Shown here piece after piece: positions 1 to 64,000 of a stretch of DNA of 64,000 nt. The stretch comes from Okibacterium fritillariae. Lineage in GTDB: Bacteria > Actinomycetota > Actinomycetes > Actinomycetales > Microbacteriaceae. The first letter of the stretch is position 1, and the number at the start of each line of letters is the position of its first letter. The position numbers were made by a program, and so were the translations under genes. The notes under the pieces were generated by a model. The model was not told where the DNA came from, made no database searches, and was given only the letters and a program-made list of their open reading frames with translations. The stretch is from contig NZ_FUZP01000001.1 in the NCBI RefSeq assembly GCF_900167575.1, forward strand, positions 930,001 through 994,000, read 5' to 3'.

Positions 1-1
1 A

Positions 2-520
2 CGGCCCGCCTCGTCCGCACAGTCGAAGGCGCAGGCGCGCTGGTTCCAGAAGCCCGTCGCGTTCCTCGCGGCAGCGGCCGCCGTCGTCGCCGTCTTCCTC
101 GGCGCCAGCTCCCTCACGGGCATGCTAAACAACGGGAACCAGGTGCAACAGGCGCTGGCGCTCGCATCTATCAACGCCCAGCCCGACGTGCAGCGCTCGA
201 CGGTGCCGTTGACGGCCAATGACGACGGTGGCGAGTCGTCGACCGCCACGCTCGTCTGGTCCGAGAACATCGGCCAGTCGGTGTTGCTCGTCAACGGACT
301 CGAGCAGTTGCCCGACGACAAGGTCTACGAGCTCTGGTACATCGACGGCGAGGGTTCGCCGATCTCGGCGGGTCTCTTCACCATCCCCGACTCCGGCCAC
401 ACCTACTCGGTGCTCGACGGCGAGATGACCGCCGGCGCAACGGTCGGCGTGACGGTCGAACCGGCGGGCGGCTCGAAGCAGCCGACCACCCAGCCCGTGA
501 TCGCGATCCCCACGGCCTAG
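2..520 (+). CDS. Anti-sigma factor, RskA-type C-terminal part (5' truncated by window edge)
   Basis: The reading frame is open from base 2, so the gene begins outside the window. The visible part starts with a short basic stretch, then a membrane helix rich in Ala/Val/Leu (about residues 19-40). An extracytoplasmic domain of about 130 residues follows, with the pattern LVNGLEQLPDDKVYELWYID and a later GVTVEPAGGSKQPT typical of the anti-sigma-K (RskA) fold. The family binds an ECF sigma factor with its missing N-terminal zinc-finger domain and is cleaved by membrane proteases. The cognate sigma gene, expected just upstream, is not visible. The gene converges on pstB. Confidence 0.85.
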   Translation, partial: RPASSAQSKAQARWFQKPVAFLAAAAAVVAVFLGASSLTGMLNNGNQVQQALALASINAQPDVQRSTVPLTANDDGGESSTATLVWSENIGQSVLLVNGLEQLPDDKVYELWYIDGEGSPISAGLFTIPDSGHTYSVLDGEMTAGATVGVTVEPAGGSKQPTTQPVIAIPTA

Positions 521-577
521 CTGCCACCGCGAGCTGGCGCCGCACGAGCGCACGAGCGCGCAAACTTACGCTCTGAG

Positions 578-607
578 AATGCCGCTTCCCCTCCGGGAGG
601 CGGCATT
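578..607 (+). terminator. Intrinsic terminator of the anti-sigma factor gene
   Basis: A near-perfect 13-14 bp stem (AATGCCGC... with ...GCGGCATT) closes a CTCC tetraloop about 60 bases after the stop codon. It ends in TTTCT rather than a clean T-run, which is usual for high-GC actinobacteria. Confidence 0.75.
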
Positions 608-701
608 TCTCGTTCACGGCTGCGCATCCCTTCTTGCCGAACGGCGCGGGGCACGAGCGGCGTGCTCGGTGGCGCCCTGTCGGCACGGCCACGAACGACG
701 A

Positions 702-734
702 ATGCCGCCGCCCTCACGAGGGGGACGACGGCAT
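702..734 (-). terminator. Terminator at the end of the pst operon
   Basis: Read on the minus strand, ATGCCGTCGTCC pairs with GGGCGGCGGCAT (12 bp with two G-U pairs), 23 bases past the pstB stop codon. It lies between convergent genes. Confidence 0.65.
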
Positions 735-756
735 CCGCTCAGCGCGAGCCGAAGAT

Positions 757-1536
757 TTATCCGAAGCGACCCGACACGTAGTCTTCGGTCGCCTGCACGG
801 ACGGCTGCGTGAAGATGGTGTTGGTGTCGTCGTATTCGATGAGCTTGCCGGGCTTGCCCGTTCCGGCGATGTTGAAGAAGGCCGTGCGGTCCGAGACGCG
901 CGAGGCCTGCTGCATGTTGTGGGTCACGATGACAATCGTGTACTCGTTCTTGAGCTGCTCGATGAGGTCCTCGATGGCGAGCGTCGAGATCGGGTCGAGA
1001 GCCGAGCAGGGCTCGTCCATGAGCAGCACGTCGGGCTGCACGGCGATGGCGCGGGCGATGCAGAGACGCTGCTGCTGTCCGCCCGAGAGGCCGGAGCCGG
1101 GCTTCTCGAGGCGGTCCTTGACCTCGTTCCACAGGTTGGCGCCCTGCAGCGAACGCTCTACCACGTCGTCGGCGTCGGAGCGCGACATCTTGCGGTTGTT
1201 GAGCTTCACGCCGGCGAGCACGTTGTCGCGAATGGACATCGTGGGGAACGGGTTGGGGCGCTGGAACACCATGCCCACCTGGCGGCGCACGAGCACGGGG
1301 TCGACGCCCGGTCCGTAGAGGTTGTCGCCGTCGATGAGCACTTCGCCCTCGACGCGGGCGCCCGGGATGACCTCGTGCATGCGGTTGAGCGTGCGCAGGA
1401 ACGTGGACTTGCCGCATCCGGACGGGCCGATGAATGCCGTGACGGTGCGCGGTTCGATGGTCAGGCCCACGCCTTCGACGGCGAGGAAGTTGGAGTAGTA
1501 GACGTTGAGGTCTTTGACTTCGATGCGCTTAGACAC
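757..1536 (-). CDS. pstB: Phosphate ABC transporter ATP-binding protein PstB
   Basis: A 259-residue ABC ATPase that powers high-affinity phosphate uptake with PstCA at the membrane. Walker A is GPSGCGKST (about residue 37), the signature is LSGGQQQR and Walker B is VLLMDEP, followed by the THN switch histidine. NRM and [12 protein letters not shown] are typical of PstB. The start is GTG. It is the last gene of the leftward pstS-C-A-B operon, 63 bases after pstA, and is followed by a terminator. Length is normal for the family. Regulation is presumably through the PHO-box-like repeats upstream of pstS. Confidence 0.97.
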
Positions 1537-1599
1537 GGGGCTCGTTTCTTCGGGTTCGGTTCGAGGAGTGTGTGGATTGCGGGATGGTGGGGTGGCCGG

Positions 1600-2661
1600 C
1601 TAGCGGGCGATCTTCGGCGAGAAGATCTTGGCCACGAGGCGCGCGATGAGGTTCAGCGCCATGACGATGAGGATGAGGGCGAGTGCACCGGTCCAGGCGC
1701 GGTCGGTGTAGGCCTGCGAGTCGACGCCCTGGATCGCGTACTGGTTGTACACGAACACGGGGAGCGTCATCATGCGGCCGCTGAACAGGTCGTAGTTCAT
1801 GCTCTGCGTGTAACCGGCGATGAGCAGAAGGGGCGCCGTTTCGCCGATGACGCGGGCCACGGCGATCATCGAGCCGGTGATGATTCCGGCCATGGATGTC
1901 GGCAGCACGACCTTGATGATGGTGAGGTACTTCGGCACACCGAGGGCCAGCGAGGCTTCGCGCAGCTCGTTGGGGACGAGTTTCAGCATCTCTTCGGTGG
2001 AGCGCACGACCACGGGGATCATGAGCACCGACAGCGCGATGGCGCCACCGATGCCGAGGCGGATGCCGGGGCCGAGGAACAGCGAGAGCAGCGCGTAGGC
2101 GAACAGACCGGCGACGATCGAGGGGATCCCGGTCATGACGTCCACGAGGAACGTGATGCCGCGGGCGAGCGCGCCGCGCCCGTATTCGACCAGGTAGATG
2201 GCCGTCAGGATGCCGATGGGGATCGAGATGATCGCCGTGGCGAGTGTGATGAGCAGCGTGCCCGTGATGGCGTGCAGGGCGCCACCGCCGGCGCCGACGA
2301 CGTTGCGCATCGATTCGGTGAAGAACGGCACGTCGAAGCGGGCGGCACCGTTGATGGCGGTCGTGACGGCCACGGAGATCAGCGGGATGAGCGCCAGGAG
2401 GAACGCCGAGACGACGAGAATCGTGACGAGGCGGTCTTTCGCCTTACGCGATCCTTCGATGGCCAGGGAGAGCACGTAGAGGGCGACGCCGTAGACGATG
2501 ACGCCGACCACGAGAATCCCGGCGACGTTCGGGGCGCCCATGAGCACGAAGACGAGGGTGACCACGGCGAGGGCTCCGAGGAGCACGTACAGCGGCACCA
2601 TCTTCGGCAGTTTGCCCGCCGTCAGGGTTGAGGGAAGTGACGTTCCGGTGGTGGCAACCAT
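1600..2661 (-). CDS. pstA: Phosphate ABC transporter permease PstA
   Basis: A 353-residue inner-membrane permease with about seven or eight hydrophobic segments and the BPD transport signature in the ELREASLALGVPKYLTIIKVVLP region (EAA loop that docks PstB). I start it at the ATG ending at 2661, because that codon overlaps the pstC TAA by one base (TAATG coupling) and the residues after it are membrane-like. The longer open frame upstream is only the shadow of pstC. It is about 60 residues longer at the N-terminus than the E. coli protein, because of two extra hydrophobic segments, as is common in actinobacteria. Confidence 0.95.
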   Translation of the reverse strand: MVATTGTSLPSTLTAGKLPKMVPLYVLLGALAVVTLVFVLMGAPNVAGILVVGVIVYGVALYVLSLAIEGSRKAKDRLVTILVVSAFLLALIPLISVAVTTAINGAARFDVPFFTESMRNVVGAGGGALHAITGTLLITLATAIISIPIGILTAIYLVEYGRGALARGITFLVDVMTGIPSIVAGLFAYALLSLFLGPGIRLGIGGAIALSVLMIPVVVRSTEEMLKLVPNELREASLALGVPKYLTIIKVVLPTSMAGIITGSMIAVARVIGETAPLLLIAGYTQSMNYDLFSGRMMTLPVFVYNQYAIQGVDSQAYTDRAWTGALALILIVMALNLIARLVAKIFSPKIAR

Positions 2662-3608
2662 TAGTTCGCTCCCGAGAAGGCCTTGCGGCGGTCGACGATG
2701 GCGCGTGCGATGAAGTTCACGCCGAAGGTGATGACGAAGAGGATGAGGCCGGTCGCGATCAAGACGCTGACGTCGAGGCCGTGCGACTCGGGGAAGTTGA
2801 GCGCGATGTTGGCGGCGATCGTGTTGGTGTTCTGCGACTGCGTGAGCGCCCAGGTGATGAAGGCGCCGGGGGAGAGGATCATGGCGACGGCCATGGTCTC
2901 GCCGAGGGCGCGTCCGAGGCCGAGCATGGAGGCCGAGACGATGCCGGGGCGGCCGAAGGGCAGCACGGCGATACGGATCATCTCCCAGCGGGTGGCGCCG
3001 AGGGCCAGCGCGGCCTCTTCGTGCAGCTTGGGGGTCTGCAGGAAGATCTCGCGGGAGAGCGCGGTGATGATGGGGAGCACCATGACGGCGAGCACGATAC
3101 CGACGGTCAGAACGGTGCGGCCGGTGCCCGAGACGGGGGCGGCGAAGAAGGGCAGCCAGCCGAAGTTGTCGGTGAGCCAGGAGTAGATGGGCTGCACGGC
3201 CGGCGCGAGCACCGAGATGCCCCACAGGCCGTAGACCACGCTGGGCACGGCCGCGAGCAGGTCGACGACGTAGCCGAGGGTCTGGGCCAGGCGGCGGGGC
3301 GCGTAGTGCGTGATGAAGAGGGCGACGCCGATCGAGAGCGGCACGGCGATCAGCAGCGCGATGAAGGCGACCCAGATGGTGCCGAAGACGAGCGGTCCGA
3401 CGTAGGCCCAGAAGCTCGACGGTGAGCCCTTGATCTTGGCCGGGTCCTCGGTGAACGCCGGGATGGACTCGGCGACGAGGAAGATGGCGACGGCGGCGAG
3501 GGTGACGAGGATGAGGATGCCGGCGGTCAGCGTGCTGCCGCGGAAGAGGCGGTCACCGGTGCGCACGACGGGTGCGTCCTTCTTCCGGTCGAGCGTCGGT
3601 GTCGTCAT
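2661..3608 (-). CDS. pstC: Phosphate ABC transporter permease PstC
   Basis: A 315-residue permease with six predicted membrane spans. The ATP-binding-cassette docking loop is around LHEEAALALGATRWEMIRIAVLP, and GRALGETMAVAMI is the usual PstC signature. It pairs with PstA to form the phosphate channel. The ATG start lies 180 bases after pstS, and the stop overlaps the pstA start. Second gene of the operon. Confidence 0.96.
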   Translation of the reverse strand: MTTPTLDRKKDAPVVRTGDRLFRGSTLTAGILILVTLAAVAIFLVAESIPAFTEDPAKIKGSPSSFWAYVGPLVFGTIWVAFIALLIAVPLSIGVALFITHYAPRRLAQTLGYVVDLLAAVPSVVYGLWGISVLAPAVQPIYSWLTDNFGWLPFFAAPVSGTGRTVLTVGIVLAVMVLPIITALSREIFLQTPKLHEEAALALGATRWEMIRIAVLPFGRPGIVSASMLGLGRALGETMAVAMILSPGAFITWALTQSQNTNTIAANIALNFPESHGLDVSVLIATGLILFVITFGVNFIARAIVDRRKAFSGAN

Positions 3609-3739
3609 CTGCAGGTGACCTCACGTAGGTGTCGGGTGGGCGATGCGGGGATCGTGCGGTGTATCGGAGAAAGCGGGTGGAGCGGGTGATTCAGGTGGTG
3701 CGGATGCTGCGGTGGAGCGTTCGGCGCCGGAAACGCCTG

Positions 3740-3782
3740 TGTGCTCCCCCCGCGTGCCGGTGTGGCAGGCGAGGGGAGCACA
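3740..3782 (-). promoter_or_regulatory. Stem-loop between pstS and pstC (probable attenuator or mRNA-end stabiliser)
   Basis: A perfect 10-bp inverted repeat (TGTGCTCCCC with GGGGAGCACA) encloses a second small hairpin (TGCC/GGCA). It begins only 7 bases past the pstS stop. No T-run follows. Its place suggests partial termination or 3'-end protection, which would make more PstS than PstCAB. That role is inferred. Confidence 0.6.
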
Positions 3783-3789
3783 GGGGGTG

Positions 3790-4884
3790 TTACTTGATGC
3801 TGTCGATGGCCGAGGTGACCTTCTCGGTCAGGTCGGAGGACAGGGGAGCCGAGCCGGCGGAGTCGGCGGCGACCTTCTGGCCCTCTTCGCTCGTGATGTA
3901 GCCGAGGTAGGCCTTCACGAGTGCGGACTGGTCGGCGTCTTCGTAGCTGTCGCAAGCGATGGCGTAGGAGACGAGAACCAGCGGGTAGTGGGTCGGGTCG
4001 GTGGTCTTGCGGTCGAGGGCGATCGCGATGTCGTTGTCGGCGCGGCCTTCGACGGCGGGCGACTCGGCGACGACGGCGGCAGCGGCATCGGCCGTGTAGC
4101 CGACGAACTCTTCGCCGACCTTGATCTTGGCGACACCGAGGTCACCGGCGCGGGAGGCGTCGGCGTAACCGATGGTGCCCGAACCGTTCTTGACGGCGTC
4201 GACGACACCGGTGGTGCCCTGTGCGCCTTCACCCGTGTTGTAGGGGAACGGGTCGGCCGGCTTCTCGGTCCACACGTCGGGAGCCGTCTTGTTGAGGTAG
4301 TCGGCGAAGTTCTTGGTGGTGCCCGAGTCGTCCGAGCGGTGGACGGCCGTGATGTTGCCGGCGGGCAGCTTCGCGTCGGGGTTCAGCGCGACGATGGCCG
4401 GGTCGTTCCAGGTGGTGATGTCGCCCTTGAAGATCTTGGCGAGCGTGGCCGAGTCGAGGTTGAGCTCGTCGACGCCCTCGACGTTGAAGATCACGGCGAT
4501 GGGGGAGATGTAGACGGGGATGTCGATGGCCTTGCTGTCCGTCGCGCAACCGGCGAAGGTGCCGGCGAGTTCGTCGTCGCTCAGGGCGGAGTCGGAACCG
4601 GCGAAGGCGGATGCGCCGCTGATGAAGCTTTCGCGGCCGGCGCCGGAGCCCTGGGGGTCGTAGTTGACCGTGACTTCGGGGTTGGCTTTCTGGAATCCGG
4701 CGATCCAAGCTTCCTGGGCGCTGCCCTGGCTGCTGGCGCCGATGCCGACGAGTTCGCCGGAGAGGCTGGAGGCGCTGCTGGAGGAGTCCGGCGCGGTGCC
4801 GCCTTCGTTCGAGGCGCACGAGGTGAGAGCGATGGTGGCGACCGCGGCGACGGCCGCGATGCGTCCGAGCTTCGAGAGCTTCAC
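3790..4884 (-). CDS. pstS: Periplasmic-type phosphate-binding lipoprotein PstS
   Basis: A 364-residue phosphate-binding protein anchored as a lipoprotein. The signal peptide ends in a lipobox, ALTSC, with Cys23 as the lipidated residue. The mature protein carries family motifs for phosphate contacts: GIGASSQGSAQEAWIAGF, the SGAG segment, and HRSDDSGTT. It is the first gene of the pst operon. A hairpin separates it from pstC, and three tandem 11-bp PHO-box-like repeats lie 85-117 bases upstream of its ATG. Confidence 0.96.
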   Translation of the reverse strand: MKLSKLGRIAAVAAVATIALTSCASNEGGTAPDSSSSASSLSGELVGIGASSQGSAQEAWIAGFQKANPEVTVNYDPQGSGAGRESFISGASAFAGSDSALSDDELAGTFAGCATDSKAIDIPVYISPIAVIFNVEGVDELNLDSATLAKIFKGDITTWNDPAIVALNPDAKLPAGNITAVHRSDDSGTTKNFADYLNKTAPDVWTEKPADPFPYNTGEGAQGTTGVVDAVKNGSGTIGYADASRAGDLGVAKIKVGEEFVGYTADAAAAVVAESPAVEGRADNDIAIALDRKTTDPTHYPLVLVSYAIACDSYEDADQSALVKAYLGYITSEEGQKVAADSAGSAPLSSDLTEKVTSAIDSIK

Positions 4885-4968
4885 GTAGATTCCATTCGTT
4901 ATGTGTGAGGACGAGCCGGTGCAGGCTCGATGGTCACGCTAAGCGGCTGCTTTAACGAGACTCCCTCA

Positions 4969-5001
4969 GCCCGGTAAACGGACGGTAAACGACCGGTCAA
5001 C
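4969..5001 (-). promoter_or_regulatory. PHO box (RegX3/PhoP-type operator) upstream of pstS
   Basis: On the minus strand three contiguous 11-base units begin GTTGACC, GTTTACC and GTTTACC. They are close to the GTTCACC unit with 11-nt period known for actinobacterial PhoP-class regulators. A possible -10, TAGCGT (4936-4941), lies exactly 27 bases downstream of the last unit. The same spacing is seen at ppk. The cognate regulator is probably RegX3, encoded at 18,428. Confidence 0.8.
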
Positions 5002-5076
5002 TTCGTGCCGGCCCGAACGCGACGATCCGCGTGTTTCCGGGGTTCTCGTGTTCGCGCCGGGAACGAGGGCGCGCGC

Positions 5077-6012
5077 TCAGACGCGCGGAACGTGCGTTTC
5101 GATCGTGACGATGCCGGACGCCGGGTTGGTGGCGCTCAGGTGCACGACAGAGAAGGCGGCGGTCTCGAGCGCGGCCGCCTCGCTCAGATAGGAACCGGTG
5201 ATGCTTCCCGTGGCCAACGCGATCTCACGGATGATCTCGGGCAACACGGGTCCGTGGCTGCATAACACGGCCGTCTTGCCGCTGCGGACGCGTTTGCCGA
5301 CCACGTGGCGCACGTCGCCCGTTCCCTCTTCGTGCGCGCGTTGACTGATCAGCTCGGTGCGTTTCGGCGCGATGCCCGTGGCGGCGGCGAGCGGTGCGAC
5401 CGTCGTCGCGCAGCGCACGGCCGTGCTCGTGATGATGCGCCGCACCCCGAAGGCGCGCAACGGCCCCACGATGGATGCGGCCTGCTTGAGGCCGCGTGGC
5501 GTGAGGCGCCGGTCTTCGTCGCCGCCGTCGCTGGCCGCGAGCGGTTCGGCTTTGCCGTGGCGCAGCGCGATGAGCGCGAAGGTTTCGGAGACGCCGTCGT
5601 CGAGCAGGCTCTCGAACGTGCGCACGATCTCGCTGTCGTGCTCGTAGGTGAGGTAGCTCTTGGCCTTCTTGAGCGTGACCCATTCGAGCGCGGCGACTTC
5701 GTGGTTGGGTGCGAAGGTGGACCGGCGGATGGCGTCGTCCGACACCTGCGCGGCCCAATAGTGCACGACCTTCTCTCGGCCGCTGCGCAGCGCGTACCGC
5801 GTGATGCCGAGGGGCACCCCGAGGTGCACGGCGAGACCGGTCTCTTCTTCGATCTCGCGCACGGCGGTCTCGGGCAGAGACTCGCCGGGGTCGACCTTGC
5901 CCTTCGGCAGGGTCACATCGGCGTAAGCGGTGCGGTGGATCAGCAGGATCATCGGTTTGCCGTCGACGTATCGCCAGCACACGGCACCGGCGGCGTAGAC
6001 GGCGCCCGTCAT
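5077..6012 (-). CDS. mutT1: MutT1-type Nudix hydrolase fused to a histidine phosphatase
   Basis: A 311-residue two-domain protein. The Nudix domain carries the box [23 protein letters not shown] (about residues 36-58). The second half is a histidine-phosphatase fold starting at ALRHGKAE. This is the architecture of mycobacterial MutT1, which cleans 8-oxo-GTP-type nucleotides and dinucleoside polyphosphates and is also encoded beside ppk. I chose the ATG at 6012 because it overlaps the ppk stop as ATGA. A start at 6060 would overlap ppk by 52 bases. It should act on nucleotides in the cytoplasm. Translational coupling to ppk is inferred from the overlap. Confidence 0.88.
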
Positions 6013-8180
6013 CGTCGAACCCGGGCGCGGCGCTTGCGGCTCGTTTTCACCATGAGCCAATCCTGCAGGTCGGTGAGCGGTTGGCCCGCCTCATCGACGC
6101 TGTGTCGCGTCCATGTTCCCTCGGATTCGAGATGCCACGACGACGTCTTGTCATCGACGGCCATATCGAAGAGCTGCTCGATCTCGGCGAGATGGCCCGG
6201 GTCGGTGAGGCGCACGAGGGCTTCGACGCGACGGTCGAGGTTGCGGTGCATCATGTCGGCGCTGCCGATGAACACCTGCGGGTCTCCGTCGTTGTGGAAT
6301 GAGAAGATGCGCGAGTGCTCGAGGTAGCGGCCGAGGATCGATCGCACGCGGATGGTCTCGCTGAGCCCGGCCTGCCCCGGCTTGAGGCTGCAGATGCCGC
6401 GCACCCAGATGTCGATCGGCACACCGGCCTGGCTGGCGCGGTAGAGGCCGTCGATGATGGCCTCGTCGACGATCGAGTTCATTTTGATGCGGATTCCGCT
6501 GGGCTTGCCGGCCTCGGCGTTGCGACGCTCCTGCTCGATGCGCTTGAGCAGGCCCTTGCGCAGGTGCAGCGGTGCCACGAGGAGGCGCTTGAACTTCTTC
6601 TCGATGGCATAGCCGCTGAGCTCGTTGAACAGGCGCGTGAGGTCTTTGCCCACCTGATCGTCGGCGGTGAACAGGCCGAGGTCTTCATAGATGCGGCTGG
6701 TCTTCGGGTTGTAGTTTCCCGTGCCGATGTGGCTGTAGTGCCGCAGGCGCCCGTTCTCCTGGCGGATGACGAGTGCGAGCTTGCAGTGCGTCTTCAACCC
6801 GACGAGCCCGTAGACCACGTGCACGCCGGCCTTCTCGAGCTTGCGAGCCCACGAGATGTTCGCCTGCTCGTCGAATCGGGCCTTGATCTCGACGAGTGCC
6901 AAAACCTGCTTGCCGGCTTCGGCCGCGTCGATGAGGGCCTCGACGATGGGGGAGTCGCCCGAGGTGCGGTAGAGCGTCTGCTTGATGGCCAGAACGTTGG
7001 GGTCGGCGGCCGCCTGCTCGAGGAACGCCTGCACGCTCGTGGCAAAGGACTCGTAGGGGTGGTGAACGAGCACATCGCGCTCGGACACGGCCTGGAAGAT
7101 ATCGGCCTTGCCGTTGGGTTCGGACGGCTGCAACTGCAGGGCGGTGGTGGGGAGCCGCTTGGGGTAGCGCAACTGCGGGCGGTCGAGGTCGGAGAACGAG
7201 AAGAGTCCGCCGAGGTCGAGGGGGGCCGGCAGGCGGTAGACCTCTTGTTCGGTGATGTCGAGTTCGCGGACGAGCAGGCCGAGCGTGACATCATCCATGT
7301 CTTCGGTGATCTCGAGGCGGATGGGCGGGCCGAAGCGGCGGCGCAGCAGCTCTTTCTCGAGCGCCTGGATGAGGTTTTCGCTCTCGTCTTCTTCGATCTC
7401 GACGTCTTCGTTGCGGGTGACGCGGAACACGTGGTGCTCGAGCACCTCCATGCCGGGGAACAGGTCGCCCAGGTGGTTGGCGATCAGGTCTTCGAGGGCG
7501 ATGAAGCGGATGGCACCCGAACCGGCCACGAGCTCGACGGGCACGAAGCGCGGCAGCATCTGCGGCACCTTGAGGCGCGCGAACTCTTGGCGACCGGAAC
7601 GCGAGTTGCGCACGCGCACCGACAGGTTGAGCGACAGGCCGGAGATGTAGGGGAACGGGTGCGCCGGGTCGACCGCGAGCGGCATGAGCACGGGGAACAC
7701 CTGCTGCTGGAAGTACTCGGTGAGGCGGGAGCGGTCACCCTCGTCGAGGCTCGACCAGTCGACGATCGTGATGCCCGCCTCGGCCAGGGCGGGGCGCACC
7801 AGGTTCTCCCACGCGGCGGCGTGCCGGTTTTGCAGGTCGTGAGCGGTGCCCGAGATATCGCTCAGGATGTCGGATGGCGCGCGCCCGACGTTGCTGGCGA
7901 CGGCCAGCCCGGTGAGGATGCGGCGCTTGAGCCCGGCCACGCGCACCATGAAGAACTCGTCGAGGTTGGTGGCGAAGATGGCGAGGAAGTTGGTGCGCTC
8001 GAGCACCGGGATGGTCTCGTCTTCGGCCAGCTCGAGCACGCGCTGGTTGAACGCGAGCCAGCTGATCTCGCGGTCGAGGTAGCGGCCCTCGGGCAGCGCC
8101 GGGTCGTCGGTCTCGATTGCCTCGTCGAAGTCGTCGTCGTCGCCGAGACCCGCGTCGTTCACTACGTCTATTGCTGCCAT
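6009..8180 (-). CDS. ppk: Polyphosphate kinase 1
   Basis: A 723-residue enzyme that reversibly makes polyphosphate from ATP. Family regions are clear: the N-terminal [19 protein letters not shown], the middle [19 protein letters not shown], the phosphohistidine loop VGLKTHCKL, and [22 protein letters not shown]. The length matches actinobacterial PPK1. It lies between mshD and mutT1 on the same strand. A PHO-box-like repeat set precedes it, so it is likely induced on phosphate starvation. A weak -10 (AATGAT) 6 bases before the ATG allows a leaderless transcript. Confidence 0.96.
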
Positions 8181-8219
8181 CTGAACATCATTGCACCGCG
8201 CGCACCCGGCTCGCGACGG

Positions 8220-8253
8220 TGTCGGTGAACGGACGATTAAACCTGTGCAGAAC
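8220..8253 (-). promoter_or_regulatory. PHO-box-like direct repeats upstream of ppk
   Basis: On the minus strand three units starting with GTT (GTTCTGC, GTTTAAT, GTTCACC) begin at 8253, 8242 and 8230, so the spacings are 11 and 12. The last is a perfect GTTCACC. The set overlaps the mshD stop codon and ends 27 bases before a candidate -10, as at pstS. It is weaker than the pstS box because of the one-base irregularity. Confidence 0.5.
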
Positions 8254-9178
8254 TCGCCTGTGGAGAACTTTTGCGACGGTATTGGACGTCGATGGTGTGG
8301 TCGGCGAATCCGACCGAGCGGTAGAGGCGCACGGCGGGCTCGTTGTCGGCTTCGACGTAGAGCGCGGCCGTCGACACCCCGCGGTCGCGCAGGCGGGCCA
8401 GGCCCGCATTCGTCAGCGTGCGCCCGAGGCCACGGCCGGCAGCGTCGGGCGAGACGCCCAGCACATAGATCTCGCCCAGGTCATCCTCGACCTTGAGCCA
8501 GTTGTAGCCGATCAGTTCGCCACCTTCGTCGACGGCAAGCAGGAAATCGCCGGCGTCGAACCAGTCCTCGCCTTGGCGCGCCGCGAGGTCGGCCACCGTC
8601 ATCTTTCCTTGCTCGGGATGATGGGCGAAGATCCGTGCATTGAGGGCTACCCACGCTTCGGCATCCGTGTCGGCGTCGAACGAGCGGATAGTGACACCAT
8701 CGGATGCGGATGCGGATGCGGATGCGCGCGCAGAGTCGGGAGCGGCAGCATCCCCGTCACCGAGCGGCATGCGCAACTGCAGCAGGGTGCGCACACGATC
8801 GAACCCGTGCGACTCCGCCAGGGCGCGCGCGGCCGGATGATCGCCATGCGACCACGCGGTGAGGTGCGGCGAGGCGCTCCCCAAGAGTCCTGTCAGGGCC
8901 GCGCCGCCGAAGCCGACGCCCCGCCACTCGGGATCGAGCACGAGATCGAGCTCGCCCTGCCCCAGGATGGCGGCGCCGATGATGGTGTCGCCGGGTTCGT
9001 CGTCGTTCGGCTCGACGAGTGCGATCAGGGTGCGACTGCCCGCCCGCACGTCGACCAGGGCCTGATCGTTGAACGGCGGCTGCCCGTCGACGGCCTCGGC
9101 CCGGCGCACCATGCGCCAGAACACGTCGGCCACATCGGGGTCGGTCAGGTTATGAACGCGCAGCGTCAGTCGGCGCAT
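8237..9178 (-). CDS. mshD: Mycothiol synthase MshD (tandem GNAT acetyltransferase)
   Basis: A 313-residue protein with two GNAT domains that catalyses the last step of mycothiol synthesis, acetylation of Cys-GlcN-Ins. The acetyl-CoA loops are [14 protein letters not shown] (domain 1, about residues 83-96) and [14 protein letters not shown] (domain 2). C-terminal [13 protein letters not shown] is typical of GNAT folds. A low-complexity SASASASD linker between the domains is encoded by four tandem GGATGC hexamers (8702-8725). It overlaps the GlnR-like gene by 29 bases. In mycobacteria mshD is also the neighbour of glnR and pst genes. Confidence 0.93.
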
Positions 9179-9839
9179 CGTCTTCCTCGTACACGTTGAA
9201 GCGGTAGCCGACGTTGCGCACGGTGCCGATCAGCTGCTCGAGATCGCCGAGCTTGGCGCGCAGGCGTCGCACGTGCACGTCGACCGTGCGTGTGCCGCCG
9301 AAGTAGTCGTACCCCCACACCTCGCTGAGCAGCTGCTCGCGCGTGAACACCCGAGACGGGTGCGTGGCGAAGAATCGCAGCAACTCGAACTCTTTGAACG
9401 TGAGGTCGAGCGGTTTGCCCTGCACCTTGGCCGAGTAGCTGGCCTCGTCGATGACGACACCGGAGGTCTGGATCTTGGTGGCGGTGTGCTCCTGCGCCTG
9501 CCGCCCGATGGCCAGACGGATGCGCGCATCGACCTCGGCGGGGCCGGCAGAGTCGAGGATGACGTCATCCGCACCCCAGTCGGCGCTGACGGCCGTGAGC
9601 CCGCCCTCGGTGAGGATGAGGAGGAGGGGAACACCGATGCCGGTCGTCGTCAGGATCTTGCACAGCGACTTGGCGCCGGCGAGGTCACGGCGCGCATCGA
9701 CCATGATGATGTCAGCGTTGGGCGCATTCACCAGCTGTGCCGGTTCGGCGGGTATTTGGCGCACTCGGTGACTCAGAAGCCCCAACGACGGCAATACGTC
9801 GTGGTTGACCTGAGAGGTCAGGATCAACAGTTGCGCCAC
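9150..9839 (-). CDS. glnR: GlnR-like orphan OmpR-family response regulator
   Basis: A 229-residue regulator with an N-terminal receiver domain (Asp48 in IIMVDARRD) and a C-terminal winged helix ([10 protein letters not shown] through [14 protein letters not shown]). No kinase gene adjoins it. The receiver lacks the usual acidic pair near the N-terminus, as in GlnR, the orphan nitrogen regulator that precedes mshD in mycobacteria. The start is GTG, with GGAGG seven bases upstream. Identity as GlnR rests on gene order and the atypical receiver. A different orphan OmpR regulator remains possible. Confidence 0.78.
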
Positions 9840-9999
9840 GCGGGTTCCTCCAGTGATAGCTGTATGTATCTTAGCGACACGCGCGGGGCGTACCGATCCG
9901 AGGGCCGCTCAGGCCTTTTGCTCATCCGCAGAGCGCCGCGAAGGGCTTTCCCGGGTCGGTTCGGCTGCAACCGGAGCGGGACTCCGGCAAGATGGATGC

Positions 10000-10281
10000 A
10001 TGAGCGACATGACCCTCACCCCGAAACGCGCCTGGCGTGGAATCGTCAGCGTGTGGGTCGCCGCCGTCGTCTTGGCGATCGTGGTCGGAGTCCTCGTCGA
10101 CCCGGCCCTGCGGTTCTCGTGGTTGGCGTTGGCGCTCGCCGCCTGCGCGCTGCTCACCTTCTGCATCCAGCTGGGCACGACCGAGAAGACCGGTTTCATC
10201 GCGCGGGTGTCGGCCAGCGTTGCCGGGGCTCTCATCATCCTGTCGATCGCGGCGGGCATTTTCACGCTCCTTTACATCTAG
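10000..10281 (+). CDS. Small three-helix membrane protein, unknown function
   Basis: A 93-residue protein with a short basic N-terminus (TLTPKRAWRG) and three hydrophobic stretches that fill most of the chain. I start it at the ATG at 10000. The longer frame upstream lacks membrane character, and a -10-like CAAGAT sits 6 bases before this ATG, consistent with leaderless transcription. I do not recognise the family. It heads the rightward cluster that leads to nitrobindin and YgfZ. Confidence 0.7.
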   Translation: MSDMTLTPKRAWRGIVSVWVAAVVLAIVVGVLVDPALRFSWLALALAACALLTFCIQLGTTEKTGFIARVSASVAGALIILSIAAGIFTLLYI

Positions 10282-10335
10282 CCCCCGCGTCGGGTGTTTC
10301 TGGCCGTGCTCTCTGGCCATGTCGGATGCCTCGGC

Positions 10336-10341
10336 TAGACT
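10336..10341 (+). promoter_or_regulatory. -10 element (TAGACT) of a leaderless transcript
   Basis: TAGACT lies exactly 6 bases upstream of the ATG at 10348, the spacing expected when transcription starts at the initiation codon. Confidence 0.55.
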
Positions 10342-10347
10342 TATCGC

Positions 10348-10455
10348 ATGCTCGCACTCGAACTCTTCTACGTGGGTCTCCTCGGTCTCGCCAGCCTCGC
10401 CATCGGCTGGGTTTCGGTCGTGGTGCTCTACAACCTCTTCCGCGGCCAGCGCTGA
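10348..10455 (+). CDS. 35-residue single-pass membrane microprotein
   Basis: The ATG opens a 35-residue frame, mostly one hydrophobic helix (FYVGLLGLASLAIGWVSVVV) followed by YNLFRGQR, a positive inside-type tail. Support comes from the consensus -10 placed for a leaderless start, from third-position GC like that of its neighbours, and from its place just before the nitrobindin gene. Function is unknown. Confidence 0.6.
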   Translation: MLALELFYVGLLGLASLAIGWVSVVVLYNLFRGQR

Positions 10456-10471
10456 TCGGAGCCCTCCGCAC

Positions 10472-11068
10472 ATGATCGAAATCCCCACCGACCTTCCGGC
10501 CGAGCTCGTTCCTTTGTCGTGGTTGATCGGAGTCTGGGAGGGCACCGGCGTCATCGACTACAAGGTCGGCGAAGAATCGGTGAGCCGAGAATTCGGTCAG
10601 CGCGTGAGCTTCAGCCACGACGGCCTTCCCTACCTGAACTACAACTCCTATACCTGGTTGCTCGACGACGAGCGCACGCCCCTCGTGGCCGAATCGGGTT
10701 ATTGGCGCCTCAATCGCGCGCTGGGTGAGGGCGATCCCGGGCCGGCCATGTTGCCGGGCACCGGTCCGCGCCCCTTCGCCGACGCCGAGTCCGTCGAATC
10801 CCTGCGCAACGATGACGGCGGTTTCGACCTGCAGGTCTCGGTGGTGCACCCCGGTGGTGTCTCCGAGCTCTATCTCGGTCAGGTCAAGGGCCCCCGGGTC
10901 GACCTGTCGACGGATGCCGTGATGCGCACGGCCGGTGCCAAGGAGTACGCGGCGGCGACCCGTCTCTACGGTCTCGTCGACAACCACCTGCTCTGGGCCT
11001 GGGACATCGCGGCGCTCGGACAAGACCTGCGCACGCACGCGTCCGGTCGACTCGGCAAAGTCGACTAA
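10472..11068 (+). CDS. Nitrobindin / FABP-like heme-binding protein (DUF1794)
   Basis: A 198-residue beta-barrel protein. The family signature GxWxGxG appears as LIGVWEGTGV near residue 19, and the C-terminus carries the conserved LLWAWDIAALGQDLRTHASGRL segment with the heme-ligand histidine region. Homologues such as mycobacterial Rv0813c bind ferric heme and detoxify peroxynitrite. I chose the ATG at 10472, 16 bases after the microprotein. The longer open frame upstream is not protein-like. It is followed 5 bases later by ygfZ. Confidence 0.87.
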   Translation: MIEIPTDLPAELVPLSWLIGVWEGTGVIDYKVGEESVSREFGQRVSFSHDGLPYLNYNSYTWLLDDERTPLVAESGYWRLNRALGEGDPGPAMLPGTGPRPFADAESVESLRNDDGGFDLQVSVVHPGGVSELYLGQVKGPRVDLSTDAVMRTAGAKEYAAATRLYGLVDNHLLWAWDIAALGQDLRTHASGRLGKVD

Positions 11069-11073
11069 ACCCG

Positions 11074-12321
11074 ATGTCCGACGATCTCTCGCCGGTGGAG
11101 CCACAGCCCGCCGAGCCCGACCGCAGCTCCCCGTTCTTCGCGCTCAACGCGGCCGTCCTCCTCGAGGGCGCGGCCGACCAGGGCGTTCCCTCGCACTACG
11201 GCAATCCCACCATCGAGCAGCGCACGCTCGAGGCCGGCAATGCCATCGTCGACCTGTCGTCGCGGGGCGTGCTCTCCGTCACGGGCCCCGACCGCCTGTC
11301 CTGGCTCAACTCGATCACGAGCCAAGACCTCACGCGGCTCGCCCCCGGCGAAGCCACCGAAACGCTGTTCCTCGACCAGAACGGACGCGTCGAGCACGCC
11401 GCCAAGCTGATCGACGACGGTGTCACGGCCTGGCTGCTCGTCGAAGCGTCCGAAGCCGAACCGGTGCTCGCGTGGCTCACACGCATGCGTTTCATGCTGC
11501 GCGTCGAGCCCGAAGACCGCACGGCCGAATTCGCGACGATCGGCGTCGTCGGCGACCGTTTCCTCGCGGTCAGCGCCGAGGGCGGCGACAATGACATCGC
11601 CTCAGACAATAACGTCGCCGAAGACAACGACCGGGCCAGTGTTGGCAACGACTCCAGCCTGCCTATCGCCGACCCCAATGGTGTCCCCCTCGTGTGGCGC
11701 GACCCGTGGACGGGCGTGACACGCGGCGGCCACCAATACGCCCAGGGCGACCACCCGGGCGAACATCTTCCCTGGGCCGAGGTGCTCGTCCCGCGTGCCG
11801 AGCTCCCCGAGATCGCCACACGTTTCCCCGCCGCCGGCAGCCTCGCCGCCGAGGCGCTGCGCATCGTCGCCTGGCGTCCGCGTTTCGCGAGCGAGGTCGA
11901 CGAGCGCAGCATCCCGCACGAGCTCGACTGGCTACGCTCGGCCGTGCACCTCAGCAAGGGCTGCTACCGCGGGCAAGAGACGGTCGCCAAGGTGCACAAC
12001 CTCGGGCACCCGCCGCGTCGCCTCGTGCTGCTGCACCTCGACGGGTCCGAATCCGTGCTCCCCGCGCCCGGTTCCATCGTGCGGGCCGAGCGCCAGGGCG
12101 AGTGGCTCGACGTGGGCGCGATCACGTCATCGACCATGCACTACGAGCTCGGCCCGGTCGCGCTCGCCGTCATCAAACGCGGTGTGAAACCGGATGCCCC
12201 GCTCGTCGTGTTCGCCGACGACACGAGCATCGCGGCCGCACAAGAAGTGATCGTCCCCTCTGACGCCGGAGCCGTCGCAGATATCCCGCGGCTGCCGAGG
12301 CTCGGCGCCGTCAAGCGCTGA
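11074..12321 (+). CDS. ygfZ: YgfZ/GcvT-domain folate-binding protein
   Basis: A 415-residue YgfZ-family protein, a folate-dependent factor for repair or maturation of certain Fe-S enzymes. The diagnostic KGCYRGQE motif is present as SKGCYRGQETVAKVHNLGHPPRR (about residue 291), with the GcvT-like N-terminus VDLSSRGVLSVTGPDRLSWLNSITSQDL. An Asn/Asp/Ser-rich insertion of about 30 residues (about 170-200), of lower GC, interrupts the otherwise conserved core. It is probably co-transcribed with nitrobindin. Confidence 0.9.
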   Translation: MSDDLSPVEPQPAEPDRSSPFFALNAAVLLEGAADQGVPSHYGNPTIEQRTLEAGNAIVDLSSRGVLSVTGPDRLSWLNSITSQDLTRLAPGEATETLFLDQNGRVEHAAKLIDDGVTAWLLVEASEAEPVLAWLTRMRFMLRVEPEDRTAEFATIGVVGDRFLAVSAEGGDNDIASDNNVAEDNDRASVGNDSSLPIADPNGVPLVWRDPWTGVTRGGHQYAQGDHPGEHLPWAEVLVPRAELPEIATRFPAAGSLAAEALRIVAWRPRFASEVDERSIPHELDWLRSAVHLSKGCYRGQETVAKVHNLGHPPRRLVLLHLDGSESVLPAPGSIVRAERQGEWLDVGAITSSTMHYELGPVALAVIKRGVKPDAPLVVFADDTSIAAAQEVIVPSDAGAVADIPRLPRLGAVKR

Positions 12322-12331
12322 GCGGTCGTCG

Positions 12332-13441
12332 ATGAGCGGGCAGCCGCCGGCGCCCGGGCGCTGGGCACGGTACGTGAATCGCCACGTGCGTCTCGACCTG
12401 GCGTGGCAGCGCCTCGTCTCCTCGCTTCCCGCCGGCCTGCAGATCACGGTCGCGGCCGTCGCGGCCTACGCCATCGCCCACTACGGCCTGGGGCATCCGG
12501 TTCCGCTTCTCGCCGTCACCGTCACGGTGTCGAGCCTCGGCTTCGTGCGGGATGCCCGCCCCATCCGCGTGCTCGAAACCGCCGTCGGCATGTCGGTCGG
12601 CATCGCGCTCGCCGAGCTCCTGCTCCTGGGCTTCGGGCAGGGTCTCTGGCAGCTCGGCGTCGCCCTGTTCCTCAGCCTCATGGTGGCCCGATTCCTCTCC
12701 GGCTCGGCCGCCTTCGCCATCGCCGCGGGCGTGCAGGCCGTGCTCGTCATGTTGATCGCGGCGCCGCCCGGCGGCCCCTTCATTCGCACGGTCGACGGCC
12801 TCATCGGTGGCGCCGTCGCCCTGCTTGCCACGGCACTCATCCCGCGTGACCCGCGCCGGGTCGCACGGCGCGACGCGCGCCGCCTGTTCCATGAGTTCGG
12901 GGGAGTGCTCACAAGCCTCGTGTCGGTGCTGCACCTGGCCGACCAGGGCGAAGCCGATCGAGCCCTGGCACGGGCGCGAGCCACGCAGCCTGTCGTCGAC
13001 GATTGGCGCGGTTCGCTCGAATCCGCCATCGCCATCGCGCGCATCTCGCCGTTCCTGCGCCGCTACCTCGGGCAGCTGGAGAGCCAGCGCACGCTGCAGT
13101 CCGGCATGGACCTCGCCACCCGCAACCTGCGCGTCGTCACGCGGCGCATCGACTACCTCATCGTCGACGGCGAACCTCGACCGGCCCTTGCCGACTTGCT
13201 CTCGCGCGTGCTCGTCGGCGTGGCGGTGCTCGGGCAGTCGATCGACGACATCTCGCAGCTGCCTGTCGCGCAACAGACCTTCCGGCAGCTCGCCCGACAC
13301 CTCGACCCGGCCGAGGCCATGCCCGGGGCGCCCGTCACCGAGCAGAACATGGTTTTGCTGCTGCGCCCGCTGGTCGTCGACCTGCTCGCGGCTTCGGGCG
13401 TTCCCGTGACCGAGGCGCGCGAGTTGCTTCCGCCGCTCTGA
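12332..13441 (+). CDS. FUSC-family membrane protein (aromatic-acid exporter-like)
   Basis: A 369-residue protein. About six membrane helices fill residues 35-170 and a helical cytoplasmic domain follows. The arrangement and the HPVPLLAVTVTVSSLGFVRDARPIRVLETAVGMSVGIALAELLL pattern match the FUSC/DUF939 family, thought to export aromatic acids or other small anions. It lies 10 bases after ygfZ, so is probably in the same operon. Substrate unknown. Another FUSC gene lies at 54.5 kb. Confidence 0.8.
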   Translation: MSGQPPAPGRWARYVNRHVRLDLAWQRLVSSLPAGLQITVAAVAAYAIAHYGLGHPVPLLAVTVTVSSLGFVRDARPIRVLETAVGMSVGIALAELLLLGFGQGLWQLGVALFLSLMVARFLSGSAAFAIAAGVQAVLVMLIAAPPGGPFIRTVDGLIGGAVALLATALIPRDPRRVARRDARRLFHEFGGVLTSLVSVLHLADQGEADRALARARATQPVVDDWRGSLESAIAIARISPFLRRYLGQLESQRTLQSGMDLATRNLRVVTRRIDYLIVDGEPRPALADLLSRVLVGVAVLGQSIDDISQLPVAQQTFRQLARHLDPAEAMPGAPVTEQNMVLLLRPLVVDLLAASGVPVTEARELLPPL

Positions 13442-13470
13442 GCCCGTCCGAGAACGCGAGCGGCCGACAT

Positions 13471-14292
13471 TCAGTCGCGCGGTGCGACTGCCGACCACGG
13501 AACCGTGACCTCGCCGAGCCGCCAGCGCGTGGCACGCCCAAGCACGGGCCACCCGGCATCCCGCAGCCCCTGGATGGTGGCCACCCAGCGTTGCACGGGG
13601 CTGTGCACATCGAGCGCGGCGTTGTACTGCCAGAACCGATCGATGTCGACGAGCAGATCGTGCACGCGCTCGCCCTCGACATTGCGGTGGATGAGCGCCT
13701 TCGGCAGACGCTCGGCCACCACCGAGGGTCGCTCGAGCCCGCGAAGCCGCAGCGAGATCGTGAACGCCAGAGGGCCGTCGGCTCCGACATCCACCCAGCT
13801 CGAGATGCGGCCGATCTCGTCGCACGTGCCCTCGACCAGCAGCCCGCCGGGTTGCAGGCGAGACGTCATGAGCGCCCAGGCATCCGCAACCTGACCTTCG
13901 TCGTATTGCCGCAACACATTGAACGCCCGGATGACCGCGGGCCGACGCCCGGCCGGGGTCGGAACCTCGAAGCCACCCCGCGCAAAAGACACGGCCGCGT
14001 CTGGCCGAAAGTGGCTCTGACCCCGCTGCACGGCCTCGAGCTGACGGGTCGCCAGGGCGACACGCGCCGGGTCGATCTCGAGCCCCAGCACCTCGACGTC
14101 GGGGCGCACCCGGCGCAGGCGATGCTGCAACTCGAGGCTCGTACTTGCGCTGTGCCCGTATCCGAGGTCGACGACGAGCGGGTCGGTGGCGTCGCGCAAG
14201 GCGGGGGCGACCTGAAGGTACCGATCGACACGACGAAGCCGATTGGTGTTCGTCGTTCCTCGGGTGATGGTGCCGATGGGCATGACGCTCAC
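13471..14292 (-). CDS. Class I SAM-dependent methyltransferase
   Basis: A 273-residue protein. Motif I is LVVDLGYGHSAST (about residue 39) and the acidic post-I position is EVLGLEIDPARV. FNVLRQYDE resembles the motif IV strand. The C-terminal part has WQYNAALDVHSPVQRWVATIQGLRDAGWPVL, conserved among actinobacterial homologues of unknown substrate. It converges on the FUSC gene. A 7-bp hairpin (13472-13490) overlaps its last codons. Start could be at M1 or M4. Confidence 0.75.
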   Translation of the reverse strand: MSVMPIGTITRGTTNTNRLRRVDRYLQVAPALRDATDPLVVDLGYGHSASTSLELQHRLRRVRPDVEVLGLEIDPARVALATRQLEAVQRGQSHFRPDAAVSFARGGFEVPTPAGRRPAVIRAFNVLRQYDEGQVADAWALMTSRLQPGGLLVEGTCDEIGRISSWVDVGADGPLAFTISLRLRGLERPSVVAERLPKALIHRNVEGERVHDLLVDIDRFWQYNAALDVHSPVQRWVATIQGLRDAGWPVLGRATRWRLGEVTVPWSAVAPRD

Positions 14293-14311
14293 CGTGTGGG
14301 GTTAGGGCCGA

Positions 14312-14707
14312 CTATTCGGCGGCGTGACGGGCGGCGCGCTCGGCGTCGCGGTCTTTGACGCGCTTGTTCTCGGCGCGCACGTCGGCCTGCACCTGACGCT
14401 CGCGCACCAGCCACTCGGGCGGCGACTGCAGCATCTCCTGGATGTCTTCGGTGGTGAGCACGTCATCGGTGCCCGAGCGCGCGAGGCCCGAGATCGAGAT
14501 GCCCAGCTTGCGGGCGACGATGTCACGCGGATGAGGCCCCGTGAGGCGCAGCTGCACGAGCCACTCGGGCGGGTTCTCGATCAGGTCGTTCAGCTGGGCG
14601 CGCGTGACCAGACCCTCACGGAAGTCTTCGGGCGCGGCCGGCAGATAGATGCCGAGCTTCTTGGCCGCCGTCGACGGTTTCATGGTCTGTTCTTTGTCGC
14701 TACTCAC
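14312..14707 (-). CDS. DUF5997 family protein
   Basis: A 131-residue basic protein beginning around MKPSTAAKKLGIYLPAAPEDFREG, with two copies of a PPEWLVxxR element and a helix-turn-helix-looking DIVARKLGISISGLARSG. This fits DUF5997, a small actinobacterial family. It is divergent from, and 72 bases away from, the LysR-effector-like gene, a pairing I believe recurs in related genomes. A start at M9 (MKPST) is also possible. Function unknown; a DNA-binding role is inferred only from the HTH-like segment. Confidence 0.72.
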   Translation of the reverse strand: MSSDKEQTMKPSTAAKKLGIYLPAAPEDFREGLVTRAQLNDLIENPPEWLVQLRLTGPHPRDIVARKLGISISGLARSGTDDVLTTEDIQEMLQSPPEWLVRERQVQADVRAENKRVKDRDAERAARHAAE

Positions 14708-14779
14708 GGCTCCAGGCTACTCTGCCGGGCGCGTCGCCCCAACCTGGGTAAAGTGGAGCACTCATCAGGAGGGCGAACC

Positions 14780-15598
14780 ATGCAGCCGCAGGCCGAAGGT
14801 AGCGAGACACCAGCCGCTGGCGCAGGCATCCGTTTTCGGGTGGCCTATGTGCCGGGCGTGACCCCCACCAAGTGGGTCAGGGTCTGGAACGAGCGGCACA
14901 CGAACGTGCCCCTCGAGTTGGTGCGTGTCGACGAGGCGCAGCAGACCGAGATCGTGGGGCAAGACGGCGGTGCGGATGTCGTGCTGCTGCGTCTGCCGAT
15001 CGACGACCCCGATGCGTTCCACCTCATCTCGCTCTACGAGGAGCTCCCGTTCGTGGTCCTCCCCAAGGAGCACGCCTTCGCCGAGGCCGCCCGTCTCAGC
15101 CTGGACGACCTGGCCGACGAGACCCTCGTGGCCGATCTCGACTACCCCGAGGACATGCCCGAACGTGAGCCCGGCTCTCACTACGCGGATGTCGTGGAGG
15201 TCGTCGCCGCCGGCAGCGGGTACGCCGTCCTGCCGCAATCGGTGGCCCGACTGTTTGCCCGCAAGGACGTCGCCGCCGTGCCACTCGACGGCGCAGCATC
15301 CACCACCATCGCGCTGGCCTGGCCGCGCTCACGGGCGAGCGACGAGATCCAGACCTTCGTGGGAATCGTGCGCGGCCGCACCGCCCACAGCTCGCGCGAC
15401 GGGATGTCGGATGCCGACCGCGAGGCCAGCGCCCGCAAGGCCGCCGGCAAGAAGGAATCCGATCGCAAGGCCGCCGAGAAGAAGGCCGCCGAGAACAATC
15501 GCAAGCGCGCCGCCTCGAAGAAGAACGCGCCGCTCGGCGGAAACAGGCCCCACAAAGGCTCGCCCGCCCGGGGCCGCGGAAAGGGTCGCCGCCGGTAG
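14780..15598 (+). CDS. LysR-type effector-binding domain without DNA-binding domain, Lys/Ala-rich tail
   Basis: A 272-residue protein. Residues 15-205 resemble a LysR substrate-binding (type 2 periplasmic) fold: RFRVAYVPGVTPTKW, ADVVLLRLPIDD, LPFVVLPKEHAFA, and VAAGSGYAVLPQSVARLF. There is no N-terminal winged helix. The last 65 residues are a basic tail, Ala/Lys-rich (DRKAAEKKAAENN) then Gly/Arg-rich. I chose the ATG at 14780 (AGGAGGG 9 bases upstream). The longer frame to the left is the shadow of DUF5997. It may sense a ligand and act through another protein or bind nucleic acid through the tail. Confidence 0.72.
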   Translation: MQPQAEGSETPAAGAGIRFRVAYVPGVTPTKWVRVWNERHTNVPLELVRVDEAQQTEIVGQDGGADVVLLRLPIDDPDAFHLISLYEELPFVVLPKEHAFAEAARLSLDDLADETLVADLDYPEDMPEREPGSHYADVVEVVAAGSGYAVLPQSVARLFARKDVAAVPLDGAASTTIALAWPRSRASDEIQTFVGIVRGRTAHSSRDGMSDADREASARKAAGKKESDRKAAEKKAAENNRKRAASKKNAPLGGNRPHKGSPARGRGKGRRR

Positions 15599-15607
15599 AG
15601 TGGAGGC

Positions 15608-16360
15608 ATGTCCGAGCCTTACACTCTCATCCTCCTCCGTCACGGAAACAGTGACTGGAACCAGAAGAACCTGTTCACCGGTTGGGTCGACGTGCGCCTG
15701 AGCGAACAGGGCGTCGCCGAAGCCAAGCGCGCGGGCGAGCTGCTGAAGGAATCGGGTCTCACCCCCGACATCCTCTACACCTCGGTGCTGAGCCGCGCCA
15801 TCCAGACCGCCGACCTGGCCCTCGACACGGCCGACCGCCTGTGGATCCCGGTGAAGCGCACCTGGCGCCTCAACGAGCGTCACTACGGCGCGCTGCAGGG
15901 CAAAGACAAGGCGCAGACGCTCGCCGAGTATGGCCCCGAGCAGTTCCAGACCTGGCGCCGCTCGTTCGACGTGCCGCCGCCCCCCATCGACGCCGACGAC
16001 CAGTACTCGCAGGCCAACGACCCCCGCTACGTGGGCATCGACGGCGACATCCCCGCCACCGAATGCCTGAAAGACGTCATCGACCGCATGCTGCCCTACT
16101 GGCACTCCGACATCACGGGTGACCTGGCCGCGGGTAAGACCGTCCTGGTCACGGCGCACGGCAACTCGCTGCGCGCCCTCGTGAAGCACCTCGATGGCAT
16201 CTCCGACGAGGACATCGCCGAGCTCAACATCCCGACGGGCATCCCGCTCGTCTACAAGCTCGACGCCGACTTCCGCCCCGTAGAGCCGGCCGCCTACCTC
16301 GACCCCGAGGCCGCCGCCGCCGGCGCAGCCGCCGTGGCCGCGCAGGGCAACAAGAAGTAG
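15608..16360 (+). CDS. gpmA: 2,3-bisphosphoglycerate-dependent phosphoglycerate mutase
   Basis: A 250-residue glycolytic enzyme interconverting 3- and 2-phosphoglycerate. The catalytic loop [18 protein letters not shown] carries the phosphohistidine (His11). The second histidine lies in [15 protein letters not shown]. Length is standard. TAGAGT lies 6 bases before the ATG, and GGAGG sits in the gap only one base from it, so a leaderless start seems more likely than SD-driven initiation. It is followed by a bidirectional terminator shared with phoU. Confidence 0.96.
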
Positions 16361-16384
16361 TTCGCAGGCACACAGCACGCATGA

Positions 16385-16418
16385 CGAAGGCCCCTCGGAG
16401 AAATCCGGGGGGCCTTCG
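16385..16418. terminator. Bidirectional terminator between gpmA and phoU
   Basis: CGAAGGCCCC pairs with GGGGCCTTCG around a short loop, between two convergent genes. Confidence 0.8.
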
Positions 16419-16436
16419 TCTGTGAGCGTGAGGTGC

Positions 16437-17093
16437 TTACGCCTCGAGCGGCTGCTGCCAGTCGCCGGTCGCCAGGTATTGCACCTTCTTGGCGATCGAC
16501 ACGGCGTGGTCGGCGAAACGCTCGTGGTAACGCGAGGCGAGGGTGGCGTCGACGGTGGCGACGGGCTCACCCTTCCAGGTCTCGCCGAGGACCTTGTCGA
16601 AGACGCTGACGTGCAGCTCGTCGACCTTGTCGTCTTCGTTGCGGATCTCCTCGGCCAGCTTCACGTCTTCCGTGCGCAGCAGGTCGGTCAGCTTGCGGGC
16701 GATCTCGACATCGAGGCGACCCATCTCGGCGAACGTGGACCGCAGACCCTTGGGCACGGCCTTCTCGGGGAAGCGGTAGCGGGCGAGCTGAGCGATGTGC
16801 TCGGCCATGTCACCCATGCGCTCGAGCGAGGCGCTGATGCGCAGGGCGCTCACGACAATGCGCAGGTCGCGGGCCACGGGCTGCTGCCGCGCCAGGATGT
16901 TGATCGCCAGCTCGTCGAGGGCGATGGCCAGCTCGTCGATGCGGTGATCGTCTTCGATGACGCGCTCGGCGAGAGCCACGTTCGAGTTATTGAACGCCTG
17001 CGTGGCGTTATCGATCGAGATGCTGACCAGTTCTGAGATCGCGACGAGCCGGTCCTGCACCTCTTCCAGTTCCAGTTGGAAGACTTCGCGCAT
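16437..17093 (-). CDS. phoU: Phosphate transport regulator PhoU
   Basis: A 218-residue all-helical protein with two PhoU repeats (MREVFQLELEEVQDRLVAISELVSISI, then SASLERMGDMAEHIAQLARYRFP with the metal-binding ERMGD). PhoU links Pst activity to the SenX3 kinase and damps the Pho response. It is divergent from senX3-regX3. The ATG has AAGGAG 7 bases upstream, preceded by a 7-bp hairpin in the leader (17112-17131) and PHO-box-like repeats at 17143-17175. Confidence 0.95.
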   Translation of the reverse strand: MREVFQLELEEVQDRLVAISELVSISIDNATQAFNNSNVALAERVIEDDHRIDELAIALDELAINILARQQPVARDLRIVVSALRISASLERMGDMAEHIAQLARYRFPEKAVPKGLRSTFAEMGRLDVEIARKLTDLLRTEDVKLAEEIRNEDDKVDELHVSVFDKVLGETWKGEPVATVDATLASRYHERFADHAVSIAKKVQYLATGDWQQPLEA

Positions 17094-17111
17094 GGCAACT
17101 CCTTTTTCTGC

Positions 17112-17131
17112 GATGACACCGTTTTGTCATC
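17112..17131 (-). promoter_or_regulatory. Hairpin in the phoU 5' leader
   Basis: GATGACA and TGTCATC form a perfect 7-bp stem with a 6-nt loop. It ends 11 bases before the AAGGAG ribosome-binding site. It could be an operator half-site pair or an RNA structure. No regulator is assigned. Confidence 0.4.
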
Positions 17132-17142
17132 AGCGTGCCGGT

Positions 17143-17175
17143 CCAAGGTTAACGTTTGGTGCCGCCTGCCTGAAC
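17143..17175 (-). promoter_or_regulatory. PHO-box-like repeats in the phoU-senX3 intergenic region
   Basis: On the minus strand three contiguous 11-mers begin GTTCAGG, CGGCACC and GTTAACC, each partly matching GTTCACC. They face phoU and suggest feedback by RegX3. The individual units are weaker than those at pstS. Confidence 0.5.
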
Positions 17176-17246
17176 GGCGCCCCAAATGCCCTGGTCGGGA
17201 CCGCCCTCCAGGCTGCTCGGGAATGCCCGGCCGGATGGCGTGCCTC

Positions 17247-17252
17247 TAATCT
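17247..17252 (+). promoter_or_regulatory. -10 element (TAATCT) of leaderless senX3
   Basis: TAATCT ends 6 bases before the senX3 ATG, and no Shine-Dalgarno sequence is present. Confidence 0.6.
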
Positions 17253-17258
17253 AGTCCT

Positions 17259-18431
17259 ATGGAGTCCCACTGGTTGGTGCTCGTCTCGCTGGCGCTCGGC
17301 CTCGCCATCGGAGCCGGGTTGATGTACCTGATTCACTATGCGGCGCAGCGTGGGCGGCAGGTCGCCGACGTCGTGGCCCCCACTGTTCCGGATGGCGTGA
17401 GCCAGGTGCTCGACGTGCTCGAGAGTGCCGGCATCGTGCTCGATCCGTCCGGCAATGTCGTGAAGGCGTCGCCGGGTGCCCTGGCGCTCGGGTTGGTGTG
17501 GGACGGGCGGCTCGCGCATCCCGAGCTCGACGAATTGGCCACGCGGGTGCGCGGAACGGGTGAACCCGCGGTCGCCGATGTCGATGTCAGCAAGGGCCGG
17601 TTCGGGGATGCCGTGCGCCACCTGCAGGTGCGCGGTGCGCGTCTCGGCACCCGCTACATCGTGCTCCTCGCCGAGGACCACACCGAGGCCGTGCGCCTCG
17701 ACGAGGTGCGCCGCGACTTCATCGCGAACATCTCTCACGAGCTGAAGACGCCGATCGGGGCCGTGAGTCTGCTGGCCGAGGCGTTGGAGCCGGCCTCCGA
17801 CGATCCCGTGCAGGTGCGCAAGTTCGCGGCCCGGCTGAGCGCCGAGGCGCAGCGTCTCTCCAAGATCACCGCCGAGATCATCGACCTCTCTCGGCTGCAG
17901 TCGGCGGATGCCCTGCACCAGCCCACCCTCGTCGACCTCGAGCGCGTCGTGGCCGCCGCCGTCGACCGCAACCGCGTGGCCGCCGACGCGACGGGTGTCA
18001 CGCTCGTCGCGAAGAGCGCGAAGGACGCCTACGTCTATGGCGACGAGGCGCTGCTCGTGGTCGCGGTGCACAACCTCATCTCCAACGCCATCCACTATTC
18101 GCCCGCCGGTTCGCGCGTGGGCGTCGGCCTGCGTCACGCGGATGACGCCGTCGAGGTCTCGGTCACCGACCAGGGCGTCGGCATCCCCGAAGAGGACCGC
18201 GAGCGGGTCTTCGAGCGCTTCTTCCGCGTGGATGAGGCGCGCTCCCGTCACACGGGCGGAACGGGCCTCGGGCTCGCCATCGTCAAACACACGGTGCAGA
18301 ACCACGGCGGCGATGTGCGTGTCTGGTCGCAGGTCGATCACGGCTCCACGTTCACCATCCGTTTACCCGAAGCGTCGAAGGTGACACCTGTGCCGGAACT
18401 TTCTGGCGACATCCGAAAGGAAACGCGATGA
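17259..18431 (+). CDS. senX3: Phosphate-sensing histidine kinase SenX3 (PhoR-type)
   Basis: A 390-residue kinase. One N-terminal membrane helix (residues 5-27) is followed by a PAS-like domain (about 40-140), then the dimerisation box FIANISHELKTPIGAV with phospho-acceptor His160. The ATPase domain has N box HNLISNAIHYSP, DQGVGIPEEDRERVFERFFR and GTGLGLAIVKH. It phosphorylates RegX3 when Pst/PhoU signal phosphate limitation. Its stop codon overlaps the regX3 start by four bases (ATGA). Confidence 0.95.
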   Translation: MESHWLVLVSLALGLAIGAGLMYLIHYAAQRGRQVADVVAPTVPDGVSQVLDVLESAGIVLDPSGNVVKASPGALALGLVWDGRLAHPELDELATRVRGTGEPAVADVDVSKGRFGDAVRHLQVRGARLGTRYIVLLAEDHTEAVRLDEVRRDFIANISHELKTPIGAVSLLAEALEPASDDPVQVRKFAARLSAEAQRLSKITAEIIDLSRLQSADALHQPTLVDLERVVAAAVDRNRVAADATGVTLVAKSAKDAYVYGDEALLVVAVHNLISNAIHYSPAGSRVGVGLRHADDAVEVSVTDQGVGIPEEDRERVFERFFRVDEARSRHTGGTGLGLAIVKHTVQNHGGDVRVWSQVDHGSTFTIRLPEASKVTPVPELSGDIRKETR

Positions 18432-19108
18432 CCCGCATCCTCCTCGTCGAGGACGAAGCCGCCCTCAGTGAACCGCTGGCCTACCTGCTCGAACGCGAGG
18501 GCTACGAGGTGCAGATCGCCGAAGACGGACCGAGCGCCGTGCAAGCCTTCCTGGCCGAAGAGGCCGACCTGGTGCTGCTCGACCTGATGCTGCCGGGCAT
18601 TCCGGGCACCGAGGTGTGCCGCCAGATCCGCAACGTCTCGACGGCGCCCATCATCATGCTCACCGCGAAGGACTCCGAGGTCGATATCGTCGTCGGCCTC
18701 GAGCTGGGGGCGGATGATTACGTCACCAAGCCCTATTCCAGCCGCGAGTTGCTGGCCCGCATCCGCGCCGTGCTGCGCCGTCGCCAGACCGACCCCGAAG
18801 AGGATGACGCCATCCTCGAGGCCGGGGGAGTGCGCATGGATGTCGACCGCCACACGGTTGCCGTGCGCGGCTCGGAGATCGGCATGCCGCTGAAGGAATT
18901 CGAGCTGCTCGAACTGCTGCTGCGCAATGCCGGGCGCGTGCTGACCCGTGGCCAGCTCATCGACCGCGTCTGGGGCAGCGACTACTTCGGCGACACGAAG
19001 ACGCTCGACGTGCACATCAAGCGCATCCGTTCGCGCATCGAGGAGAACCCGTCGGAGCCGCGCATGCTCGTGACCGTGCGGGGGCTCGGCTACCGCTTCG
19101 AGGCGTAG
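18428..19108 (+). CDS. regX3: Phosphate-responsive response regulator RegX3
   Basis: A 226-residue OmpR-family regulator: receiver with Asp52 (LVLLDLMLPG), Thr in IIMLTAKDSE, Lys in YVTKPY, then a winged helix (FELLELLLRNAGRVLTRGQLIDRVWGSDYFGDTKTLDVHIKRIRSRIE). It is translationally coupled to senX3. The PHO-box-like sites at 4969, 8220, 17143 and 54465 are its probable targets within this window. Confidence 0.96.
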   Translation: MTRILLVEDEAALSEPLAYLLEREGYEVQIAEDGPSAVQAFLAEEADLVLLDLMLPGIPGTEVCRQIRNVSTAPIIMLTAKDSEVDIVVGLELGADDYVTKPYSSRELLARIRAVLRRRQTDPEEDDAILEAGGVRMDVDRHTVAVRGSEIGMPLKEFELLELLLRNAGRVLTRGQLIDRVWGSDYFGDTKTLDVHIKRIRSRIEENPSEPRMLVTVRGLGYRFEA

Positions 19109-19129
19109 CCACGCCGCCCGTCACGGCCC

Positions 19130-19168
19130 ACGAAGAAGCCCCCGCTCAGTGAGCGGGGGCTTCTTCGT
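19130..19168. terminator. Bidirectional terminator, 19-bp perfect inverted repeat
   Basis: Two 19-base arms, starting ACGAAGAAGCCCCC on one side and mirrored exactly on the other, meet around one central base between convergent regX3 and the lipoprotein gene. A-rich and T-rich outer ends give both directions a terminator shape. Confidence 0.85.
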
Positions 19169-19185
19169 GTGTCGAACGTGTGCGG

Positions 19186-19689
19186 CTAGGAGATGATGAC
19201 CGAGCGGCGGTCGTTCTCGATGCTGCTCGACGGTGCGTAGTCCTGGTATTCGGGCAGCTCGGAGTCGAGCACCGGAACCAGCAGCTCGAGGCCCGTCTCG
19301 GTGCCGTACTGGAAGAAGATCGGCACGAGGCCGCCGGGGGCCACGTCGAGGCCCGTGAGCGTGATGGTCTGCTCGTCGCCGAAGGTGGGGCTCGAGTTGC
19401 CGTCGACCGTCACGGTGCCCGACACGCGGCCGGCACCCTTGCCGAACTGGATGTCGAGGGCGTGCGGGCCGTTGCCCGGGTTGACGACCGAGACGATGAG
19501 GTTGCCGACCTTGCCATCGTCGGAGACGACGAAGGCGTTGCGGATGCGCAGATCGCCGACCGACCCGCTGACACCGTCGGTGACATCTTGGATCTCGGTG
19601 GTGGCCTGCGGTGCGACGAGGTTGCAACCCGCCGTGCCGAGGACGACGGTGGCCGCCAGAACAGCGGATGCGACGAGACGCGACTTCAC
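19186..19689 (-). CDS. lpqE: LpqE-like lipoprotein
   Basis: A 167-residue exported lipoprotein. I start it at GTG 19689, which has GGAGG 5 bases upstream and gives a clean signal peptide (MKSRLVASAVLAATVVLGTAGC, Cys22 lipidated). The upstream ATG would add 20 unlikely residues. The rest is a beta-rich domain (IRNAFVVSDDGKVGNLIVSVVNPGN). In mycobacteria lpqE is likewise divergent from carD. Function is poorly known. Confidence 0.75.
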   Translation of the reverse strand: MKSRLVASAVLAATVVLGTAGCNLVAPQATTEIQDVTDGVSGSVGDLRIRNAFVVSDDGKVGNLIVSVVNPGNGPHALDIQFGKGAGRVSGTVTVDGNSSPTFGDEQTITLTGLDVAPGGLVPIFFQYGTETGLELLVPVLDSELPEYQDYAPSSSIENDRRSVIIS

Positions 19690-19854
19690 AAAAACCCTCC
19701 ACGGAGCCTCGGGTGGCAGTCGCGCGCGGGACGCACGAGTGCAGAACAATTCACGAGTTTAGCCTAGTGGCGACGTGTCGAAGTCGGCGGTTAGGCGAAC
19801 CTTAGTGTATGCGGCCCTGTGGTATCCTGGGTGTTGCTGAAGGGATACATATCC

Positions 19855-20337
19855 ATGCTTTTTGAGGTTGGCGAAACCGTCGTTTACCCCCACCACGGGG
19901 CCGCAACGATTTCCGAAGTGAAGACCAGGGTCATCAAGGGGGAAGAGAAGCTTTATCTGAAGCTGCGCGTCACCCAGGGTGATCTCGTGATCGAGGTCCC
20001 GGCAGAGAACGTCGACCTCGTCGGCGTTCGCGACGTGATCGGCAAAGAGGGCCTCGACAAGGTGTTCGAGGTTCTGCGTGCGCCGTTCACCGAAGAGCCC
20101 ACCAACTGGAGCCGCCGCTACAAGGCCAACCTCGAGAAGCTCGCCTCCGGCGATGTCATCAAGGTTTCCGAGGTCGTCCGCGACCTGTGGCGTCGCGACC
20201 AGGACCGCGGCCTCTCGGCCGGTGAGAAGCGCATGCTCGCAAAGGCGCGACAGATTCTCATCTCCGAGCTCGCGCTCGCCGAGAAGTCCAGCGAAGAGGC
20301 GGCTTCCACCGTCCTCGACGAGGTCCTCGCGTCCTAA
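19855..20337 (+). CDS. carD: CarD-family RNA polymerase-binding regulator
   Basis: A 160-residue global regulator that stabilises RNAP open complexes. The N-terminal RNAP-interaction domain starts [19 protein letters not shown], and the helical DNA-binding domain includes [17 protein letters not shown] and the conserved [27 protein letters not shown] use the ATG at 19855, where homologues start. A -10-like TATCCT (19823-19828) lies upstream. Followed by a terminator and then ispDF. Confidence 0.96.
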
Positions 20338-20344
20338 CCCTCGA

Positions 20345-20380
20345 ACGAATGCCCGCTCCGGAGACGGGGCGGGCATTCGT
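20345..20380 (+). terminator. Terminator after carD
   Basis: ACGAATGCCCGC pairs with GCGGGCATTCGT (12 bp) 8 bases past the carD stop. Confidence 0.75.
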
Positions 20381-20392
20381 CGTGCACACCCC

Positions 20393-20398
20393 TAGAAT
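20393..20398 (+). promoter_or_regulatory. -10 element (TAGAAT) of leaderless ispDF
   Basis: TAGAAT ends 6 bases before the ispDF ATG, without a ribosome-binding site. It is one of the best -10 matches in the window. Confidence 0.6.
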
Positions 20399-20404
20399 CG
20401 GCCC

Positions 20405-21724
20405 ATGAATCCCGCATCCGAGCTACCGTCCGAGCCCGAACCGACGGTCGCCGAACCCGGATCACCGGCCGTTCCCGACTCGGCTCCCGCTCGCGCGATC
20501 ATCGTCGTCGCCGCGGGCAGCGGTCAGCGACTCGGAGCCGAGAGGCCCAAGGCGTTCGTCGCGCTGGCGGGGCGCAGCATCCTCGAGCATTGCCTCGACG
20601 GCGTGTTCGGCATGCACGAAGCGACCCAGGTGATCGTCGTGGCGCCGGCCGCGCTCGTTCCCGAGGCCGAAGAGATCGCCTTCCGTGCCGCCGGGGCCGC
20701 CCGCGATTACGTGAGCGTCGTCTCGGGTGGGGCGACCCGCCAGGAGTCGGTGCACGCCGGGCTCGGGCTGCTGCTCGACTCGGTGCAGACCGTGTTGGTG
20801 CACGATGCCGCACGGGCGCTCGCGACATCCGATCATCTCGCGCGTGTGGCCGAGATCGTGGAGCAGACTGGCGGGGGAGTCGTGCCCGGCCTGGCCGTGG
20901 CCGACACCATCAAGAGCGTCGACGCCGGCGACACCATCACGGGCACCGTCGATCGGTCGGCGCTGCGGGCCGTGCAGACGCCCCAAGGATTCCCGCGTGA
21001 GCAGATTCTGGCCGCCTACGCCGCCGGGGGAGACGACCATACCGACGACGCCGCACTCTGCGCCGCCCACGGTTTCTCCTCGATCGTCGTCGCGGGCGAT
21101 CCGCTCGCCTTCAAGATCACGACCCCCTGGGATCTGCAGCGCGCCGAACGCCTGCTCGCCGAGCGAGCCGCCGCCGCGCTCGCGCCCACCCGCACCATCC
21201 CCGCCCTGCGCTCGGGCCTCGGCATCGACGTACACGCCTTCGACGACGACCAGCCGCTCTGGCTCGCGGGCCTGCACTGGCCGGGCGAACCCGGTCTCTC
21301 GGGCCACAGCGACGGCGACGCGGTCGCCCACGCCATCGTCGACGCCGTGCTCAGCGCTGCGGGGCTCGGCGATATCGGCGGCATGTTCGGCACCGACGAC
21401 CCGCGATTCGACGGGGCGCACGGCAGCGTGTTCCTCGAAGCGGCCGTCGAGCGCGTGCGCGAAGCGGGCTACCGCATCGAGAGCGTGACGGCGCAGGTCG
21501 TCGGCAACCGCCCTCGGTTCTCGCCGCGCCGCGCCGAAGCCGAAGAGCTGCTGTCCGCCCTGGTGGGCGCACCCGTGTCGCTGTCCGCCACGACCACCGA
21601 CGGCCTGGGCTTCACCGGGCGGGGCGAAGGCGTGGCCGCGATCGCCACGGCATTGCTCGCCGACATCCGGGCCTCGTCTCCGACGCGACCAGTAGTCTGG
21701 GGGAGTGGGAATGCGACTCTATGA
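20405..21724 (+). CDS. ispDF: Bifunctional IspD-IspF (MEP isoprenoid pathway)
   Basis: A 439-residue fusion. Residues about 28-255 are the cytidylyltransferase IspD (VVAAGSGQRLGAERPKAF, SGGATRQESVHAGL, VHDAARAL, TPQGFPREQIL). Residues about 275-430 are the MECDP synthase IspF (GLGIDVHAF, HSDGDAVAHAIVDAVL, GLGDIGGMF, TTDGLGFTGRGEG). Together they catalyse two nonconsecutive steps of isoprenoid precursor synthesis. A Pro/Glu-rich N-terminal tail precedes IspD. The last 14 bases overlap cysS. Confidence 0.95.
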   Translation: MNPASELPSEPEPTVAEPGSPAVPDSAPARAIIVVAAGSGQRLGAERPKAFVALAGRSILEHCLDGVFGMHEATQVIVVAPAALVPEAEEIAFRAAGAARDYVSVVSGGATRQESVHAGLGLLLDSVQTVLVHDAARALATSDHLARVAEIVEQTGGGVVPGLAVADTIKSVDAGDTITGTVDRSALRAVQTPQGFPREQILAAYAAGGDDHTDDAALCAAHGFSSIVVAGDPLAFKITTPWDLQRAERLLAERAAAALAPTRTIPALRSGLGIDVHAFDDDQPLWLAGLHWPGEPGLSGHSDGDAVAHAIVDAVLSAAGLGDIGGMFGTDDPRFDGAHGSVFLEAAVERVREAGYRIESVTAQVVGNRPRFSPRRAEAEELLSALVGAPVSLSATTTDGLGFTGRGEGVAAIATALLADIRASSPTRPVVWGSGNATL

Positions 21725-23120
21725 CACGAAGGCTCAGGCGCTTCGAGACTTCACGCCGATCGTCGACGGCAAGGTGGGTCTGTACGTGTGCGGGCCGACG
21801 GTGCAGTCCTCGCCGCACATCGGGCACCTGCGATCCGCGCTCGTCTACGACCAGCTGCGTCGCTGGCTGAACTTCTCGGGCTACGACGTCACGCTCGTGC
21901 GCAACGTCACCGACATCGACGACAAGGTCCTGCAGAACGCCACCGAGCACGAGCCGTGGTGGGCGCTCGCCTATCGCATGGAGCTCGAGTTCGCCGCCGG
22001 GTACCGCGCGTTGGGTGTGCTCGCTCCCACCTATGAGCCGCGCGCCACCGCCAGCATCCAGCAGATGCACGCCATCATTCAGCGCCTGATCGACAACGGC
22101 CACGCCTACCCCGCGACGGATGGCTCGGCCGACGTCTACTTCGACGTGCGCAGCTGGCCCTCCTACGGCGAGCTCACGCGCCAGAGCATCGACAACATGG
22201 AACAGGCCGCCGACGCCGACCCGCGCGGCAAACGCGACCCCCGCGACTTCGCCCTGTGGAAGGGGCACAAAGACTCAGAGGCCGAGAGCGCATCGTGGCC
22301 GTCCCCCTGGGGCGACGGTCGGCCCGGATGGCACATCGAATGCTCGGCCATGGCCAGCCGTTACCTGGGCGAGAACTTCGACATCCACGGCGGCGGGCTC
22401 GATCTGCGCTTCCCGCACCACGAGAACGAGCTCGCCCAATCGACCGCGGCCGGCCACGGCTTCGCAAACTACTGGGTGCACAACGGGCTCGTCAACGTGA
22501 ACGGGCAGAAGATGTCCAAGTCGCTCGGCAACTCGGTCTACGCGGCCGACCTGCTGGCGCAGGCGCGGCCGATCGTCGTGCGCTACTACCTCGGCCAGGC
22601 GCACTATCGCTCGACCATCGACTACCACGACAACGCGCTCACCGAGGCCGAGGCCGCGCTCGAGCGCATTGAGAGCTTCCTGCGCCGCGCCGACCGCCGG
22701 CTCGCCGGCACGCGTTTCGCGGGAACAGGTGCCGAGAGCATCCCCGACGAGTTCCGCGAGGCCATGGATGACGACCTCGGCGTTCCCCAGGCGCTCGCCG
22801 TTCTGCACGACACCATTCGATCGGGCAACGCCGCGATCGATGACGACGACCTGCGCGTGGCTGCCGAAGCGCGCGGCCAGGTCTGGGCCATGAGTAACGT
22901 CCTGGGCATCAACCCCCTCGCCCCCGAATGGGAACAGGCTGGTGAGAACGACTCGCACGATGTGCTGGCCGCTCTCGTCACCCGCCTGATCGATGCCCGC
23001 GAACACGCACGAGCGGGGCGCGATTTCGCCGCCGCCGACCGAATCCGAGATGACCTCGCCGCGGCGGGAATCACCGTAGAAGACACCCCCACGGGTGCAC
23101 ATTGGAGTATCGATGGCTAG
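21711..23120 (+). CDS. cysS: Cysteinyl-tRNA synthetase
   Basis: A 469-residue class I synthetase. It has zinc-ligand [19 protein letters not shown] with the HIGH motif, NVTDIDDK, the HHENELAQS zinc site, and the KMSKS loop [11 protein letters not shown] prefer ATG 21711 (GGGGGAG upstream, MRLYDTKAQ start as in homologues) over the GTG two codons earlier. It overlaps ispDF by 14 bases and rlmB by 8, forming a tight operon. Confidence 0.96.
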
Positions 23121-24120
23121 CAAACAAGGCCGCCCCGGCGCGGTCCGCAAGATGAAGAAGGGTGCCGTCAAGGGCACCGGCGGCAACGGTCGGCAGGCGC
23201 TCGAAGGCCGCGGCCCCACCCCCAAGGCCGAGGACCGCACCTACCACGTCGCCGGCAAGCGCAAGATCGCCCAGCAGCGACTGCAGGAGGCCCAGGCCAA
23301 GAAGGGCGGCGGTCGCCCGACGACCGCCGCCGGCCAGAAGCCGCGCAAGCAGAAGCAGGCCGACGACAGCGAGATCGTGACGGGCCGCAACTCGGTGCTC
23401 GAGGCGCTGCGCGCCAAGATTCCCGCGACCACGCTCTATGTGGCCACGCGCATCGAATTCGATGACCGCGTGAAAGAGGTCCTGGCCATGGCCACGGGCC
23501 GCGGCATCCCCATTCTCGAGGTCATGAAACCCGAGCTCGACCGCCTCGGCGGTTTCGACTCGGTGCACCAGGGCCTGGCGCTCAAGGTGCCGCCCTACGA
23601 GTACGCGCACCCGATGGAGCTGCTCGAGAAGACCATCAGCCGCGCGCAGACGCCGCTGTTCGTCGCGCTCGACGGCATCACCGACCCGCGCAACCTCGGC
23701 GCCATCATCCGCTCGACTGCGGCCTTCGGCGGGCACGGCATCATCCTGCCGCAGCGTCGCTCGGTGGGCCTGACCGCTTCGGCGTGGAAGACGTCGGCCG
23801 GTGCCGCCGCGCGCCTGCCCGTCGCCATGGCCGGCAACCTGACCGCCACCATCAAGGCGTTCAAGCAGCAGGGCGTCTTCGTGATCGGCCTCGACGGAGA
23901 CGGCGACGTGTCGCTGCCCGGCCTGGCCCTCGCCGATCGCCCGCTGCTCATCGTCGTCGGCAGCGAGGGTAAGGGTCTCTCGCGTCTCGTCACCGAGAAC
24001 TGCGATGCGGTGGTGTCGATCCCGATCGGCGCCGACACCGAGTCGCTCAACGCCGGCATCGCCGCGAGCGTCACGCTCTACGAGATCTCGAAGCTGCGCG
24101 CCGCGGCGGGAACCCGCTAG
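23113..24120 (+). CDS. rlmB: 23S rRNA (guanosine-2'-O)-methyltransferase RlmB (TrmH/SpoU family)
   Basis: A 335-residue protein with a very basic, low-complexity extension (residues 1-90), a SpoU substrate-binding domain, then the SPOUT fold. Motif 1 is ALDGITDPRNLGAIIRS, motif 2 is VVGSEGKGLSRLV and motif 3 is IPIGADTESLNAGIAASVTLYE, which form the SAM-binding knot. The extension is longer than in E. coli but usual in actinobacteria. Ends in a strong terminator. Confidence 0.93.
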   Translation: MASKQGRPGAVRKMKKGAVKGTGGNGRQALEGRGPTPKAEDRTYHVAGKRKIAQQRLQEAQAKKGGGRPTTAAGQKPRKQKQADDSEIVTGRNSVLEALRAKIPATTLYVATRIEFDDRVKEVLAMATGRGIPILEVMKPELDRLGGFDSVHQGLALKVPPYEYAHPMELLEKTISRAQTPLFVALDGITDPRNLGAIIRSTAAFGGHGIILPQRRSVGLTASAWKTSAGAAARLPVAMAGNLTATIKAFKQQGVFVIGLDGDGDVSLPGLALADRPLLIVVGSEGKGLSRLVTENCDAVVSIPIGADTESLNAGIAASVTLYEISKLRAAAGTR

Positions 24121-24135
24121 CGCTCACCGACAGCG

Positions 24136-24178
24136 AAAGGCCGGCACGGATGTCTGAGACATCTCGTGCCGGCCTTTT
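24136..24178 (+). terminator. Terminator of the ispDF-cysS-rlmB operon
   Basis: A long stem (AAAGGCCGGCACG... with CGTGCCGGCCTTT, continued by GATGTC/GACATC) followed by TTTTT. Confidence 0.9.
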
Positions 24179-24215
24179 TCGTGACCGGTAGATCGGCCCG
24201 CTCAGTCCAGTCAGC

Positions 24216-25517
24216 TCAGACCAGTTCGCGCCAGTCGACGCCGTCGTCGGAGGAAGCGTCGTCCTCCACGACATCCACCGGCAACGTGATGGTGCCCGTG
24301 GGCGGCTCGATGACCGTGGCCTCGTCGCGCCGGTGCCGCAGCACGTTCGTGATGTAAGACGTCAGCGCCTCGGCGAGCGGGATGTCGCGCCCCTGCTGCT
24401 CGGAGAGGTACCACCGGTGCTCGAGCAACTGGTGGAACACTTCGGCGGGCTCGAGCTTGCCGCGCAGTTCACGCGGAATCGACTTGACCACGGGCTCGAA
24501 CACCCGGATGAGCCATTCGTGCGCGGCCATTTCCTCGTCGATGTTCGGGTTGGGCATGGTGGCCATGTAGGAGTCGAGGTCGTTGAGCAGGCGCCGGGCC
24601 TGGTTCTCTTGCGTGTCGAGACCGGTGAGCCGCAGCAGGCGCCGCTGGTGGTGCCCCGCGTCGACGACCTTCGGCTGGATGCGGATCTGCGTGCCCTCGG
24701 CGCTCGCCTTGATGGCCAGCTCCTCGATGTCGAAGCCCAGCTCGTTGAGGCGGGCGACGCGCTCGTTGATGCGCCAGCGCTCCGAGCTCTCGAACTGCTC
24801 GGAACCCGTGAGCTCCTTCCACAGCGACCGGTAGGCCGCGACGATGCCGTTCGACACCGTGATCGGGTCGAGCTCGTCGTCGACGCGACCGCCGGCCTCG
24901 AGGTCCATGAGCTCGCCCGCGATGTTGACGCGCGCGACCTCGAGGTCGTTCTCGCGCTGGCCGTTGGAGAGCCCGCCGTCGAACAGCTTGCCCGTCTCGG
25001 CGTCGACGAGGTAGGCGGCGAAGGCCCCGGCGTCGCGGCGGAAGAGCGTGTTCGAGAGCGAGACGTCGCCCCAGAAGAAGCCGATGACGTGCAGCCGCAC
25101 GAGCAGCACGGCGAGGGCGTCGACGAGGCGCGTGGCCGTGTCGGGCCGCAGCTGCTGCGAGAACAGGGCGCGATAGGGCAGCGAGAACTTGAGGTGACGC
25201 GTGACGAGCACCGAGGGCAGGGGGTCGCCATCGTCGGTTGTGCGGTTGGTGATGACCGCGACGGGGTCGACGCACGGGATGTCGAGCCGCTGCAGGGTGC
25301 GCAGCATGTCGTATTCGCCGCGGGCCATCTCGCTCGTCGTTTCTTTCACGGCGATGACGTAGCCCGACAGGTTGGCGAAGCGCACGAGGTGGCGCGAGAT
25401 GCCCTTGGGCAGCGACGCGATGTTCTCGGACGGCCAGGTGTCGAGCGGCAGGTTCCAGGGCAGGTCTAGCAGGGCAGGGTCGACGGTGGCCGCCGTGATG
25501 TTCAGTGAACCGCTCAT
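24216..25517 (-). CDS. DUF4032 protein with kinase-like fold
   Basis: A 433-residue cytoplasmic protein. Its N-terminal half keeps a kinase-like order of motifs: GYVIAVKET (beta3 lysine), RLHVIGFFWGDVSLSNTLFR (catalytic-loop-like D...N) and YLVDAETGKLF in the DFG position (DAE). The C-terminal half (LLNDLDSYMATMPNPNIDEEMAAHEWLIRVFEPV, HQLLEHRWYLSEQ) is DUF4032 proper. Related proteins are sometimes labelled lipopolysaccharide kinase-like. No substrate is known. It stands alone on the minus strand. Confidence 0.75.
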   Translation of the reverse strand: MSGSLNITAATVDPALLDLPWNLPLDTWPSENIASLPKGISRHLVRFANLSGYVIAVKETTSEMARGEYDMLRTLQRLDIPCVDPVAVITNRTTDDGDPLPSVLVTRHLKFSLPYRALFSQQLRPDTATRLVDALAVLLVRLHVIGFFWGDVSLSNTLFRRDAGAFAAYLVDAETGKLFDGGLSNGQRENDLEVARVNIAGELMDLEAGGRVDDELDPITVSNGIVAAYRSLWKELTGSEQFESSERWRINERVARLNELGFDIEELAIKASAEGTQIRIQPKVVDAGHHQRRLLRLTGLDTQENQARRLLNDLDSYMATMPNPNIDEEMAAHEWLIRVFEPVVKSIPRELRGKLEPAEVFHQLLEHRWYLSEQQGRDIPLAEALTSYITNVLRHRRDEATVIEPPTGTITLPVDVVEDDASSDDGVDWRELV

Positions 25518-25584
25518 GATCGTTAAACGATAGCGCCGGCCGGGTGTCGCACGCTGTGCGGACCCGGCCGGCGTCTGATCGTCG

Positions 25585-26682
25585 TTAGGCTACGACGGCC
25601 TTGTTGAGGCGCTCGCCCGACTCGATGTCGAACGTGTGCAGGTGGTTCGGCGTCGGAACGAGGCCGACCGTGTCGCCGGCCGAGGGGTGCAGGCGACCGT
25701 CGACGCGGGCGACGAGGTCGGTGCGCTTGCCGTTGATGTCAGCGTGACCGTAGAGGTAGCCGTCGGCGCCGAGTTCTTCGACGAGGTCGACCGTGACCTG
25801 AAGGCCCACGCCCGGCTCGGTCGAGACCTGGATGTCTTCGGGGCGCACGCCCACGGTGACCTCCTTGGCCGAGGTGGCCGAGAGGATCTCGCGGTCGACC
25901 GGGACGACGGAGGAACCGAAGACGATGCCGCCCTCGGCCAGGTCGGCCTGGATGAGGTTCATGGCGGGGGAGCCGATGAAGCCGGCGACGAAGACGTTTT
26001 CGGGCTTCTCGTAGAGGTCGCGCGGAGTTCCGACCTGCTGCAGCAGACCGTCTTTCAGCACGGCGATGCGGTCACCCATGGTGAGGGCCTCGGTCTGGTC
26101 GTGCGTGACGTAGACCGTGGTGACACCGAGGCGGCGCTGGAGCGACGCGATCTGGGTGCGCGTCTGGACGCGGAGCTTGGCGTCGAGGTTGGACAGCGGC
26201 TCGTCCATGAGGAACACCTGGGGCTGACGCACGATGGCGCGACCCATGGCAACACGCTGACGCTGACCACCCGAGAGGGCCTTGGGCTTGCGGTTGAGGT
26301 ACTCCTCGAGGTCGAGGAGCTTGGCGGCCTCGAGCACGCGGGTGGCGCGCTCGTCTTTGCCGACGCCGGCGATCTTGAGCGCGAAGCCCATGTTCTCGGC
26401 GACCGTCATGTGCGGGTAGAGCGCGTAGTTCTGGAAGACCATGGCGATGTCACGGTCTTTCGGGGGAACATCGGTGACATCGCGGTCGCCGATGCGGATG
26501 CTGCCCGAGTTGACCTCTTCGAGGCCGGCGAGCATGCGAAGAGACGTCGACTTTCCACAACCGGAGGGGCCGACCAGAACGAGGAATTCGCCGTCGGCGA
26601 CCTCGAGGTTCAGCTTGTCGACCGCGGGGCGCGTGCCACCGGGGTACAGACGGGTTGCGTTGTCATACGTTACTGACGCCAT
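25585..26682 (-). CDS. msiK: Multiple-sugar ABC transporter ATPase (MsiK/UgpC type)
   Basis: A 365-residue ATPase. It shows Walker [10 protein letters not shown], signature LSGGQRQR, Walker B VFLMDEPLSNLDAKLR and H-loop VTHDQTEA, followed by the MalK-type OB regulatory domain. I start it at ATG 26682 (AAGGAG 8 bases upstream; MASVTYDNATRLYPG is the family N-terminus). No permease or binding-protein genes are near, as expected for MsiK, which serves several sugar importers encoded elsewhere. Confidence 0.9.
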   Translation of the reverse strand: MASVTYDNATRLYPGGTRPAVDKLNLEVADGEFLVLVGPSGCGKSTSLRMLAGLEEVNSGSIRIGDRDVTDVPPKDRDIAMVFQNYALYPHMTVAENMGFALKIAGVGKDERATRVLEAAKLLDLEEYLNRKPKALSGGQRQRVAMGRAIVRQPQVFLMDEPLSNLDAKLRVQTRTQIASLQRRLGVTTVYVTHDQTEALTMGDRIAVLKDGLLQQVGTPRDLYEKPENVFVAGFIGSPAMNLIQADLAEGGIVFGSSVVPVDREILSATSAKEVTVGVRPEDIQVSTEPGVGLQVTVDLVEELGADGYLYGHADINGKRTDLVARVDGRLHPSAGDTVGLVPTPNHLHTFDIESGERLNKAVVA

Positions 26683-26979
26683 TATTTTCTCCTTCACCGG
26701 CAGGTACGTGCCGGACGATCCGTTGTGATGGATGTCGATGTCACACCCGCGCGACCGGGGCCGTTCGGGTGAACACATCGTTGTGTTGTCGCGGCGCACG
26801 CCGAAGCGCGACACCGATGGGCTCATTATGCCACGTTCGGGGGTCACCCCGTGGCCGGTCATCCAGCTCCCACATTCAGCCATCGTTTGGACGATTCCCA
26901 GATGGGAGAGGTAGCCTCGGTGAGGTTTGGCTCTTCCCGTGAGCCGACGCGACTCCCCAACACGATAGAGCGAGGATCC
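26683..26979. other. Divergent promoter region between msiK and the DsbA-like gene
   Basis: A non-coding stretch of 297 bases. It contains an inverted repeat, TGTCGCG/CGCGACA with a 13-base spacer (26787-26813), and a single GTTCACC on the minus strand without a tandem partner. I see no open frame with coding character. The repeat could be an operator or an mRNA-leader hairpin for msiK. Confidence 0.4.
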
Positions 26980-27936
26980 ATGAGCATCGGTGGTCCCGGG
27001 CACCGTCCCTCCAAGAACGAGCGACGCGAAGCGGCGCGCGAGAAGGCAAAGGTCCAGCGCGAGGCCCAGCGCAAGAAGGACCGCCGCAACCGCGTCCTCC
27101 TGCAGGGTGGACTCGTCGTGGTCGTTCTCGCCATCGTCGCGGGAGTGGCCGTCATTATCGCCACGGCGATCCGTCCGGCATCCCCCGGCCCCGCCAACAT
27201 GGCGAGCGACGGCATCGTGTTCGGGCAGGACATGAAGGTCGTGCCCTCCGACGCTTTGGCCGCCGGCGCCGAGCCGCAGGCCACGAAGACCGACCCGAAT
27301 GTGCCCAACATCCGCATCTATCTCGACTACCTGTGCCCCTTCTGCGGCCAGTTCGAAGACACCAATGCCGAGCAGCTCACGAGCTGGGCCGAGTCCGGCA
27401 CGGTCACGGTCGAGTACCACCCCATCGCCTTCCTCACGAGCAAGTCGGCCGGCACGCAATACTCACTGCGCAGCGCCAACGCGGCCGCCTGCGTCGCGAA
27501 CTACTCGCCCAACGACTGGCCCGCGCTGAACAACGCGCTCTTCGCTAACCAGCCCGAAGAGGGCACGGCCGGTCTGACGAACGAGCAGATCAAGAAGCTC
27601 GTCGCCGACACCGGCACATCCGAGGCCAAGAAGATCGACTCGTGCATCGACGACTTCACCTACAAGTCGTGGGTGCAGAACGCCACCGACCGCGCGCTCG
27701 GCGAGCCCATCCCCAACTCGTCGCTCGAGAAGCTGCAGGCCACCCCCACCATCCTGGTGAATGACAAGCAGTACACGGGCTCGATCACCGATGCCAAGGA
27801 GTTCCAGGCGTTCGTGCTGTCGACGGCCTCCGAGACCTACTCCACGTCGAGCCCCACGCCCACCTCGGGCGAGACGGCCGAGCCGAGCGAGACTCCCGCC
27901 CCGAGCGAGACTCCCGCTCCGACTCCCGCCCCGTAG
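26980..27936 (+). CDS. Membrane-anchored DsbA-like thiol-disulfide protein
   Basis: A 318-residue protein. It has a very basic cytoplasmic N-terminus (KNERREAAREKAKVQREAQRK), one membrane helix (about residues 43-66) and an external thioredoxin-fold domain with the active site YLCPFCGQFE and a cis-Pro loop in LQATPTILVN. A Ser/Thr/Pro/Glu repeat tail follows. It probably helps fold exported proteins, like mycobacterial Rv2969c-type proteins. ATG 26980 was chosen because it starts the basic segment. Confidence 0.85.
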   Translation: MSIGGPGHRPSKNERREAAREKAKVQREAQRKKDRRNRVLLQGGLVVVVLAIVAGVAVIIATAIRPASPGPANMASDGIVFGQDMKVVPSDALAAGAEPQATKTDPNVPNIRIYLDYLCPFCGQFEDTNAEQLTSWAESGTVTVEYHPIAFLTSKSAGTQYSLRSANAAACVANYSPNDWPALNNALFANQPEEGTAGLTNEQIKKLVADTGTSEAKKIDSCIDDFTYKSWVQNATDRALGEPIPNSSLEKLQATPTILVNDKQYTGSITDAKEFQAFVLSTASETYSTSSPTPTSGETAEPSETPAPSETPAPTPAP

Positions 27937-27994
27937 GCGCGCGTTTCGGCCGGGCCGCTCGGGCGACCGAGTGGTCTGGTCGGCCCCCATCCGA

Positions 27995-28000
27995 TAAGGT
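27995..28000 (+). promoter_or_regulatory. -10 element of tRNA-Thr
   Basis: TAAGGT, 17 bases upstream of the mature tRNA 5' end. Confidence 0.45.
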
Positions 28001-28017
28001 TGGGATGCTTCAAAGCT

Positions 28018-28091
28018 GCTGCCTTGGCGCAGTCTGGTAGCGCAGCTGTCTTGTAAACAGCAGGTCGTCAGTTCGAATCTGACAGGCAGCT
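28018..28091 (+). tRNA. tRNA-Thr (anticodon UGU)
   Basis: A full cloverleaf: acceptor GCTGCCT/AGGCAGC, D-arm GCGC/GCGC, anticodon stem GCTGT/ACAGC with loop CTTGTAA (anticodon TGT), and T-arm GTCAG/CTGAC with TTCGAAT. The discriminator is T and CCA is not encoded. Decodes ACA. Confidence 0.97.
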
Positions 28092-28111
28092 CAGATGTAG
28101 CAACAGAATGC

Positions 28112-28146
28112 AGACACCCGTCGGTCCCCGTGACCGGCGGGTCTTT
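28112..28146 (+). terminator. Terminator of tRNA-Thr
   Basis: CCCGTCGGTC pairs with GACCGGCGGG, extended by AGA/TCT, then TTT. Confidence 0.7.
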
Positions 28147-28292
28147 GCATGTGTGGGCTGAGTACGTGCGGGCCGGTGACAGACGGCCGGGCAGGTGGAG
28201 TGCCGCGGGCATTATTCGGCTTAGTGCGCGGTTGTCCTCGGATGCCGGTGCGCTCGCGCTCGGCGCGAACAAGACGTAAGGGACAGATACGT

Positions 28293-29360
28293 ATGACAGA
28301 CAACAATTCCGCAGCAGCAGGGGACGCGGACCGGTCCGCCACGGATTCCGCCACGACTTCCGCCACCAGCCCCGCAACCGCTCCCGCAGCCGAGACCGCC
28401 GTGGGCGATGCTCCGGCCGCGAAGAAGCCGCTGCCGGCTGGCCTGGCCATTCTCATCGCCGTTGTCGTAGGCGGCGGCATCGCGGCTCAGGCCCGCATCA
28501 ACGGCGAGTTGTCGGCGCGCGCGGGCGACGGTTTCGTGGCGGCGTCGATCTCGTTCGGCAGCGGCCTCGTCATCCTGATGGTCTGCCTGCTCGTCATGCG
28601 ATCGGGCCGCGCCGGTGTCGCTCGTGTCTGGGGCATGCTGCGCAGCGGCACCATGCCGTGGTGGACCGTTCTCGGCGGGCTGGCGGGCGCCTTACTCGTG
28701 CTCTCGCAGGGCCTCACGGCTGCCCTCGTCGGCGTCGCCCTCTTCAGCGTCGCGGTCATCGCCGGTCAGACGGTCAGCGGCCTCCTGCTCGACCGTGCCG
28801 GTTTCGGCCCGACGGGCGTCGTGCGCATCACCGTGCCGCGCGCCGCGGGGGCCATCCTCGCCCTCATCGCCGTCGGCTGGTCGGTGTCGGGACAGCTCGG
28901 CGGACCCGTGCCCGTGTGGGTGCTCATCCTCCCGCTCATCGCCGGTCTCGGACTCAGCTGGCAGCAGGCCGTCAACGGCCGCGTGAAGGTTGCCGCCCAG
29001 AGCACGCTCGCGGCCACGTTCGGCAACTTCGTCGTCGGCACCGCGGCACTCGTCGTGGCCATGCTCATCCACTCGTCCTTCGTCGGTTGGCCCACCTCGC
29101 TGCCGACCGAATGGTGGCTCTACATCGGCGGTGCGATCGGCTGCGTCTTCATCGGGACGCTCGCCTGGCTCGTGCAACACACGGGCGTGCTCGTGCTGGG
29201 GCTCGCCTCGGTGGCCGGCCAGCTTCTCGCCGCGATCGCGATCGACGTGATCTTCCCGAGCGACGCCACCCACCTGGGCTTCGCGACCTTCGGCTCAACG
29301 GCTCTCGCCCTGTGCGCCGTCGTCATCGCGAGCGCACGCTGGAAGCGCCGCACCCGCTAG
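28293..29360 (+). CDS. DMT-superfamily YdcZ-like (DUF606) membrane transporter
   Basis: A 355-residue protein. A disordered Ala/Thr/Ser-rich N-terminus of about 48 residues precedes ten hydrophobic helices arranged as two five-helix repeats (GGGIAAQARINGELSARAGDGFVAASISFGSG and its counterpart GLGLSWQQAVNGRVKVAAQSTLAATFGNFVVG). The repeat and the N-G-[RE] motif match DUF606/YdcZ transporters. Substrate unknown. I start it at ATG 28293. The final codons form the first unit of a 31-bp repeat array. Confidence 0.82.
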   Translation: MTDNNSAAAGDADRSATDSATTSATSPATAPAAETAVGDAPAAKKPLPAGLAILIAVVVGGGIAAQARINGELSARAGDGFVAASISFGSGLVILMVCLLVMRSGRAGVARVWGMLRSGTMPWWTVLGGLAGALLVLSQGLTAALVGVALFSVAVIAGQTVSGLLLDRAGFGPTGVVRITVPRAAGAILALIAVGWSVSGQLGGPVPVWVLILPLIAGLGLSWQQAVNGRVKVAAQSTLAATFGNFVVGTAALVVAMLIHSSFVGWPTSLPTEWWLYIGGAIGCVFIGTLAWLVQHTGVLVLGLASVAGQLLAAIAIDVIFPSDATHLGFATFGSTALALCAVVIASARWKRRTR

Positions 29361-29486
29361 CAGCGCACGCGGGAAGCGCCGCGCCTGGTAACTGCGCACG
29401 CTGGGAGCGTCGCACCCGCTAGCCGCGCGCGCGAGAAGCGCCGCGCCTGGGAACTGCGCACGCCGGAAGCGTCGCACCCGGTAATA
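29332..29486. repeat. Five tandem 31-bp imperfect repeats overlapping a stop codon
   Basis: Units start at 29332, 29363, 29394, 29425 and 29456, each exactly 31 bases and each beginning GCGCACG or GCGCGCG. Units 1, 3 and 5 (CGCACCCG core) resemble each other more than units 2 and 4 (CGCGCCTGG core), so a 62-bp higher-order unit is likely. The transporter stop codon lies inside unit 1. A sixth partial unit runs into the terminator. Confidence 0.85.
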
Positions 29487-29497
29487 GCGACACGCAC

Positions 29498-29528
29498 AGA
29501 GGGGCGCTCCGTGATGGAGCGCCCCTCT
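29498..29528. terminator. Bidirectional terminator
   Basis: A perfect 13-bp stem, AGAGGGGCGCTCC/GGAGCGCCCCTCT, with a 5-base loop between convergent genes. Confidence 0.85.
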
Positions 29529-29551
29529 TGTGCGAGCTGCCGACGGTGTGG

Positions 29552-30268
29552 CTAGAGCGCCACGGCCTCGTTCGAGTTCTTACTCGATGTGGCTTCCTTG
29601 CTCTTCTTGTCTTTCTTGCTTTTCTTGTCCTTCTTGGTCTTCTTCGACTTCTCGCCCGCCGGCGCAACCGGCACCGGGTGGAACTCGTCCTCGCTGTCGG
29701 CATCCGAGCTGGCTGTCACACCGGCCAGAGCGTGAGGATGCAGCGGCTGCAGGAACTGCTCGGGGTCGATGAGCTTGCGGCGGCCGGGCCGGGCGTTAGC
29801 GGGGAGACCGCCGACATACAGCCATCCGAGCAGCTCTTCGTTCTTCTCCAGCTTGTGCATTTTGCGCACCGACTTGGCACGCGTGTAGTGGCTCGTGCGC
29901 CAGAACACGCCCCAGCCGGCGTCGTGCAGAAGCAGGCTCATCATGTGTGCGACGCCTGAGGCCGTGGCCTCCTGCTCCCAGGGCTGAACCTTGCTCTTCT
30001 TCACGTTCGCCACGATGGCGAGGATGAGTGGAGCCTTCAACGGTTTGCTCGAGGGCTTGCTCGAACCCTCGGCCTTGCCCAGAGCCCGGGCCAGTTCGAG
30101 TCGGGCGTCGCCGCGCAACTCGATCAGGCGCCAGGGGCGGAGCGAGGAGTGGTCGGCCACGCGGCCGGCAGCCTGCACCAGGGGGAGGAGCTCGGCGTGG
30201 GTGGGAGCATCCGAGGTCACTTTGGACCAGGAGCGCCGACCCGCGACGATCTCGACGAGGTCGGTCAC
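29552..30268 (-). CDS. Nitroreductase-family protein with Lys-rich tail
   Basis: A 238-residue protein. Residues 1-165 are an FMN nitroreductase-like domain (RRSWSKVTSDAPTHAELLPLVQAAGRVADHSSLRPWR, GVAHMMSLLLHDAGWGVFWRT, ELLGWLYVGGLP). The last 70 residues are low complexity and very basic, with tandem KKDKKSKK units, then Ser/Asn. GTG start directly follows the msrB TAA, so the two are one operon, both fitting redox defence. The tail is unusual for the family. Confidence 0.82.
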   Translation of the reverse strand: MTDLVEIVAGRRSWSKVTSDAPTHAELLPLVQAAGRVADHSSLRPWRLIELRGDARLELARALGKAEGSSKPSSKPLKAPLILAIVANVKKSKVQPWEQEATASGVAHMMSLLLHDAGWGVFWRTSHYTRAKSVRKMHKLEKNEELLGWLYVGGLPANARPGRRKLIDPEQFLQPLHPHALAGVTASSDADSEDEFHPVPVAPAGEKSKKTKKDKKSKKDKKSKEATSSKNSNEAVAL

Positions 30269-30670
30269 TTATTCGCTCGGGGTGAAGCCGAGGGCGAGCG
30301 AGTTCATGCAGTAACGGTCGCCCGTGGGGGTGCCGAAACCGTCGTCGAACACGTGGCCGAGGTGCGAGCCGCACTTGGCGCAACGCACCTCGGTGCGCAC
30401 CATTCCGAGGCTTTTGTCTTCGATGAGCTGGACGGCCTCGGGGTCGACCGACTCGTAGAAGGAGGGCCAGCCGCAGCCGGAGTCGAATTTCGTTCCACTC
30501 TTGAAGAGCTCGTTGCCGCACGCCGCACAGGTGTAGAGACCGGAGCGGGCCTCGTCGAGGAGTTCACCCGTCCACGGGCGTTCGGTGGCCGCTTCGCGGA
30601 GGACGGCGTACTGGTCGGCGGGAAGGTTCTCGCGCCACTCGGCGTCGCTCTTGTTTACTTCGTAAGTCAT
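30269..30670 (-). CDS. msrB: Peptide-methionine (R)-S-oxide reductase MsrB
   Basis: A 133-residue repair enzyme. It has zinc-binding CAACG and CAKCG pairs, GCGWPSFYE, HLGHVFDDG, and catalytic Cys in DRYCMNSLAL. I start it at ATG 30670 because AGGAGG lies 5 bases upstream. The start six codons earlier lacks one. First gene of a two-gene operon with the nitroreductase. Confidence 0.95.
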   Translation of the reverse strand: MTYEVNKSDAEWRENLPADQYAVLREAATERPWTGELLDEARSGLYTCAACGNELFKSGTKFDSGCGWPSFYESVDPEAVQLIEDKSLGMVRTEVRCAKCGSHLGHVFDDGFGTPTGDRYCMNSLALGFTPSE

Positions 30671-30751
30671 GGTGCCTCCTGCGGTCATAGACAGATCACC
30701 CTATTAAACCGGGCGGAGCTGAATATTGTTCCCGCGTGACATGATGCCGGG

Positions 30752-32161
30752 ATGGATCGAACACGCGCCTGGTACGAGCGTTTCGCGCGGCAGGAGGCGG
30801 CGGGGCGCTCGCCGCTCTACGTCGCCTGGGCCGAGGGCGTGGCGGCCGACGATGAGGTGCTCGCGTTGCTCGATGAGTTGCCGCCCGAGAAGCGTCAACC
30901 GAATCTGCTGTTCGCGTGCGCCCGTTGGTGTGGGGCCGACGATGGGATGGCTGAGGTGGCGAGCCCGCGGGAGGTGCCGAGCCCGCGCGAGAGGGTGAGC
31001 TCGCGGGAGAGGGCCAGCTCGGGAGCCACGATCGGTGCCACGGCCGGGGCGAGCTGGGGCGGCGAGGTCGGAGCCGACGTGGGAACACGGGTTGCGGCGG
31101 GTGCGGACGCTGACAACGGTGGCACGCCCTACGCGGCCTTTCGCGGATTCGTGGTCTCGAACTGGTCGAGGGTGGCAGAAGAGATGCGCCTCCGGTCTAC
31201 TCAGACGAACGAGCCAGGCCGCACCGCGAGCATCCTGCCGGTGTTAGCGCAGATCGACGAGGCCGAGGGGCCGCTCGCTCTGATCGATGTGGGGGCGTCG
31301 GCCGGGTTGTGTCTCTACCCTGACCGCTACAGCTTCCGATTGACCCACTCAAGCAGCGTCCGGAGCCTCGACGCGGAACCCGGCGCTCAGATGCTCGACC
31401 CGGATGACGACATCGGGCGTGTCGACGCGGAAACCGGCGCTCAGATGCTCAACCCGGATGACGGTATCTGGCGTCTCGACCCCGAAGACGGGCTCAGTTC
31501 GGTCGTGCTGGAGACGGTCATCACGGACACGGCGGGCCGAAACGACGCGGCACTCGACTCGGCTGATCGGGACAAGCACACCAGGGATGCCAGCGAGACG
31601 ACGGTGCCTGCAGGTCCGGATGCGGCGCAGGGCTCGGCTGAAGCGATCCCCGCGTCGCTCGTGCTGCCGACACGCATGCCGCGCATCGCGTGGCGTGCCG
31701 GTATCGATCTCGCGCCGATCGACGTGCGGGATGCCGAGGACATCCGCTGGTTCCTGACGCTCCTGTGGCCTGAAGAAACCGAGCGGCGCTCGCGGATCGA
31801 GGCGGCGCTCGAGATCGTGCGCCGCAACCCGCCGCTCCTCGTCACGGGTGACGCCGTGGATGATCTCGCGGCCCTCGTCGCGCAGGTGCCGGCCGGCGCG
31901 ACCCCGGTCGTCGTCACGGCAGGGGTGCTCGCGTACCTGCCCCCGGCGCGGCGCGAGGAGTTCGCCCGGGAGGTGCGTCGGCTGGGCGTGCGCTGGATCT
32001 CGAACGAGGGGGAGCGTGTGCTGCCGGCGGTGGCCGAGCGACTCGCGCGGATCGAGGAGGCAGGGGCTGCGGCATCCGAACCGGGTCGTTTCATCATCGC
32101 CCTCGATGGCGAACCCCTCGCCGTGGCCGGACCACACGGCCAGTGGCTGCGGTTTCTCTGA
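30752..32161 (+). CDS. DUF2332 protein with two low-complexity insertions
   Basis: A 469-residue DUF2332-family protein (WYERFARQEAAGRSPLYVAWAEGVA; DVGASAGLCLYPDRYSF; VVVTAGVLAYLPPARR). The GASAGL segment resembles a methyltransferase motif I. Two inserts lengthen it beyond the usual size of about 330-350: one around residues 68-125 (Ser/Arg/Gly-rich) and one around 200-300, which contains a 54-bp tandem repeat. A CATGAT -10-like box lies 6 bases before the ATG. Function unknown. Confidence 0.78.
   Translation: MDRTRAWYERFARQEAAGRSPLYVAWAEGVAADDEVLALLDELPPEKRQPNLLFACARWCGADDGMAEVASPREVPSPRERVSSRERASSGATIGATAGASWGGEVGADVGTRVAAGADADNGGTPYAAFRGFVVSNWSRVAEEMRLRSTQTNEPGRTASILPVLAQIDEAEGPLALIDVGASAGLCLYPDRYSFRLTHSSSVRSLDAEPGAQMLDPDDDIGRVDAETGAQMLNPDDGIWRLDPEDGLSSVVLETVITDTAGRNDAALDSADRDKHTRDASETTVPAGPDAAQGSAEAIPASLVLPTRMPRIAWRAGIDLAPIDVRDAEDIRWFLTLLWPEETERRSRIEAALEIVRRNPPLLVTGDAVDDLAALVAQVPAGATPVVVTAGVLAYLPPARREEFAREVRRLGVRWISNEGERVLPAVAERLARIEEAGAAASEPGRFIIALDGEPLAVAGPHGQWLRFL
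31364..31471. repeat. 54-bp in-frame tandem duplication inside the DUF2332 gene
   Basis: Two copies (31364-31417 and 31418-31471) encode 18-residue units with cores DAEPGAQMLDPDD and DAETGAQMLNPDD. A third partial copy (RLDPEDGL) follows. The copies differ at few bases, so the duplication is fairly recent. Confidence 0.85.
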
Positions 32162-32246
32162 GTGCTCGTTTCGACAAACGCCGCGAGCGGTGAGCGGGCG
32201 CTCAGGTGGCGCTGGATAGTATGGCGCTCGTGAGGAGGCCCGCCTG

Positions 32247-32534
32247 ATGTCGACACAAGCTCAAAATGATGCGCGAACGACGGGCGACCGGCTCGACGAA
32301 CTCTCGGCAGCCATCCTCGACTTCGAGAACCGCACGTGGCGCGAGCAGTCCGTCAAGGACGAGGCCATTCGCAACACCTTCTCGCTGAGCCCGGCCCGCT
32401 ACTATCAGTTGCTGGGCGCACTGCTGGAATCCCCCCTGGCGGTCGCCTACGATCCGTTGCTCGTCAACCGACTCCGCCGCCTGCACGACCGACGCCTCGC
32501 CCGTCGCGACGCACGTGCCCGGCGCAGCCTGTGA
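32247..32534 (+). CDS. DUF3263 protein
   Basis: A 95-residue small protein of the actinobacterial DUF3263 family: ILDFENRTWREQSVKDEAIRNTFSLSPARYYQLLGALLESPLAVAYDPLLVNRLRRLHDRR. The middle looks like a helix-turn-helix (SPARYYQLL). Precedes a LytR_C gene, a common order in actinobacteria. DNA binding is inferred only from shape. Confidence 0.85.
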   Translation: MSTQAQNDARTTGDRLDELSAAILDFENRTWREQSVKDEAIRNTFSLSPARYYQLLGALLESPLAVAYDPLLVNRLRRLHDRRLARRDARARRSL

Positions 32535-32596
32535 GACGAGCGGATGTCGCCCGGTGCGACGCCCCTGACCCGACCCAGAGGACCAACGACTAAGCC

Positions 32597-33172
32597 ATGG
32601 GACAGAGCTACCCGAAAGACCGGTTCGACGAAGCACCGCGCGACCTCAAACGCGTCGGTGCGCACCGTGCGCCCGCGAAGCGCCGCGGCTGGATCGGGTT
32701 CGTGGTCGCCGCCGTCATCACGCTCCTCCTCGTGGCCATCGGTGCCGTAGCCATCAACGTGCTGAGTGACCGCGTGCAGTTCACCGACACGCCCGTCGCC
32801 TCGGGCACCGCACCCGCCAGCGAGGTGCCGACCGCCGCGCCCACCATCGACCCCAACGCCGAGATCGTGGTGCTCAATGGCACGAAGACAGCCGGTCTCG
32901 CCGCGACCGCCATCTCGCAGCTCAACGCCGCGGGCTGGGAGCAGAGCATCACGCCGAGCAACTCCACCTCGACCGACGTCGAGACCACCATCGTCTACTA
33001 CCGGGATGCCGCTCAGGAAGGTGTGGCCCGCGGGCTCGCTCAGGCGCTCGGTGGCGCGACCATCCAGTTGCTGACCGAGACCGAGGCGCCGGATGCCGGA
33101 GCCGACGGTGAGGCCACCACCATCACGATCGTGCTCGGCACCGACTACACGCCCACGACCACGGCCCCGTAG
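32597..33172 (+). CDS. Membrane-anchored LytR C-terminal-domain protein
   Basis: A 191-residue protein. It has a basic N-terminus, one membrane helix (about residues 32-54), a Pro/Thr-rich linker, then a LytR_C domain (IVVLNGTKTAGLAATAISQLNAAGW through TTITIVLGTDY). Such domains occur at the end of cell-wall LCP ligases. The free-standing form likely acts at the wall. Lies 62 bases after DUF3263. Confidence 0.83.
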   Translation: MGQSYPKDRFDEAPRDLKRVGAHRAPAKRRGWIGFVVAAVITLLLVAIGAVAINVLSDRVQFTDTPVASGTAPASEVPTAAPTIDPNAEIVVLNGTKTAGLAATAISQLNAAGWEQSITPSNSTSTDVETTIVYYRDAAQEGVARGLAQALGGATIQLLTETEAPDAGADGEATTITIVLGTDYTPTTTAP

Positions 33173-33337
33173 GGCCCGGTCGCCGGCTTCGTCGTTGCCG
33201 TCGAACGTGGCGTGACGACGCCGGCAGAATTTCGCGGACACACGTCGTTATCGGGCCTGAAACTGCCCGCATATTTCGGCGATGTTTAATTCTCGTTGAA
33301 TTGTTGTACGCAATCGCGATATCGGGTCATTTACCCG

Positions 33338-33509
33338 TTGACCTGGCGGTCCATTTCATTACTATCTGGAATTGGTCACACATTTTGCCGTCAGTACGCT
33401 CCATCCGGATCGGCCTCGATATGCACGATGGCTGCATCCTCACATATGCAGTAGACCCCGCACAGGCACAAGGTTGGTGCGGCAATAACACAGCAACTGG
33501 GAGTTACTC
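33338..33509 (+). promoter_or_regulatory. Promoter and AT-rich long 5' leader of cspA
   Basis: The 337 bases between the LytR_C gene and cspA are markedly AT-richer than the window. TTGACC (33338) and TACTAT (33360), 16 bases apart, form a plausible promoter and would leave a leader of about 137 nt. Long structured leaders are typical of cold-shock genes. An open frame here (33301-33528) overlaps the cspA start and looks spurious. Confidence 0.5.
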
Positions 33510-33713
33510 ATGGCGAACGGGACCGTGAAATGGTTCAACGCTGAAAAAGGTTTCGGCTTCATCACCGTCGACGGAGAGGGACAGGACGTCTTCGTCCACT
33601 ATTCGGCGATCGACATGTCCGGCTACAAGGTTCTCGAAGAGGGCCAGGCCGTCGTGTTCGAGGTCGGCACCGGGGCAAAGGGCCCGCAGGCGGAGTCGGT
33701 GCGCCTCGCCTGA
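33510..33713 (+). CDS. cspA: Cold-shock protein CspA family
   Basis: A 67-residue single-strand nucleic-acid-binding beta barrel. RNP1 is KGFGFI and RNP2 is VFVHY, with the usual N-terminus [19 protein letters not shown] lies 7 bases before the ATG. Likely an RNA chaperone induced by cold through its leader. Followed by a strong terminator. Confidence 0.96.
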
Positions 33714-33734
33714 GACCGCATCAACGATCAATCG

Positions 33735-33767
33735 AGAACGCCGCTCGCGCATCGCGGGCGGCGTTCT
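33735..33767 (+). terminator. Terminator after cspA
   Basis: AGAACGCCGC pairs with GCGGCGTTCT, extended inward to a 15-bp stem with a CAT loop. Confidence 0.8.
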
Positions 33768-33785
33768 TCATTCCCGGTCACGCGG

Positions 33786-33812
33786 CTTGCACTCGGTGGG
33801 GGAGAGTGCCAG
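33786..33812 (+). promoter_or_regulatory. Second, degenerate CIRCE element
   Basis: GCACTC, nine bases, GAGTGC. Each nine-base arm matches CIRCE at 7 of 9 positions. It covers a candidate -35 (TTGCAC, 33787-33792), which is 17 bases before CAGAAT (33810-33815). Confidence 0.6.
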
Positions 33813-33819
33813 AATCGTG

Positions 33820-33846
33820 TTAGCACTCGATCAACCTGAGTGCTAA
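33820..33846 (+). promoter_or_regulatory. CIRCE operator (HrcA site) of groEL
   Basis: Perfect consensus: TTAGCACTC, nine bases, GAGTGCTAA, 37 bases before the groEL ATG. HrcA represses here until heat shock. The hrcA gene is not in the window. Confidence 0.95.
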
Positions 33847-33858
33847 ATACGTTCATGA

Positions 33859-35502
<1,644 letters not shown>

Positions 35503-35514
35503 GTCCTGCACACA

Positions 35515-35548
35515 CGAGAGGCGTCCTCCTTCGGGAGGGCGCCTCTCG
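35515..35548 (+). terminator. Terminator after groEL with UUCG tetraloop
   Basis: CGAGAGGCG pairs with CGCCTCTCG and the stem continues to a C(TTCG)G loop, 15 bp in all. Confidence 0.88.
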
Positions 35549-35945
35549 CCGTTTAACCGCGCGGCGGGTATGTGCGGGTGAGCACGTTTGCGAAGTCGTA
35601 GTCGTGGTCGCAGCCGTAGAGCTGCAGCCGTGGCGGTAGGCGCAGCCGGAGTAGTAGCCGTGGCCGCAGGTGCAGGTGCAGGTGCAGGTGCAGGTGCAGG
35701 TGCAGGTGCGGCCCTAGTCGCAGTCCCAGCCGCAGCCGCAGCCGCAGTCGCAGCCGCAATTGCAGTCGCAGTCGCTGCCGTAGGGGCATCCGCAGCCGCA
35801 GCCGCAATTGCAGTCGCAGTCGCTGCCGTAGGGGCATCCGCAGCCGCGGCCGCAGTCGCAGCCGCAGCCGCGGCCGCTGTTGCTCGCGCTAGCGGGCGCT
35901 ATGCGAGCTAGCGGGTGGCGTGCGAGCTGGCGGGTGGCGTGCGAG
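35549..35945. repeat. Repeat-filled intergenic region (6-, 48- and 19-bp tandem repeats)
   Basis: About 400 bases without a credible gene. It holds seven copies of GCAGGT (35666-35707), then a 48-bp unit repeated at least twice (CAATTG landmarks at 35757 and 35805), within a GCAGCC/GCAGTC background. Three 19-bp units beginning TGCGAGCT follow, at 35903, 35922 and 35941. The last overlaps the kinase stop codon. Open frames here are Ala- or Leu/Arg-repeats and not convincing. Confidence 0.85.
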
Positions 35946-37841
35946 CTAGCGGGTGGCGGGGGAGGCGTCGCCACCGCGCGGAGCGAGCTCAGCGGCGCGC
36001 TGGGCGTCGAGGAGCGGCAGGGTGACACGGAACGTCGCTCCGCCGCCCGGGGTCTCGTCGACCGTCACAGTGCCCTCGTGGGCCCGGATGATCGACGACA
36101 CGATGGCCAGCCCGAGGCCGCTGCCGCCGGTCTCGCGCGTGCGAGAGCTGTCGGCGCGCCAGAAGCGCTCGAAGATCTTCTCGCGGATCTGCGGGGGAAC
36201 GCCCTCGCCGTGGTCAATGACCGCGATGGTCGCGGTGCCCGTGGCGGGGTTGGCCGAGACGCCGATCTCGATCGGGCTTCCGGGCGGCGTGAACCGCAGC
36301 GCGTTGCCGATGAGGTTCGTCACCACCTGTCGGATCTTGTTCTCCTCGGCGTAGACGAGCGCGGGCGTCTCGGGGCGCACACCGTCGAGTCCCTCAGACG
36401 CAGCCAGGTCGATGATGTCGTGTTCGTCGGTGTCGCGGCCGACGCCGGGCGCTCCGGAGCGGGGGCGACGTGACCGGAGGCGTGCGAGCGTTGCGCCGGC
36501 GTAGGCGATGGGGCCCGTCGCCGCGGCCGGTCCGGTGCCATCCGCGCGTGAGCGCCGCACGAGAGGGGACGGCTGGCCGTCAGTGGACGCACTGGTCGGC
36601 GCGCCAGAAGCATCGGGTGCCGTGTCTCCGGTGCGCGCAGCCGCAGCGGCAGCGGCCTGAGGGTCGGTGCCCGCACCCGCGCTGGCACCGGCGGAGGCGA
36701 GTGCGCCCGCAGCGGCACCGAGAGCCGGGCCGGAAGACGTGGCCGGGGTGGCGCGCAGCGCGGTCTGAGGCGGGTTGTCGGCGACGACGGTGACCGTGCG
36801 ATCTTGCGACGCGGCGGATGCATCCATGGCGGCGTCGCGGGCGATCGGGGTGAGGTCGACGACCGTGCGCACGAGCGGCTTCGTCTCGTCGAGGCGCGCG
36901 AGCTCGAGCAGGTCTTCGACGAGGCCACCCATGCGGATGGCTTCTTTCTCGATGCGCTCCATGGCCTGGGCGACGTCGTCGGGGGTCTGCAGGGCGCCCA
37001 TGCGGTAGAGCTCGGCGTAGCCCCGCACGGTGACGAGGGGCGTGCGCAGCTCGTGGCTGGCGTCGCCCACGAAGCGCCGCATCTGGCTGATGGTCTTGCT
37101 GCGGTCGGAGAACGCCTGGTCGATGCGGTTCAACATGGTGTTGAGCGAGCGGTTCAGGCGGCCGACCTCGGTGTTGGGGGTCGAGACGCTGAGGCGTTGG
37201 CTGAAGTCACCCTTGGCGATGGCGGCGGCGGTGCTCTCGACATCCCGCAACGGCTGGAATGTGGATGTCACGAGCAAACGTGTCAGCACGGCCCCGAGGA
37301 TGATGACCCCGAGCCCCAGGCCGAAGAAGATCGTGAGGTAGGTGGCAACGACATTGTCGGTTTCGCGCATCGACATGGCCACGACGGCGACGCCCGTGCT
37401 GCGCCCGTCGTCCCACCGGATGGGGGCAGCCACCGCCGAATAGGTGATCGCCCCGTTGGCGTTGTGCAACTCGAACGGCACCAGGTCGCGCCCGGCCGCC
37501 TGTTCGAGGGTGAAGATGGCCGGCGGCACGGGAAGGGTGCTCGACGGCTTGCTGCGCCACGTGTTGCCCACGTATTCGCCGGTCGGGTTGTAGAACGCGA
37601 CATAGAAGTCGGAGTTCGACCCGTCGAGCACCACGTCGTTGTCGACGAGCCCCGCGATGTATTCGTTCTGTGCCTGCGCCTGCAGCTTGGCGTTGACCTG
37701 GTTGGTCAGCGCCGGCTTGAGGATGGCGACCGTGCCGACTCCCGCGAGCAGCAACCCCATGGCGAGGACGATGACGGTGACACCGGTGATCTTGGTGCGC
37801 AGCGAAATCGAATTCCACCACTCGGAGAGGGAATCGTTCAT
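35946..37841 (-). CDS. Sensor histidine kinase with 133-residue low-complexity insertion
   Basis: A 631-residue kinase. It has two membrane helices (about 18-41 and 172-195) flanking a sensor domain, then HAMP, then phospho-acceptor His263 in FVGDASHELRTPLVTVRGY. The ATPase domain has N-box QVVTNLIGNALRFTPP, VIDHGEGVPPQIREKIFERFWR and GGSGLGLAIV. Residues about 362-494 are an Ala/Thr/Gly/Arg-rich insert between NPPQTA and LVYAEENKIRQ, where relatives run straight on. Without it the length fits TcrY/TrcS-type kinases. Co-transcribed after its regulator (10-base gap). Confidence 0.9.
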   Translation of the reverse strand: MNDSLSEWWNSISLRTKITGVTVIVLAMGLLLAGVGTVAILKPALTNQVNAKLQAQAQNEYIAGLVDNDVVLDGSNSDFYVAFYNPTGEYVGNTWRSKPSSTLPVPPAIFTLEQAAGRDLVPFELHNANGAITYSAVAAPIRWDDGRSTGVAVVAMSMRETDNVVATYLTIFFGLGLGVIILGAVLTRLLVTSTFQPLRDVESTAAAIAKGDFSQRLSVSTPNTEVGRLNRSLNTMLNRIDQAFSDRSKTISQMRRFVGDASHELRTPLVTVRGYAELYRMGALQTPDDVAQAMERIEKEAIRMGGLVEDLLELARLDETKPLVRTVVDLTPIARDAAMDASAASQDRTVTVVADNPPQTALRATPATSSGPALGAAAGALASAGASAGAGTDPQAAAAAAARTGDTAPDASGAPTSASTDGQPSPLVRRSRADGTGPAAATGPIAYAGATLARLRSRRPRSGAPGVGRDTDEHDIIDLAASEGLDGVRPETPALVYAEENKIRQVVTNLIGNALRFTPPGSPIEIGVSANPATGTATIAVIDHGEGVPPQIREKIFERFWRADSSRTRETGGSGLGLAIVSSIIRAHEGTVTVDETPGGGATFRVTLPLLDAQRAAELAPRGGDASPATR

Positions 37842-37851
37842 TGGGTGCGGA

Positions 37852-38541
37852 TCAGGCCTTACCGGTCTTCAACATGTAGCCGAAGCCACGCTTGGTCTGG
37901 ATGAGGGGTTCTGACGAGAACTGGTCGAGCTTGCGGCGCAGGTAAGAGATGTAGCTTTCGACGATTCCCGCGTCACCGTTGAAATCGTACTCCCACACGT
38001 GGTCGAGGATCTGGGCTTTGCTGAGCACGCGGTTGGGGTTGAGCATGAGGTAGCGCAGCAGCTTGAACTCGGTGGGGCTGAGCTCGATGGCCGTCTCGCC
38101 CACGAGCACCTCGTGCGTGTCCTGGTCCATGGTGAGCTCGCCGGCGCGGATGACCGCGTCTTCGTCGGCGTGCATGGTGCGTCGCAGGATGGCCTTGATG
38201 CGGGCCACGATCTCGTCGAGGCTGAAGGGCTTGGTGACGTAGTCGTCGCCGCCCACCGTGAGACCCGTGATCTTGTCTTCGGTGTCGTCCTTGGCCGTGA
38301 GGAAGAGGATGGGGGCCGTGTAGCCCGAGGAGCGCAGACGCTTGGTGACACCGAAGCCGTTCATATCGGGCAGCATCACGTCGAGGATGATCAGGTCGGG
38401 CTCTTCTTCGAGGACGGCCGAGATGGCCTGAGCGCCGTTGCCGACCGCGCGCACCGCGAAACCGGCGAAGCGCAGGCTCGTGGTGAGGAGGTCGCGGATG
38501 TTGGGTTCGTCGTCGACGATAAGGATGCGTGGTCCGGTCAT
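37852..38541 (-). CDS. OmpR-family response regulator (TrcR/TcrA type)
   Basis: A 229-residue regulator. The receiver has DDE near residues 10-12, phospho-acceptor Asp54 (LIILDVMLPDMNG), T in LFLTAKDD and K in YVTKPFS. The winged helix follows (LSPTEFKLLRYLMLNPNRVLSKAQILDHVWEYDFNGDAGIVESYISYLRRKLD). Partner of the kinase just downstream. The signal is unknown. Confidence 0.93.
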   Translation of the reverse strand: MTGPRILIVDDEPNIRDLLTTSLRFAGFAVRAVGNGAQAISAVLEEEPDLIILDVMLPDMNGFGVTKRLRSSGYTAPILFLTAKDDTEDKITGLTVGGDDYVTKPFSLDEIVARIKAILRRTMHADEDAVIRAGELTMDQDTHEVLVGETAIELSPTEFKLLRYLMLNPNRVLSKAQILDHVWEYDFNGDAGIVESYISYLRRKLDQFSSEPLIQTKRGFGYMLKTGKA

Positions 38542-38637
38542 GCCCCTAGTATCTGCGTGTTGTCTGCACGTTGTCTGGGAGCGCTGGGGAGGTGCGCAGG
38601 GCGCCGGCTCGACGACATCCGAGCGCCCTGCCCCTGC

Positions 38638-40278
38638 TTACGCCGCGATGCTGTCGGCGTCGAGGATCGTGTAGCTGTAGCCCTGTTCGGCGAGGAACCG
38701 CTGACGGTTTTGCGCGAAGTCCTGATCGACCGTGTCGCGGGCAACGAGCGTGTAGAAGTTGGCGGCCAGGCCGGACTCCTTGGGACGCAGCAGACGGCCG
38801 AGGCGCTGGGCCTCTTCCTGGCGCGAACCGAACGATCCCGACACCTGGATGGCGACGGTGGCCTCGGGTAGGTCGACCGAGAAGTTCGCGACTTTCGACA
38901 CGACGAGCACTTGCTCTTCGCCGACGCGGAACGCCTGGAAGAGTCGCTCGCGTTCGTCGACGGGCGTCGAGCCGGTGAGCTGCGGGGCGCCGAGGGCGGT
39001 GGCGAGTTCGTCGATCTGGTCGAGATATTGGCCGATGACGAGGATGCGCTCATCCTTGTGCTTCTTCACGAGCTCGCGCACGACATCCAACTTGGCGGGA
39101 GCCGTGGCGGCGAGGCGGTAGCGCTCGTCGTCGGCCGCGGCCGCGTAGGTAAGGCGTTCGGACTGCGGCAGGTCGATGCGCACCTCGTAACAGGTGGCGG
39201 GGGAGATGTAGCCCTGGGCCTCGATCTCTTTCCACGGCGCGTCGAAACGCTTCGGGCCGATGAGGCTGAATACATCGCCCTCGCGGCCGTCCTCGCGCAC
39301 GAGCGTGGCGGTGAGGCCGAGGCGGCGACGCGCTTGCAGCTCGGCCGTGAGCTTGAAGACGGGCGCGGGCAGCAGGTGCACCTCGTCGTAGACCACGAGG
39401 CCCCAGTCCATGGCGTCGAGCAGGGCCAGGTGCGTGTATTCGCCTTTTCGGCGCGCCGTGAGGATCTGGTAGGTGGCGATGGTGACGGGCTTGACCTCTT
39501 TGACCTCGCCCGAGTACTCGCCGATCTCGTCGGCCGTCAGCGTGGTGCGCTTGAGGAGCTCGTCGCGCCACTGGCGGGCCGAGACGGTGTTGGTCACGAG
39601 GATGAGCGTGTTGGTCTTGGCCGTGGCCATTGCGCCCGCGCCGACGAGCGTCTTGCCGGCGCCACAGGGCAACACGACGACACCCGAGCCGCCGTCGAAG
39701 AAGTTCTGCACGGCCTTGTTCTGGTAGTCCCGCAGGGCCCAGCCGTCTTCCTTCAGGTCGATGACGTGAGGGGTGCCCGGGGTGTAACCCGCGAGGTCTT
39801 CGGCGGGCCATCCGAGTTTCACGAGTTCTTGTTTGAGCTGGCCGCGGGCCCAGGGCTCGACGAGGAAGACGCCGGGGGCCGGGTTTCCGATGAGGAGGGG
39901 CGCGATGCGTTTGGCGTTGGCGACCTCGGCGATGACGGCCTCGTCGAGCGAACGCAGAATGAGGGCGCCCTCGTCATCCCGCTCGATGTTGAGGCGGCCG
40001 TAACGCGAGACCGTCTCGGCGATGTCGATGGTGACGGTCTGGGGGATGGCGAACTTCGAGTACTTCTCGAGGGTGCCGATCATGTCCTCGGCCTCGTGGC
40101 CGGCGGCGCGCGCGTTCCACAGCCCGAGACGCGTGATGCGGTAGGTGTGGATGTGCTCGGGGGCTCGTTCGAGCTCGGCGAAGACGGCGAGATCGTGCCG
40201 CGCTTCCTCCGCGAGAGGGTGCGCGACCTCGAGCAGCACGGTGCGGTCGCTTTGGACGATCAGTGGTCCGTCAGACAT
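38638..40278 (-). CDS. XPB/ERCC3-type DNA repair helicase
   Basis: A 546-residue superfamily 2 helicase. Walker A is LPCGAGKTLVG (about residues 204-214) and motif II is VVYDEVHLLP. Motif III is LGLTATLVREDG, containing the RED motif characteristic of XPB, and motif VI is QRLGRLLRPK. The N-terminal damage-recognition-like domain is present. A near-leaderless start is possible (TAAACT 8 bases before ATG). Paired with the Rv0862c-type gene upstream, as in mycobacteria. Confidence 0.92.
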   Translation of the reverse strand: MSDGPLIVQSDRTVLLEVAHPLAEEARHDLAVFAELERAPEHIHTYRITRLGLWNARAAGHEAEDMIGTLEKYSKFAIPQTVTIDIAETVSRYGRLNIERDDEGALILRSLDEAVIAEVANAKRIAPLLIGNPAPGVFLVEPWARGQLKQELVKLGWPAEDLAGYTPGTPHVIDLKEDGWALRDYQNKAVQNFFDGGSGVVVLPCGAGKTLVGAGAMATAKTNTLILVTNTVSARQWRDELLKRTTLTADEIGEYSGEVKEVKPVTIATYQILTARRKGEYTHLALLDAMDWGLVVYDEVHLLPAPVFKLTAELQARRRLGLTATLVREDGREGDVFSLIGPKRFDAPWKEIEAQGYISPATCYEVRIDLPQSERLTYAAAADDERYRLAATAPAKLDVVRELVKKHKDERILVIGQYLDQIDELATALGAPQLTGSTPVDERERLFQAFRVGEEQVLVVSKVANFSVDLPEATVAIQVSGSFGSRQEEAQRLGRLLRPKESGLAANFYTLVARDTVDQDFAQNRQRFLAEQGYSYTILDADSIAA

Positions 40279-40335
40279 AACTGCTCAGTTTAGTCGCGCT
40301 TTCTGACAACGGATGACGCGGGCCGCCAGCCCCGA

Positions 40336-42327
40336 TCAGGCAGGCTTCAGGCGCGTGATGTTCTTGATCGGCAGCGTGCGCTCGATGTCGGCGGCACGAT
40401 CGCGTCCGCGCAGGCGTCCGGCGGCGACGGCCGTCGGCTCGAGCAGGAACTCGCGTTCCACCCCACCCGGGAGCGAGACCAGCACGAGCACGGTCTGCTT
40501 TGCCTTGATGGCGGCGTCGAGCTGTCTCGCCAACCAGGCCTCGTCGGAGGCATCGCCCTCGACGGCCGTGTTCTCGCGCAGGCGTGCGATCAGCGGGGAG
40601 AAGTCGGCGGGCGGCGCCGGCGTCGGCCGGGCGCGCAGAGCTCGGCGGCGCGGCGTGCGGATCTCGCCGTCGATGGTCTCGGCGGCCACCGGGTAACGCG
40701 CGTCGACGAGGGCCCAGAACACCACGTCGTCGGCGAAGCGGCTGACGAGGCGGTTGCGGCCGGACTGCTGCAGGGCGACGGCCGTGAGCGAGTGGTCGAC
40801 CGAGATCTGGCTGATCAGGTGCTCGTCGTCGGAACGCACGTAGGTGCGCGCGCCGGCCGGCGATTCGGCAGACCCGGAGGCGGACCCGGATTCTGATTCG
40901 GGCAGAGAGCCCACGCGCACGCGGCCGAAGCGCTTGGCGCTCTCGCGCACGAGGTAGTCGACAGGCTGCGGGATGCCGGTCAGCGAGATCTTGGACAAGA
41001 ACTCGAGGATGCTGTCGGCGGTCTCACCCGAGGACAGCGCCTTCGTCACGGACTCGGCGCTCAGGCGGTAGCTCGCGGCCTGCGCACGGGCTTCGAGGCC
41101 GGCGATTCCGCGGAGACGCAGGTCGGCCGTGGGGTTGAGAGGGCCCGGGCTGACGATGCTGAGGTCGTGCTGGATGTAGACGTTGTCGACCTGGTGCGGG
41201 AGGCTGTCGGCGAGGAGAGCGGCTGCGGCATCCGCACCCTGCTCGAGCACGGTGACGCCGACGGATGTCGGGTGGCCCGTCGTGGTGATGCCGAGGGCCT
41301 CGGCCTGCGCGGTGACACGCGCAAGCTGCGTCGTGATCCAGCCGCTGCCGGCTGGGTAGAGCCACGCGGCGTAGGACGTGAGGGCCTGGCCCCACGAGCT
41401 CTGTGCCAGCGGTGCGAGGGCCGCGCGGACCTCGGTGGGCACCGACTCGAGCCACGTGCTCGCGAGCAGGGACCAGCGGTCGACGATGCTGCCGCGCAAC
41501 CAGCGCTCTCCGTCGGGCGTGGACAGCCAACCGGTCGATTCGAGCGTGACGAAACCGGCGCGACGCGCGAGGTCGAAGTAGGTGGTGACGGCCGTGGGCT
41601 CGACGTGCATCGACTCGGCCATGCGCTTGGTGTCGGGCTGGCCGAGGCCACCGCGACCCAGCTCGCGCGCGGGCATCTGCGTGAGCTCGATGATCATCTC
41701 GGCGACGGCCGACAGGGCCTCGAAGGCGCGCTCGGAGGCGAGCGACTCGGGCGCCGTGACGGGGATGGTCTGGGTGCTGCGTGCGCCGGAGGGAACGCCC
41801 GCATGACCGCCGTGGTGCTGCTCGGCGGGGACGCCGTCGGCCGGGGAGTGTGACCCGGCGAGACCGTTCGCCGTGCCGGGCGAGGCGGGACCGGTTGCGG
41901 TGAACCCCTCGATGGCGGGAGCCGGTTCGTCTGCGAGGGCCTCGGCGTCGGGCAGGCCACGCTCAGGCCAGCCTGCGAGCACGTCCGAGACCGCGGTGAA
42001 GGTGCGGTAGGTGGCCGGGTCGATGTCGAGCGGGTCGACCGCCCGGGGCGCGCCCGTGCCGAGGGCGAGGGTGACGAGGTGACGCTGGCGTGCGACATCC
42101 GCGTCATCGGAAGGGTCGACCGGGGCGCCGGATGCGAGAGCCAGGGTGCGGCGATCGAGGTGGCTGAGGGCCTGCTGCACGCGCTCGGGATCGAAGAGCA
42201 GGTCGGCGAGGTCGAAGAGATCGGAGATGCGCGCATCGGGGGAGATGGAGCGCGCGGTGAGCAGCGTGCGGATGGCCTCGTCGGGCCAGGCGCGGAGCGA
42301 CGTTGCAAGCGCGAGAGTGTCAGTCAC
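40336..42327 (-). CDS. Helicase-associated domain protein (Rv0862c type, XPB/Ssl2-like)
   Basis: A 663-residue protein from the GTG at 42327 (MTDTLALATSLRAWPDEAIRTLLTARSISPDARISDLFDLADLLF). The upstream frame is not protein-like. The C-terminal part (VYIQHDLSIVSPGPLNPTADLRLRGIAGLEARAQAASYRLSAESVTKAL) matches the helicase C-terminal/XPB-Ssl2-like family. No Walker motifs are visible, so it is probably a partner of the XPB helicase it precedes by 57 bases. Residues about 160-225 form a Gly/Ala/His-rich insertion. Confidence 0.8.
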   Translation of the reverse strand: MTDTLALATSLRAWPDEAIRTLLTARSISPDARISDLFDLADLLFDPERVQQALSHLDRRTLALASGAPVDPSDDADVARQRHLVTLALGTGAPRAVDPLDIDPATYRTFTAVSDVLAGWPERGLPDAEALADEPAPAIEGFTATGPASPGTANGLAGSHSPADGVPAEQHHGGHAGVPSGARSTQTIPVTAPESLASERAFEALSAVAEMIIELTQMPARELGRGGLGQPDTKRMAESMHVEPTAVTTYFDLARRAGFVTLESTGWLSTPDGERWLRGSIVDRWSLLASTWLESVPTEVRAALAPLAQSSWGQALTSYAAWLYPAGSGWITTQLARVTAQAEALGITTTGHPTSVGVTVLEQGADAAAALLADSLPHQVDNVYIQHDLSIVSPGPLNPTADLRLRGIAGLEARAQAASYRLSAESVTKALSSGETADSILEFLSKISLTGIPQPVDYLVRESAKRFGRVRVGSLPESESGSASGSAESPAGARTYVRSDDEHLISQISVDHSLTAVALQQSGRNRLVSRFADDVVFWALVDARYPVAAETIDGEIRTPRRRALRARPTPAPPADFSPLIARLRENTAVEGDASDEAWLARQLDAAIKAKQTVLVLVSLPGGVEREFLLEPTAVAAGRLRGRDRAADIERTLPIKNITRLKPA

Positions 42328-42343
42328 GGAGACGACCGGGCCC

Positions 42344-42682
42344 TTATCGACTCGACCGGGGACGCGTGGTGCCGCCCGGCGTTCGCCGTGCGGTGGATGC
42401 CGCGGGCGCGGATGCCGCGGAGGCGCGGTTCTCGCGGCCACGACGGGTGAAACCGACGATCAGCAGCGTGAGGACCATGAGGAACGCGATCGGCAGACCG
42501 ATGAGCGGCAAGAAGCTGATGACGGGCCACAGGCCGTTCTGGAAATCGCCGCGCTCGAGGCCCGTGGCAGTGCCCACGATGATGGCGACGAAGCTGAGAA
42601 TGGACAGGAAGACTATTGCGACCAGCATCACGGCGAGCACACGCTCGAACCTCGTTACGCCGGAAGATGTTTGATCGGTCAC
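42344..42682 (-). CDS. Small two-helix membrane protein
   Basis: A 112-residue protein starting at GTG 42682 (MTDQTSSGVTRFERVLAVM). Two hydrophobic helices (about 18-40 and 55-80) are separated by a GLERGDFQNGLWPV loop. A basic, Ala/Thr-rich tail follows. It lies 16 bases before the XPB-partner gene. Function unknown. Confidence 0.7.
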   Translation of the reverse strand: MTDQTSSGVTRFERVLAVMLVAIVFLSILSFVAIIVGTATGLERGDFQNGLWPVISFLPLIGLPIAFLMVLTLLIVGFTRRGRENRASAASAPAASTARRTPGGTTRPRSSR

Positions 42683-42827
42683 CTGACCAGGATATCGGCT
42701 CCCGGGTGACAAACAGTTAAACTGATGGATGGTGGGCATGAGCCCGCCGTCCTGACGAGCCCGGAAGTCAGGTCAATGCGTCTCACGCCACACCCGGGTG
42801 GCGTGCACCAACAGCAGCGAGGTTTCA

Positions 42828-43211
42828 ATGCCAACCGGCAAGGTCAAGTTCTACGACGAGGAAAAAGGCTTCGGCTTCATCGCGAGCGATGACGGTCAGG
42901 AAGTGTTCCTGCACGCGTCGGCGCTTCCCGCCGGTGTCACGCAGGTGAAGGCAGGAACCCGCCTCGATTTCGGCGTCGCCGACGGCAAACGCGGCGCTCA
43001 GGCGCTCTCCGTGCGCGTTCTCGACGCCCCGCCCAGCCTCGCCAAGGCGAAGCGCAAACCGGCCGACGACATGGCGATCATCGTCGAAGACCTGGTCAAG
43101 GTACTCGACGGCATCGGCGGCAACCTGCGCAAGGGCCGCTACCCCGACAGCGCCCACAGCCACAAAGTCGCCCAGGTGCTGCGCCGGGTCGCGGATGAAC
43201 TCGATGCCTGA
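42828..43211 (+). CDS. Cold-shock-domain protein with C-terminal extension (CspB type)
   Basis: A 127-residue protein. Residues 1-65 are a cold-shock domain (KGFGFI, VFLHAS) starting MPTGKVKFYDEEKG. The extension to residue 127 (KPADDMAIIVEDLVKVLDGIGGNLRKGRYPDSAHSHKVAQVLRRVADELDA) is conserved in actinobacteria. Two 7-bp hairpins (42731-42748 and 42784-42805) lie in its leader. The next gene begins inside its last codons. Confidence 0.9.
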   Translation: MPTGKVKFYDEEKGFGFIASDDGQEVFLHASALPAGVTQVKAGTRLDFGVADGKRGAQALSVRVLDAPPSLAKAKRKPADDMAIIVEDLVKVLDGIGGNLRKGRYPDSAHSHKVAQVLRRVADELDA

Positions 43212-44229
43212 GCCGCGCGATGATGACGGCCTCGCCGCGGGCGAGCGCGACGAGCGAGCGGGTTTTGCCGAGACCGGTGCATACGGCGTGTCGGATGTTG
43301 TGAGAGAGCCTGCCGCGCAGGCTGACGGCGCCGGCGCCGAGGGTTCTGACGCGGTTTCCGTGGAGGGTGACGCCGACGCTTCAGATGCTGCGACGGATGC
43401 TGACGCTGCGACGGATGCTGACGCTGCGACGGATGCTGACGCTGCGACGGATGCTGACGCCGACGCGGATGCTCAGCCCGTCGAGGCTGTGCCGGCCGTT
43501 CCCGACGAGGTTCTTTTAGCCTCAGTCGACCTGGCTCGCACGGCGCTCGCAGAGGTGACGCCCGCCGAGACGATCGGTGAGCCCGCCGGACACATCGTCG
43601 AGGGCGAGCACGTCCTGTCGCTCCTGTTCGAAAACCTGCAGGCCGGCTACCCCGGCTGGTTCTGGAGCGCCACGATCGCGCGCGTCGACGACGAGACGGC
43701 GCCCACCGTGCTCGAGGTCGAATTGATGCCGGGCGAGCTCGCGCTCATCGCTCCCGAGTGGGTGCCGTGGTCGGATCGACTGGCCGACTACCGGGCCGCC
43801 CAGCTCGAGGCCGAGGCCGCGCTCGCCGCTGCCGCTGACGATGACGAGTTCGATGACGAAGACGAGAGCGATCTCGACGATCACGACGACGACATCGACG
43901 GCGTGGATATCGATGACGCCGAGGAATCCGAGGACGATTCGGATGACGATGACGACGATGAGTCGGACGACGACGATGACGACGAATCGGATGATGACGA
44001 CGAGTCGGATGACGACGAGTCAGATGATGATGACGAGTCTGACGATGATGACGAGTCTGACGACGGTGCGTCACGCGGCGATGACGACTCTGACGATGAC
44101 GACGACGACTCGGAGGATGACACCGACGACGCGAGCGGCGCGAACGGCTCGTCCGGCGCCGACGGCGAGTCTGGGGACGAGAAGCCGCGTCGCCGCCGCC
44201 TGTGGCGTCGACGCCCCCGCCGCAAGTAG
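43195..44229 (+). CDS. DUF3027 protein with Asp/Ser-rich tail
   Basis: A 344-residue protein. The conserved DUF3027 core spans about residues 100-205 (LARTALAEVTPAETIGEPAGHIVEGEHVLSLLFE, YPGWFWSATIARVD, LAPEWVPWSDRLADYR-like). Before it lies an Asp/Ala/Thr repeat region. After it comes a long acidic tail of DD and ESDD units, ending in a basic RRRLWRRRPRRK. ATG 43195 overlaps the cold-shock gene; ATG 43204 is also possible. Function unknown. Confidence 0.82.
   Translation: MNSMPEPRDDDGLAAGERDERAGFAETGAYGVSDVVREPAAQADGAGAEGSDAVSVEGDADASDAATDADAATDADAATDADAATDADADADAQPVEAVPAVPDEVLLASVDLARTALAEVTPAETIGEPAGHIVEGEHVLSLLFENLQAGYPGWFWSATIARVDDETAPTVLEVELMPGELALIAPEWVPWSDRLADYRAAQLEAEAALAAAADDDEFDDEDESDLDDHDDDIDGVDIDDAEESEDDSDDDDDDESDDDDDDESDDDDESDDDESDDDDESDDDDESDDGASRGDDDSDDDDDDSEDDTDDASGANGSSGADGESGDEKPRRRRLWRRRPRRK
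43387..43458. repeat. Four 18-bp in-frame repeats in the DUF3027 gene
   Basis: GCTGCGACGGATGCTGAC occurs four times in tandem (43387, 43405, 43423, 43441), encoding AATDAD units. Confidence 0.92.
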
Positions 44230-44262
44230 GTCGCGGACGTCGGGCTGAGAAGACGATATGAA

Positions 44263-44298
44263 AAGAGGGGCGGGTGACCGAAGTCATCCGCCCCTCTT
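44263..44298. terminator. Bidirectional terminator
   Basis: AAGAGGGGCGG pairs with CCGCCCCTCTT and continues inward to a CGAA loop, about 16 bp, between convergent DUF3027 and serC. Confidence 0.85.
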
Positions 44299-44314
44299 CT
44301 GTGTCGTGGGAAAC

Positions 44315-46218
<1,904 letters not shown>

Positions 46219-46229
46219 GCCGGCCGAAT

Positions 46230-46269
46230 AACGCCGCGTCGCCCGATATGACGGGCGACGCGGCGTTTT
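46230..46269 (+). terminator. Terminator after dtxR
   Basis: A perfect 16-bp stem (AACGCCGCGTCGCCCG and its mirror), ATATGA loop, then TTTT. Confidence 0.9.
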
Positions 46270-46364
46270 CGTTGTCCGACCATACGCAAACGGGCCGTCA
46301 ATGATAGGCCCCGAAGAGGGGGTCATTTACCGTTACCAATTCGTTAAAAAAGACCCGTATATAT

Positions 46365-46393
46365 GTGACAAAGCCCCCGCCCTCGCGTATGGT
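46365..46393 (+). promoter_or_regulatory. Promoter of the NlpC/P60 hydrolase gene
   Basis: GTGACA (46365-46370) and TATGGT (46388-46393) are separated by 17 bases. A start near 46400 would give a leader of about 140 nt. Confidence 0.6.
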
Positions 46394-46399
46394 CGAACA

Positions 46400-46540
46400 A
46401 GTCCGATGGCCGCAAACCGGTCGCAGGACCTGTCGTGAGGCGCCTTCCCCGCTCATTCCCTTACGGCAGATCCCCAATGATTCTTGTTGTGGATGAGCCA
46501 GTCCCATGCCCGGGCTGGAGAGGCGCCGGAGGTAAAAACT
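46400..46540 (+). promoter_or_regulatory. Structured 5' leader of unknown class upstream of NlpC/P60 gene
   Basis: Two GGCGCC palindromic segments (about 46441-46446 and 46522-46527) can pair over 80 bases. The 3' copy ends next to the GGAGG ribosome-binding site (46528-46532). CCAG/CTGG or AGCC/GGCT can form an inner stem. The position recalls c-di-AMP riboswitches that precede actinobacterial cell-wall hydrolase genes, but I do not find their conserved GGTGAATC or AACCTCGTAAGCG elements. Confidence 0.4.
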
Positions 46541-47569
46541 TTGGCCGAAAACGTCACCCCCGAGTCGCCAGACTCGCCCAACAGCTCCACCAACCCGAAC
46601 CCCAGCACCACCCCCGAAAGCACCACCCCTTCGGCGACTCCGACCCGCCGAAGCATCCGCGAAGCAGCTGCTGCCGCGGCCGCACAGGCCGTTCAGCCGG
46701 CCCGCACCCCCGCCGCCACGAGCAGCATCGGTGCCAAGACCCCCACCGCCTCGAGCCTCACCCCCTCGACTCGCGTGAGCGTCAAGACCGCCGCGGTCGC
46801 AACGCAGGCCACAGCCCCCTCGGCCGTGTCGCCCGCATTCGCCAAGCCGGCCGCCAAGAAGGCGCCGAGCAAGGGATGGCGCAGCTTCCGGTCCACGGCC
46901 ATCATGGCGCTCGTGGTTCCCGGCCTCTTCGCCACCATCGCGATCCCGGCCTACGCCATGACGCCCGGTGGCACCGACGACCAGACGGCCGCCTCGGGCG
47001 TGCAGGTCGCGAAAGAGACCGGCGCCCAGAAAATGACCGTCGACGACGAGGCGGCCATTGCGCCCGTCGCGCGTGACGGCTATACGGCCACGACCTCCGC
47101 CGAGCTCGCTACGGCTCGCGCCGCCACCGCGGTCGCCGCCCAGCGCACGGCCACGACGGCCAGCTATGTGCAGACCGCCAGCACGCAGAAGACCGCGGCC
47201 GAGTTGCTCGCAGCGGCCCCGCGCGCCGGTCTGCCCGCGCAGGCCGATGTCTTCGCCGCCGCGCTGAAGTACCAGGGCGTTCCTTATGTCTTCGGTGGCG
47301 CCACGCCTGCCGGCTTCGACTGCTCGGGCTTCGTGCTCTACGTTTACGCCCAGTTCGGCATTTCGCTGCCGCACTCGTCCACCGCTCAGGGTGCCCGCGG
47401 CACGGTCATCTCGGCCGCCGAGGCTGTTCCCGGCGACCTGCTGGTCAAGCCCGGACACATCGGTTTCTACGCCGGCAACGGCATGATCCTGCACGCCTCG
47501 CAGCCGGGCACGCCGCTCCGCATCGGCCCGATGTACGGCAACTACACCTACGTGCGCTTCACCGGCTAA
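46541..47569 (+). CDS. Secreted NlpC/P60 (C40) peptidoglycan endopeptidase
   Basis: A 342-residue protein. I start it at TTG 46541 because GGAGG lies 8 bases upstream. The upstream ATG gives a non-homologous stretch. A long Ser/Thr/Pro/Ala-rich N-terminus precedes an internal membrane/signal helix (FRSTAIMALVVPGLFATIAIPAYAM). The catalytic domain at the C-terminus has Cys261 (GFDCSGFVLYVY), His306 (KPGHIGFYAG) and His in LHASQPG. It cleaves stem peptides during wall remodelling. Confidence 0.88.
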   Translation: MAENVTPESPDSPNSSTNPNPSTTPESTTPSATPTRRSIREAAAAAAAQAVQPARTPAATSSIGAKTPTASSLTPSTRVSVKTAAVATQATAPSAVSPAFAKPAAKKAPSKGWRSFRSTAIMALVVPGLFATIAIPAYAMTPGGTDDQTAASGVQVAKETGAQKMTVDDEAAIAPVARDGYTATTSAELATARAATAVAAQRTATTASYVQTASTQKTAAELLAAAPRAGLPAQADVFAAALKYQGVPYVFGGATPAGFDCSGFVLYVYAQFGISLPHSSTAQGARGTVISAAEAVPGDLLVKPGHIGFYAGNGMILHASQPGTPLRIGPMYGNYTYVRFTG

Positions 47570-47605
47570 CAAGACCGATGAGGATGCCTCGAGCACCCAG
47601 CACCT

Positions 47606-47642
47606 CGAACCGCCCGCCGACACCTCCTCGGCGGGCGGTTCG
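47606..47642 (+). terminator. Terminator after NlpC/P60 gene
   Basis: A 15-bp perfect stem, CGAACCGCCCGCCGA and its mirror, around CACCTCC. Confidence 0.85.
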
Positions 47643-47715
47643 TGCGTGTGAGGTCGTGCGCCGGGCAGGATGGGGCCGCCCGGCGCGTGAACTCTTCGTT
47701 ACACATGAGTTTCTC

Positions 47716-47731
47716 GGTCGATATTTCGACC
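47716..47731. promoter_or_regulatory. Palindrome in the gap before the HNH gene
   Basis: GGTCGA, TATT, TCGACC is a perfect 6-bp inverted repeat in an AT-richer stretch. It could be an operator for the transcript that crosses the small open frame below. It does not match the LexA box. Confidence 0.4.
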
Positions 47732-47793
47732 ACGGTCGGGCATTCGTGGGTTACATTATTGTCTTGACCCAAGCGAAAAGGGGCAGGCAGCTC

Positions 47794-47907
47794 ATGTGCG
47801 AACAACCGCGTATCCACACCACGGATACCTCTGGTCGTTTCGCGCTGCGGCATTCCAGTTTTACGAGCACCACCAGCAGTGTGCGCATGCGCGCTGCGGG
47901 AGTGTGA
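47794..47907 (+). CDS. Possible 37-residue leader peptide
   Basis: A short frame (MCEQPRIHTTDTSGRFALRH...) rich in Ser, Thr and Arg. Its stop codon touches a strong intrinsic terminator. Third-position GC is near 65%, lower than that of neighbouring genes, so coding status is doubtful. If translated, it might control read-through into the HNH gene. Confidence 0.3.
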   Translation: MCEQPRIHTTDTSGRFALRHSSFTSTTSSVRMRAAGV

Positions 47908-47935
47908 AGGCATCGTCTCAGACGGTGCCTTTTTT
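47907..47935 (+). terminator. Intrinsic terminator/attenuator upstream of the HNH gene
   Basis: AAGGCATCGTC pairs with GACGGTGCCTT, followed by TTTT, 81 bases before the HNH ATG. The T-run is the best in the window. Confidence 0.75.
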
Positions 47936-48015
47936 CGTCCCTGGGCCTGACTCTCTCCGCCGCGGTCACGCTGTCGAAACAACGTGAAGCCGTCACGACT
48001 GTTGAGAGGAACCCC

Positions 48016-48516
48016 ATGCGCACCCTGGTGCTGAACGCAGGATACGAACCGCTGGCCATTGTCTCGTTCAAACGAGCGCTCGTGCTGGTGATGAACAAGA
48101 AGGCCACGATCGTCGAGATCGATGCCGGCCACCCCGTCTACGGCGCCACCATGGCGCTCGACCGCCCGTCGGTCATCCTGCTCACGCATTATGTGCGCAT
48201 TCCTCATTCCCGACGGGTGCCCGTGACACGCCGAGGGGTGCTGCGCCGCGACGGCCAGAAATGCGCCTACTGCGCCAAGAACGCCACCACCATCGACCAC
48301 GTGCTGCCGAAGTCGCGCGGGGGAGCGGACAGCTGGGAGAACCTCGTCGCCTGCTGCCTGCGCTGCAACAACGCCAAGAGCGACCGCACGCCCGCCGAAA
48401 TGGGCTGGACGCTGCGCACCATCCCGCGCGTCCCCGTCGGCCCGACCTGGGCGGTGCGCGGCGTGGAGCGTCCGCTGCCGCACTGGGAGCAGTACCTGGG
48501 GCAGCGGGCGGCTTAG
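48016..48516 (+). CDS. HNH endonuclease-domain protein
   Basis: A 166-residue protein: an N-terminal MRTLVLNAGYEPLAIVSFKRALVLV domain, then an HNH core with zinc pairs CAYC and CLRC around TTIDHVLPKSRGGADSWENLVACC and NNAKSDRTPAEMGWTL. This stand-alone family is widespread in actinobacteria. Its DNA substrate and role are not known. GAGAGGAA precedes the ATG. Confidence 0.88.
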   Translation: MRTLVLNAGYEPLAIVSFKRALVLVMNKKATIVEIDAGHPVYGATMALDRPSVILLTHYVRIPHSRRVPVTRRGVLRRDGQKCAYCAKNATTIDHVLPKSRGGADSWENLVACCLRCNNAKSDRTPAEMGWTLRTIPRVPVGPTWAVRGVERPLPHWEQYLGQRAA

Positions 48517-48591
48517 GTCTCGCCGTTCGCCCTGCGCGGCGCGGGGTGCGCGGTCCCTGCGGGCTGCCACTCGCGCCCGTACCGTACACGG

Positions 48592-48597
48592 TAAAGT
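48592..48597 (+). promoter_or_regulatory. -10 element of tRNA-Arg
   Basis: TAAAGT, 11 bases before the tRNA. Confidence 0.5.
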
Positions 48598-48608
48598 GGA
48601 TGCGGTCA

Positions 48609-48683
48609 GCCTCTGTAGCTCAATGGAAGAGCAGTTCCGTCCTAAGGAAAGGGTTGGGGGTTCGAGTCCCTCCAGGGGCACCA
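48609..48683 (+). tRNA. tRNA-Arg (anticodon CCU)
   Basis: Acceptor GCCTCTG/CAGGGGC, D-arm GCTC/GAGC, anticodon loop GTCCTAA (CCT), T-arm GGGGG/CCCTC with TTCGAGT. The 3' CCA is encoded. The first anticodon-stem pair is mismatched (G-A). Decodes AGG, rare here. Confidence 0.95.
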
Positions 48684-48772
48684 CACGTTTTACGTTCGAT
48701 CGAGACGTAAGCCTTCCCCTCTGTTGGACCCTCGTGCGACGGCTCCATAGGTTCGTCTGCGATGCTGGCGCG

Positions 48773-49489
48773 ATGGGTGAGCTTGTCGTGGACTGGGGTG
48801 CGCTGTTGGCGCCGGGGGAGCGCGTCGATGTTTCGGCCGGGGTGGTGGTGGCCGTGGTCGTGGCGGCGCTGGTGTTGAGCGTGCCGCGCGTTACGTGGCG
48901 GTGGTTCGGGTTGTTCACCACGCTGGTGCACGAGCTGGGGCACGCCGTGGCCGCGGTGGTGACGGGGCGGTTCGTGAGCGGCATCCGAATTCGGGGGGAT
49001 CATTCGGGGGATACGCGCAGCATGGGGCGGCCCGGGTTCAGCACGGTGTTGAGCGGTGTGATGGGGTATCCGGCGCCGGCGATCGTGGGGGCTGCGCTCG
49101 TATGCAGCGTGCTGACCGGATGGCAGGCGACCGCGCTGTTCGTGGGTGGCGTGGTGCTCATCGTGACGTTGGTTGTGGTGCGGAATGTGTTCGGGGTGGT
49201 TGTGGTGCTGGCATCCATTGCGGTGAGTGCGGCGCTGTGGGTGTGGGGGACGCCGACCGTGCAGGCGTATGCGCTCGTGATCGTCGGGGTGGCGCTGCTG
49301 ATCGGGGCCGTGCGCGGGTGGGTGACCGTGGCGGCCGTGCATGTGCGGCACCGGGACCGGTTGGCGTCGTCGGATGCGTATCTGTTGGCGCGCAGTACCG
49401 GTGTTCCGTCGGTGGTGTGGCTGGCGCTGTTCGCCGTGCTGATTGCGGGCAGCTACGTTGCCGTCGGGGCTGTGTACCTCTCGAACTAG
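48773..49489 (+). CDS. M50-like membrane zinc metalloprotease
   Basis: A 238-residue protein with about six membrane helices. The zinc motif HELGH (His53, Glu54, His57) lies in the second helix, as in site-2-type proteases of the M50B-like group. A candidate -10 (GATGCT) sits 6 bases before the ATG. Codon third positions favour G (GTG, GGG, GCG) far more than the C-ending neighbours. The target is unknown. Confidence 0.78.
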   Translation: MGELVVDWGALLAPGERVDVSAGVVVAVVVAALVLSVPRVTWRWFGLFTTLVHELGHAVAAVVTGRFVSGIRIRGDHSGDTRSMGRPGFSTVLSGVMGYPAPAIVGAALVCSVLTGWQATALFVGGVVLIVTLVVVRNVFGVVVVLASIAVSAALWVWGTPTVQAYALVIVGVALLIGAVRGWVTVAAVHVRHRDRLASSDAYLLARSTGVPSVVWLALFAVLIAGSYVAVGAVYLSN

Positions 49490-49505
49490 AACGACCGAGA
49501 AACGA

Positions 49506-49544
49506 AACGACGGGCGATGCCGGATGGCACCGCCCGTCGTTCGT
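49506..49544. terminator. Bidirectional terminator
   Basis: AACGACGGGCG pairs with CGCCCGTCGTT with an inner TGCC/GGCA stem, between convergent genes. Confidence 0.8.
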
Positions 49545-49554
49545 GTGAGACCGG

Positions 49555-52500
49555 TTAGTCGGCCTGGGTGGTTCCGCGCTTGCGGCGGCGGAGGAACGTG
49601 AGGCCGCCGAGTGCCATGGCCGCGAGCGAGGCCGCGATCAGGGCCGAGAGCGCGCCCGGTTCGATGCCCGAACCCGAGTTGGCGAGGGAGCCGTCCGGGT
49701 TGCGCGGGCCGGAGCCCGAACCGTTACCCGAGCCGGAGCCCGAGCCGCCGGGCAGCGCGCCCGAGCCGTTGCCGGCCGGGTCGCCGCCGGTGCCGCCGTC
49801 GGTGCCACCGCCGCCGTTGCCGCCACCCGGGTTCGGGGTCGGCACAGGTTCGGTGATGACCGCCGGCAGGATCGTCAGCATGCGCACCTCGGAGGCGTCG
49901 ACAGCGCCGAACGGGTCGGCCGTCCGCACGTACCAGCCCCGCAGGCCCGGCTCGGGGTTCGTCCACGGCGCACTGAGGATCGAGCCGCTCGCGACATCCG
50001 TGAACGAGGCGATCTTGTGCGTGGTGAGGATGTCGGCGCGGAACGAGTCGGTCGACAACTGCTTCACGGCGGGCGTGATGCCGAGAGCGGTGTAGGGAAC
50101 CTCGAAGTCCTGGTGCTGAACTTCGAGCGTGGGGTCGGCCGAGTTGTACTGGTCGAGCGTGGGCGAGTAGGTGCGCACGATCATGCGACCCTGCTCGTTG
50201 TCGAAGTGCAGCAGGCGCAGGAAGCCCTGGCCGCCCTCGGGCAGGCCCTGGTAGTCGAACAGCATCGAGTAGACGGTGCGGTCGGCGACGCCGTCGCCCG
50301 TGTCGTCGAACTGGTCGGTGCGCGTGAATGCGTCGTGGTAGTGGCCCGAGAACACCATCTTGACGTTGGGGTTCGTGGCCACGACCTCGTCCTGGATGCG
50401 CTGCGGCACCGGTCCGAGGCCACCCGTGGTGAGCATGAACTCGTGCAGGTTGAGCACGGCGACACGCTCGGGGTAGCGGGCGAGCACCTCGTTCAGCCAG
50501 GCGATCTCTTCGTCGGCGGGCGCCCAGCCCATGTAGACGTTGATGAAGTCGATGCCGCCGGCCGAGATGAGGTCGTAGTGACCGCGGTTGTCTTTGTAAC
50601 CGCCGCCGTACCAGGGGTTGTTCGCGAAACGCTTCTCGCCGAAGTTGGCCGAGTACTGGGTGTAGTCGTTGCTCTTCTGGTCGACGTCGTGGTTGCCGGC
50701 GAGCACACCGTAGGGCAGGGCCGCGTCGTCGAGCATCGAGTAGGCCTTGTTGGCGTTGTCCCACTGGTACTGCTGCGTCGAGTCGTCGACGATGTCGCCC
50801 GTGTGGAACAGGTACTGCAGGTTCAGCTCGTCGCGCTGGTCGAGCAGGAACTTGTGGATGTTGAGCTGGTTTTCATAGAACTGCGCGTTGTAGTACTGCG
50901 TGTCCGACTCCCACGCGAACGTGAAGTCGTAGTCGCTGCGCGGGGTGTCGGCCGGGTTGTTCGGCGTGACGGGGGTGTCGCGCGTCGAGCGGTTCTCGCC
51001 CGCGAAGCCCTCCGAGTGCTGCACGAGCACGGTGAGCTGTTCGCCCGTGAGGTGGTCGGCGACGGGAACGTCGGCGGTCAGGGTGAAGGGCGCGAGCACA
51101 TCGGATGCAGCGGCGGCACCGGCCTGGGCGGTCGGCGTCGCTGCGGCTGTTGCTGCGGCATCCGCTTCGGCCTGCGTCGTCAGGTGACGGTCGATCTCTT
51201 CCCAGGCACCCGTCTTGGTGTTGAGGGCGTAGAGGATGACCTGCGCGCCCGGGTTGGCGCTGCCCTGCCAGTCGACGCGCGCGGTGGCGTCGGTTCCGGC
51301 TTGGGCGGGCACGGTCACGTCGAACAGCTGGTAGGGGAACTCGGCGTCGGAAGACACGTCGGCGGTGAGGCCATCCGTGCCGACCAGGTTCTTGAGTTCG
51401 TCTGCCGTCAGCGGCTCGCGTTCGGTGCGTGCGACATCCGAGGCCGTTCCCGTGGTTCCGGCGTAGCTCTTGACGGCCGCGTCGGTCGGGGTGAGGCGCG
51501 TGCCCTCGAGGAAGTCCACGTCGAGGCGGTCTCCCGTCGGGTCGGTGACCTGGGCCTGCAGGGTGACGTCGTCGGCGGTGAGCACGGCTCCGTCTTCGGG
51601 GGCGACGAGGCCGCCCGTGGGCTGCTCCTCGAAGGTGGTGAACGACGCCTCGTAGCGGCCGACGTTGCCCACGGCATCCGTCGCCTCGATCATGAGGGCG
51701 TGTTCACCGGCGGCGAGGTCGAGCGACGACGTGGTGTGCGGCAGCGTGATGGGTTGGCCGTCGAGCGTTGCGCGCGTGTCGGCGACGCCCGATCCGGCAT
51801 CCGTGATCTCGCCGTTGATGACGATCTCGCCCTGGTAGGGGCTGCCGTCGACGATGGTCGAGCGGATGTCGGGCACGGTGTTGTCGACGCGCACGCCACG
51901 CTCGAGCACATCGGTTCCGGATGCCGCGCGCACCGTGTGGGCACCGTCGGTGGTCGCAGTGGTGTCCCAGTTGTAGGCCGCGGCCGTGAAGGCGTCGGCC
52001 GGCAGCGCGAATCGCGCCTCGAAGAAGTCGAGCTTGCCGGTGGAGTCGCCCATGTCGAGCACCTTGGCGGGGTCGGTGTAGTTCGACGGCTGCAGCGTGC
52101 GGCCGTCGGGCAGCACGAGACGCAGGCCGCGGATCTGGAAGTCGTCGTTGTTCTCGTTGAGGTCGATCTCGGGCGCGGCCTTGGTGCCGGCCCACACGCT
52201 CACGACGAGTTCGTCGCCCTGCACCACGTAGGTGAGGGGCACGGGGGTGGAGATGGTGTCCCAGCCCTCGAAGATGCCGTCGTCGAAGATACGCAGCACG
52301 TCGTCGCCGATGCGCACACCGTTGCGGAAGAACGTGTTCACCTGCGTGGCCTCGAACGCGAAGACCGGCTGGTCGGGCAGCGAGGGTGAGGTCGCCACCG
52401 GTTTGCCGTCGATGCCGAGGTCGATGACGCTCGGGAACGTGCGCGTGGCCGCCGAGATGGTCGACGTGCTGCCGAGGAATTCGCCCTCGTCGACGTTGAG

Positions 52501-54417
52501 GCGCAGCGGCGCGGTGTCGACACCGTCGACGGCGAGGCGGCGCGGCTCGGTGGTGACGCTGTTGCGGCCGTCGGTCGCGGTGACCGTGTACTCGTACCAG
52601 GCCTTGCCCGTGAGGTCGGCGGCGGCGACCGTGTGGCGGAAGCGGCCGTCGGCGCCCACCGTGAGGTTCACGGTGCGGGTGTCGGCGTCGATGTCGTTAC
52701 GCAGGGTCAGGGTCGCGGTGCGCACCTGCTGCGCGTCGGTGATGCCGAGGTCGATCACGAAGTCGACCTTCGGGTCGATGCTCGCGGGGGTGGCGTCGGC
52801 GATCACGGGGGCTGCGGCATCCACGGGCTGGATCATGAGGCCCGCGGGAACCTGGTCGGCCGAGACGCGGCCGGGGTTCGCGGCGGCCTGGCCCACGAGG
52901 CGCTGCAGGGTGGTGTCGGTGGGCTGCACGGCGTACTGGATGCCGCGGTCGGCCGCGACATCTTTCACGTTGGCGTTCATGTTGTAGTAGGCGCGGTTGA
53001 TGCCGATGCCCGTCTGCGTGACGATCTGGATGCCGCGGGCCGAGCCGTTGGCCATGCCCGCGCTCTGGATCTCGACGAGTGATGAGCCGGCCTCGAGGTT
53101 TGTGCCGAATTTGGCGTTGAAGTCAGCCGCCGTCAGAGCCTGGTTGCCCGAGTTCTTCACCCAGAGCACGAGCGTCTTACCCGGCTCGATGGTGGGGTTG
53201 TTCGGGATGCTGGGCCAGCGCACCGCATTGCTGTTCGACGTCGTGTCGACGGGGTAGAGGTAGTTGATCTCGTAGTCGGCGAAGTTCACCGGCTCGGAGG
53301 TGGCGTTGTAGACCTCGATGAACTCGTAGCCGTCGCCGCCGCCCACGTTGGCGGAGTCGGGCAGCAGCTCGGTGATCTGGAGCGGCGCTGTGACGAGCGA
53401 CGGGTCGGGCAGGGGAGTGGGCGCGGGGCCGGGGGTCGCGGTGGGCGCCGGCGTGGGTGCGGGCGTCGCGGTGGGGGTGGCCGTCGGCTGCGGGGTTGCC
53501 GTCGGGGTGGCCGTCGGGGTCGCGGTGGGCGCGGCGGTCGGCGTCGGCGTCGCGGTCGGCTCAGGGGTCGCGGTCGGCGCAGGCGTCGGCTCGGGGTTCG
53601 GCGTGCCGCCGATGGCCTCGGGCTTCACGCTTCCGGGCGTCGGGGCCACGGATGTCTCGAGCACGTCCATCGCGGCAACGGTCGGGTCGGCCGGCAGCGC
53701 GAAGTTCACGCCGAGCCCGGCGGCCATCGAACCCTTGGGCGCCCACGACCAGCTCACGGGCGAACCGCCCGACAGCACGCGCACGCCGCGCTCGCCGCCG
53801 TTGGCGATGCCGGCCTGGCCGGTGACGCGCACGACGGGGTAGTCGTCGGCCGTGCCGAAGTGGGCGCGGAAGTCCTCGACCGTGCGGGCGAAGGAGTCGA
53901 CGTTGGTGGCCGTGTAGCTCAGCCAGAACACGACGGTGCCGCCGGCCGGAACGACGGTCGGGGTCTCGGCGACGAGCGGCTTGTCGCGCGCCACGTCGGC
54001 GGCGTTGGTGAAGCTGTAGGCGAAGGAGTAGCCGCCCTCACCGCCCACCGTCACGGGGGCGTCGGAGACGTTGGTCACCTCGAAGTACTCGAACTCGTCG
54101 TAGCCCACGTTGTCGCCGACGATCTCGGTGACGACGAGAGGTGACGCCGAAGCAGCGGCGGCCAGGGCTGCTCGGGCGGCCGCGGAGGAGGCGGGAGCCG
54201 TCGAGGCAGAAGACGCCGACGCGGGCAGCGCGTCGATGCCGACGGACGCGGAGGACGCCGTTCCGAACGCCGAGGTCGAGGCTGAGGCCGAAACGGAGGA
54301 TGCGGATGCCGCGACGGCGGGCAGCGGCGCGGCGCCAATACCGACGGCAGCCGTCAGCGCGAGCGCCAGCGGCGGTAAGAGGGTGCGCGTGGAGCGCGAG
54401 AAAGCGGAGGGGGACAC
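49555..54417 (-). CDS. Giant secreted lamin-tail/metallophosphoesterase protein with sortase-like tail
   Basis: A 1,620-residue exported protein. Signal peptide, residues 1-37; lamin-tail domain 1 at about 95-225; (Thr-Ala-Thr-Pro)n linker at about 265-340; lamin-tail domain 2 at about 342-480. Beta-sandwich/Ig-like repeats run to about 1,150. A calcineurin-like phosphoesterase spans about 1,160-1,400 (SDTQYYN, HTGDIVDD, GNHDVD near 1,240, LHEFM, GHYHD near 1,357). It ends with a Gly/Ser linker, LANSG (about 1,577), a membrane helix and RRRKR, resembling an LAxTG sortase signal. GTG start. A PHO-like repeat set lies upstream. Probably a wall-bound phosphatase or nuclease. Confidence 0.88.
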   Translation of the reverse strand: MSPSAFSRSTRTLLPPLALALTAAVGIGAAPLPAVAASASSVSASASTSAFGTASSASVGIDALPASASSASTAPASSAAARAALAAAASASPLVVTEIVGDNVGYDEFEYFEVTNVSDAPVTVGGEGGYSFAYSFTNAADVARDKPLVAETPTVVPAGGTVVFWLSYTATNVDSFARTVEDFRAHFGTADDYPVVRVTGQAGIANGGERGVRVLSGGSPVSWSWAPKGSMAAGLGVNFALPADPTVAAMDVLETSVAPTPGSVKPEAIGGTPNPEPTPAPTATPEPTATPTPTAAPTATPTATPTATPQPTATPTATPAPTPAPTATPGPAPTPLPDPSLVTAPLQITELLPDSANVGGGDGYEFIEVYNATSEPVNFADYEINYLYPVDTTSNSNAVRWPSIPNNPTIEPGKTLVLWVKNSGNQALTAADFNAKFGTNLEAGSSLVEIQSAGMANGSARGIQIVTQTGIGINRAYYNMNANVKDVAADRGIQYAVQPTDTTLQRLVGQAAANPGRVSADQVPAGLMIQPVDAAAPVIADATPASIDPKVDFVIDLGITDAQQVRTATLTLRNDIDADTRTVNLTVGADGRFRHTVAAADLTGKAWYEYTVTATDGRNSVTTEPRRLAVDGVDTAPLRLNVDEGEFLGSTSTISAATRTFPSVIDLGIDGKPVATSPSLPDQPVFAFEATQVNTFFRNGVRIGDDVLRIFDDGIFEGWDTISTPVPLTYVVQGDELVVSVWAGTKAAPEIDLNENNDDFQIRGLRLVLPDGRTLQPSNYTDPAKVLDMGDSTGKLDFFEARFALPADAFTAAAYNWDTTATTDGAHTVRAASGTDVLERGVRVDNTVPDIRSTIVDGSPYQGEIVINGEITDAGSGVADTRATLDGQPITLPHTTSSLDLAAGEHALMIEATDAVGNVGRYEASFTTFEEQPTGGLVAPEDGAVLTADDVTLQAQVTDPTGDRLDVDFLEGTRLTPTDAAVKSYAGTTGTASDVARTEREPLTADELKNLVGTDGLTADVSSDAEFPYQLFDVTVPAQAGTDATARVDWQGSANPGAQVILYALNTKTGAWEEIDRHLTTQAEADAAATAAATPTAQAGAAAASDVLAPFTLTADVPVADHLTGEQLTVLVQHSEGFAGENRSTRDTPVTPNNPADTPRSDYDFTFAWESDTQYYNAQFYENQLNIHKFLLDQRDELNLQYLFHTGDIVDDSTQQYQWDNANKAYSMLDDAALPYGVLAGNHDVDQKSNDYTQYSANFGEKRFANNPWYGGGYKDNRGHYDLISAGGIDFINVYMGWAPADEEIAWLNEVLARYPERVAVLNLHEFMLTTGGLGPVPQRIQDEVVATNPNVKMVFSGHYHDAFTRTDQFDDTGDGVADRTVYSMLFDYQGLPEGGQGFLRLLHFDNEQGRMIVRTYSPTLDQYNSADPTLEVQHQDFEVPYTALGITPAVKQLSTDSFRADILTTHKIASFTDVASGSILSAPWTNPEPGLRGWYVRTADPFGAVDASEVRMLTILPAVITEPVPTPNPGGGNGGGGTDGGTGGDPAGNGSGALPGGSGSGSGNGSGSGPRNPDGSLANSGSGIEPGALSALIAASLAAMALGGLTFLRRRKRGTTQAD

Positions 54418-54464
54418 AGTTCACCTTCGGGAGAGAAAACAAGGGATGCTTCGACGCTATGCAT

Positions 54465-54497
54465 CCCCTGAGAACTCCAAGAGAACGAGAGGTGACG
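54465..54497 (-). promoter_or_regulatory. PHO-box-like repeats upstream of the giant phosphoesterase
   Basis: On the minus strand three contiguous 11-mers begin CGTCACC, GTTCTCT and GTTCTCA, 48 bases before the GTG start. The period matches the pstS box. The units are imperfect. Confidence 0.5.
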
Positions 54498-54505
54498 CTT
54501 TGGTG

Positions 54506-55915
54506 TCACCCGTTGGAGGGGCGACGTTTTCTGGATCCCGCCTCGAACCCGGGCTCCGCCCCCGACTGCGACTCAGCCGCCGACTGCGACTCAGCAGCCG
54601 CCGCCTCCGACCCAGCCTCGGCCTCGGCAACCGCGCGATCGATCGCGTCCTGCGCGACATCCGCCGTCGACCGCGCCTCGTCGTCGCCCGCGCGTTCCTC
54701 GGCCGCGGCCTCGGCATGAGCCGCCGCCGTCTCGGCGTCGATCTTCGCCGCCTCGGTGTCGCGGTGCATCGGCAACCGCTTCATGATGAGCGAGATCATG
54801 CGCCGCAGCGTGAACACGAGCGCGTCGACCGCATCCGAGTCGCCCTCGTCGTCGTCCGGCACCGAGCGTGCGGCCGTGCGCAGCGCATCGAGCGCCGCGA
54901 GGGCCTCCTTCTCGGCCTGTTCCTCGTCCTTCTTGTCGTCCCAGGCGCGGATGAGCACCGCGAACGCGGTCAGGCAGTCGCCGATGGGTTCGCGCACGGG
55001 CGCGGGCAGGCTGGCGTGCACATCGCGTTCGTCCTGCGCGCCCCAGATGGCGGTCTGCAGCACGTCGCTGATGTCGACCGTGCTGGCGCTCAGGCGGCGC
55101 AGGGTGGTGAGGTCGTCGTAATCGGTGGCCATGTCGCGGTGGTTCCAGCGCGAACGGGGGTTGATGCGGCGCGATTCGCTCGCATCATCCAGCGCTTCTT
55201 CGGCGCTGTCGGCCGAGTTGCGGAAGGCCAGGCCCTGTCGTTGCCACTCGGTGTGCCCGGGCGGCCACGACTCGTGCATGACCGACCCGATGGCCTCGAG
55301 ATCGTCGGCGATCATGCGGCGCAGCGAGGAGACGCGCGCGGCCGCCTGCGACGTGTGCAGGGGTGGCACGACGATGAGGTTGATGGCGATGCCGACGCCC
55401 ATGCCGAGCGCCATCTGCGCGATGTACCCGATCGAGAAGTCCTCAGCATTTGCGCCGCCGATGACCAGCACGAAGAGCGCCGCGATGGGAACGTAGTCAC
55501 GGCCGGGCCCGAGCCCGCGCAGGCCGCCCACGAGGACGCCGACGCCGGTCGAAATGGGAACGGTGATCCACCCGGACGCCCCGAACTGGATGGTGATGAA
55601 CGCGAGCCCGATGCCGAGGGCCAGCCCGGCCACGGTCTGCAGACTCAACCGCAGCGAGCCCATGAGCGTGGGCATCATGCTGATCAGGGCGCCGAGCGGT
55701 GCGTAGTAGGCGTAGTCGCCCGTCTCGCCCGGCAGTTTCGAGCCCAGGAACCAGGCCACGGTGGCGGCGACGGCGCATTTGGCGGCGAGCAGCAGACGGT
55801 CGACAGTGAGGGCGGGCGTCAGCAGATTCCAGATCGAGCGCAGCAGCCGGGACAACCAGGTCGACGAATCGTCGCTGAGACGCGACGCGACCGTCTTCCC
55901 GATGTTTCCCAGCAT
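54506..55915 (-). CDS. FUSC-family membrane protein with long acidic tail
   Basis: A 469-residue protein from ATG 55915 (MLGNIGKTVASRL). Six membrane helices (about 38-185, with APLGALISMMPTLMGSLRLSLQTVAGLALGIGLAF) and a cytoplasmic helical domain match the FUSC/aromatic-acid-exporter family. The last 90 residues are Ala/Glu-rich. It lies upstream of the phosphoesterase on the same strand. Substrate unknown. Confidence 0.8.
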   Translation of the reverse strand: MLGNIGKTVASRLSDDSSTWLSRLLRSIWNLLTPALTVDRLLLAAKCAVAATVAWFLGSKLPGETGDYAYYAPLGALISMMPTLMGSLRLSLQTVAGLALGIGLAFITIQFGASGWITVPISTGVGVLVGGLRGLGPGRDYVPIAALFVLVIGGANAEDFSIGYIAQMALGMGVGIAINLIVVPPLHTSQAAARVSSLRRMIADDLEAIGSVMHESWPPGHTEWQRQGLAFRNSADSAEEALDDASESRRINPRSRWNHRDMATDYDDLTTLRRLSASTVDISDVLQTAIWGAQDERDVHASLPAPVREPIGDCLTAFAVLIRAWDDKKDEEQAEKEALAALDALRTAARSVPDDDEGDSDAVDALVFTLRRMISLIMKRLPMHRDTEAAKIDAETAAAHAEAAAEERAGDDEARSTADVAQDAIDRAVAEAEAGSEAAAAESQSAAESQSGAEPGFEAGSRKRRPSNG

Positions 55916-56004
55916 GTGTTCATTCTCGCAGCCGCGCACCCCCAAAAACCCGCCACGCTGGCGAAAACCCGCCCCGCCTACCGGGCGACGGCCGAATCAG
56001 CGTC

Positions 56005-56010
56005 TAAGGT
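56005..56010 (+). promoter_or_regulatory. -10 element (TAAGGT) of the helicase-like gene
   Basis: TAAGGT ends 6 bases before the GTG start at 56017. No ribosome-binding site is present, so a leaderless transcript is likely. Confidence 0.5.
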
Positions 56011-56016
56011 GACGGT

Positions 56017-59000
56017 GTGTGGCGGCTTGACAGGAAACTAGAAGCGGACGGACTGTCCGAGGTATCGGCCGACGCCAAACGCGGCGGCGGCCTCACGGCG
56101 ACGTCTCCGGGAGGCTTGTCGGCGGGAAGCCCCGACTACCCCGTTGGCAACGTGGCCGATGAGCAACGGCGGCTGTGGCGCGAGCAACTCGCGCAGGTCG
56201 GCGGGCGCTCACCCCTGCTGCATTTCGTCGACGCACCGCGCACGCGCATCGAGCTGAGCTCGACGCATCCGGGTGGTCTGCCCCAGTTCATCTCGGGCAA
56301 GTCGACGCTGCTCTCGAACCTGATTCGGGATGATCTGGCCCTGCGCCGCGCGAAGAGCGCCGCCGAGGTCATCGCCGCCAAGGGTGTCGAACTGCGCACC
56401 GTGCGCGGCATCGACTCCATCCACCTCGCCGTGGGTCTCGCCGAATGGCGCCGCGACGGCGAAGAATACTCGGCTCCGGTGCTGCTGCGCCCGCTCGCCA
56501 TCCGCCGCTACGGCCGCGACTTCGAGCTCAAGCTCACGGGTTCCACCGTGCTCAACCCCGAGCTCGCGCGGGCGCTGAAGGAGCAGTTCGGCATCACGCT
56601 CGACGCCGCCGCCTTCGAAGCCCTCGCCACCACAAACGGCGTCTTCAAGCCCCAGCCCGTGATCGACCGCCTGCGCGGCCTCACCACGCACCTCGACTGG
56701 TTCAGCGTGCAACCGCGCCTCGTGGTCTCGAGCTTCGCGGATGTCGGAACCGCCCTCGCGCGCGACGCCGACGACCTCGACCACCCCATCCTCGACGCCC
56801 TCGCGGGCAACCCCGGCGCTCGACGCCTGGTCGAGGGACTCTTCAGCCCCGTCGACGCCGTCGGCCAGGACGACCGGCCGCCGTCGACCGACACCCTGTT
56901 GCTCGACGCCGACACCGAGCAGGAGAACGTGATCGCGCAGATCACGAACGGCCACTCGATCGTCGTGCAGACGCTGCCCGGCACGGGTGGCACGCAGACC
57001 GTGGTCAACGCCATCGGCTCGCTCGTCTCGCAGCACAAGCGCGTGCTCGTGGTCAGCGCCCGCCGCTCGAGCCTCGACGGCATCCGCCACCGCTTCCAGA
57101 AGGTGGGCCTGCCCGGCCTGACCGTGCACCCGCGATCCATTCGCCGCGACCTCATCCAGGCCATCACGCGCAACGAGAAGGCTGTCGCCCCGCGCGTCGC
57201 CGACGTCGACGACGCGCTCGTGCGCCTGCGCAAAGTGCTGCTCGATTATCGCGGCGCCCTCGGCCACACCAACCCTGCCCTCGGCGTCTCCGTGCTCGAC
57301 GCCCTCGAAGCGCTCACACGCCTCGGCAACCTGGCCGAGCCGCCCGGAACCACGGCGCGCCTCGACCTGATCTCGCTCGAGAAGCTCGCCACCGGCCGCG
57401 CCGAGGTCGCGCAGAAGCTGGCGCACGCCGCCGCCCTGGGCGAATTCCAGTACGGCCCGGGCGACTCGCCCTGGTACGGCGCCTCCTTCAGCAGCACGCG
57501 CGACGCCAAGGCCACGCACGAGCTCGCCAAGAACCTGCACCGCGCCGAACTGCCGCGCCTGCTCGAACGCGGCTACGAACTCATCGGCCAGACGCGCATG
57601 CGCCCCTTCGACTCGATCGAAGAACTGGGCACCTATCTGCGACTGCTCCTCGACATCCGCGAAACGCTCGATAAATTCCAGCCGGCCGTGTTCGACCGCT
57701 CGCTCGGCGAACTCATCGCCGCCACCTCGTCGCGCCGCGACGCGCCCGCCATGACGAGCGCCAACCGCCGCCGCCTCAAGAAGCTGGCCCGCGAATACGT
57801 GCGCCCCGGCGTGCACATCGCCGACCTGAACGAATCGCTGCGCAACATCCAGCAGCAGCGCACGCTGTGGCAACGCTATGTCGCCGCCGGTGTGACCCCC
57901 GAGGTTCCGCTCGGCATCGCCGACGTGCAGGTGGCCTACCAGCGCGTCGTCGAAGATCTCGCGCGCCTCGACGTTCCGCTCAAGCGTGCCGACGGCAACG
58001 ACCGTCTGAAGACCCTGCCCATCAAGTCGCTCGTGCGCCTGATGTCGGGTCTCGCCGCCGACTCCGAGGTCATGGAGAACCTGCAGGAGCGCACGGCCCT
58101 GATTCAGGAGCTGCGCGAAAAGGGCCTCAACCCGCTCATCACCGACCTGTCGGTGCGCCACGTGCCCGAGTCGCGCGTGGCCGACGAACTCGAACTCGCC
58201 TGGTGGCAGTCCGTGCTCGAACACGTGCTCGCGACCGACCGCGCGCTGCTCGGGGCCAACACGAGCGTCATCGATCGGCTCGAGGGCGACTTCCGCCTCG
58301 TCGACGAAGCGCACGCCTCGGCATCCGGTGCCCTGCTCGCCTCGCTGCTCTCGGACAACTGGAAGATCGGCCTGGTCGACTGGAACGACGAAGCCAACGC
58401 CCTGCGCCGCCTGCTCAAGCAGGAACGCGTGACCCCCACCATGCTCGAGCAGCAGGCACCGCATCTGTCGCGCGTGCTGGCACCCGTGTGGATGGTGTCG
58501 CCCTACGAGGTTTCGCAGATTCCGTCGTCCGTGCGCTTCGACACCGTCTTCCTGGTGGATGCCGGAGCCACGACCCTGGCCGAGAACGCCGCCGCCATTC
58601 GCCGCGCCCGTCAGGTGATCGCCGTGGGCGACCCCGTGACGCAGTCGCCGACGCCCTTCGAGATCGCCGTGACCGACGGGCAGGGGGCGCTGGGCGCCTT
58701 CGGCGTTGGCCGTCCGAGCACGGGTTCGGGTTCGGGTTCAGCCGGTGCTTCCGGAGCGGGTTCGACCGCGTCCGATTCCTCGGCTCCCGCGAAGACCGGA
58801 GCGGCGGCTGCGTTCGGCGCCTTCGGTTCGGTGCGACGCGATCCGCTGACCGGTGCTCCCGACGCTGCGCGCGTCGACCCCAACCCCATGCCCGTCACGG
58901 CTCCCGCCAATGCGGCGCGCGCCGACGCCATCCGCACCGAGGAGCGCCTGAGCGGCGGTTCCGCGACGGCCGGGCGTGCCGCCGGCTCGACCGGCACGTC

Positions 59001-60396
59001 CGCAGACTCGGGCGCTCCGGCATCCGGGACGACGGCAGACGCGGGCTCGACGTCGAACGCTGACGCGACGACCGATGCTTCTGGCGTCGCTGACGGTGCC
59101 GGCTCGGCCACTCCTGCCTCGAACGCGGGTTCGACCGGTCCTTCCTCCGCTCCCGAAGCCCCGCGCTTCGACGCCGCCAACCGTGCGCCCGAGGCGCCCC
59201 GCCCCGTCGCCGTATCCTCCTCGACCGTGCCCAACACGATCGTCACGGGCACCGGTGCGGATGCGGCATCCGCGTCGGCCCCCGGGCGCAGCATCGGCGT
59301 CATGGCCGACGCGCTGCACCCCGAATCGGCCCTCGCCAAGCTCTCGGGCCTCCTGCCCACCCTCACGCTCACGCGCAGCTACCGCGCCGGCGGCGAGGAC
59401 CTGGCCCAACTGGTGAACCACCGCTTCTATGGCGGCGAGATCGAGTCGCTGCCCTGGGCCGGTTCGTTCCTCGGCCACGGCAGCCTGACGCTCGACTACG
59501 TACCTCGCGGCCACGGCATGCCCGACCCCGAGACGGGCGGCGTGGAGAGCGTCGACGCCGAGGTCGAGCGCGTGGTCAACCTCGTGCTCGAACACGCCAC
59601 CGAGCGTCCCCGCGAATCCCTCATGGTCATCACGGCGAGCGACAAGCACGCCGTGCGCGTGCACCAGGCCGTGCTGTCGGCCTTCGCCAAGCGCAGCGAC
59701 ATCGCGGGCTTCATTCTCAAGGAGCGCGCCGAGCCGTTCACGGTTCTGACGCTCGAGCAGTCCGTCGCCGAGAGCCGAGACCGCGTCATCTTCTCGCTCG
59801 GTTACGGTGTGACGCCGCACGGCCGCGTGCTCTCGAACTTCGGCGCCCTCGGTCGCCCCGGCGGCGACCGCCTGCTCGCGGTGGGTATGACCCGCGCCCG
59901 GCGATCCATGGTCATCGTCTCGTGCATCCGCCCCGAAGACCTCGACGCCGATCGCATGCAGCACGGCATCGCGGCCCTCGCCGAGATCCTGCGTGAGCCC
60001 GACATCCACCGCCCGGCCCCGCCCGTGACGGATGGTGCCGAGCCCATGCTGCTCGACCTCGCCGAGCGCCTCTACCGCAACGGCCTGCAGGTCGAGATCG
60101 GCTACCGCGGCAAGCTCGCGCTCGTGGCCTCCTACGGCAACAAGGCCGTGGCCATCGAGTCCGACCCCGAGGTGGCCGCCGACTCCCTGCGTGAATCGTT
60201 GCGCCTGCGCCCCGACGTGCTGCGCCGCCTCGGCTGGCACTACCTGCGCGTGCACAGCTTCGACCTGTTCAGCGACCCGGAGGGCGTGGCCCGCAAGGTC
60301 ATGTCCATGCTGGGTGCGGTCTCCGAACCGGATGCTTCCAACCCCGACGATCTCGCCACGGGCCCCATTGCCGTGGTCTCGTCGGGTCGTCACTGA
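56017..60396 (+). CDS. DUF4011 / SF1 helicase-like / PD-(D/E)xK-like giant protein with degenerate motifs
   Basis: A 1,459-residue protein. Residues about 45-200 resemble DUF4011 (EQRRLWREQLAQVGGRSPLLHFVD). A Upf1-like SF1 helicase follows. Walker A reads LPGTGGTQT (320-328), with Gly325 where GTGKSQT has Lys. Walker B reads FLVDAGA (Asp848) in place of DEAS, and motif III is GDPVTQSP instead of GDPKQLPP. An Ala/Ser/Thr/Gly linker spans 897-1090. Later motifs are better kept (RSYRAGGEDL at 1120; VGMTRARRSM near 1290). The end (about 1349-1440) resembles a Vsr/MTES_1575-type nuclease fold (GYRGKLALV, AIESDPE, LRRLGWHYLRVHS), but Lys replaces the first acidic residue. Confidence 0.8.
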   Translation: MWRLDRKLEADGLSEVSADAKRGGGLTATSPGGLSAGSPDYPVGNVADEQRRLWREQLAQVGGRSPLLHFVDAPRTRIELSSTHPGGLPQFISGKSTLLSNLIRDDLALRRAKSAAEVIAAKGVELRTVRGIDSIHLAVGLAEWRRDGEEYSAPVLLRPLAIRRYGRDFELKLTGSTVLNPELARALKEQFGITLDAAAFEALATTNGVFKPQPVIDRLRGLTTHLDWFSVQPRLVVSSFADVGTALARDADDLDHPILDALAGNPGARRLVEGLFSPVDAVGQDDRPPSTDTLLLDADTEQENVIAQITNGHSIVVQTLPGTGGTQTVVNAIGSLVSQHKRVLVVSARRSSLDGIRHRFQKVGLPGLTVHPRSIRRDLIQAITRNEKAVAPRVADVDDALVRLRKVLLDYRGALGHTNPALGVSVLDALEALTRLGNLAEPPGTTARLDLISLEKLATGRAEVAQKLAHAAALGEFQYGPGDSPWYGASFSSTRDAKATHELAKNLHRAELPRLLERGYELIGQTRMRPFDSIEELGTYLRLLLDIRETLDKFQPAVFDRSLGELIAATSSRRDAPAMTSANRRRLKKLAREYVRPGVHIADLNESLRNIQQQRTLWQRYVAAGVTPEVPLGIADVQVAYQRVVEDLARLDVPLKRADGNDRLKTLPIKSLVRLMSGLAADSEVMENLQERTALIQELREKGLNPLITDLSVRHVPESRVADELELAWWQSVLEHVLATDRALLGANTSVIDRLEGDFRLVDEAHASASGALLASLLSDNWKIGLVDWNDEANALRRLLKQERVTPTMLEQQAPHLSRVLAPVWMVSPYEVSQIPSSVRFDTVFLVDAGATTLAENAAAIRRARQVIAVGDPVTQSPTPFEIAVTDGQGALGAFGVGRPSTGSGSGSAGASGAGSTASDSSAPAKTGAAAAFGAFGSVRRDPLTGAPDAARVDPNPMPVTAPANAARADAIRTEERLSGGSATAGRAAGSTGTSADSGAPASGTTADAGSTSNADATTDASGVADGAGSATPASNAGSTGPSSAPEAPRFDAANRAPEAPRPVAVSSSTVPNTIVTGTGADAASASAPGRSIGVMADALHPESALAKLSGLLPTLTLTRSYRAGGEDLAQLVNHRFYGGEIESLPWAGSFLGHGSLTLDYVPRGHGMPDPETGGVESVDAEVERVVNLVLEHATERPRESLMVITASDKHAVRVHQAVLSAFAKRSDIAGFILKERAEPFTVLTLEQSVAESRDRVIFSLGYGVTPHGRVLSNFGALGRPGGDRLLAVGMTRARRSMVIVSCIRPEDLDADRMQHGIAALAEILREPDIHRPAPPVTDGAEPMLLDLAERLYRNGLQVEIGYRGKLALVASYGNKAVAIESDPEVAADSLRESLRLRPDVLRRLGWHYLRVHSFDLFSDPEGVARKVMSMLGAVSEPDASNPDDLATGPIAVVSSGRH

Positions 60397-60410
60397 GCGG
60401 CGGCCCGGCC

Positions 60411-60644
60411 GTGAGTTCAGCGGGCGACGAGCCCCTCGTTCCCGCGCGCGCCGCCGAGTCGAGCGTACGCCGCGTGGCCGGTTCGCGCCGCGTGGTGCGC
60501 CCGGGTAACGAGGCCGCCGACCCCACGCCGCACGACACGACATCCCGCCTCGAAGAGGATGCCGAGACCGGCGCCCGGCCCGGTGCCGCGCCCTCGGGCA
60601 ACGACGAGCAGCTGCGCCGCGACAAGCCGCCGCACTGGGGTTAG
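60411..60644 (+). CDS. Small basic/acidic protein of unknown function
   Basis: A 77-residue frame from GTG 60411, 14 bases after the helicase-like gene. No membrane or known domain. The sequence is hydrophilic and ends NDEQLRRDKPPHWG, a pattern I believe recurs at the C-terminus of small Micrococcales proteins. Third-position GC is high, and it is probably co-transcribed with the giant gene. Confidence 0.6.
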   Translation: MSSAGDEPLVPARAAESSVRRVAGSRRVVRPGNEAADPTPHDTTSRLEEDAETGARPGAAPSGNDEQLRRDKPPHWG

Positions 60645-60652
60645 CCGCTCGC

Positions 60653-62002
60653 TCAGCCCTTGTCGTGCAGCTGACCCGTGGGGATGCGCGCGTCGTACTG
60701 CCGGAACGACGGCACCGCCCGCAGGAGCACGGCCACGAGCACGATGATGAGCGCCCCGCCGAGCAGCGGCGGCCACGCGATGCCCGCGGCCACCACGACA
60801 CCGGCGTAGAGGTCGCCGAGTCGTGGCCCGCCCGTGACCACGACGATGAAGATCCCCTGCAGTCGCCCGCGCATGCCGTCGGGCGCCGCGGCCTGCAAGA
60901 TCGTGCTGCGGAACACCGCGCTCACGTTGTCGGCTCCACCCGCCAGGGCCAGGAACAGGGCGGCGAGGGCCAGGGGTGGCAGGATGTCGGGGCTCATCGC
61001 ATCCTGCATGCGCCCGCCCAGCAGATGCGCCACCGCGATGACGACACCGAAGCCCATGATGGCCGCGCCGTATGCCGTGATGGCCCAGCCGACCGCGACG
61101 CCCTGCCGTCGCACGCGCCCGAGCGGCCCCGAGAAGATGCTCGACAGCAGGGCCCCGGCCGCATAAGCCGAGGTGAGCACGCCGACCGTGATGGCGCCGC
61201 CGCCGATGACGAGCGCGCCGATGGCGGGGAAGAGCACGCGCGGCTGCCCGAACGTCATGGCGATGATGTCGAGCACGAACGTCATGGTGATGGTGGGGGA
61301 GCGGCGCAGGAACCGTGCGCCCTCGACGAGGCTGCGTAGGCCGGGCCGCAGGGCGTCGTGTTCGGGCGCCATCTTGGGAAGCGCGACGATGCCGAGGAAC
61401 GCGAAGCTGAACAGCACCACGTCGACCGTGTAGGTGGGCGCGAACCCGACGGCCGCCACGAGCACACCGGCGACCGCGGGCCCGAGGGTCACGGCGAAAC
61501 CCGTTCCGATGCCGCTCAGGGCGCCGGCGGCGGGCAGCAGGTCGGTGCCGATGAGCCGCGGGATGATGGCCGAGCGGCTGGCGCTCACGACCGTTCCGGC
61601 GACGGCGTTGACTGTCACGAGCACGTAGAGCAGCCCCACATTGTCGAGCCCGAGCCAGGCGTGCAGGGCGATGGCGGCGATCGAGGCCCACGCCAGCACG
61701 GCCGAGACGAGAGCGACGGCCCGCCGGTCGAAGGCGTCGGCGAGCATGCCGCCATAGAGCCCCGCGACGATCATGGGCACGAGGGCGATGACACCGACGA
61801 GCGCCACGGCGAACGTCGACGCCGTGATGTCATAGATCTCGAGCCCGACGGCGACGGTCGTCATCTGCGTGCCGATGGCGGCGATCGACGTTCCGAGCCA
61901 GAGCCGTGCGAAGGCGGGCGAACGGCGCAGCGGGGTCAGGTCGACGAAGAGGGCACGCGCTCGCGCACGTCCGGCTGCGCGCCGGTCAGAGGGAGATGTC
62001 AT
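60653..62002 (-). CDS. MFS exporter, EntS/MFS_3 type
   Basis: A 449-residue transporter with twelve hydrophobic segments. It has the motif A-like GGMLADAFDRRAV between helices 2 and 3, and LRRSPAFARLWLGTSIAAIGTQMTTVAVGLEIYDIT at the N-terminus, as in the MFS_3 (enterobactin-exporter-like) group. Last gene of the leftward cluster, 6 bases after mscL. The substrate could be a siderophore or drug; not determinable here. Confidence 0.85.
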   Translation of the reverse strand: MTSPSDRRAAGRARARALFVDLTPLRRSPAFARLWLGTSIAAIGTQMTTVAVGLEIYDITASTFAVALVGVIALVPMIVAGLYGGMLADAFDRRAVALVSAVLAWASIAAIALHAWLGLDNVGLLYVLVTVNAVAGTVVSASRSAIIPRLIGTDLLPAAGALSGIGTGFAVTLGPAVAGVLVAAVGFAPTYTVDVVLFSFAFLGIVALPKMAPEHDALRPGLRSLVEGARFLRRSPTITMTFVLDIIAMTFGQPRVLFPAIGALVIGGGAITVGVLTSAYAAGALLSSIFSGPLGRVRRQGVAVGWAITAYGAAIMGFGVVIAVAHLLGGRMQDAMSPDILPPLALAALFLALAGGADNVSAVFRSTILQAAAPDGMRGRLQGIFIVVVTGGPRLGDLYAGVVVAAGIAWPPLLGGALIIVLVAVLLRAVPSFRQYDARIPTGQLHDKG

Positions 62003-62008
62003 CGAGCC

Positions 62009-62470
62009 CTAGTTGTGGGCGCGGGGATCTTCGCCCTTGTTGTCGGTGTACGTGTCAGCCCCCTGCTGGCGCGCAAGCAGGTCCCGGATGTCGGTCAGCA
62101 TCTCGAGCTCGGTCGGGGTCGCCTTCTCGTCGACCTCGCCCGACTTCTTCTTCGCGAACGCGGCTTCTTTCAGCTTGTTCATGGGCACGACGAGCACGAA
62201 GTACACGACGGCGGCCACGAGCAGGAACTGGATGACGGCGCCGATGACGGCTCCGAAGTACAGGGTTGCCGAGCCGCCCGAGGTCGTCGGGATGGTCAGC
62301 GGGAGGGCTTTCGCGAGGCTCTCGGCGTTGAACAGCGCGCCGAGCAGCGGGTTGAAGACCGCGTTGACCAGGGCGGTGACGATGGCCGAGAACGCCGCGC
62401 CGATGACGACGGCGACCGCGAGATCCATCACATTGCCGCGAAGGATGAACTCCTTGAAACCTTTGAACAT
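62009..62470 (-). CDS. mscL: Large-conductance mechanosensitive channel MscL
   Basis: A 153-residue channel subunit: N-terminal FKGFKEFILRGNVMDLAVAVVIGAAF, two membrane helices (about 14-44 and 70-100) and a cytoplasmic helix (ELEMLTDIRDLLARQQ). It opens under membrane tension to release solutes. AAAGGTCCCTC precedes the ATG. Confidence 0.95.
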   Translation of the reverse strand: MFKGFKEFILRGNVMDLAVAVVIGAAFSAIVTALVNAVFNPLLGALFNAESLAKALPLTIPTTSGGSATLYFGAVIGAVIQFLLVAAVVYFVLVVPMNKLKEAAFAKKKSGEVDEKATPTELEMLTDIRDLLARQQGADTYTDNKGEDPRAHN

Positions 62471-62567
62471 GAGGGACCTTTCCGTTTGGGCGTCACTCGA
62501 TCGTAGGGTGGCGCACCCGTTGGTCGCCAGCGCTTGCGAATCGCCCGCCTGTCGAGGATGTTCGACG

Positions 62568-62589
62568 GGCGCCTCCCTGTGGGAGCGCC
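62568..62589 (-). terminator. Hairpin after the FmdB-type gene
   Basis: GGCGC-CTCCC pairs with GGGAG-CGCC around TGT with one bulge, 26 bases past the stop. No T-run follows, so it may be only a partial terminator before mscL. Confidence 0.4.
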
Positions 62590-62614
62590 GAACCGGCGAG
62601 CAGGAGCGGTCGAA

Positions 62615-63028
62615 CTAGGACGACGACGAGCCGGACGAACCGCTGCCGGACGACGAGCTGGCCGAACCGGAGGAGCCCGAACCCGAGGAACCGGCGCCCG
62701 AACCGGACGAACCCGATCCGGATGTTCCGGAGCCCGAGGAGCCGGAACCGGAGGAGCCCGAGCCCGAACCTGAGCCCGACGACTTGGAGTCGGACGAGGA
62801 CGAAGAGCCCGAGGCATCCGATGTGGGGATCGACGAGGACTTGCCCGAACCCGCGCGCGAGTCGGTGCGGTAGAACCCCGACCCGTTGAACGTGACGCCG
62901 ACGGCCGCGAAGATCTTGCGCAGCTTGCCGCCGCATACGGGGCACTCGGTCAGCGAATCGTCGGTGAAGGCCTGCTGAATGTCGAAGGCGTTGCCGCATT
63001 CGGTGCATTTATAGGAGTAAGTGGGCAT
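62615..63028 (-). CDS. FmdB-type zinc-ribbon protein with Ser/Gly tail
   Basis: A 137-residue protein. Residues 1-55 are a zinc ribbon (YSYKCTECGNAFDIQQ and CPVCGGKLRKIF) of the FmdB putative regulatory family, ending in GVTFNGSGFYRTD. The remaining 75 residues are nearly all Ser and Gly, a tail common but variable in actinobacterial members. Function unknown. Lies 62 bases after the cyclo-ligase. Confidence 0.88.
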   Translation of the reverse strand: MPTYSYKCTECGNAFDIQQAFTDDSLTECPVCGGKLRKIFAAVGVTFNGSGFYRTDSRAGSGKSSSIPTSDASGSSSSSDSKSSGSGSGSGSSGSGSSGSGTSGSGSSGSGAGSSGSGSSGSASSSSGSGSSGSSSS

Positions 63029-63090
63029 GTGCTCTCTTTGGCGCGGGTGCCGGCGAAACCGGCCGGCGACAGAAGGGCAGGCTACGGTGC

Positions 63091-63669
63091 CTAAAAGTCC
63101 AGGATACGCGAGGGCGTGACGACGCCGTTGACGGGCTGGTCGTGCACCTCACGCGGCAGGTCGGTGAGCAGCTCGGCGTCATAGACGACCGCGTAGACGG
63201 GCGGGCATTTCTCCATCGATCCGAGCGTCTTGTCGAAGTAGCCGCGGCCCCAGCCCATGCGCATGCCGCCCTGGTCGATGGCGGCCGCGGGCACGATGAT
63301 GAGGTCGACCTGGTTGATGGCGATGGGGCCGAGCAGCTCGCCGACGGGCTCGGGCATGCCGAAGAGGCCCTGCGTCTCGTCACCCGTCTCGCCGACCGTC
63401 CAGTCGAGCAGGCCGTCGTCGCGGCTCACAGGGAACAGCACGCGGATGCCCTGCTCGAGCGCCCAGTTGAGGAAAGGTCGCGTATCGGGCTCGGTCTGCG
63501 TCGACAGGTAGCACGCCACCGAGCGGGCATCGAGGGCCGTCACGAGCGACTGCAAGTGCTCGGTCACGCCGATCGTCGCGTTGTCCTTCTCGGTCTGAGT
63601 GAGGTTCTGCCGCCTCTCACGCAGTTCGGCTCTGAGCGCGCGTTTTTGGTGGTCCACCTCGGTTGCCAT
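63091..63669 (-). CDS. 5-formyltetrahydrofolate cyclo-ligase
   Basis: A 192-residue folate enzyme converting 5-formyl-THF to methenyl-THF with ATP. It starts with a basic KRALRAELRERRQNL and ends with the ATP-site signature GMRMGWGRGYFDKTL. TACACT lies 7 bases before the ATG, so the cluster fau-like, FmdB-type, mscL, MFS probably starts as a leaderless transcript. Divergent from galU. Confidence 0.92.
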   Translation of the reverse strand: MATEVDHQKRALRAELRERRQNLTQTEKDNATIGVTEHLQSLVTALDARSVACYLSTQTEPDTRPFLNWALEQGIRVLFPVSRDDGLLDWTVGETGDETQGLFGMPEPVGELLGPIAINQVDLIIVPAAAIDQGGMRMGWGRGYFDKTLGSMEKCPPVYAVVYDAELLTDLPREVHDQPVNGVVTPSRILDF

Positions 63670-63760
63670 GCCGATAAGTGTAAGCCGCTCTCACAGATGA
63701 TGCGGCATTACGGATGTCGCGCCCCGGCGCAATGCCCTCTAAAAAGTCACCGGGGGCCGC

Positions 63761-63766
63761 TAGGGT
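63761..63766 (+). promoter_or_regulatory. -10 element (TAGGGT) of leaderless galU
   Basis: TAGGGT ends 7 bases before the galU ATG. Confidence 0.5.
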
Positions 63767-63773
63767 GTTGCCT

Positions 63774-64000
63774 ATGTCTAAGCCTGTCACGAAGGTCGTC
63801 ATTCCCGCCGCTGGCCTCGGAACGCGATTCTTGCCCGCAACAAAAGCGATGCCCAAAGAGATGCTGCCGGTGGTCGACAAGCCGGCCATCCAGTACGTCG
63901 TCGAAGAGGCCGTCAACGCCGGTCTGAAAGACGTGCTCATGATCATCGGGCGCAACAAGAACGCCCTCGCCAACCATTTCGACCGCGTCACCGAGCTCGA
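63774..64000 (+). CDS. galU: UTP-glucose-1-phosphate uridylyltransferase (3' truncated by window edge)
   Basis: The first 75 residues carry the nucleotide-binding signature [38 protein letters not shown], which is specific for GalU. The enzyme makes UDP-glucose for wall polymers and sugars. The frame is open to the end of the window. Confidence 0.95.

Follow-up and report, generated by a model that had tools for sequence, protein, structure and literature searches.

A core helicase-nuclease-like gene without its ATPase motifs in Okibacterium fritillariae and its relatives

The window analysed here, the whole stretch of 64,000 nucleotides from Okibacterium fritillariae, carries a giant gene whose product has the layout of a helicase-nuclease without the residues expected of an active one. 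The question raised by this locus is what such a protein is kept for. Our study gives a probability of roughly 0.6 to its being a pseudo-enzyme: an ancestral core helicase-nuclease that was repeatedly turned into a non-catalytic nucleic-acid scaffold.

Gene, domain layout and catalytic residues

The features of the locus are given below, with their basis in brackets.

56005..56010, +, possible -10 element TAAGGT, 6 bases 5' of the GTG (inference)
56017..60396, +, gene for the catalytically degenerate DUF4011/SF1-helicase/PD-(D/E)xK-like protein, 1459 aa (ORF, Pfam/NCBIfam/PADLOC profiles)
56161..56886, +, N-terminal DUF4011-like region, residues 49-290 (Pfam DUF4011 at 125-185; profile comparison)
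56971..57000, +, degenerate motif I (Walker A), residues 319-328, TLPGTGGTQT, Gly325 codon at 56989-56991 (alignment)
57217..58506, +, long predicted helical insert between motifs Ia and Ic, residues 401-830 (predicted model)
58540..58569, +, degenerate motif II (Walker B), residues 842-851, DTVFLVDAGA (alignment with intact orthologues)
58627..58659, +, degenerate motif III, residues 871-881, GDPVTQSPTPF (alignment)
58672..59298, +, Ala/Gly/Ser/Thr-rich linker, residues 886-1094 (alignment of loci)
59299..60006, +, second RecA-like domain with motifs IV-VI, residues 1095-1330 (alignment with orthologues)
60028..60321, +, PD-(D/E)xK-like (MTES_1575) domain, residues 1338-1435 (Pfam match, alignment)
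62009..62470, -, mscL, convergent neighbour downstream in most loci (neighbour annotation, locus comparison)
62615..63028, -, FmdB-like zinc-ribbon protein, neighbour downstream in most loci (neighbour annotation, locus comparison)
63091..63669, -, 5-formyltetrahydrofolate cyclo-ligase, downstream neighbour in 55/59 Microbacteriaceae loci (neighbour annotation, locus comparison)

The 1459-aa frame is open from a GTG start, in agreement with a preliminary description of this DNA that had reported an intact frame over 4.4 kb, and both start and frame are kept in 11/11 loci of our first scan. The transcript is likely leaderless, judging from the placement of TAAGGT before the GTG. A TANNNT directly 5' of the picked start occurs in 36 of the 50 Microbacteriaceae loci evaluated (9 of 59 were not evaluated); this is a raw count without a chance level, and the script took an internal Val-Trp as start in several loci, at least one of which scored positive.

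The domain order first proposed, a DUF4011-like region followed by a Upf1-like SF1 helicase and a PD-(D/E)xK-like end, was borne out by profile matches. The Pfam DUF4011 match scored 21.6 bits in the protein search (cut-off 22.2) and 24.4 bits in a six-frame search of the window, the AAA_11/AAA_12 helicase matches were weak, and the MTES_1575 nuclease match at residues 1348-1431 reached an E value of 4.2e-7 (30.4 bits, cut-off 38.2). The window protein is co-linear in homology with intact DUF4011/SF1/MTES_1575 helicase-nucleases: in an hhalign profile comparison, the degenerate and intact sets aligned over 1181 columns (probability 100, 33% identity), and the best solved structures for the degenerate profile were the Upf1-type helicases NAM7 and SMUBP-2. 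The fold is argued from this profile homology because both AlphaFold models are poor (mean pLDDT 51.1 and 47.6); the helical insert is the best part of the otherwise poor model of the L010 orthologue, with 10-residue pLDDT means of 45-92 over fragment residues 361-700 and low values beyond. In 60 Microbacteriaceae rows the linker spans 3-210 residues, with a median of 14.

The helicase motifs largely match the preliminary description. Gly325 does replace the Walker A lysine, the P-loop reading LPGTGGTQT, and motif III has GDPVTQSPTP in place of GDxxQLPP, without the KQLPP said to be lost. In motif II, the reported DAGA lies at residues 848-851 and the DE pair is gone, but DE has become VD (V847-D848) and not DA: in a gapless reading from Asp842 against intact orthologues, Val847 falls under the motif II Asp and Asp848 under the Glu. 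The 60 Microbacteriaceae rows have V 45, L 13 and A 2 in column 847 and D 59 and G 1 in column 848. As for motifs IV-VI, described as better conserved, the arginine stretches SYR (IV) and TRAR (VI) remain, but motif V has lost its QGDE and motif VI its Asn. The window protein thus lacks both the Walker A lysine and the Walker B DE of an active SF1 helicase, and we infer from these residues that it is inactive as an ATPase; the loss of the lysine is a strong argument, although not absolute proof.

In the nuclease-like domain, Lys1366 had been taken as the replacement of the first acidic residue, which was the wrong column: the alignment with intact orthologues places this residue two positions later, in column 1368, where 13/13 intact members have Asp and the window protein has Ala1368 (codon 60118-60120). 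None of the 60 Microbacteriaceae rows has Asp there (G 21, A 18, P 16, T 4, R 1). The family pattern suggests that the column-1368 Asp is the catalytic acid, and the window protein, without the first acidic residue of an active PD-(D/E)xK nuclease, would be inactive in this domain too. In other families the column is acidic in most rows (Asp in 11/12 of f2; Asp or Glu in 7/8 of f7, with 1 gap, and in 2/2 of f49), and 6/7 rows of f6 have an I-D pair aligned one column off 1368; therefore, nuclease loss was not uniform. These acids would fit a scaffold in f2, f7, f49 and perhaps f6 whose dead helicase serves as the nucleic-acid-binding arm of an active nuclease, with even the nuclease gone in the window's family, a reading that we consider very improbable in view of the Microbacteriaceae rows and of f8, f42, f47 and f52, in whose alignment neither a column-1368 Asp nor Glu1381 was found.

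Distribution, locus and selection

A family match was found in 60/60 Microbacteriaceae genomes from 59 genera and in 295/297 genomes of the order, representing 93/93 genera, and no described function was found for this gene in the literature searched. The matches include genomes of 0.8-0.9 Mb: G015, whose locus was read, and G390 and G502, known from the profile match only. The residues at the degenerate motifs are identical in all 11 loci of the first scan. Among the 59 Microbacteriaceae loci fetched later, which overlap in part with the genomes of that scan, the Walker A lysine is absent in 57/57 readable ones; close homologues that keep GKS and DEAS, which the preliminary description had named as the sign of a local decay, are not what was found.

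The gene looks single, with a convergent gene downstream and variable neighbours upstream. In 125 of 144 degenerate loci, as in 10 of 13 intact family members, at least one of mscL, the FmdB-like gene and the 5-formyltetrahydrofolate cyclo-ligase gene lies downstream in convergent orientation, no more than 7 kb away. The ten intact members at the locus of the dead forms argue for a core gene that lost catalysis. These conserved neighbours were not seen in 8/8 f7 loci, the f13 locus and 3/3 intact f22/f29 loci, where flanks are short in some cases.

Purifying selection acts on the degenerate forms. Their dN/dS is 0.066-0.352 in 12 pairs, against 0.241-0.285 in four intact pairs, and 0.027-0.066 in four close Microbacteriaceae pairs with 0.169 in a distant fifth; the dead forms look as constrained as the intact ones. 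Since selection keeps the gene despite the loss of its ATPase residues, its usefulness is probably independent of the residues that burn ATP. Residue loss and selection together fit a putative pseudohelicase whose inactivity is predicted from the sequence. The idea of a maintained pseudo-helicase, put forward in the preliminary description for this one gene, thus extends to a family-wide state in Microbacteriaceae and to a near-universal, mostly syntenic gene in the order. A pseudogene on its way out, to which the catalytic residue loss alone would point, is already refuted by the open frames and low dN/dS of the relatives and by the same state in all readable Microbacteriaceae rows.

Intact and degenerate members across the order

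We classified 158 members, 145 without the ATPase motifs and 13 with them; the loss extends to most of the families covered. This ratio is biased: outside Microbacteriaceae, loci were chosen by their top scores against a degenerate-member profile, and the fetched sample does not include families f43, f44, f45, f46, f48, f50 and f51 of the order. In the 156 readable sequences (two of the 145 being unreadable at motif I), motifs I and II always share one fate, being absent together in 143 and present together in 13, and motif III is also lost in 140 of the 143. Intact and dead orthologues share the locus even inside one family (f4).

On the trees, parsimony requires a minimum of 4 changes of motif II on 112 rows and of 4 changes of Walker A on a careful 24-row tree; the dead forms stand in at least three, probably four, clades. 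Intact outgroups suggest that the change was a loss and not a gain, parsimony being blind to direction. Root-to-tip paths are longer in dead forms (mean 1.89) than in intact ones (1.12). It is important to note that tree building gave warnings about long rows and, for many rows, unusual composition, and that the placement of f13 beside f24 is unsettled on the 24-row tree. Grouping the 13 degenerate rows of the 24-row tree in a single clade was rejected (p-AU 0.00032).

Enzyme activity through a non-canonical ATP site, built for example from the P-loop backbone, an arginine finger and, in f24, an arginine for the lysine, has several points in its favour: most Microbacteriaceae retain GTGxTQT around the absent lysine and the arginines of motifs IV and VI, the lysine is arginine in 17/17 f24 rows, and nuclease residues Asp1383 and Glu1381 are kept in 60/60 and 48/60 Microbacteriaceae rows (Asp replacing the latter in 11). 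We nevertheless regard it as distinctly unlikely, for the lysine column is variable (Microbacteriaceae have G, A, S, Y, V, L, I or R there, and several families outside have Q, A, T or V for the most part), the joint loss of the motifs described above goes against it, and the P-loop itself is eroded in f7, f8, f42, f47 and f52.

Known relatives and possible role

The nearest named families are ProA and PDC-S37, ahead of Hhe; all three are anti-phage or candidate anti-phage families, the role of ProA being taken from the family name. ProA and PDC-S37 share the domain order of the window protein and homology over most of its length. The PADLOC candidate PDC-S37, a model without a listed cut-off or description, matches the helicase and nuclease parts at E 3.8e-95. 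Against the ProA equivalog NF058533 (cut-off 1500) the window protein scores 296.9 bits, and four intact short orthologues, with 801-869 bits, also fall below the cut-off. The long ProA-like genes sit elsewhere in the genome, in only 5/60 Microbacteriaceae genomes; in the L019-L023 copies, whose frames are 1777-2220 aa long, GPPGTGKSQT and DEAS are intact in 5/5 cases, unlike in the window protein, a core gene product with GTGGT and VDAG. Hhe, classed as SF1_Upf1 (PMC10925250), likewise combines DUF4011 with an SF1 helicase, but its match is weaker (E 9.8e-32 in PADLOC; 133 bits against a cut-off of 2000 for NF042953) and the window protein is without its catalytic motifs. The MTES_1575-type REase family (PF18741), named after a Microbacterium protein (PMC3710099), is that of the C-terminal domain; MTES_1575 itself is described there as longer, with HEPN, transglutaminase and wHTH regions fused to it.

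These affinities make a defence role possible, as in the "domesticated defence protein" first suggested. In its specific form, this would be a sensor or decoy without catalysis, descended from a ProA/Hhe-type enzyme, that binds phage nucleic acid or protein and signals via an effector. PDC-S37 and Hhe match 24/24 diverse members (set A4) with E values of 1e-10 or lower, the longer paths of the dead forms could stem from rapid host-parasite change, and in Pseudomonas aeruginosa the core defence hotspot cDHS1 is flanked by a large DUF4011 gene, core and present in every isolate according to PMC10250203, although this gene belongs to another phylum and is likened to ours by DUF4011 and core status. 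We consider this form unlikely, given a near-universal, mostly syntenic gene matched even in the 0.8-0.9 Mb genomes named above, the distance from ProA in score and position, and neighbours among which Pfam and NCBIfam identified no defence genes, apart from one HNH protein of ambiguous role at 48016-48516.

Under the pseudo-enzyme reading, the ancestor would be a vertically inherited DUF4011/Upf1-like SF1/PD-(D/E)xK helicase-nuclease, kin to ProA, PDC-S37 and Hhe, whose gene stood upstream of mscL, at one chromosomal site in most of the order. Its ATPase motifs would have been lost in at least three and probably four independent events, and the first nuclease acid in many lineages, the window's included, while purifying selection kept the body of the protein. 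The helicase-like channel and the nuclease-like domain may bind a nucleic acid, RNA or single-stranded DNA, and either hand it to a partner enzyme or regulate that partner, with both partner and process being conjectural.

Models for such a role exist, by analogy and with no sequence kinship claimed. RecC and AddB are parts of a known complex and belong to another SF1 branch, and PriA belongs to superfamily 2. Like the window protein, RecC and AddB have SF1-helicase-like and, in RecC, PD-(D/E)xK-like parts without catalytic residues, which serve in DNA-break processing: the nuclease-like domain of RecC handles DNA (PMC1185551), and AddB and RecC contain inactivated helicase domains (PMC4824097). 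The window protein differs from them in its DUF4011 region and long helical insert. Deinococcus PriA, also of different architecture, is a bacterial helicase retained after ATPase loss, reported in one phylum and thought to work with DnaB (PMC4504706).

The finding has consequences for how this family is read. The ProA, PDC-S37 and Hhe profiles match a core gene, so that defence surveys using loose cut-offs could count it as a candidate defence system. More tentatively, and with some doubt on our part, the essential job of the DUF4011/SF1 body may be a structural or sensing act on nucleic acid and never unwinding or cutting, which would make it a new RecC-like platform in the DNA or RNA metabolism of actinobacteria; ProA-type defence enzymes would then perhaps derive from it, and not it from them. 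For both ATPase motifs to disappear in parallel is unusual in evolution and opens a non-catalytic role of the helicase fold to direct testing, and the intact and dead orthologues at one locus constitute a natural experiment on which function outlives the ATPase and nuclease chemistry.

Architecture and catalytic residues of the window protein

The gene under study and three further features of the window are as follows:

56017-60396 (+): helicase-nuclease-like gene, an uninterrupted 1459-aa frame with GTG as its start codon
56017-56160 (+): the first 48 codons of this gene
58672-59298 (+): insertion of about 200 residues rich in Ala, Gly, Ser and Thr, between motif III and the second RecA domain
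49555-54417 (-): protein of 1620 aa that combines lamin-tail domains with a calcineurin-like phosphoesterase

A wrong start or a frame artefact was ruled out, since both the start and the frame are conserved in relatives. DUF4011 scored slightly under the Pfam cut-off in the gene and slightly over it in a six-frame search; the Pfam helicase matches (AAA_11 and AAA_12) were weak, and the MTES_1575 nuclease match (E 4.2e-7) was under the cut-off. The nearest NCBIfam family was ProA (296.9 bits, E 2.9e-88, cut-off 1500), followed by Hhe (133 bits, cut-off 2000), and the PADLOC search placed the candidate PDC-S37 nearest (E 3.8e-95). A search of solved structures with the single window sequence returned chance matches alone; for a profile of the degenerate family, that is, of members lacking ATPase motifs I and II, the best structures were the Upf1-type helicases NAM7 and SMUBP-2 (E about 5e-4). 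These database and profile matches therefore uphold the architecture and the helicase branch claimed in the preliminary description. AlphaFold predictions for two fragments of the orthologue at locus L010, made from a 12-row alignment, were too poor for use (mean pLDDT 51.1 and 47.6). The length of the insertion after motif III varies from 3 to 210 residues (median 14) among 60 Microbacteriaceae rows, and its dN/dS between the window and locus L002 is 0.18, the top value among the regions compared.

Intact relatives, which possess motifs I and II, carry GPPGTGKSQT (or GTGKT) at motif I, DEAS at motif II and, with few exceptions, GDxxQ[L/M/V]xP at motif III, where the window protein has TLPGTGGTQT, VDAGA and GDPVTQSPTP. 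The loss of Walker B (VDAGA versus DEAS) was correctly described beforehand, but not the pairing of its residues: in an ungapped alignment from Asp842, Val847 takes the place of the Asp and Asp848 that of the Glu. The first nuclease acid had been taken to be replaced by Lys1366, which lies two residues before the actual site, column 1368; all 13 intact members have Asp there, the window has Ala, and none of the 60 Microbacteriaceae rows has Asp. Glu1381 and Asp1383 of the nuclease-like domain are present. As for the better conservation proposed for motifs IV-VI, the arginines of IV and VI are there, but the QGDE of V is gone.

The residue that replaces the ATPase lysine differs among lineages. 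In the 60 Microbacteriaceae rows it is G in 40, with A, S, Y, V, L, I and R as further substitutes; elsewhere it is mostly Q in family f2 of the order, A in f6 and V in f8, and R in 17/17 f24 rows, while the P-loop itself is eroded in f7, f8, f42, f47 and f52. A lysine at the Walker A column of L187 (f42) was dismissed as an alignment coincidence (PPGSEKFSTL). Two families with dead helicase motifs mostly have an acidic residue at the first nuclease position: f2 (L128-L130, L192-L200), with Asp in 11/12, and f7 (L136, L230-L233, L240, L241), with Asp or Glu in 7/8. Judged from these residues, the f2 and f7 proteins are possibly nucleases with a helicase-fold arm.

Degenerate motifs across the family and their probable repeated loss

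All 11 Microbacteriaceae loci of a first scan carry GTGGTQT, DAGA and GDPV. A family-model search matched 60/60 Microbacteriaceae genomes from 59 genera, two matches exceeding the ProA cut-off, and the gene was present at the locus in all 59 genomes where this was read, with the motif I lysine in 0/57 readable cases. Five of the Microbacteriaceae genomes have long ProA-like genes at other sites (L019-L023), and these were read as GPPGTGKSQT and DEAS in 5/5; therefore, intact motifs would have been detected had they existed. Local decay of the window gene, with close homologues keeping GKS and DEAS, is ruled out by the degenerate state of the Microbacteriaceae loci.

Among the 158 family sequences classified, 13 have motifs I and II (8/12 of f4, 2/2 of f5, 2/2 of f22 and 1/1 of f29) and 145 do not, two of these being unreadable at motif I; the 156 readable sequences have either lost both motifs (143) or kept both (13). 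The 145:13 ratio is no population estimate, because the loci outside Microbacteriaceae, 76 of the order (16 + 60), were taken from among the best-scoring matches of the degenerate profile; the sample leaves out seven families (f43, f44, f45, f46, f48, f50 and f51) and includes two near-identical Actinomyces oris sequences (L013 and L182). The alignment of the degenerate with the intact profile spans 1181 columns at 33% identity, and 79 positions are common to three sets of rows: intact (at least 90%), Microbacteriaceae (at least 90%) and the other degenerate ones (at least 80%). Stages of decay can be observed within f4 (L221, L141, L142, L143, L137, L222), from intact, through altered motifs III, V and VI, to the loss of I and II.

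In trees built without the motif columns, the intact f4 and f5 rows fall between degenerate groups. These are a large clade (f1, f2, f3, f6, f7, f8, f42, f47, f49, f52 and A. oris), f24 with f13 (the placement of f13 is not settled in the 24-row tree), and one or two groups inside f4. The first tree omitted seven of 17 f24 rows and took 15/60 Microbacteriaceae rows; the 112-row tree has the same choice plus 60 added loci. On the latter, the fewest changes are four for motif II and five for Walker A, the difference being due to the L187 coincidence; the careful 24-row tree needs four for Walker A. A single clade for all 13 degenerate rows of the 24-row tree was rejected (lnL 80.6 lower, p-AU 0.00032), in a test that was run after trees had been seen, on a group defined by the motif; the tree tool flagged long rows and odd composition in both the 112-row and 24-row trees. 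Change counts alone fit loss or gain; we favour loss, given that every outgroup is intact and that the regain of several motifs is implausible.

Selection, distribution and locus

The dN/dS values of four close Microbacteriaceae pairs are 0.027-0.066, and that of a distant fifth pair (window and L005) is 0.169. By a simple counting method on pairs unequal in divergence, 12 degenerate pairs of several families gave 0.066-0.352 and four intact pairs 0.241-0.285; therefore, the dead forms do not look more relaxed than their intact counterparts. Mean root-to-tip length on a 52-row tree is 1.89 for dead forms (37 rows) versus 1.12 for intact forms (9 rows), and the longer paths could reflect faster change during part of their history. 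At the gene start, synonymous changes in the first 48 codons are about 3-7 times fewer than in the whole gene in the four close pairs (dS 0.053 vs 0.23, 0.158 vs 1.164, 0.128 vs 0.604 and 0.249 vs 0.708), as if a second signal overlapped it; the distant window-L005 pair lacks this reduction (1.41 vs 0.92). The transcript of the window gene is probably leaderless.

Profile A4, built from 24 degenerate members, matched 295/297 genomes and 93/93 genera of the order, among them genomes of 0.8-0.9 Mb (G390, G502), a size class that the Microbacteriaceae search also matched in G015; class-wide, the profile matched 117/296 genomes, many through short helicase-motif stretches alone. The window-type gene belongs to the core genome of the order. 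In the usual arrangement, mscL, an FmdB-like gene and the 5-FTHF cyclo-ligase gene lie downstream of it in convergent orientation. At least one of these neighbours is found within 7 kb in 125/144 degenerate loci (the 145 minus the window; 55/59 for the Microbacteriaceae among them) and in 10/13 intact members, some misses being contig ends or short flanks; none was seen in the eight f7 loci, the one f13 locus or the three intact f22/f29 loci. Intact and dead forms occupy one locus. The 1620-aa lamin-tail protein of the window has a relative beside the family gene in L002 alone among 13 loci.

A mobile or phage origin was rejected. A tblastn search for phage relatives gave one weak record, and one stretch of viral contigs fits a pattern, its relationship to the family being unconfirmed. 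Distant relatives occur in 340 plasmid records, all below 60% identity and none covering 80% of the query, and no plasmid match was found at the DNA level. The best record, of 415 kb from Actinomyces oris (28% identity), has the neighbours of the chromosomal locus, plus DtxR and a C40 peptidase upstream.

A possible platform role and the question of defence

The window protein has lost its ATP-binding and ATP-hydrolysing residues, and in Microbacteriaceae one nuclease acid is gone too. Columns invariant in intact members are kept by Microbacteriaceae at 34/49 positions of the N-terminal region, 37/57 of the long helical insert, 46/65 of the second RecA domain and 12/22 around motifs Ic-III. 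The best analogy is with RecC, AddB and Deinococcus PriA. The inactivated helicase domains of RecC and AddB are credited with reading Chi (PMC4824097), and in RecC a hoop for ssDNA is formed by the nuclease-like domain (PMC1185551); Deinococcus PriA lacks ATPase activity, but it binds DNA and interacts with DnaB (PMC4504706). Given this residue loss in a preserved body, and by analogy with these proteins, we propose that the window-type protein may act as a non-catalytic nucleic-acid platform.

A link to anti-phage defence is possible, since ProA and Hhe are anti-phage families by NCBIfam naming and a large DUF4011 gene that is core in Pseudomonas aeruginosa flanks a defence hotspot (PMC10250203). 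The fixed chromosomal place, the near-universality in the order and the matches in reduced genomes favour a housekeeping role. Core genes of this kind may equally have been the source of ProA-type defence enzymes. In the open-licence PMC literature, we found neither papers on this helicase-nuclease family nor a description of the ProA anti-phage protein, nor the primary publication on Hhe. The PDC-S37 model matches 24/24 diverse members of the core-gene family (E 1e-10 or better), and such matches could produce false defence calls.
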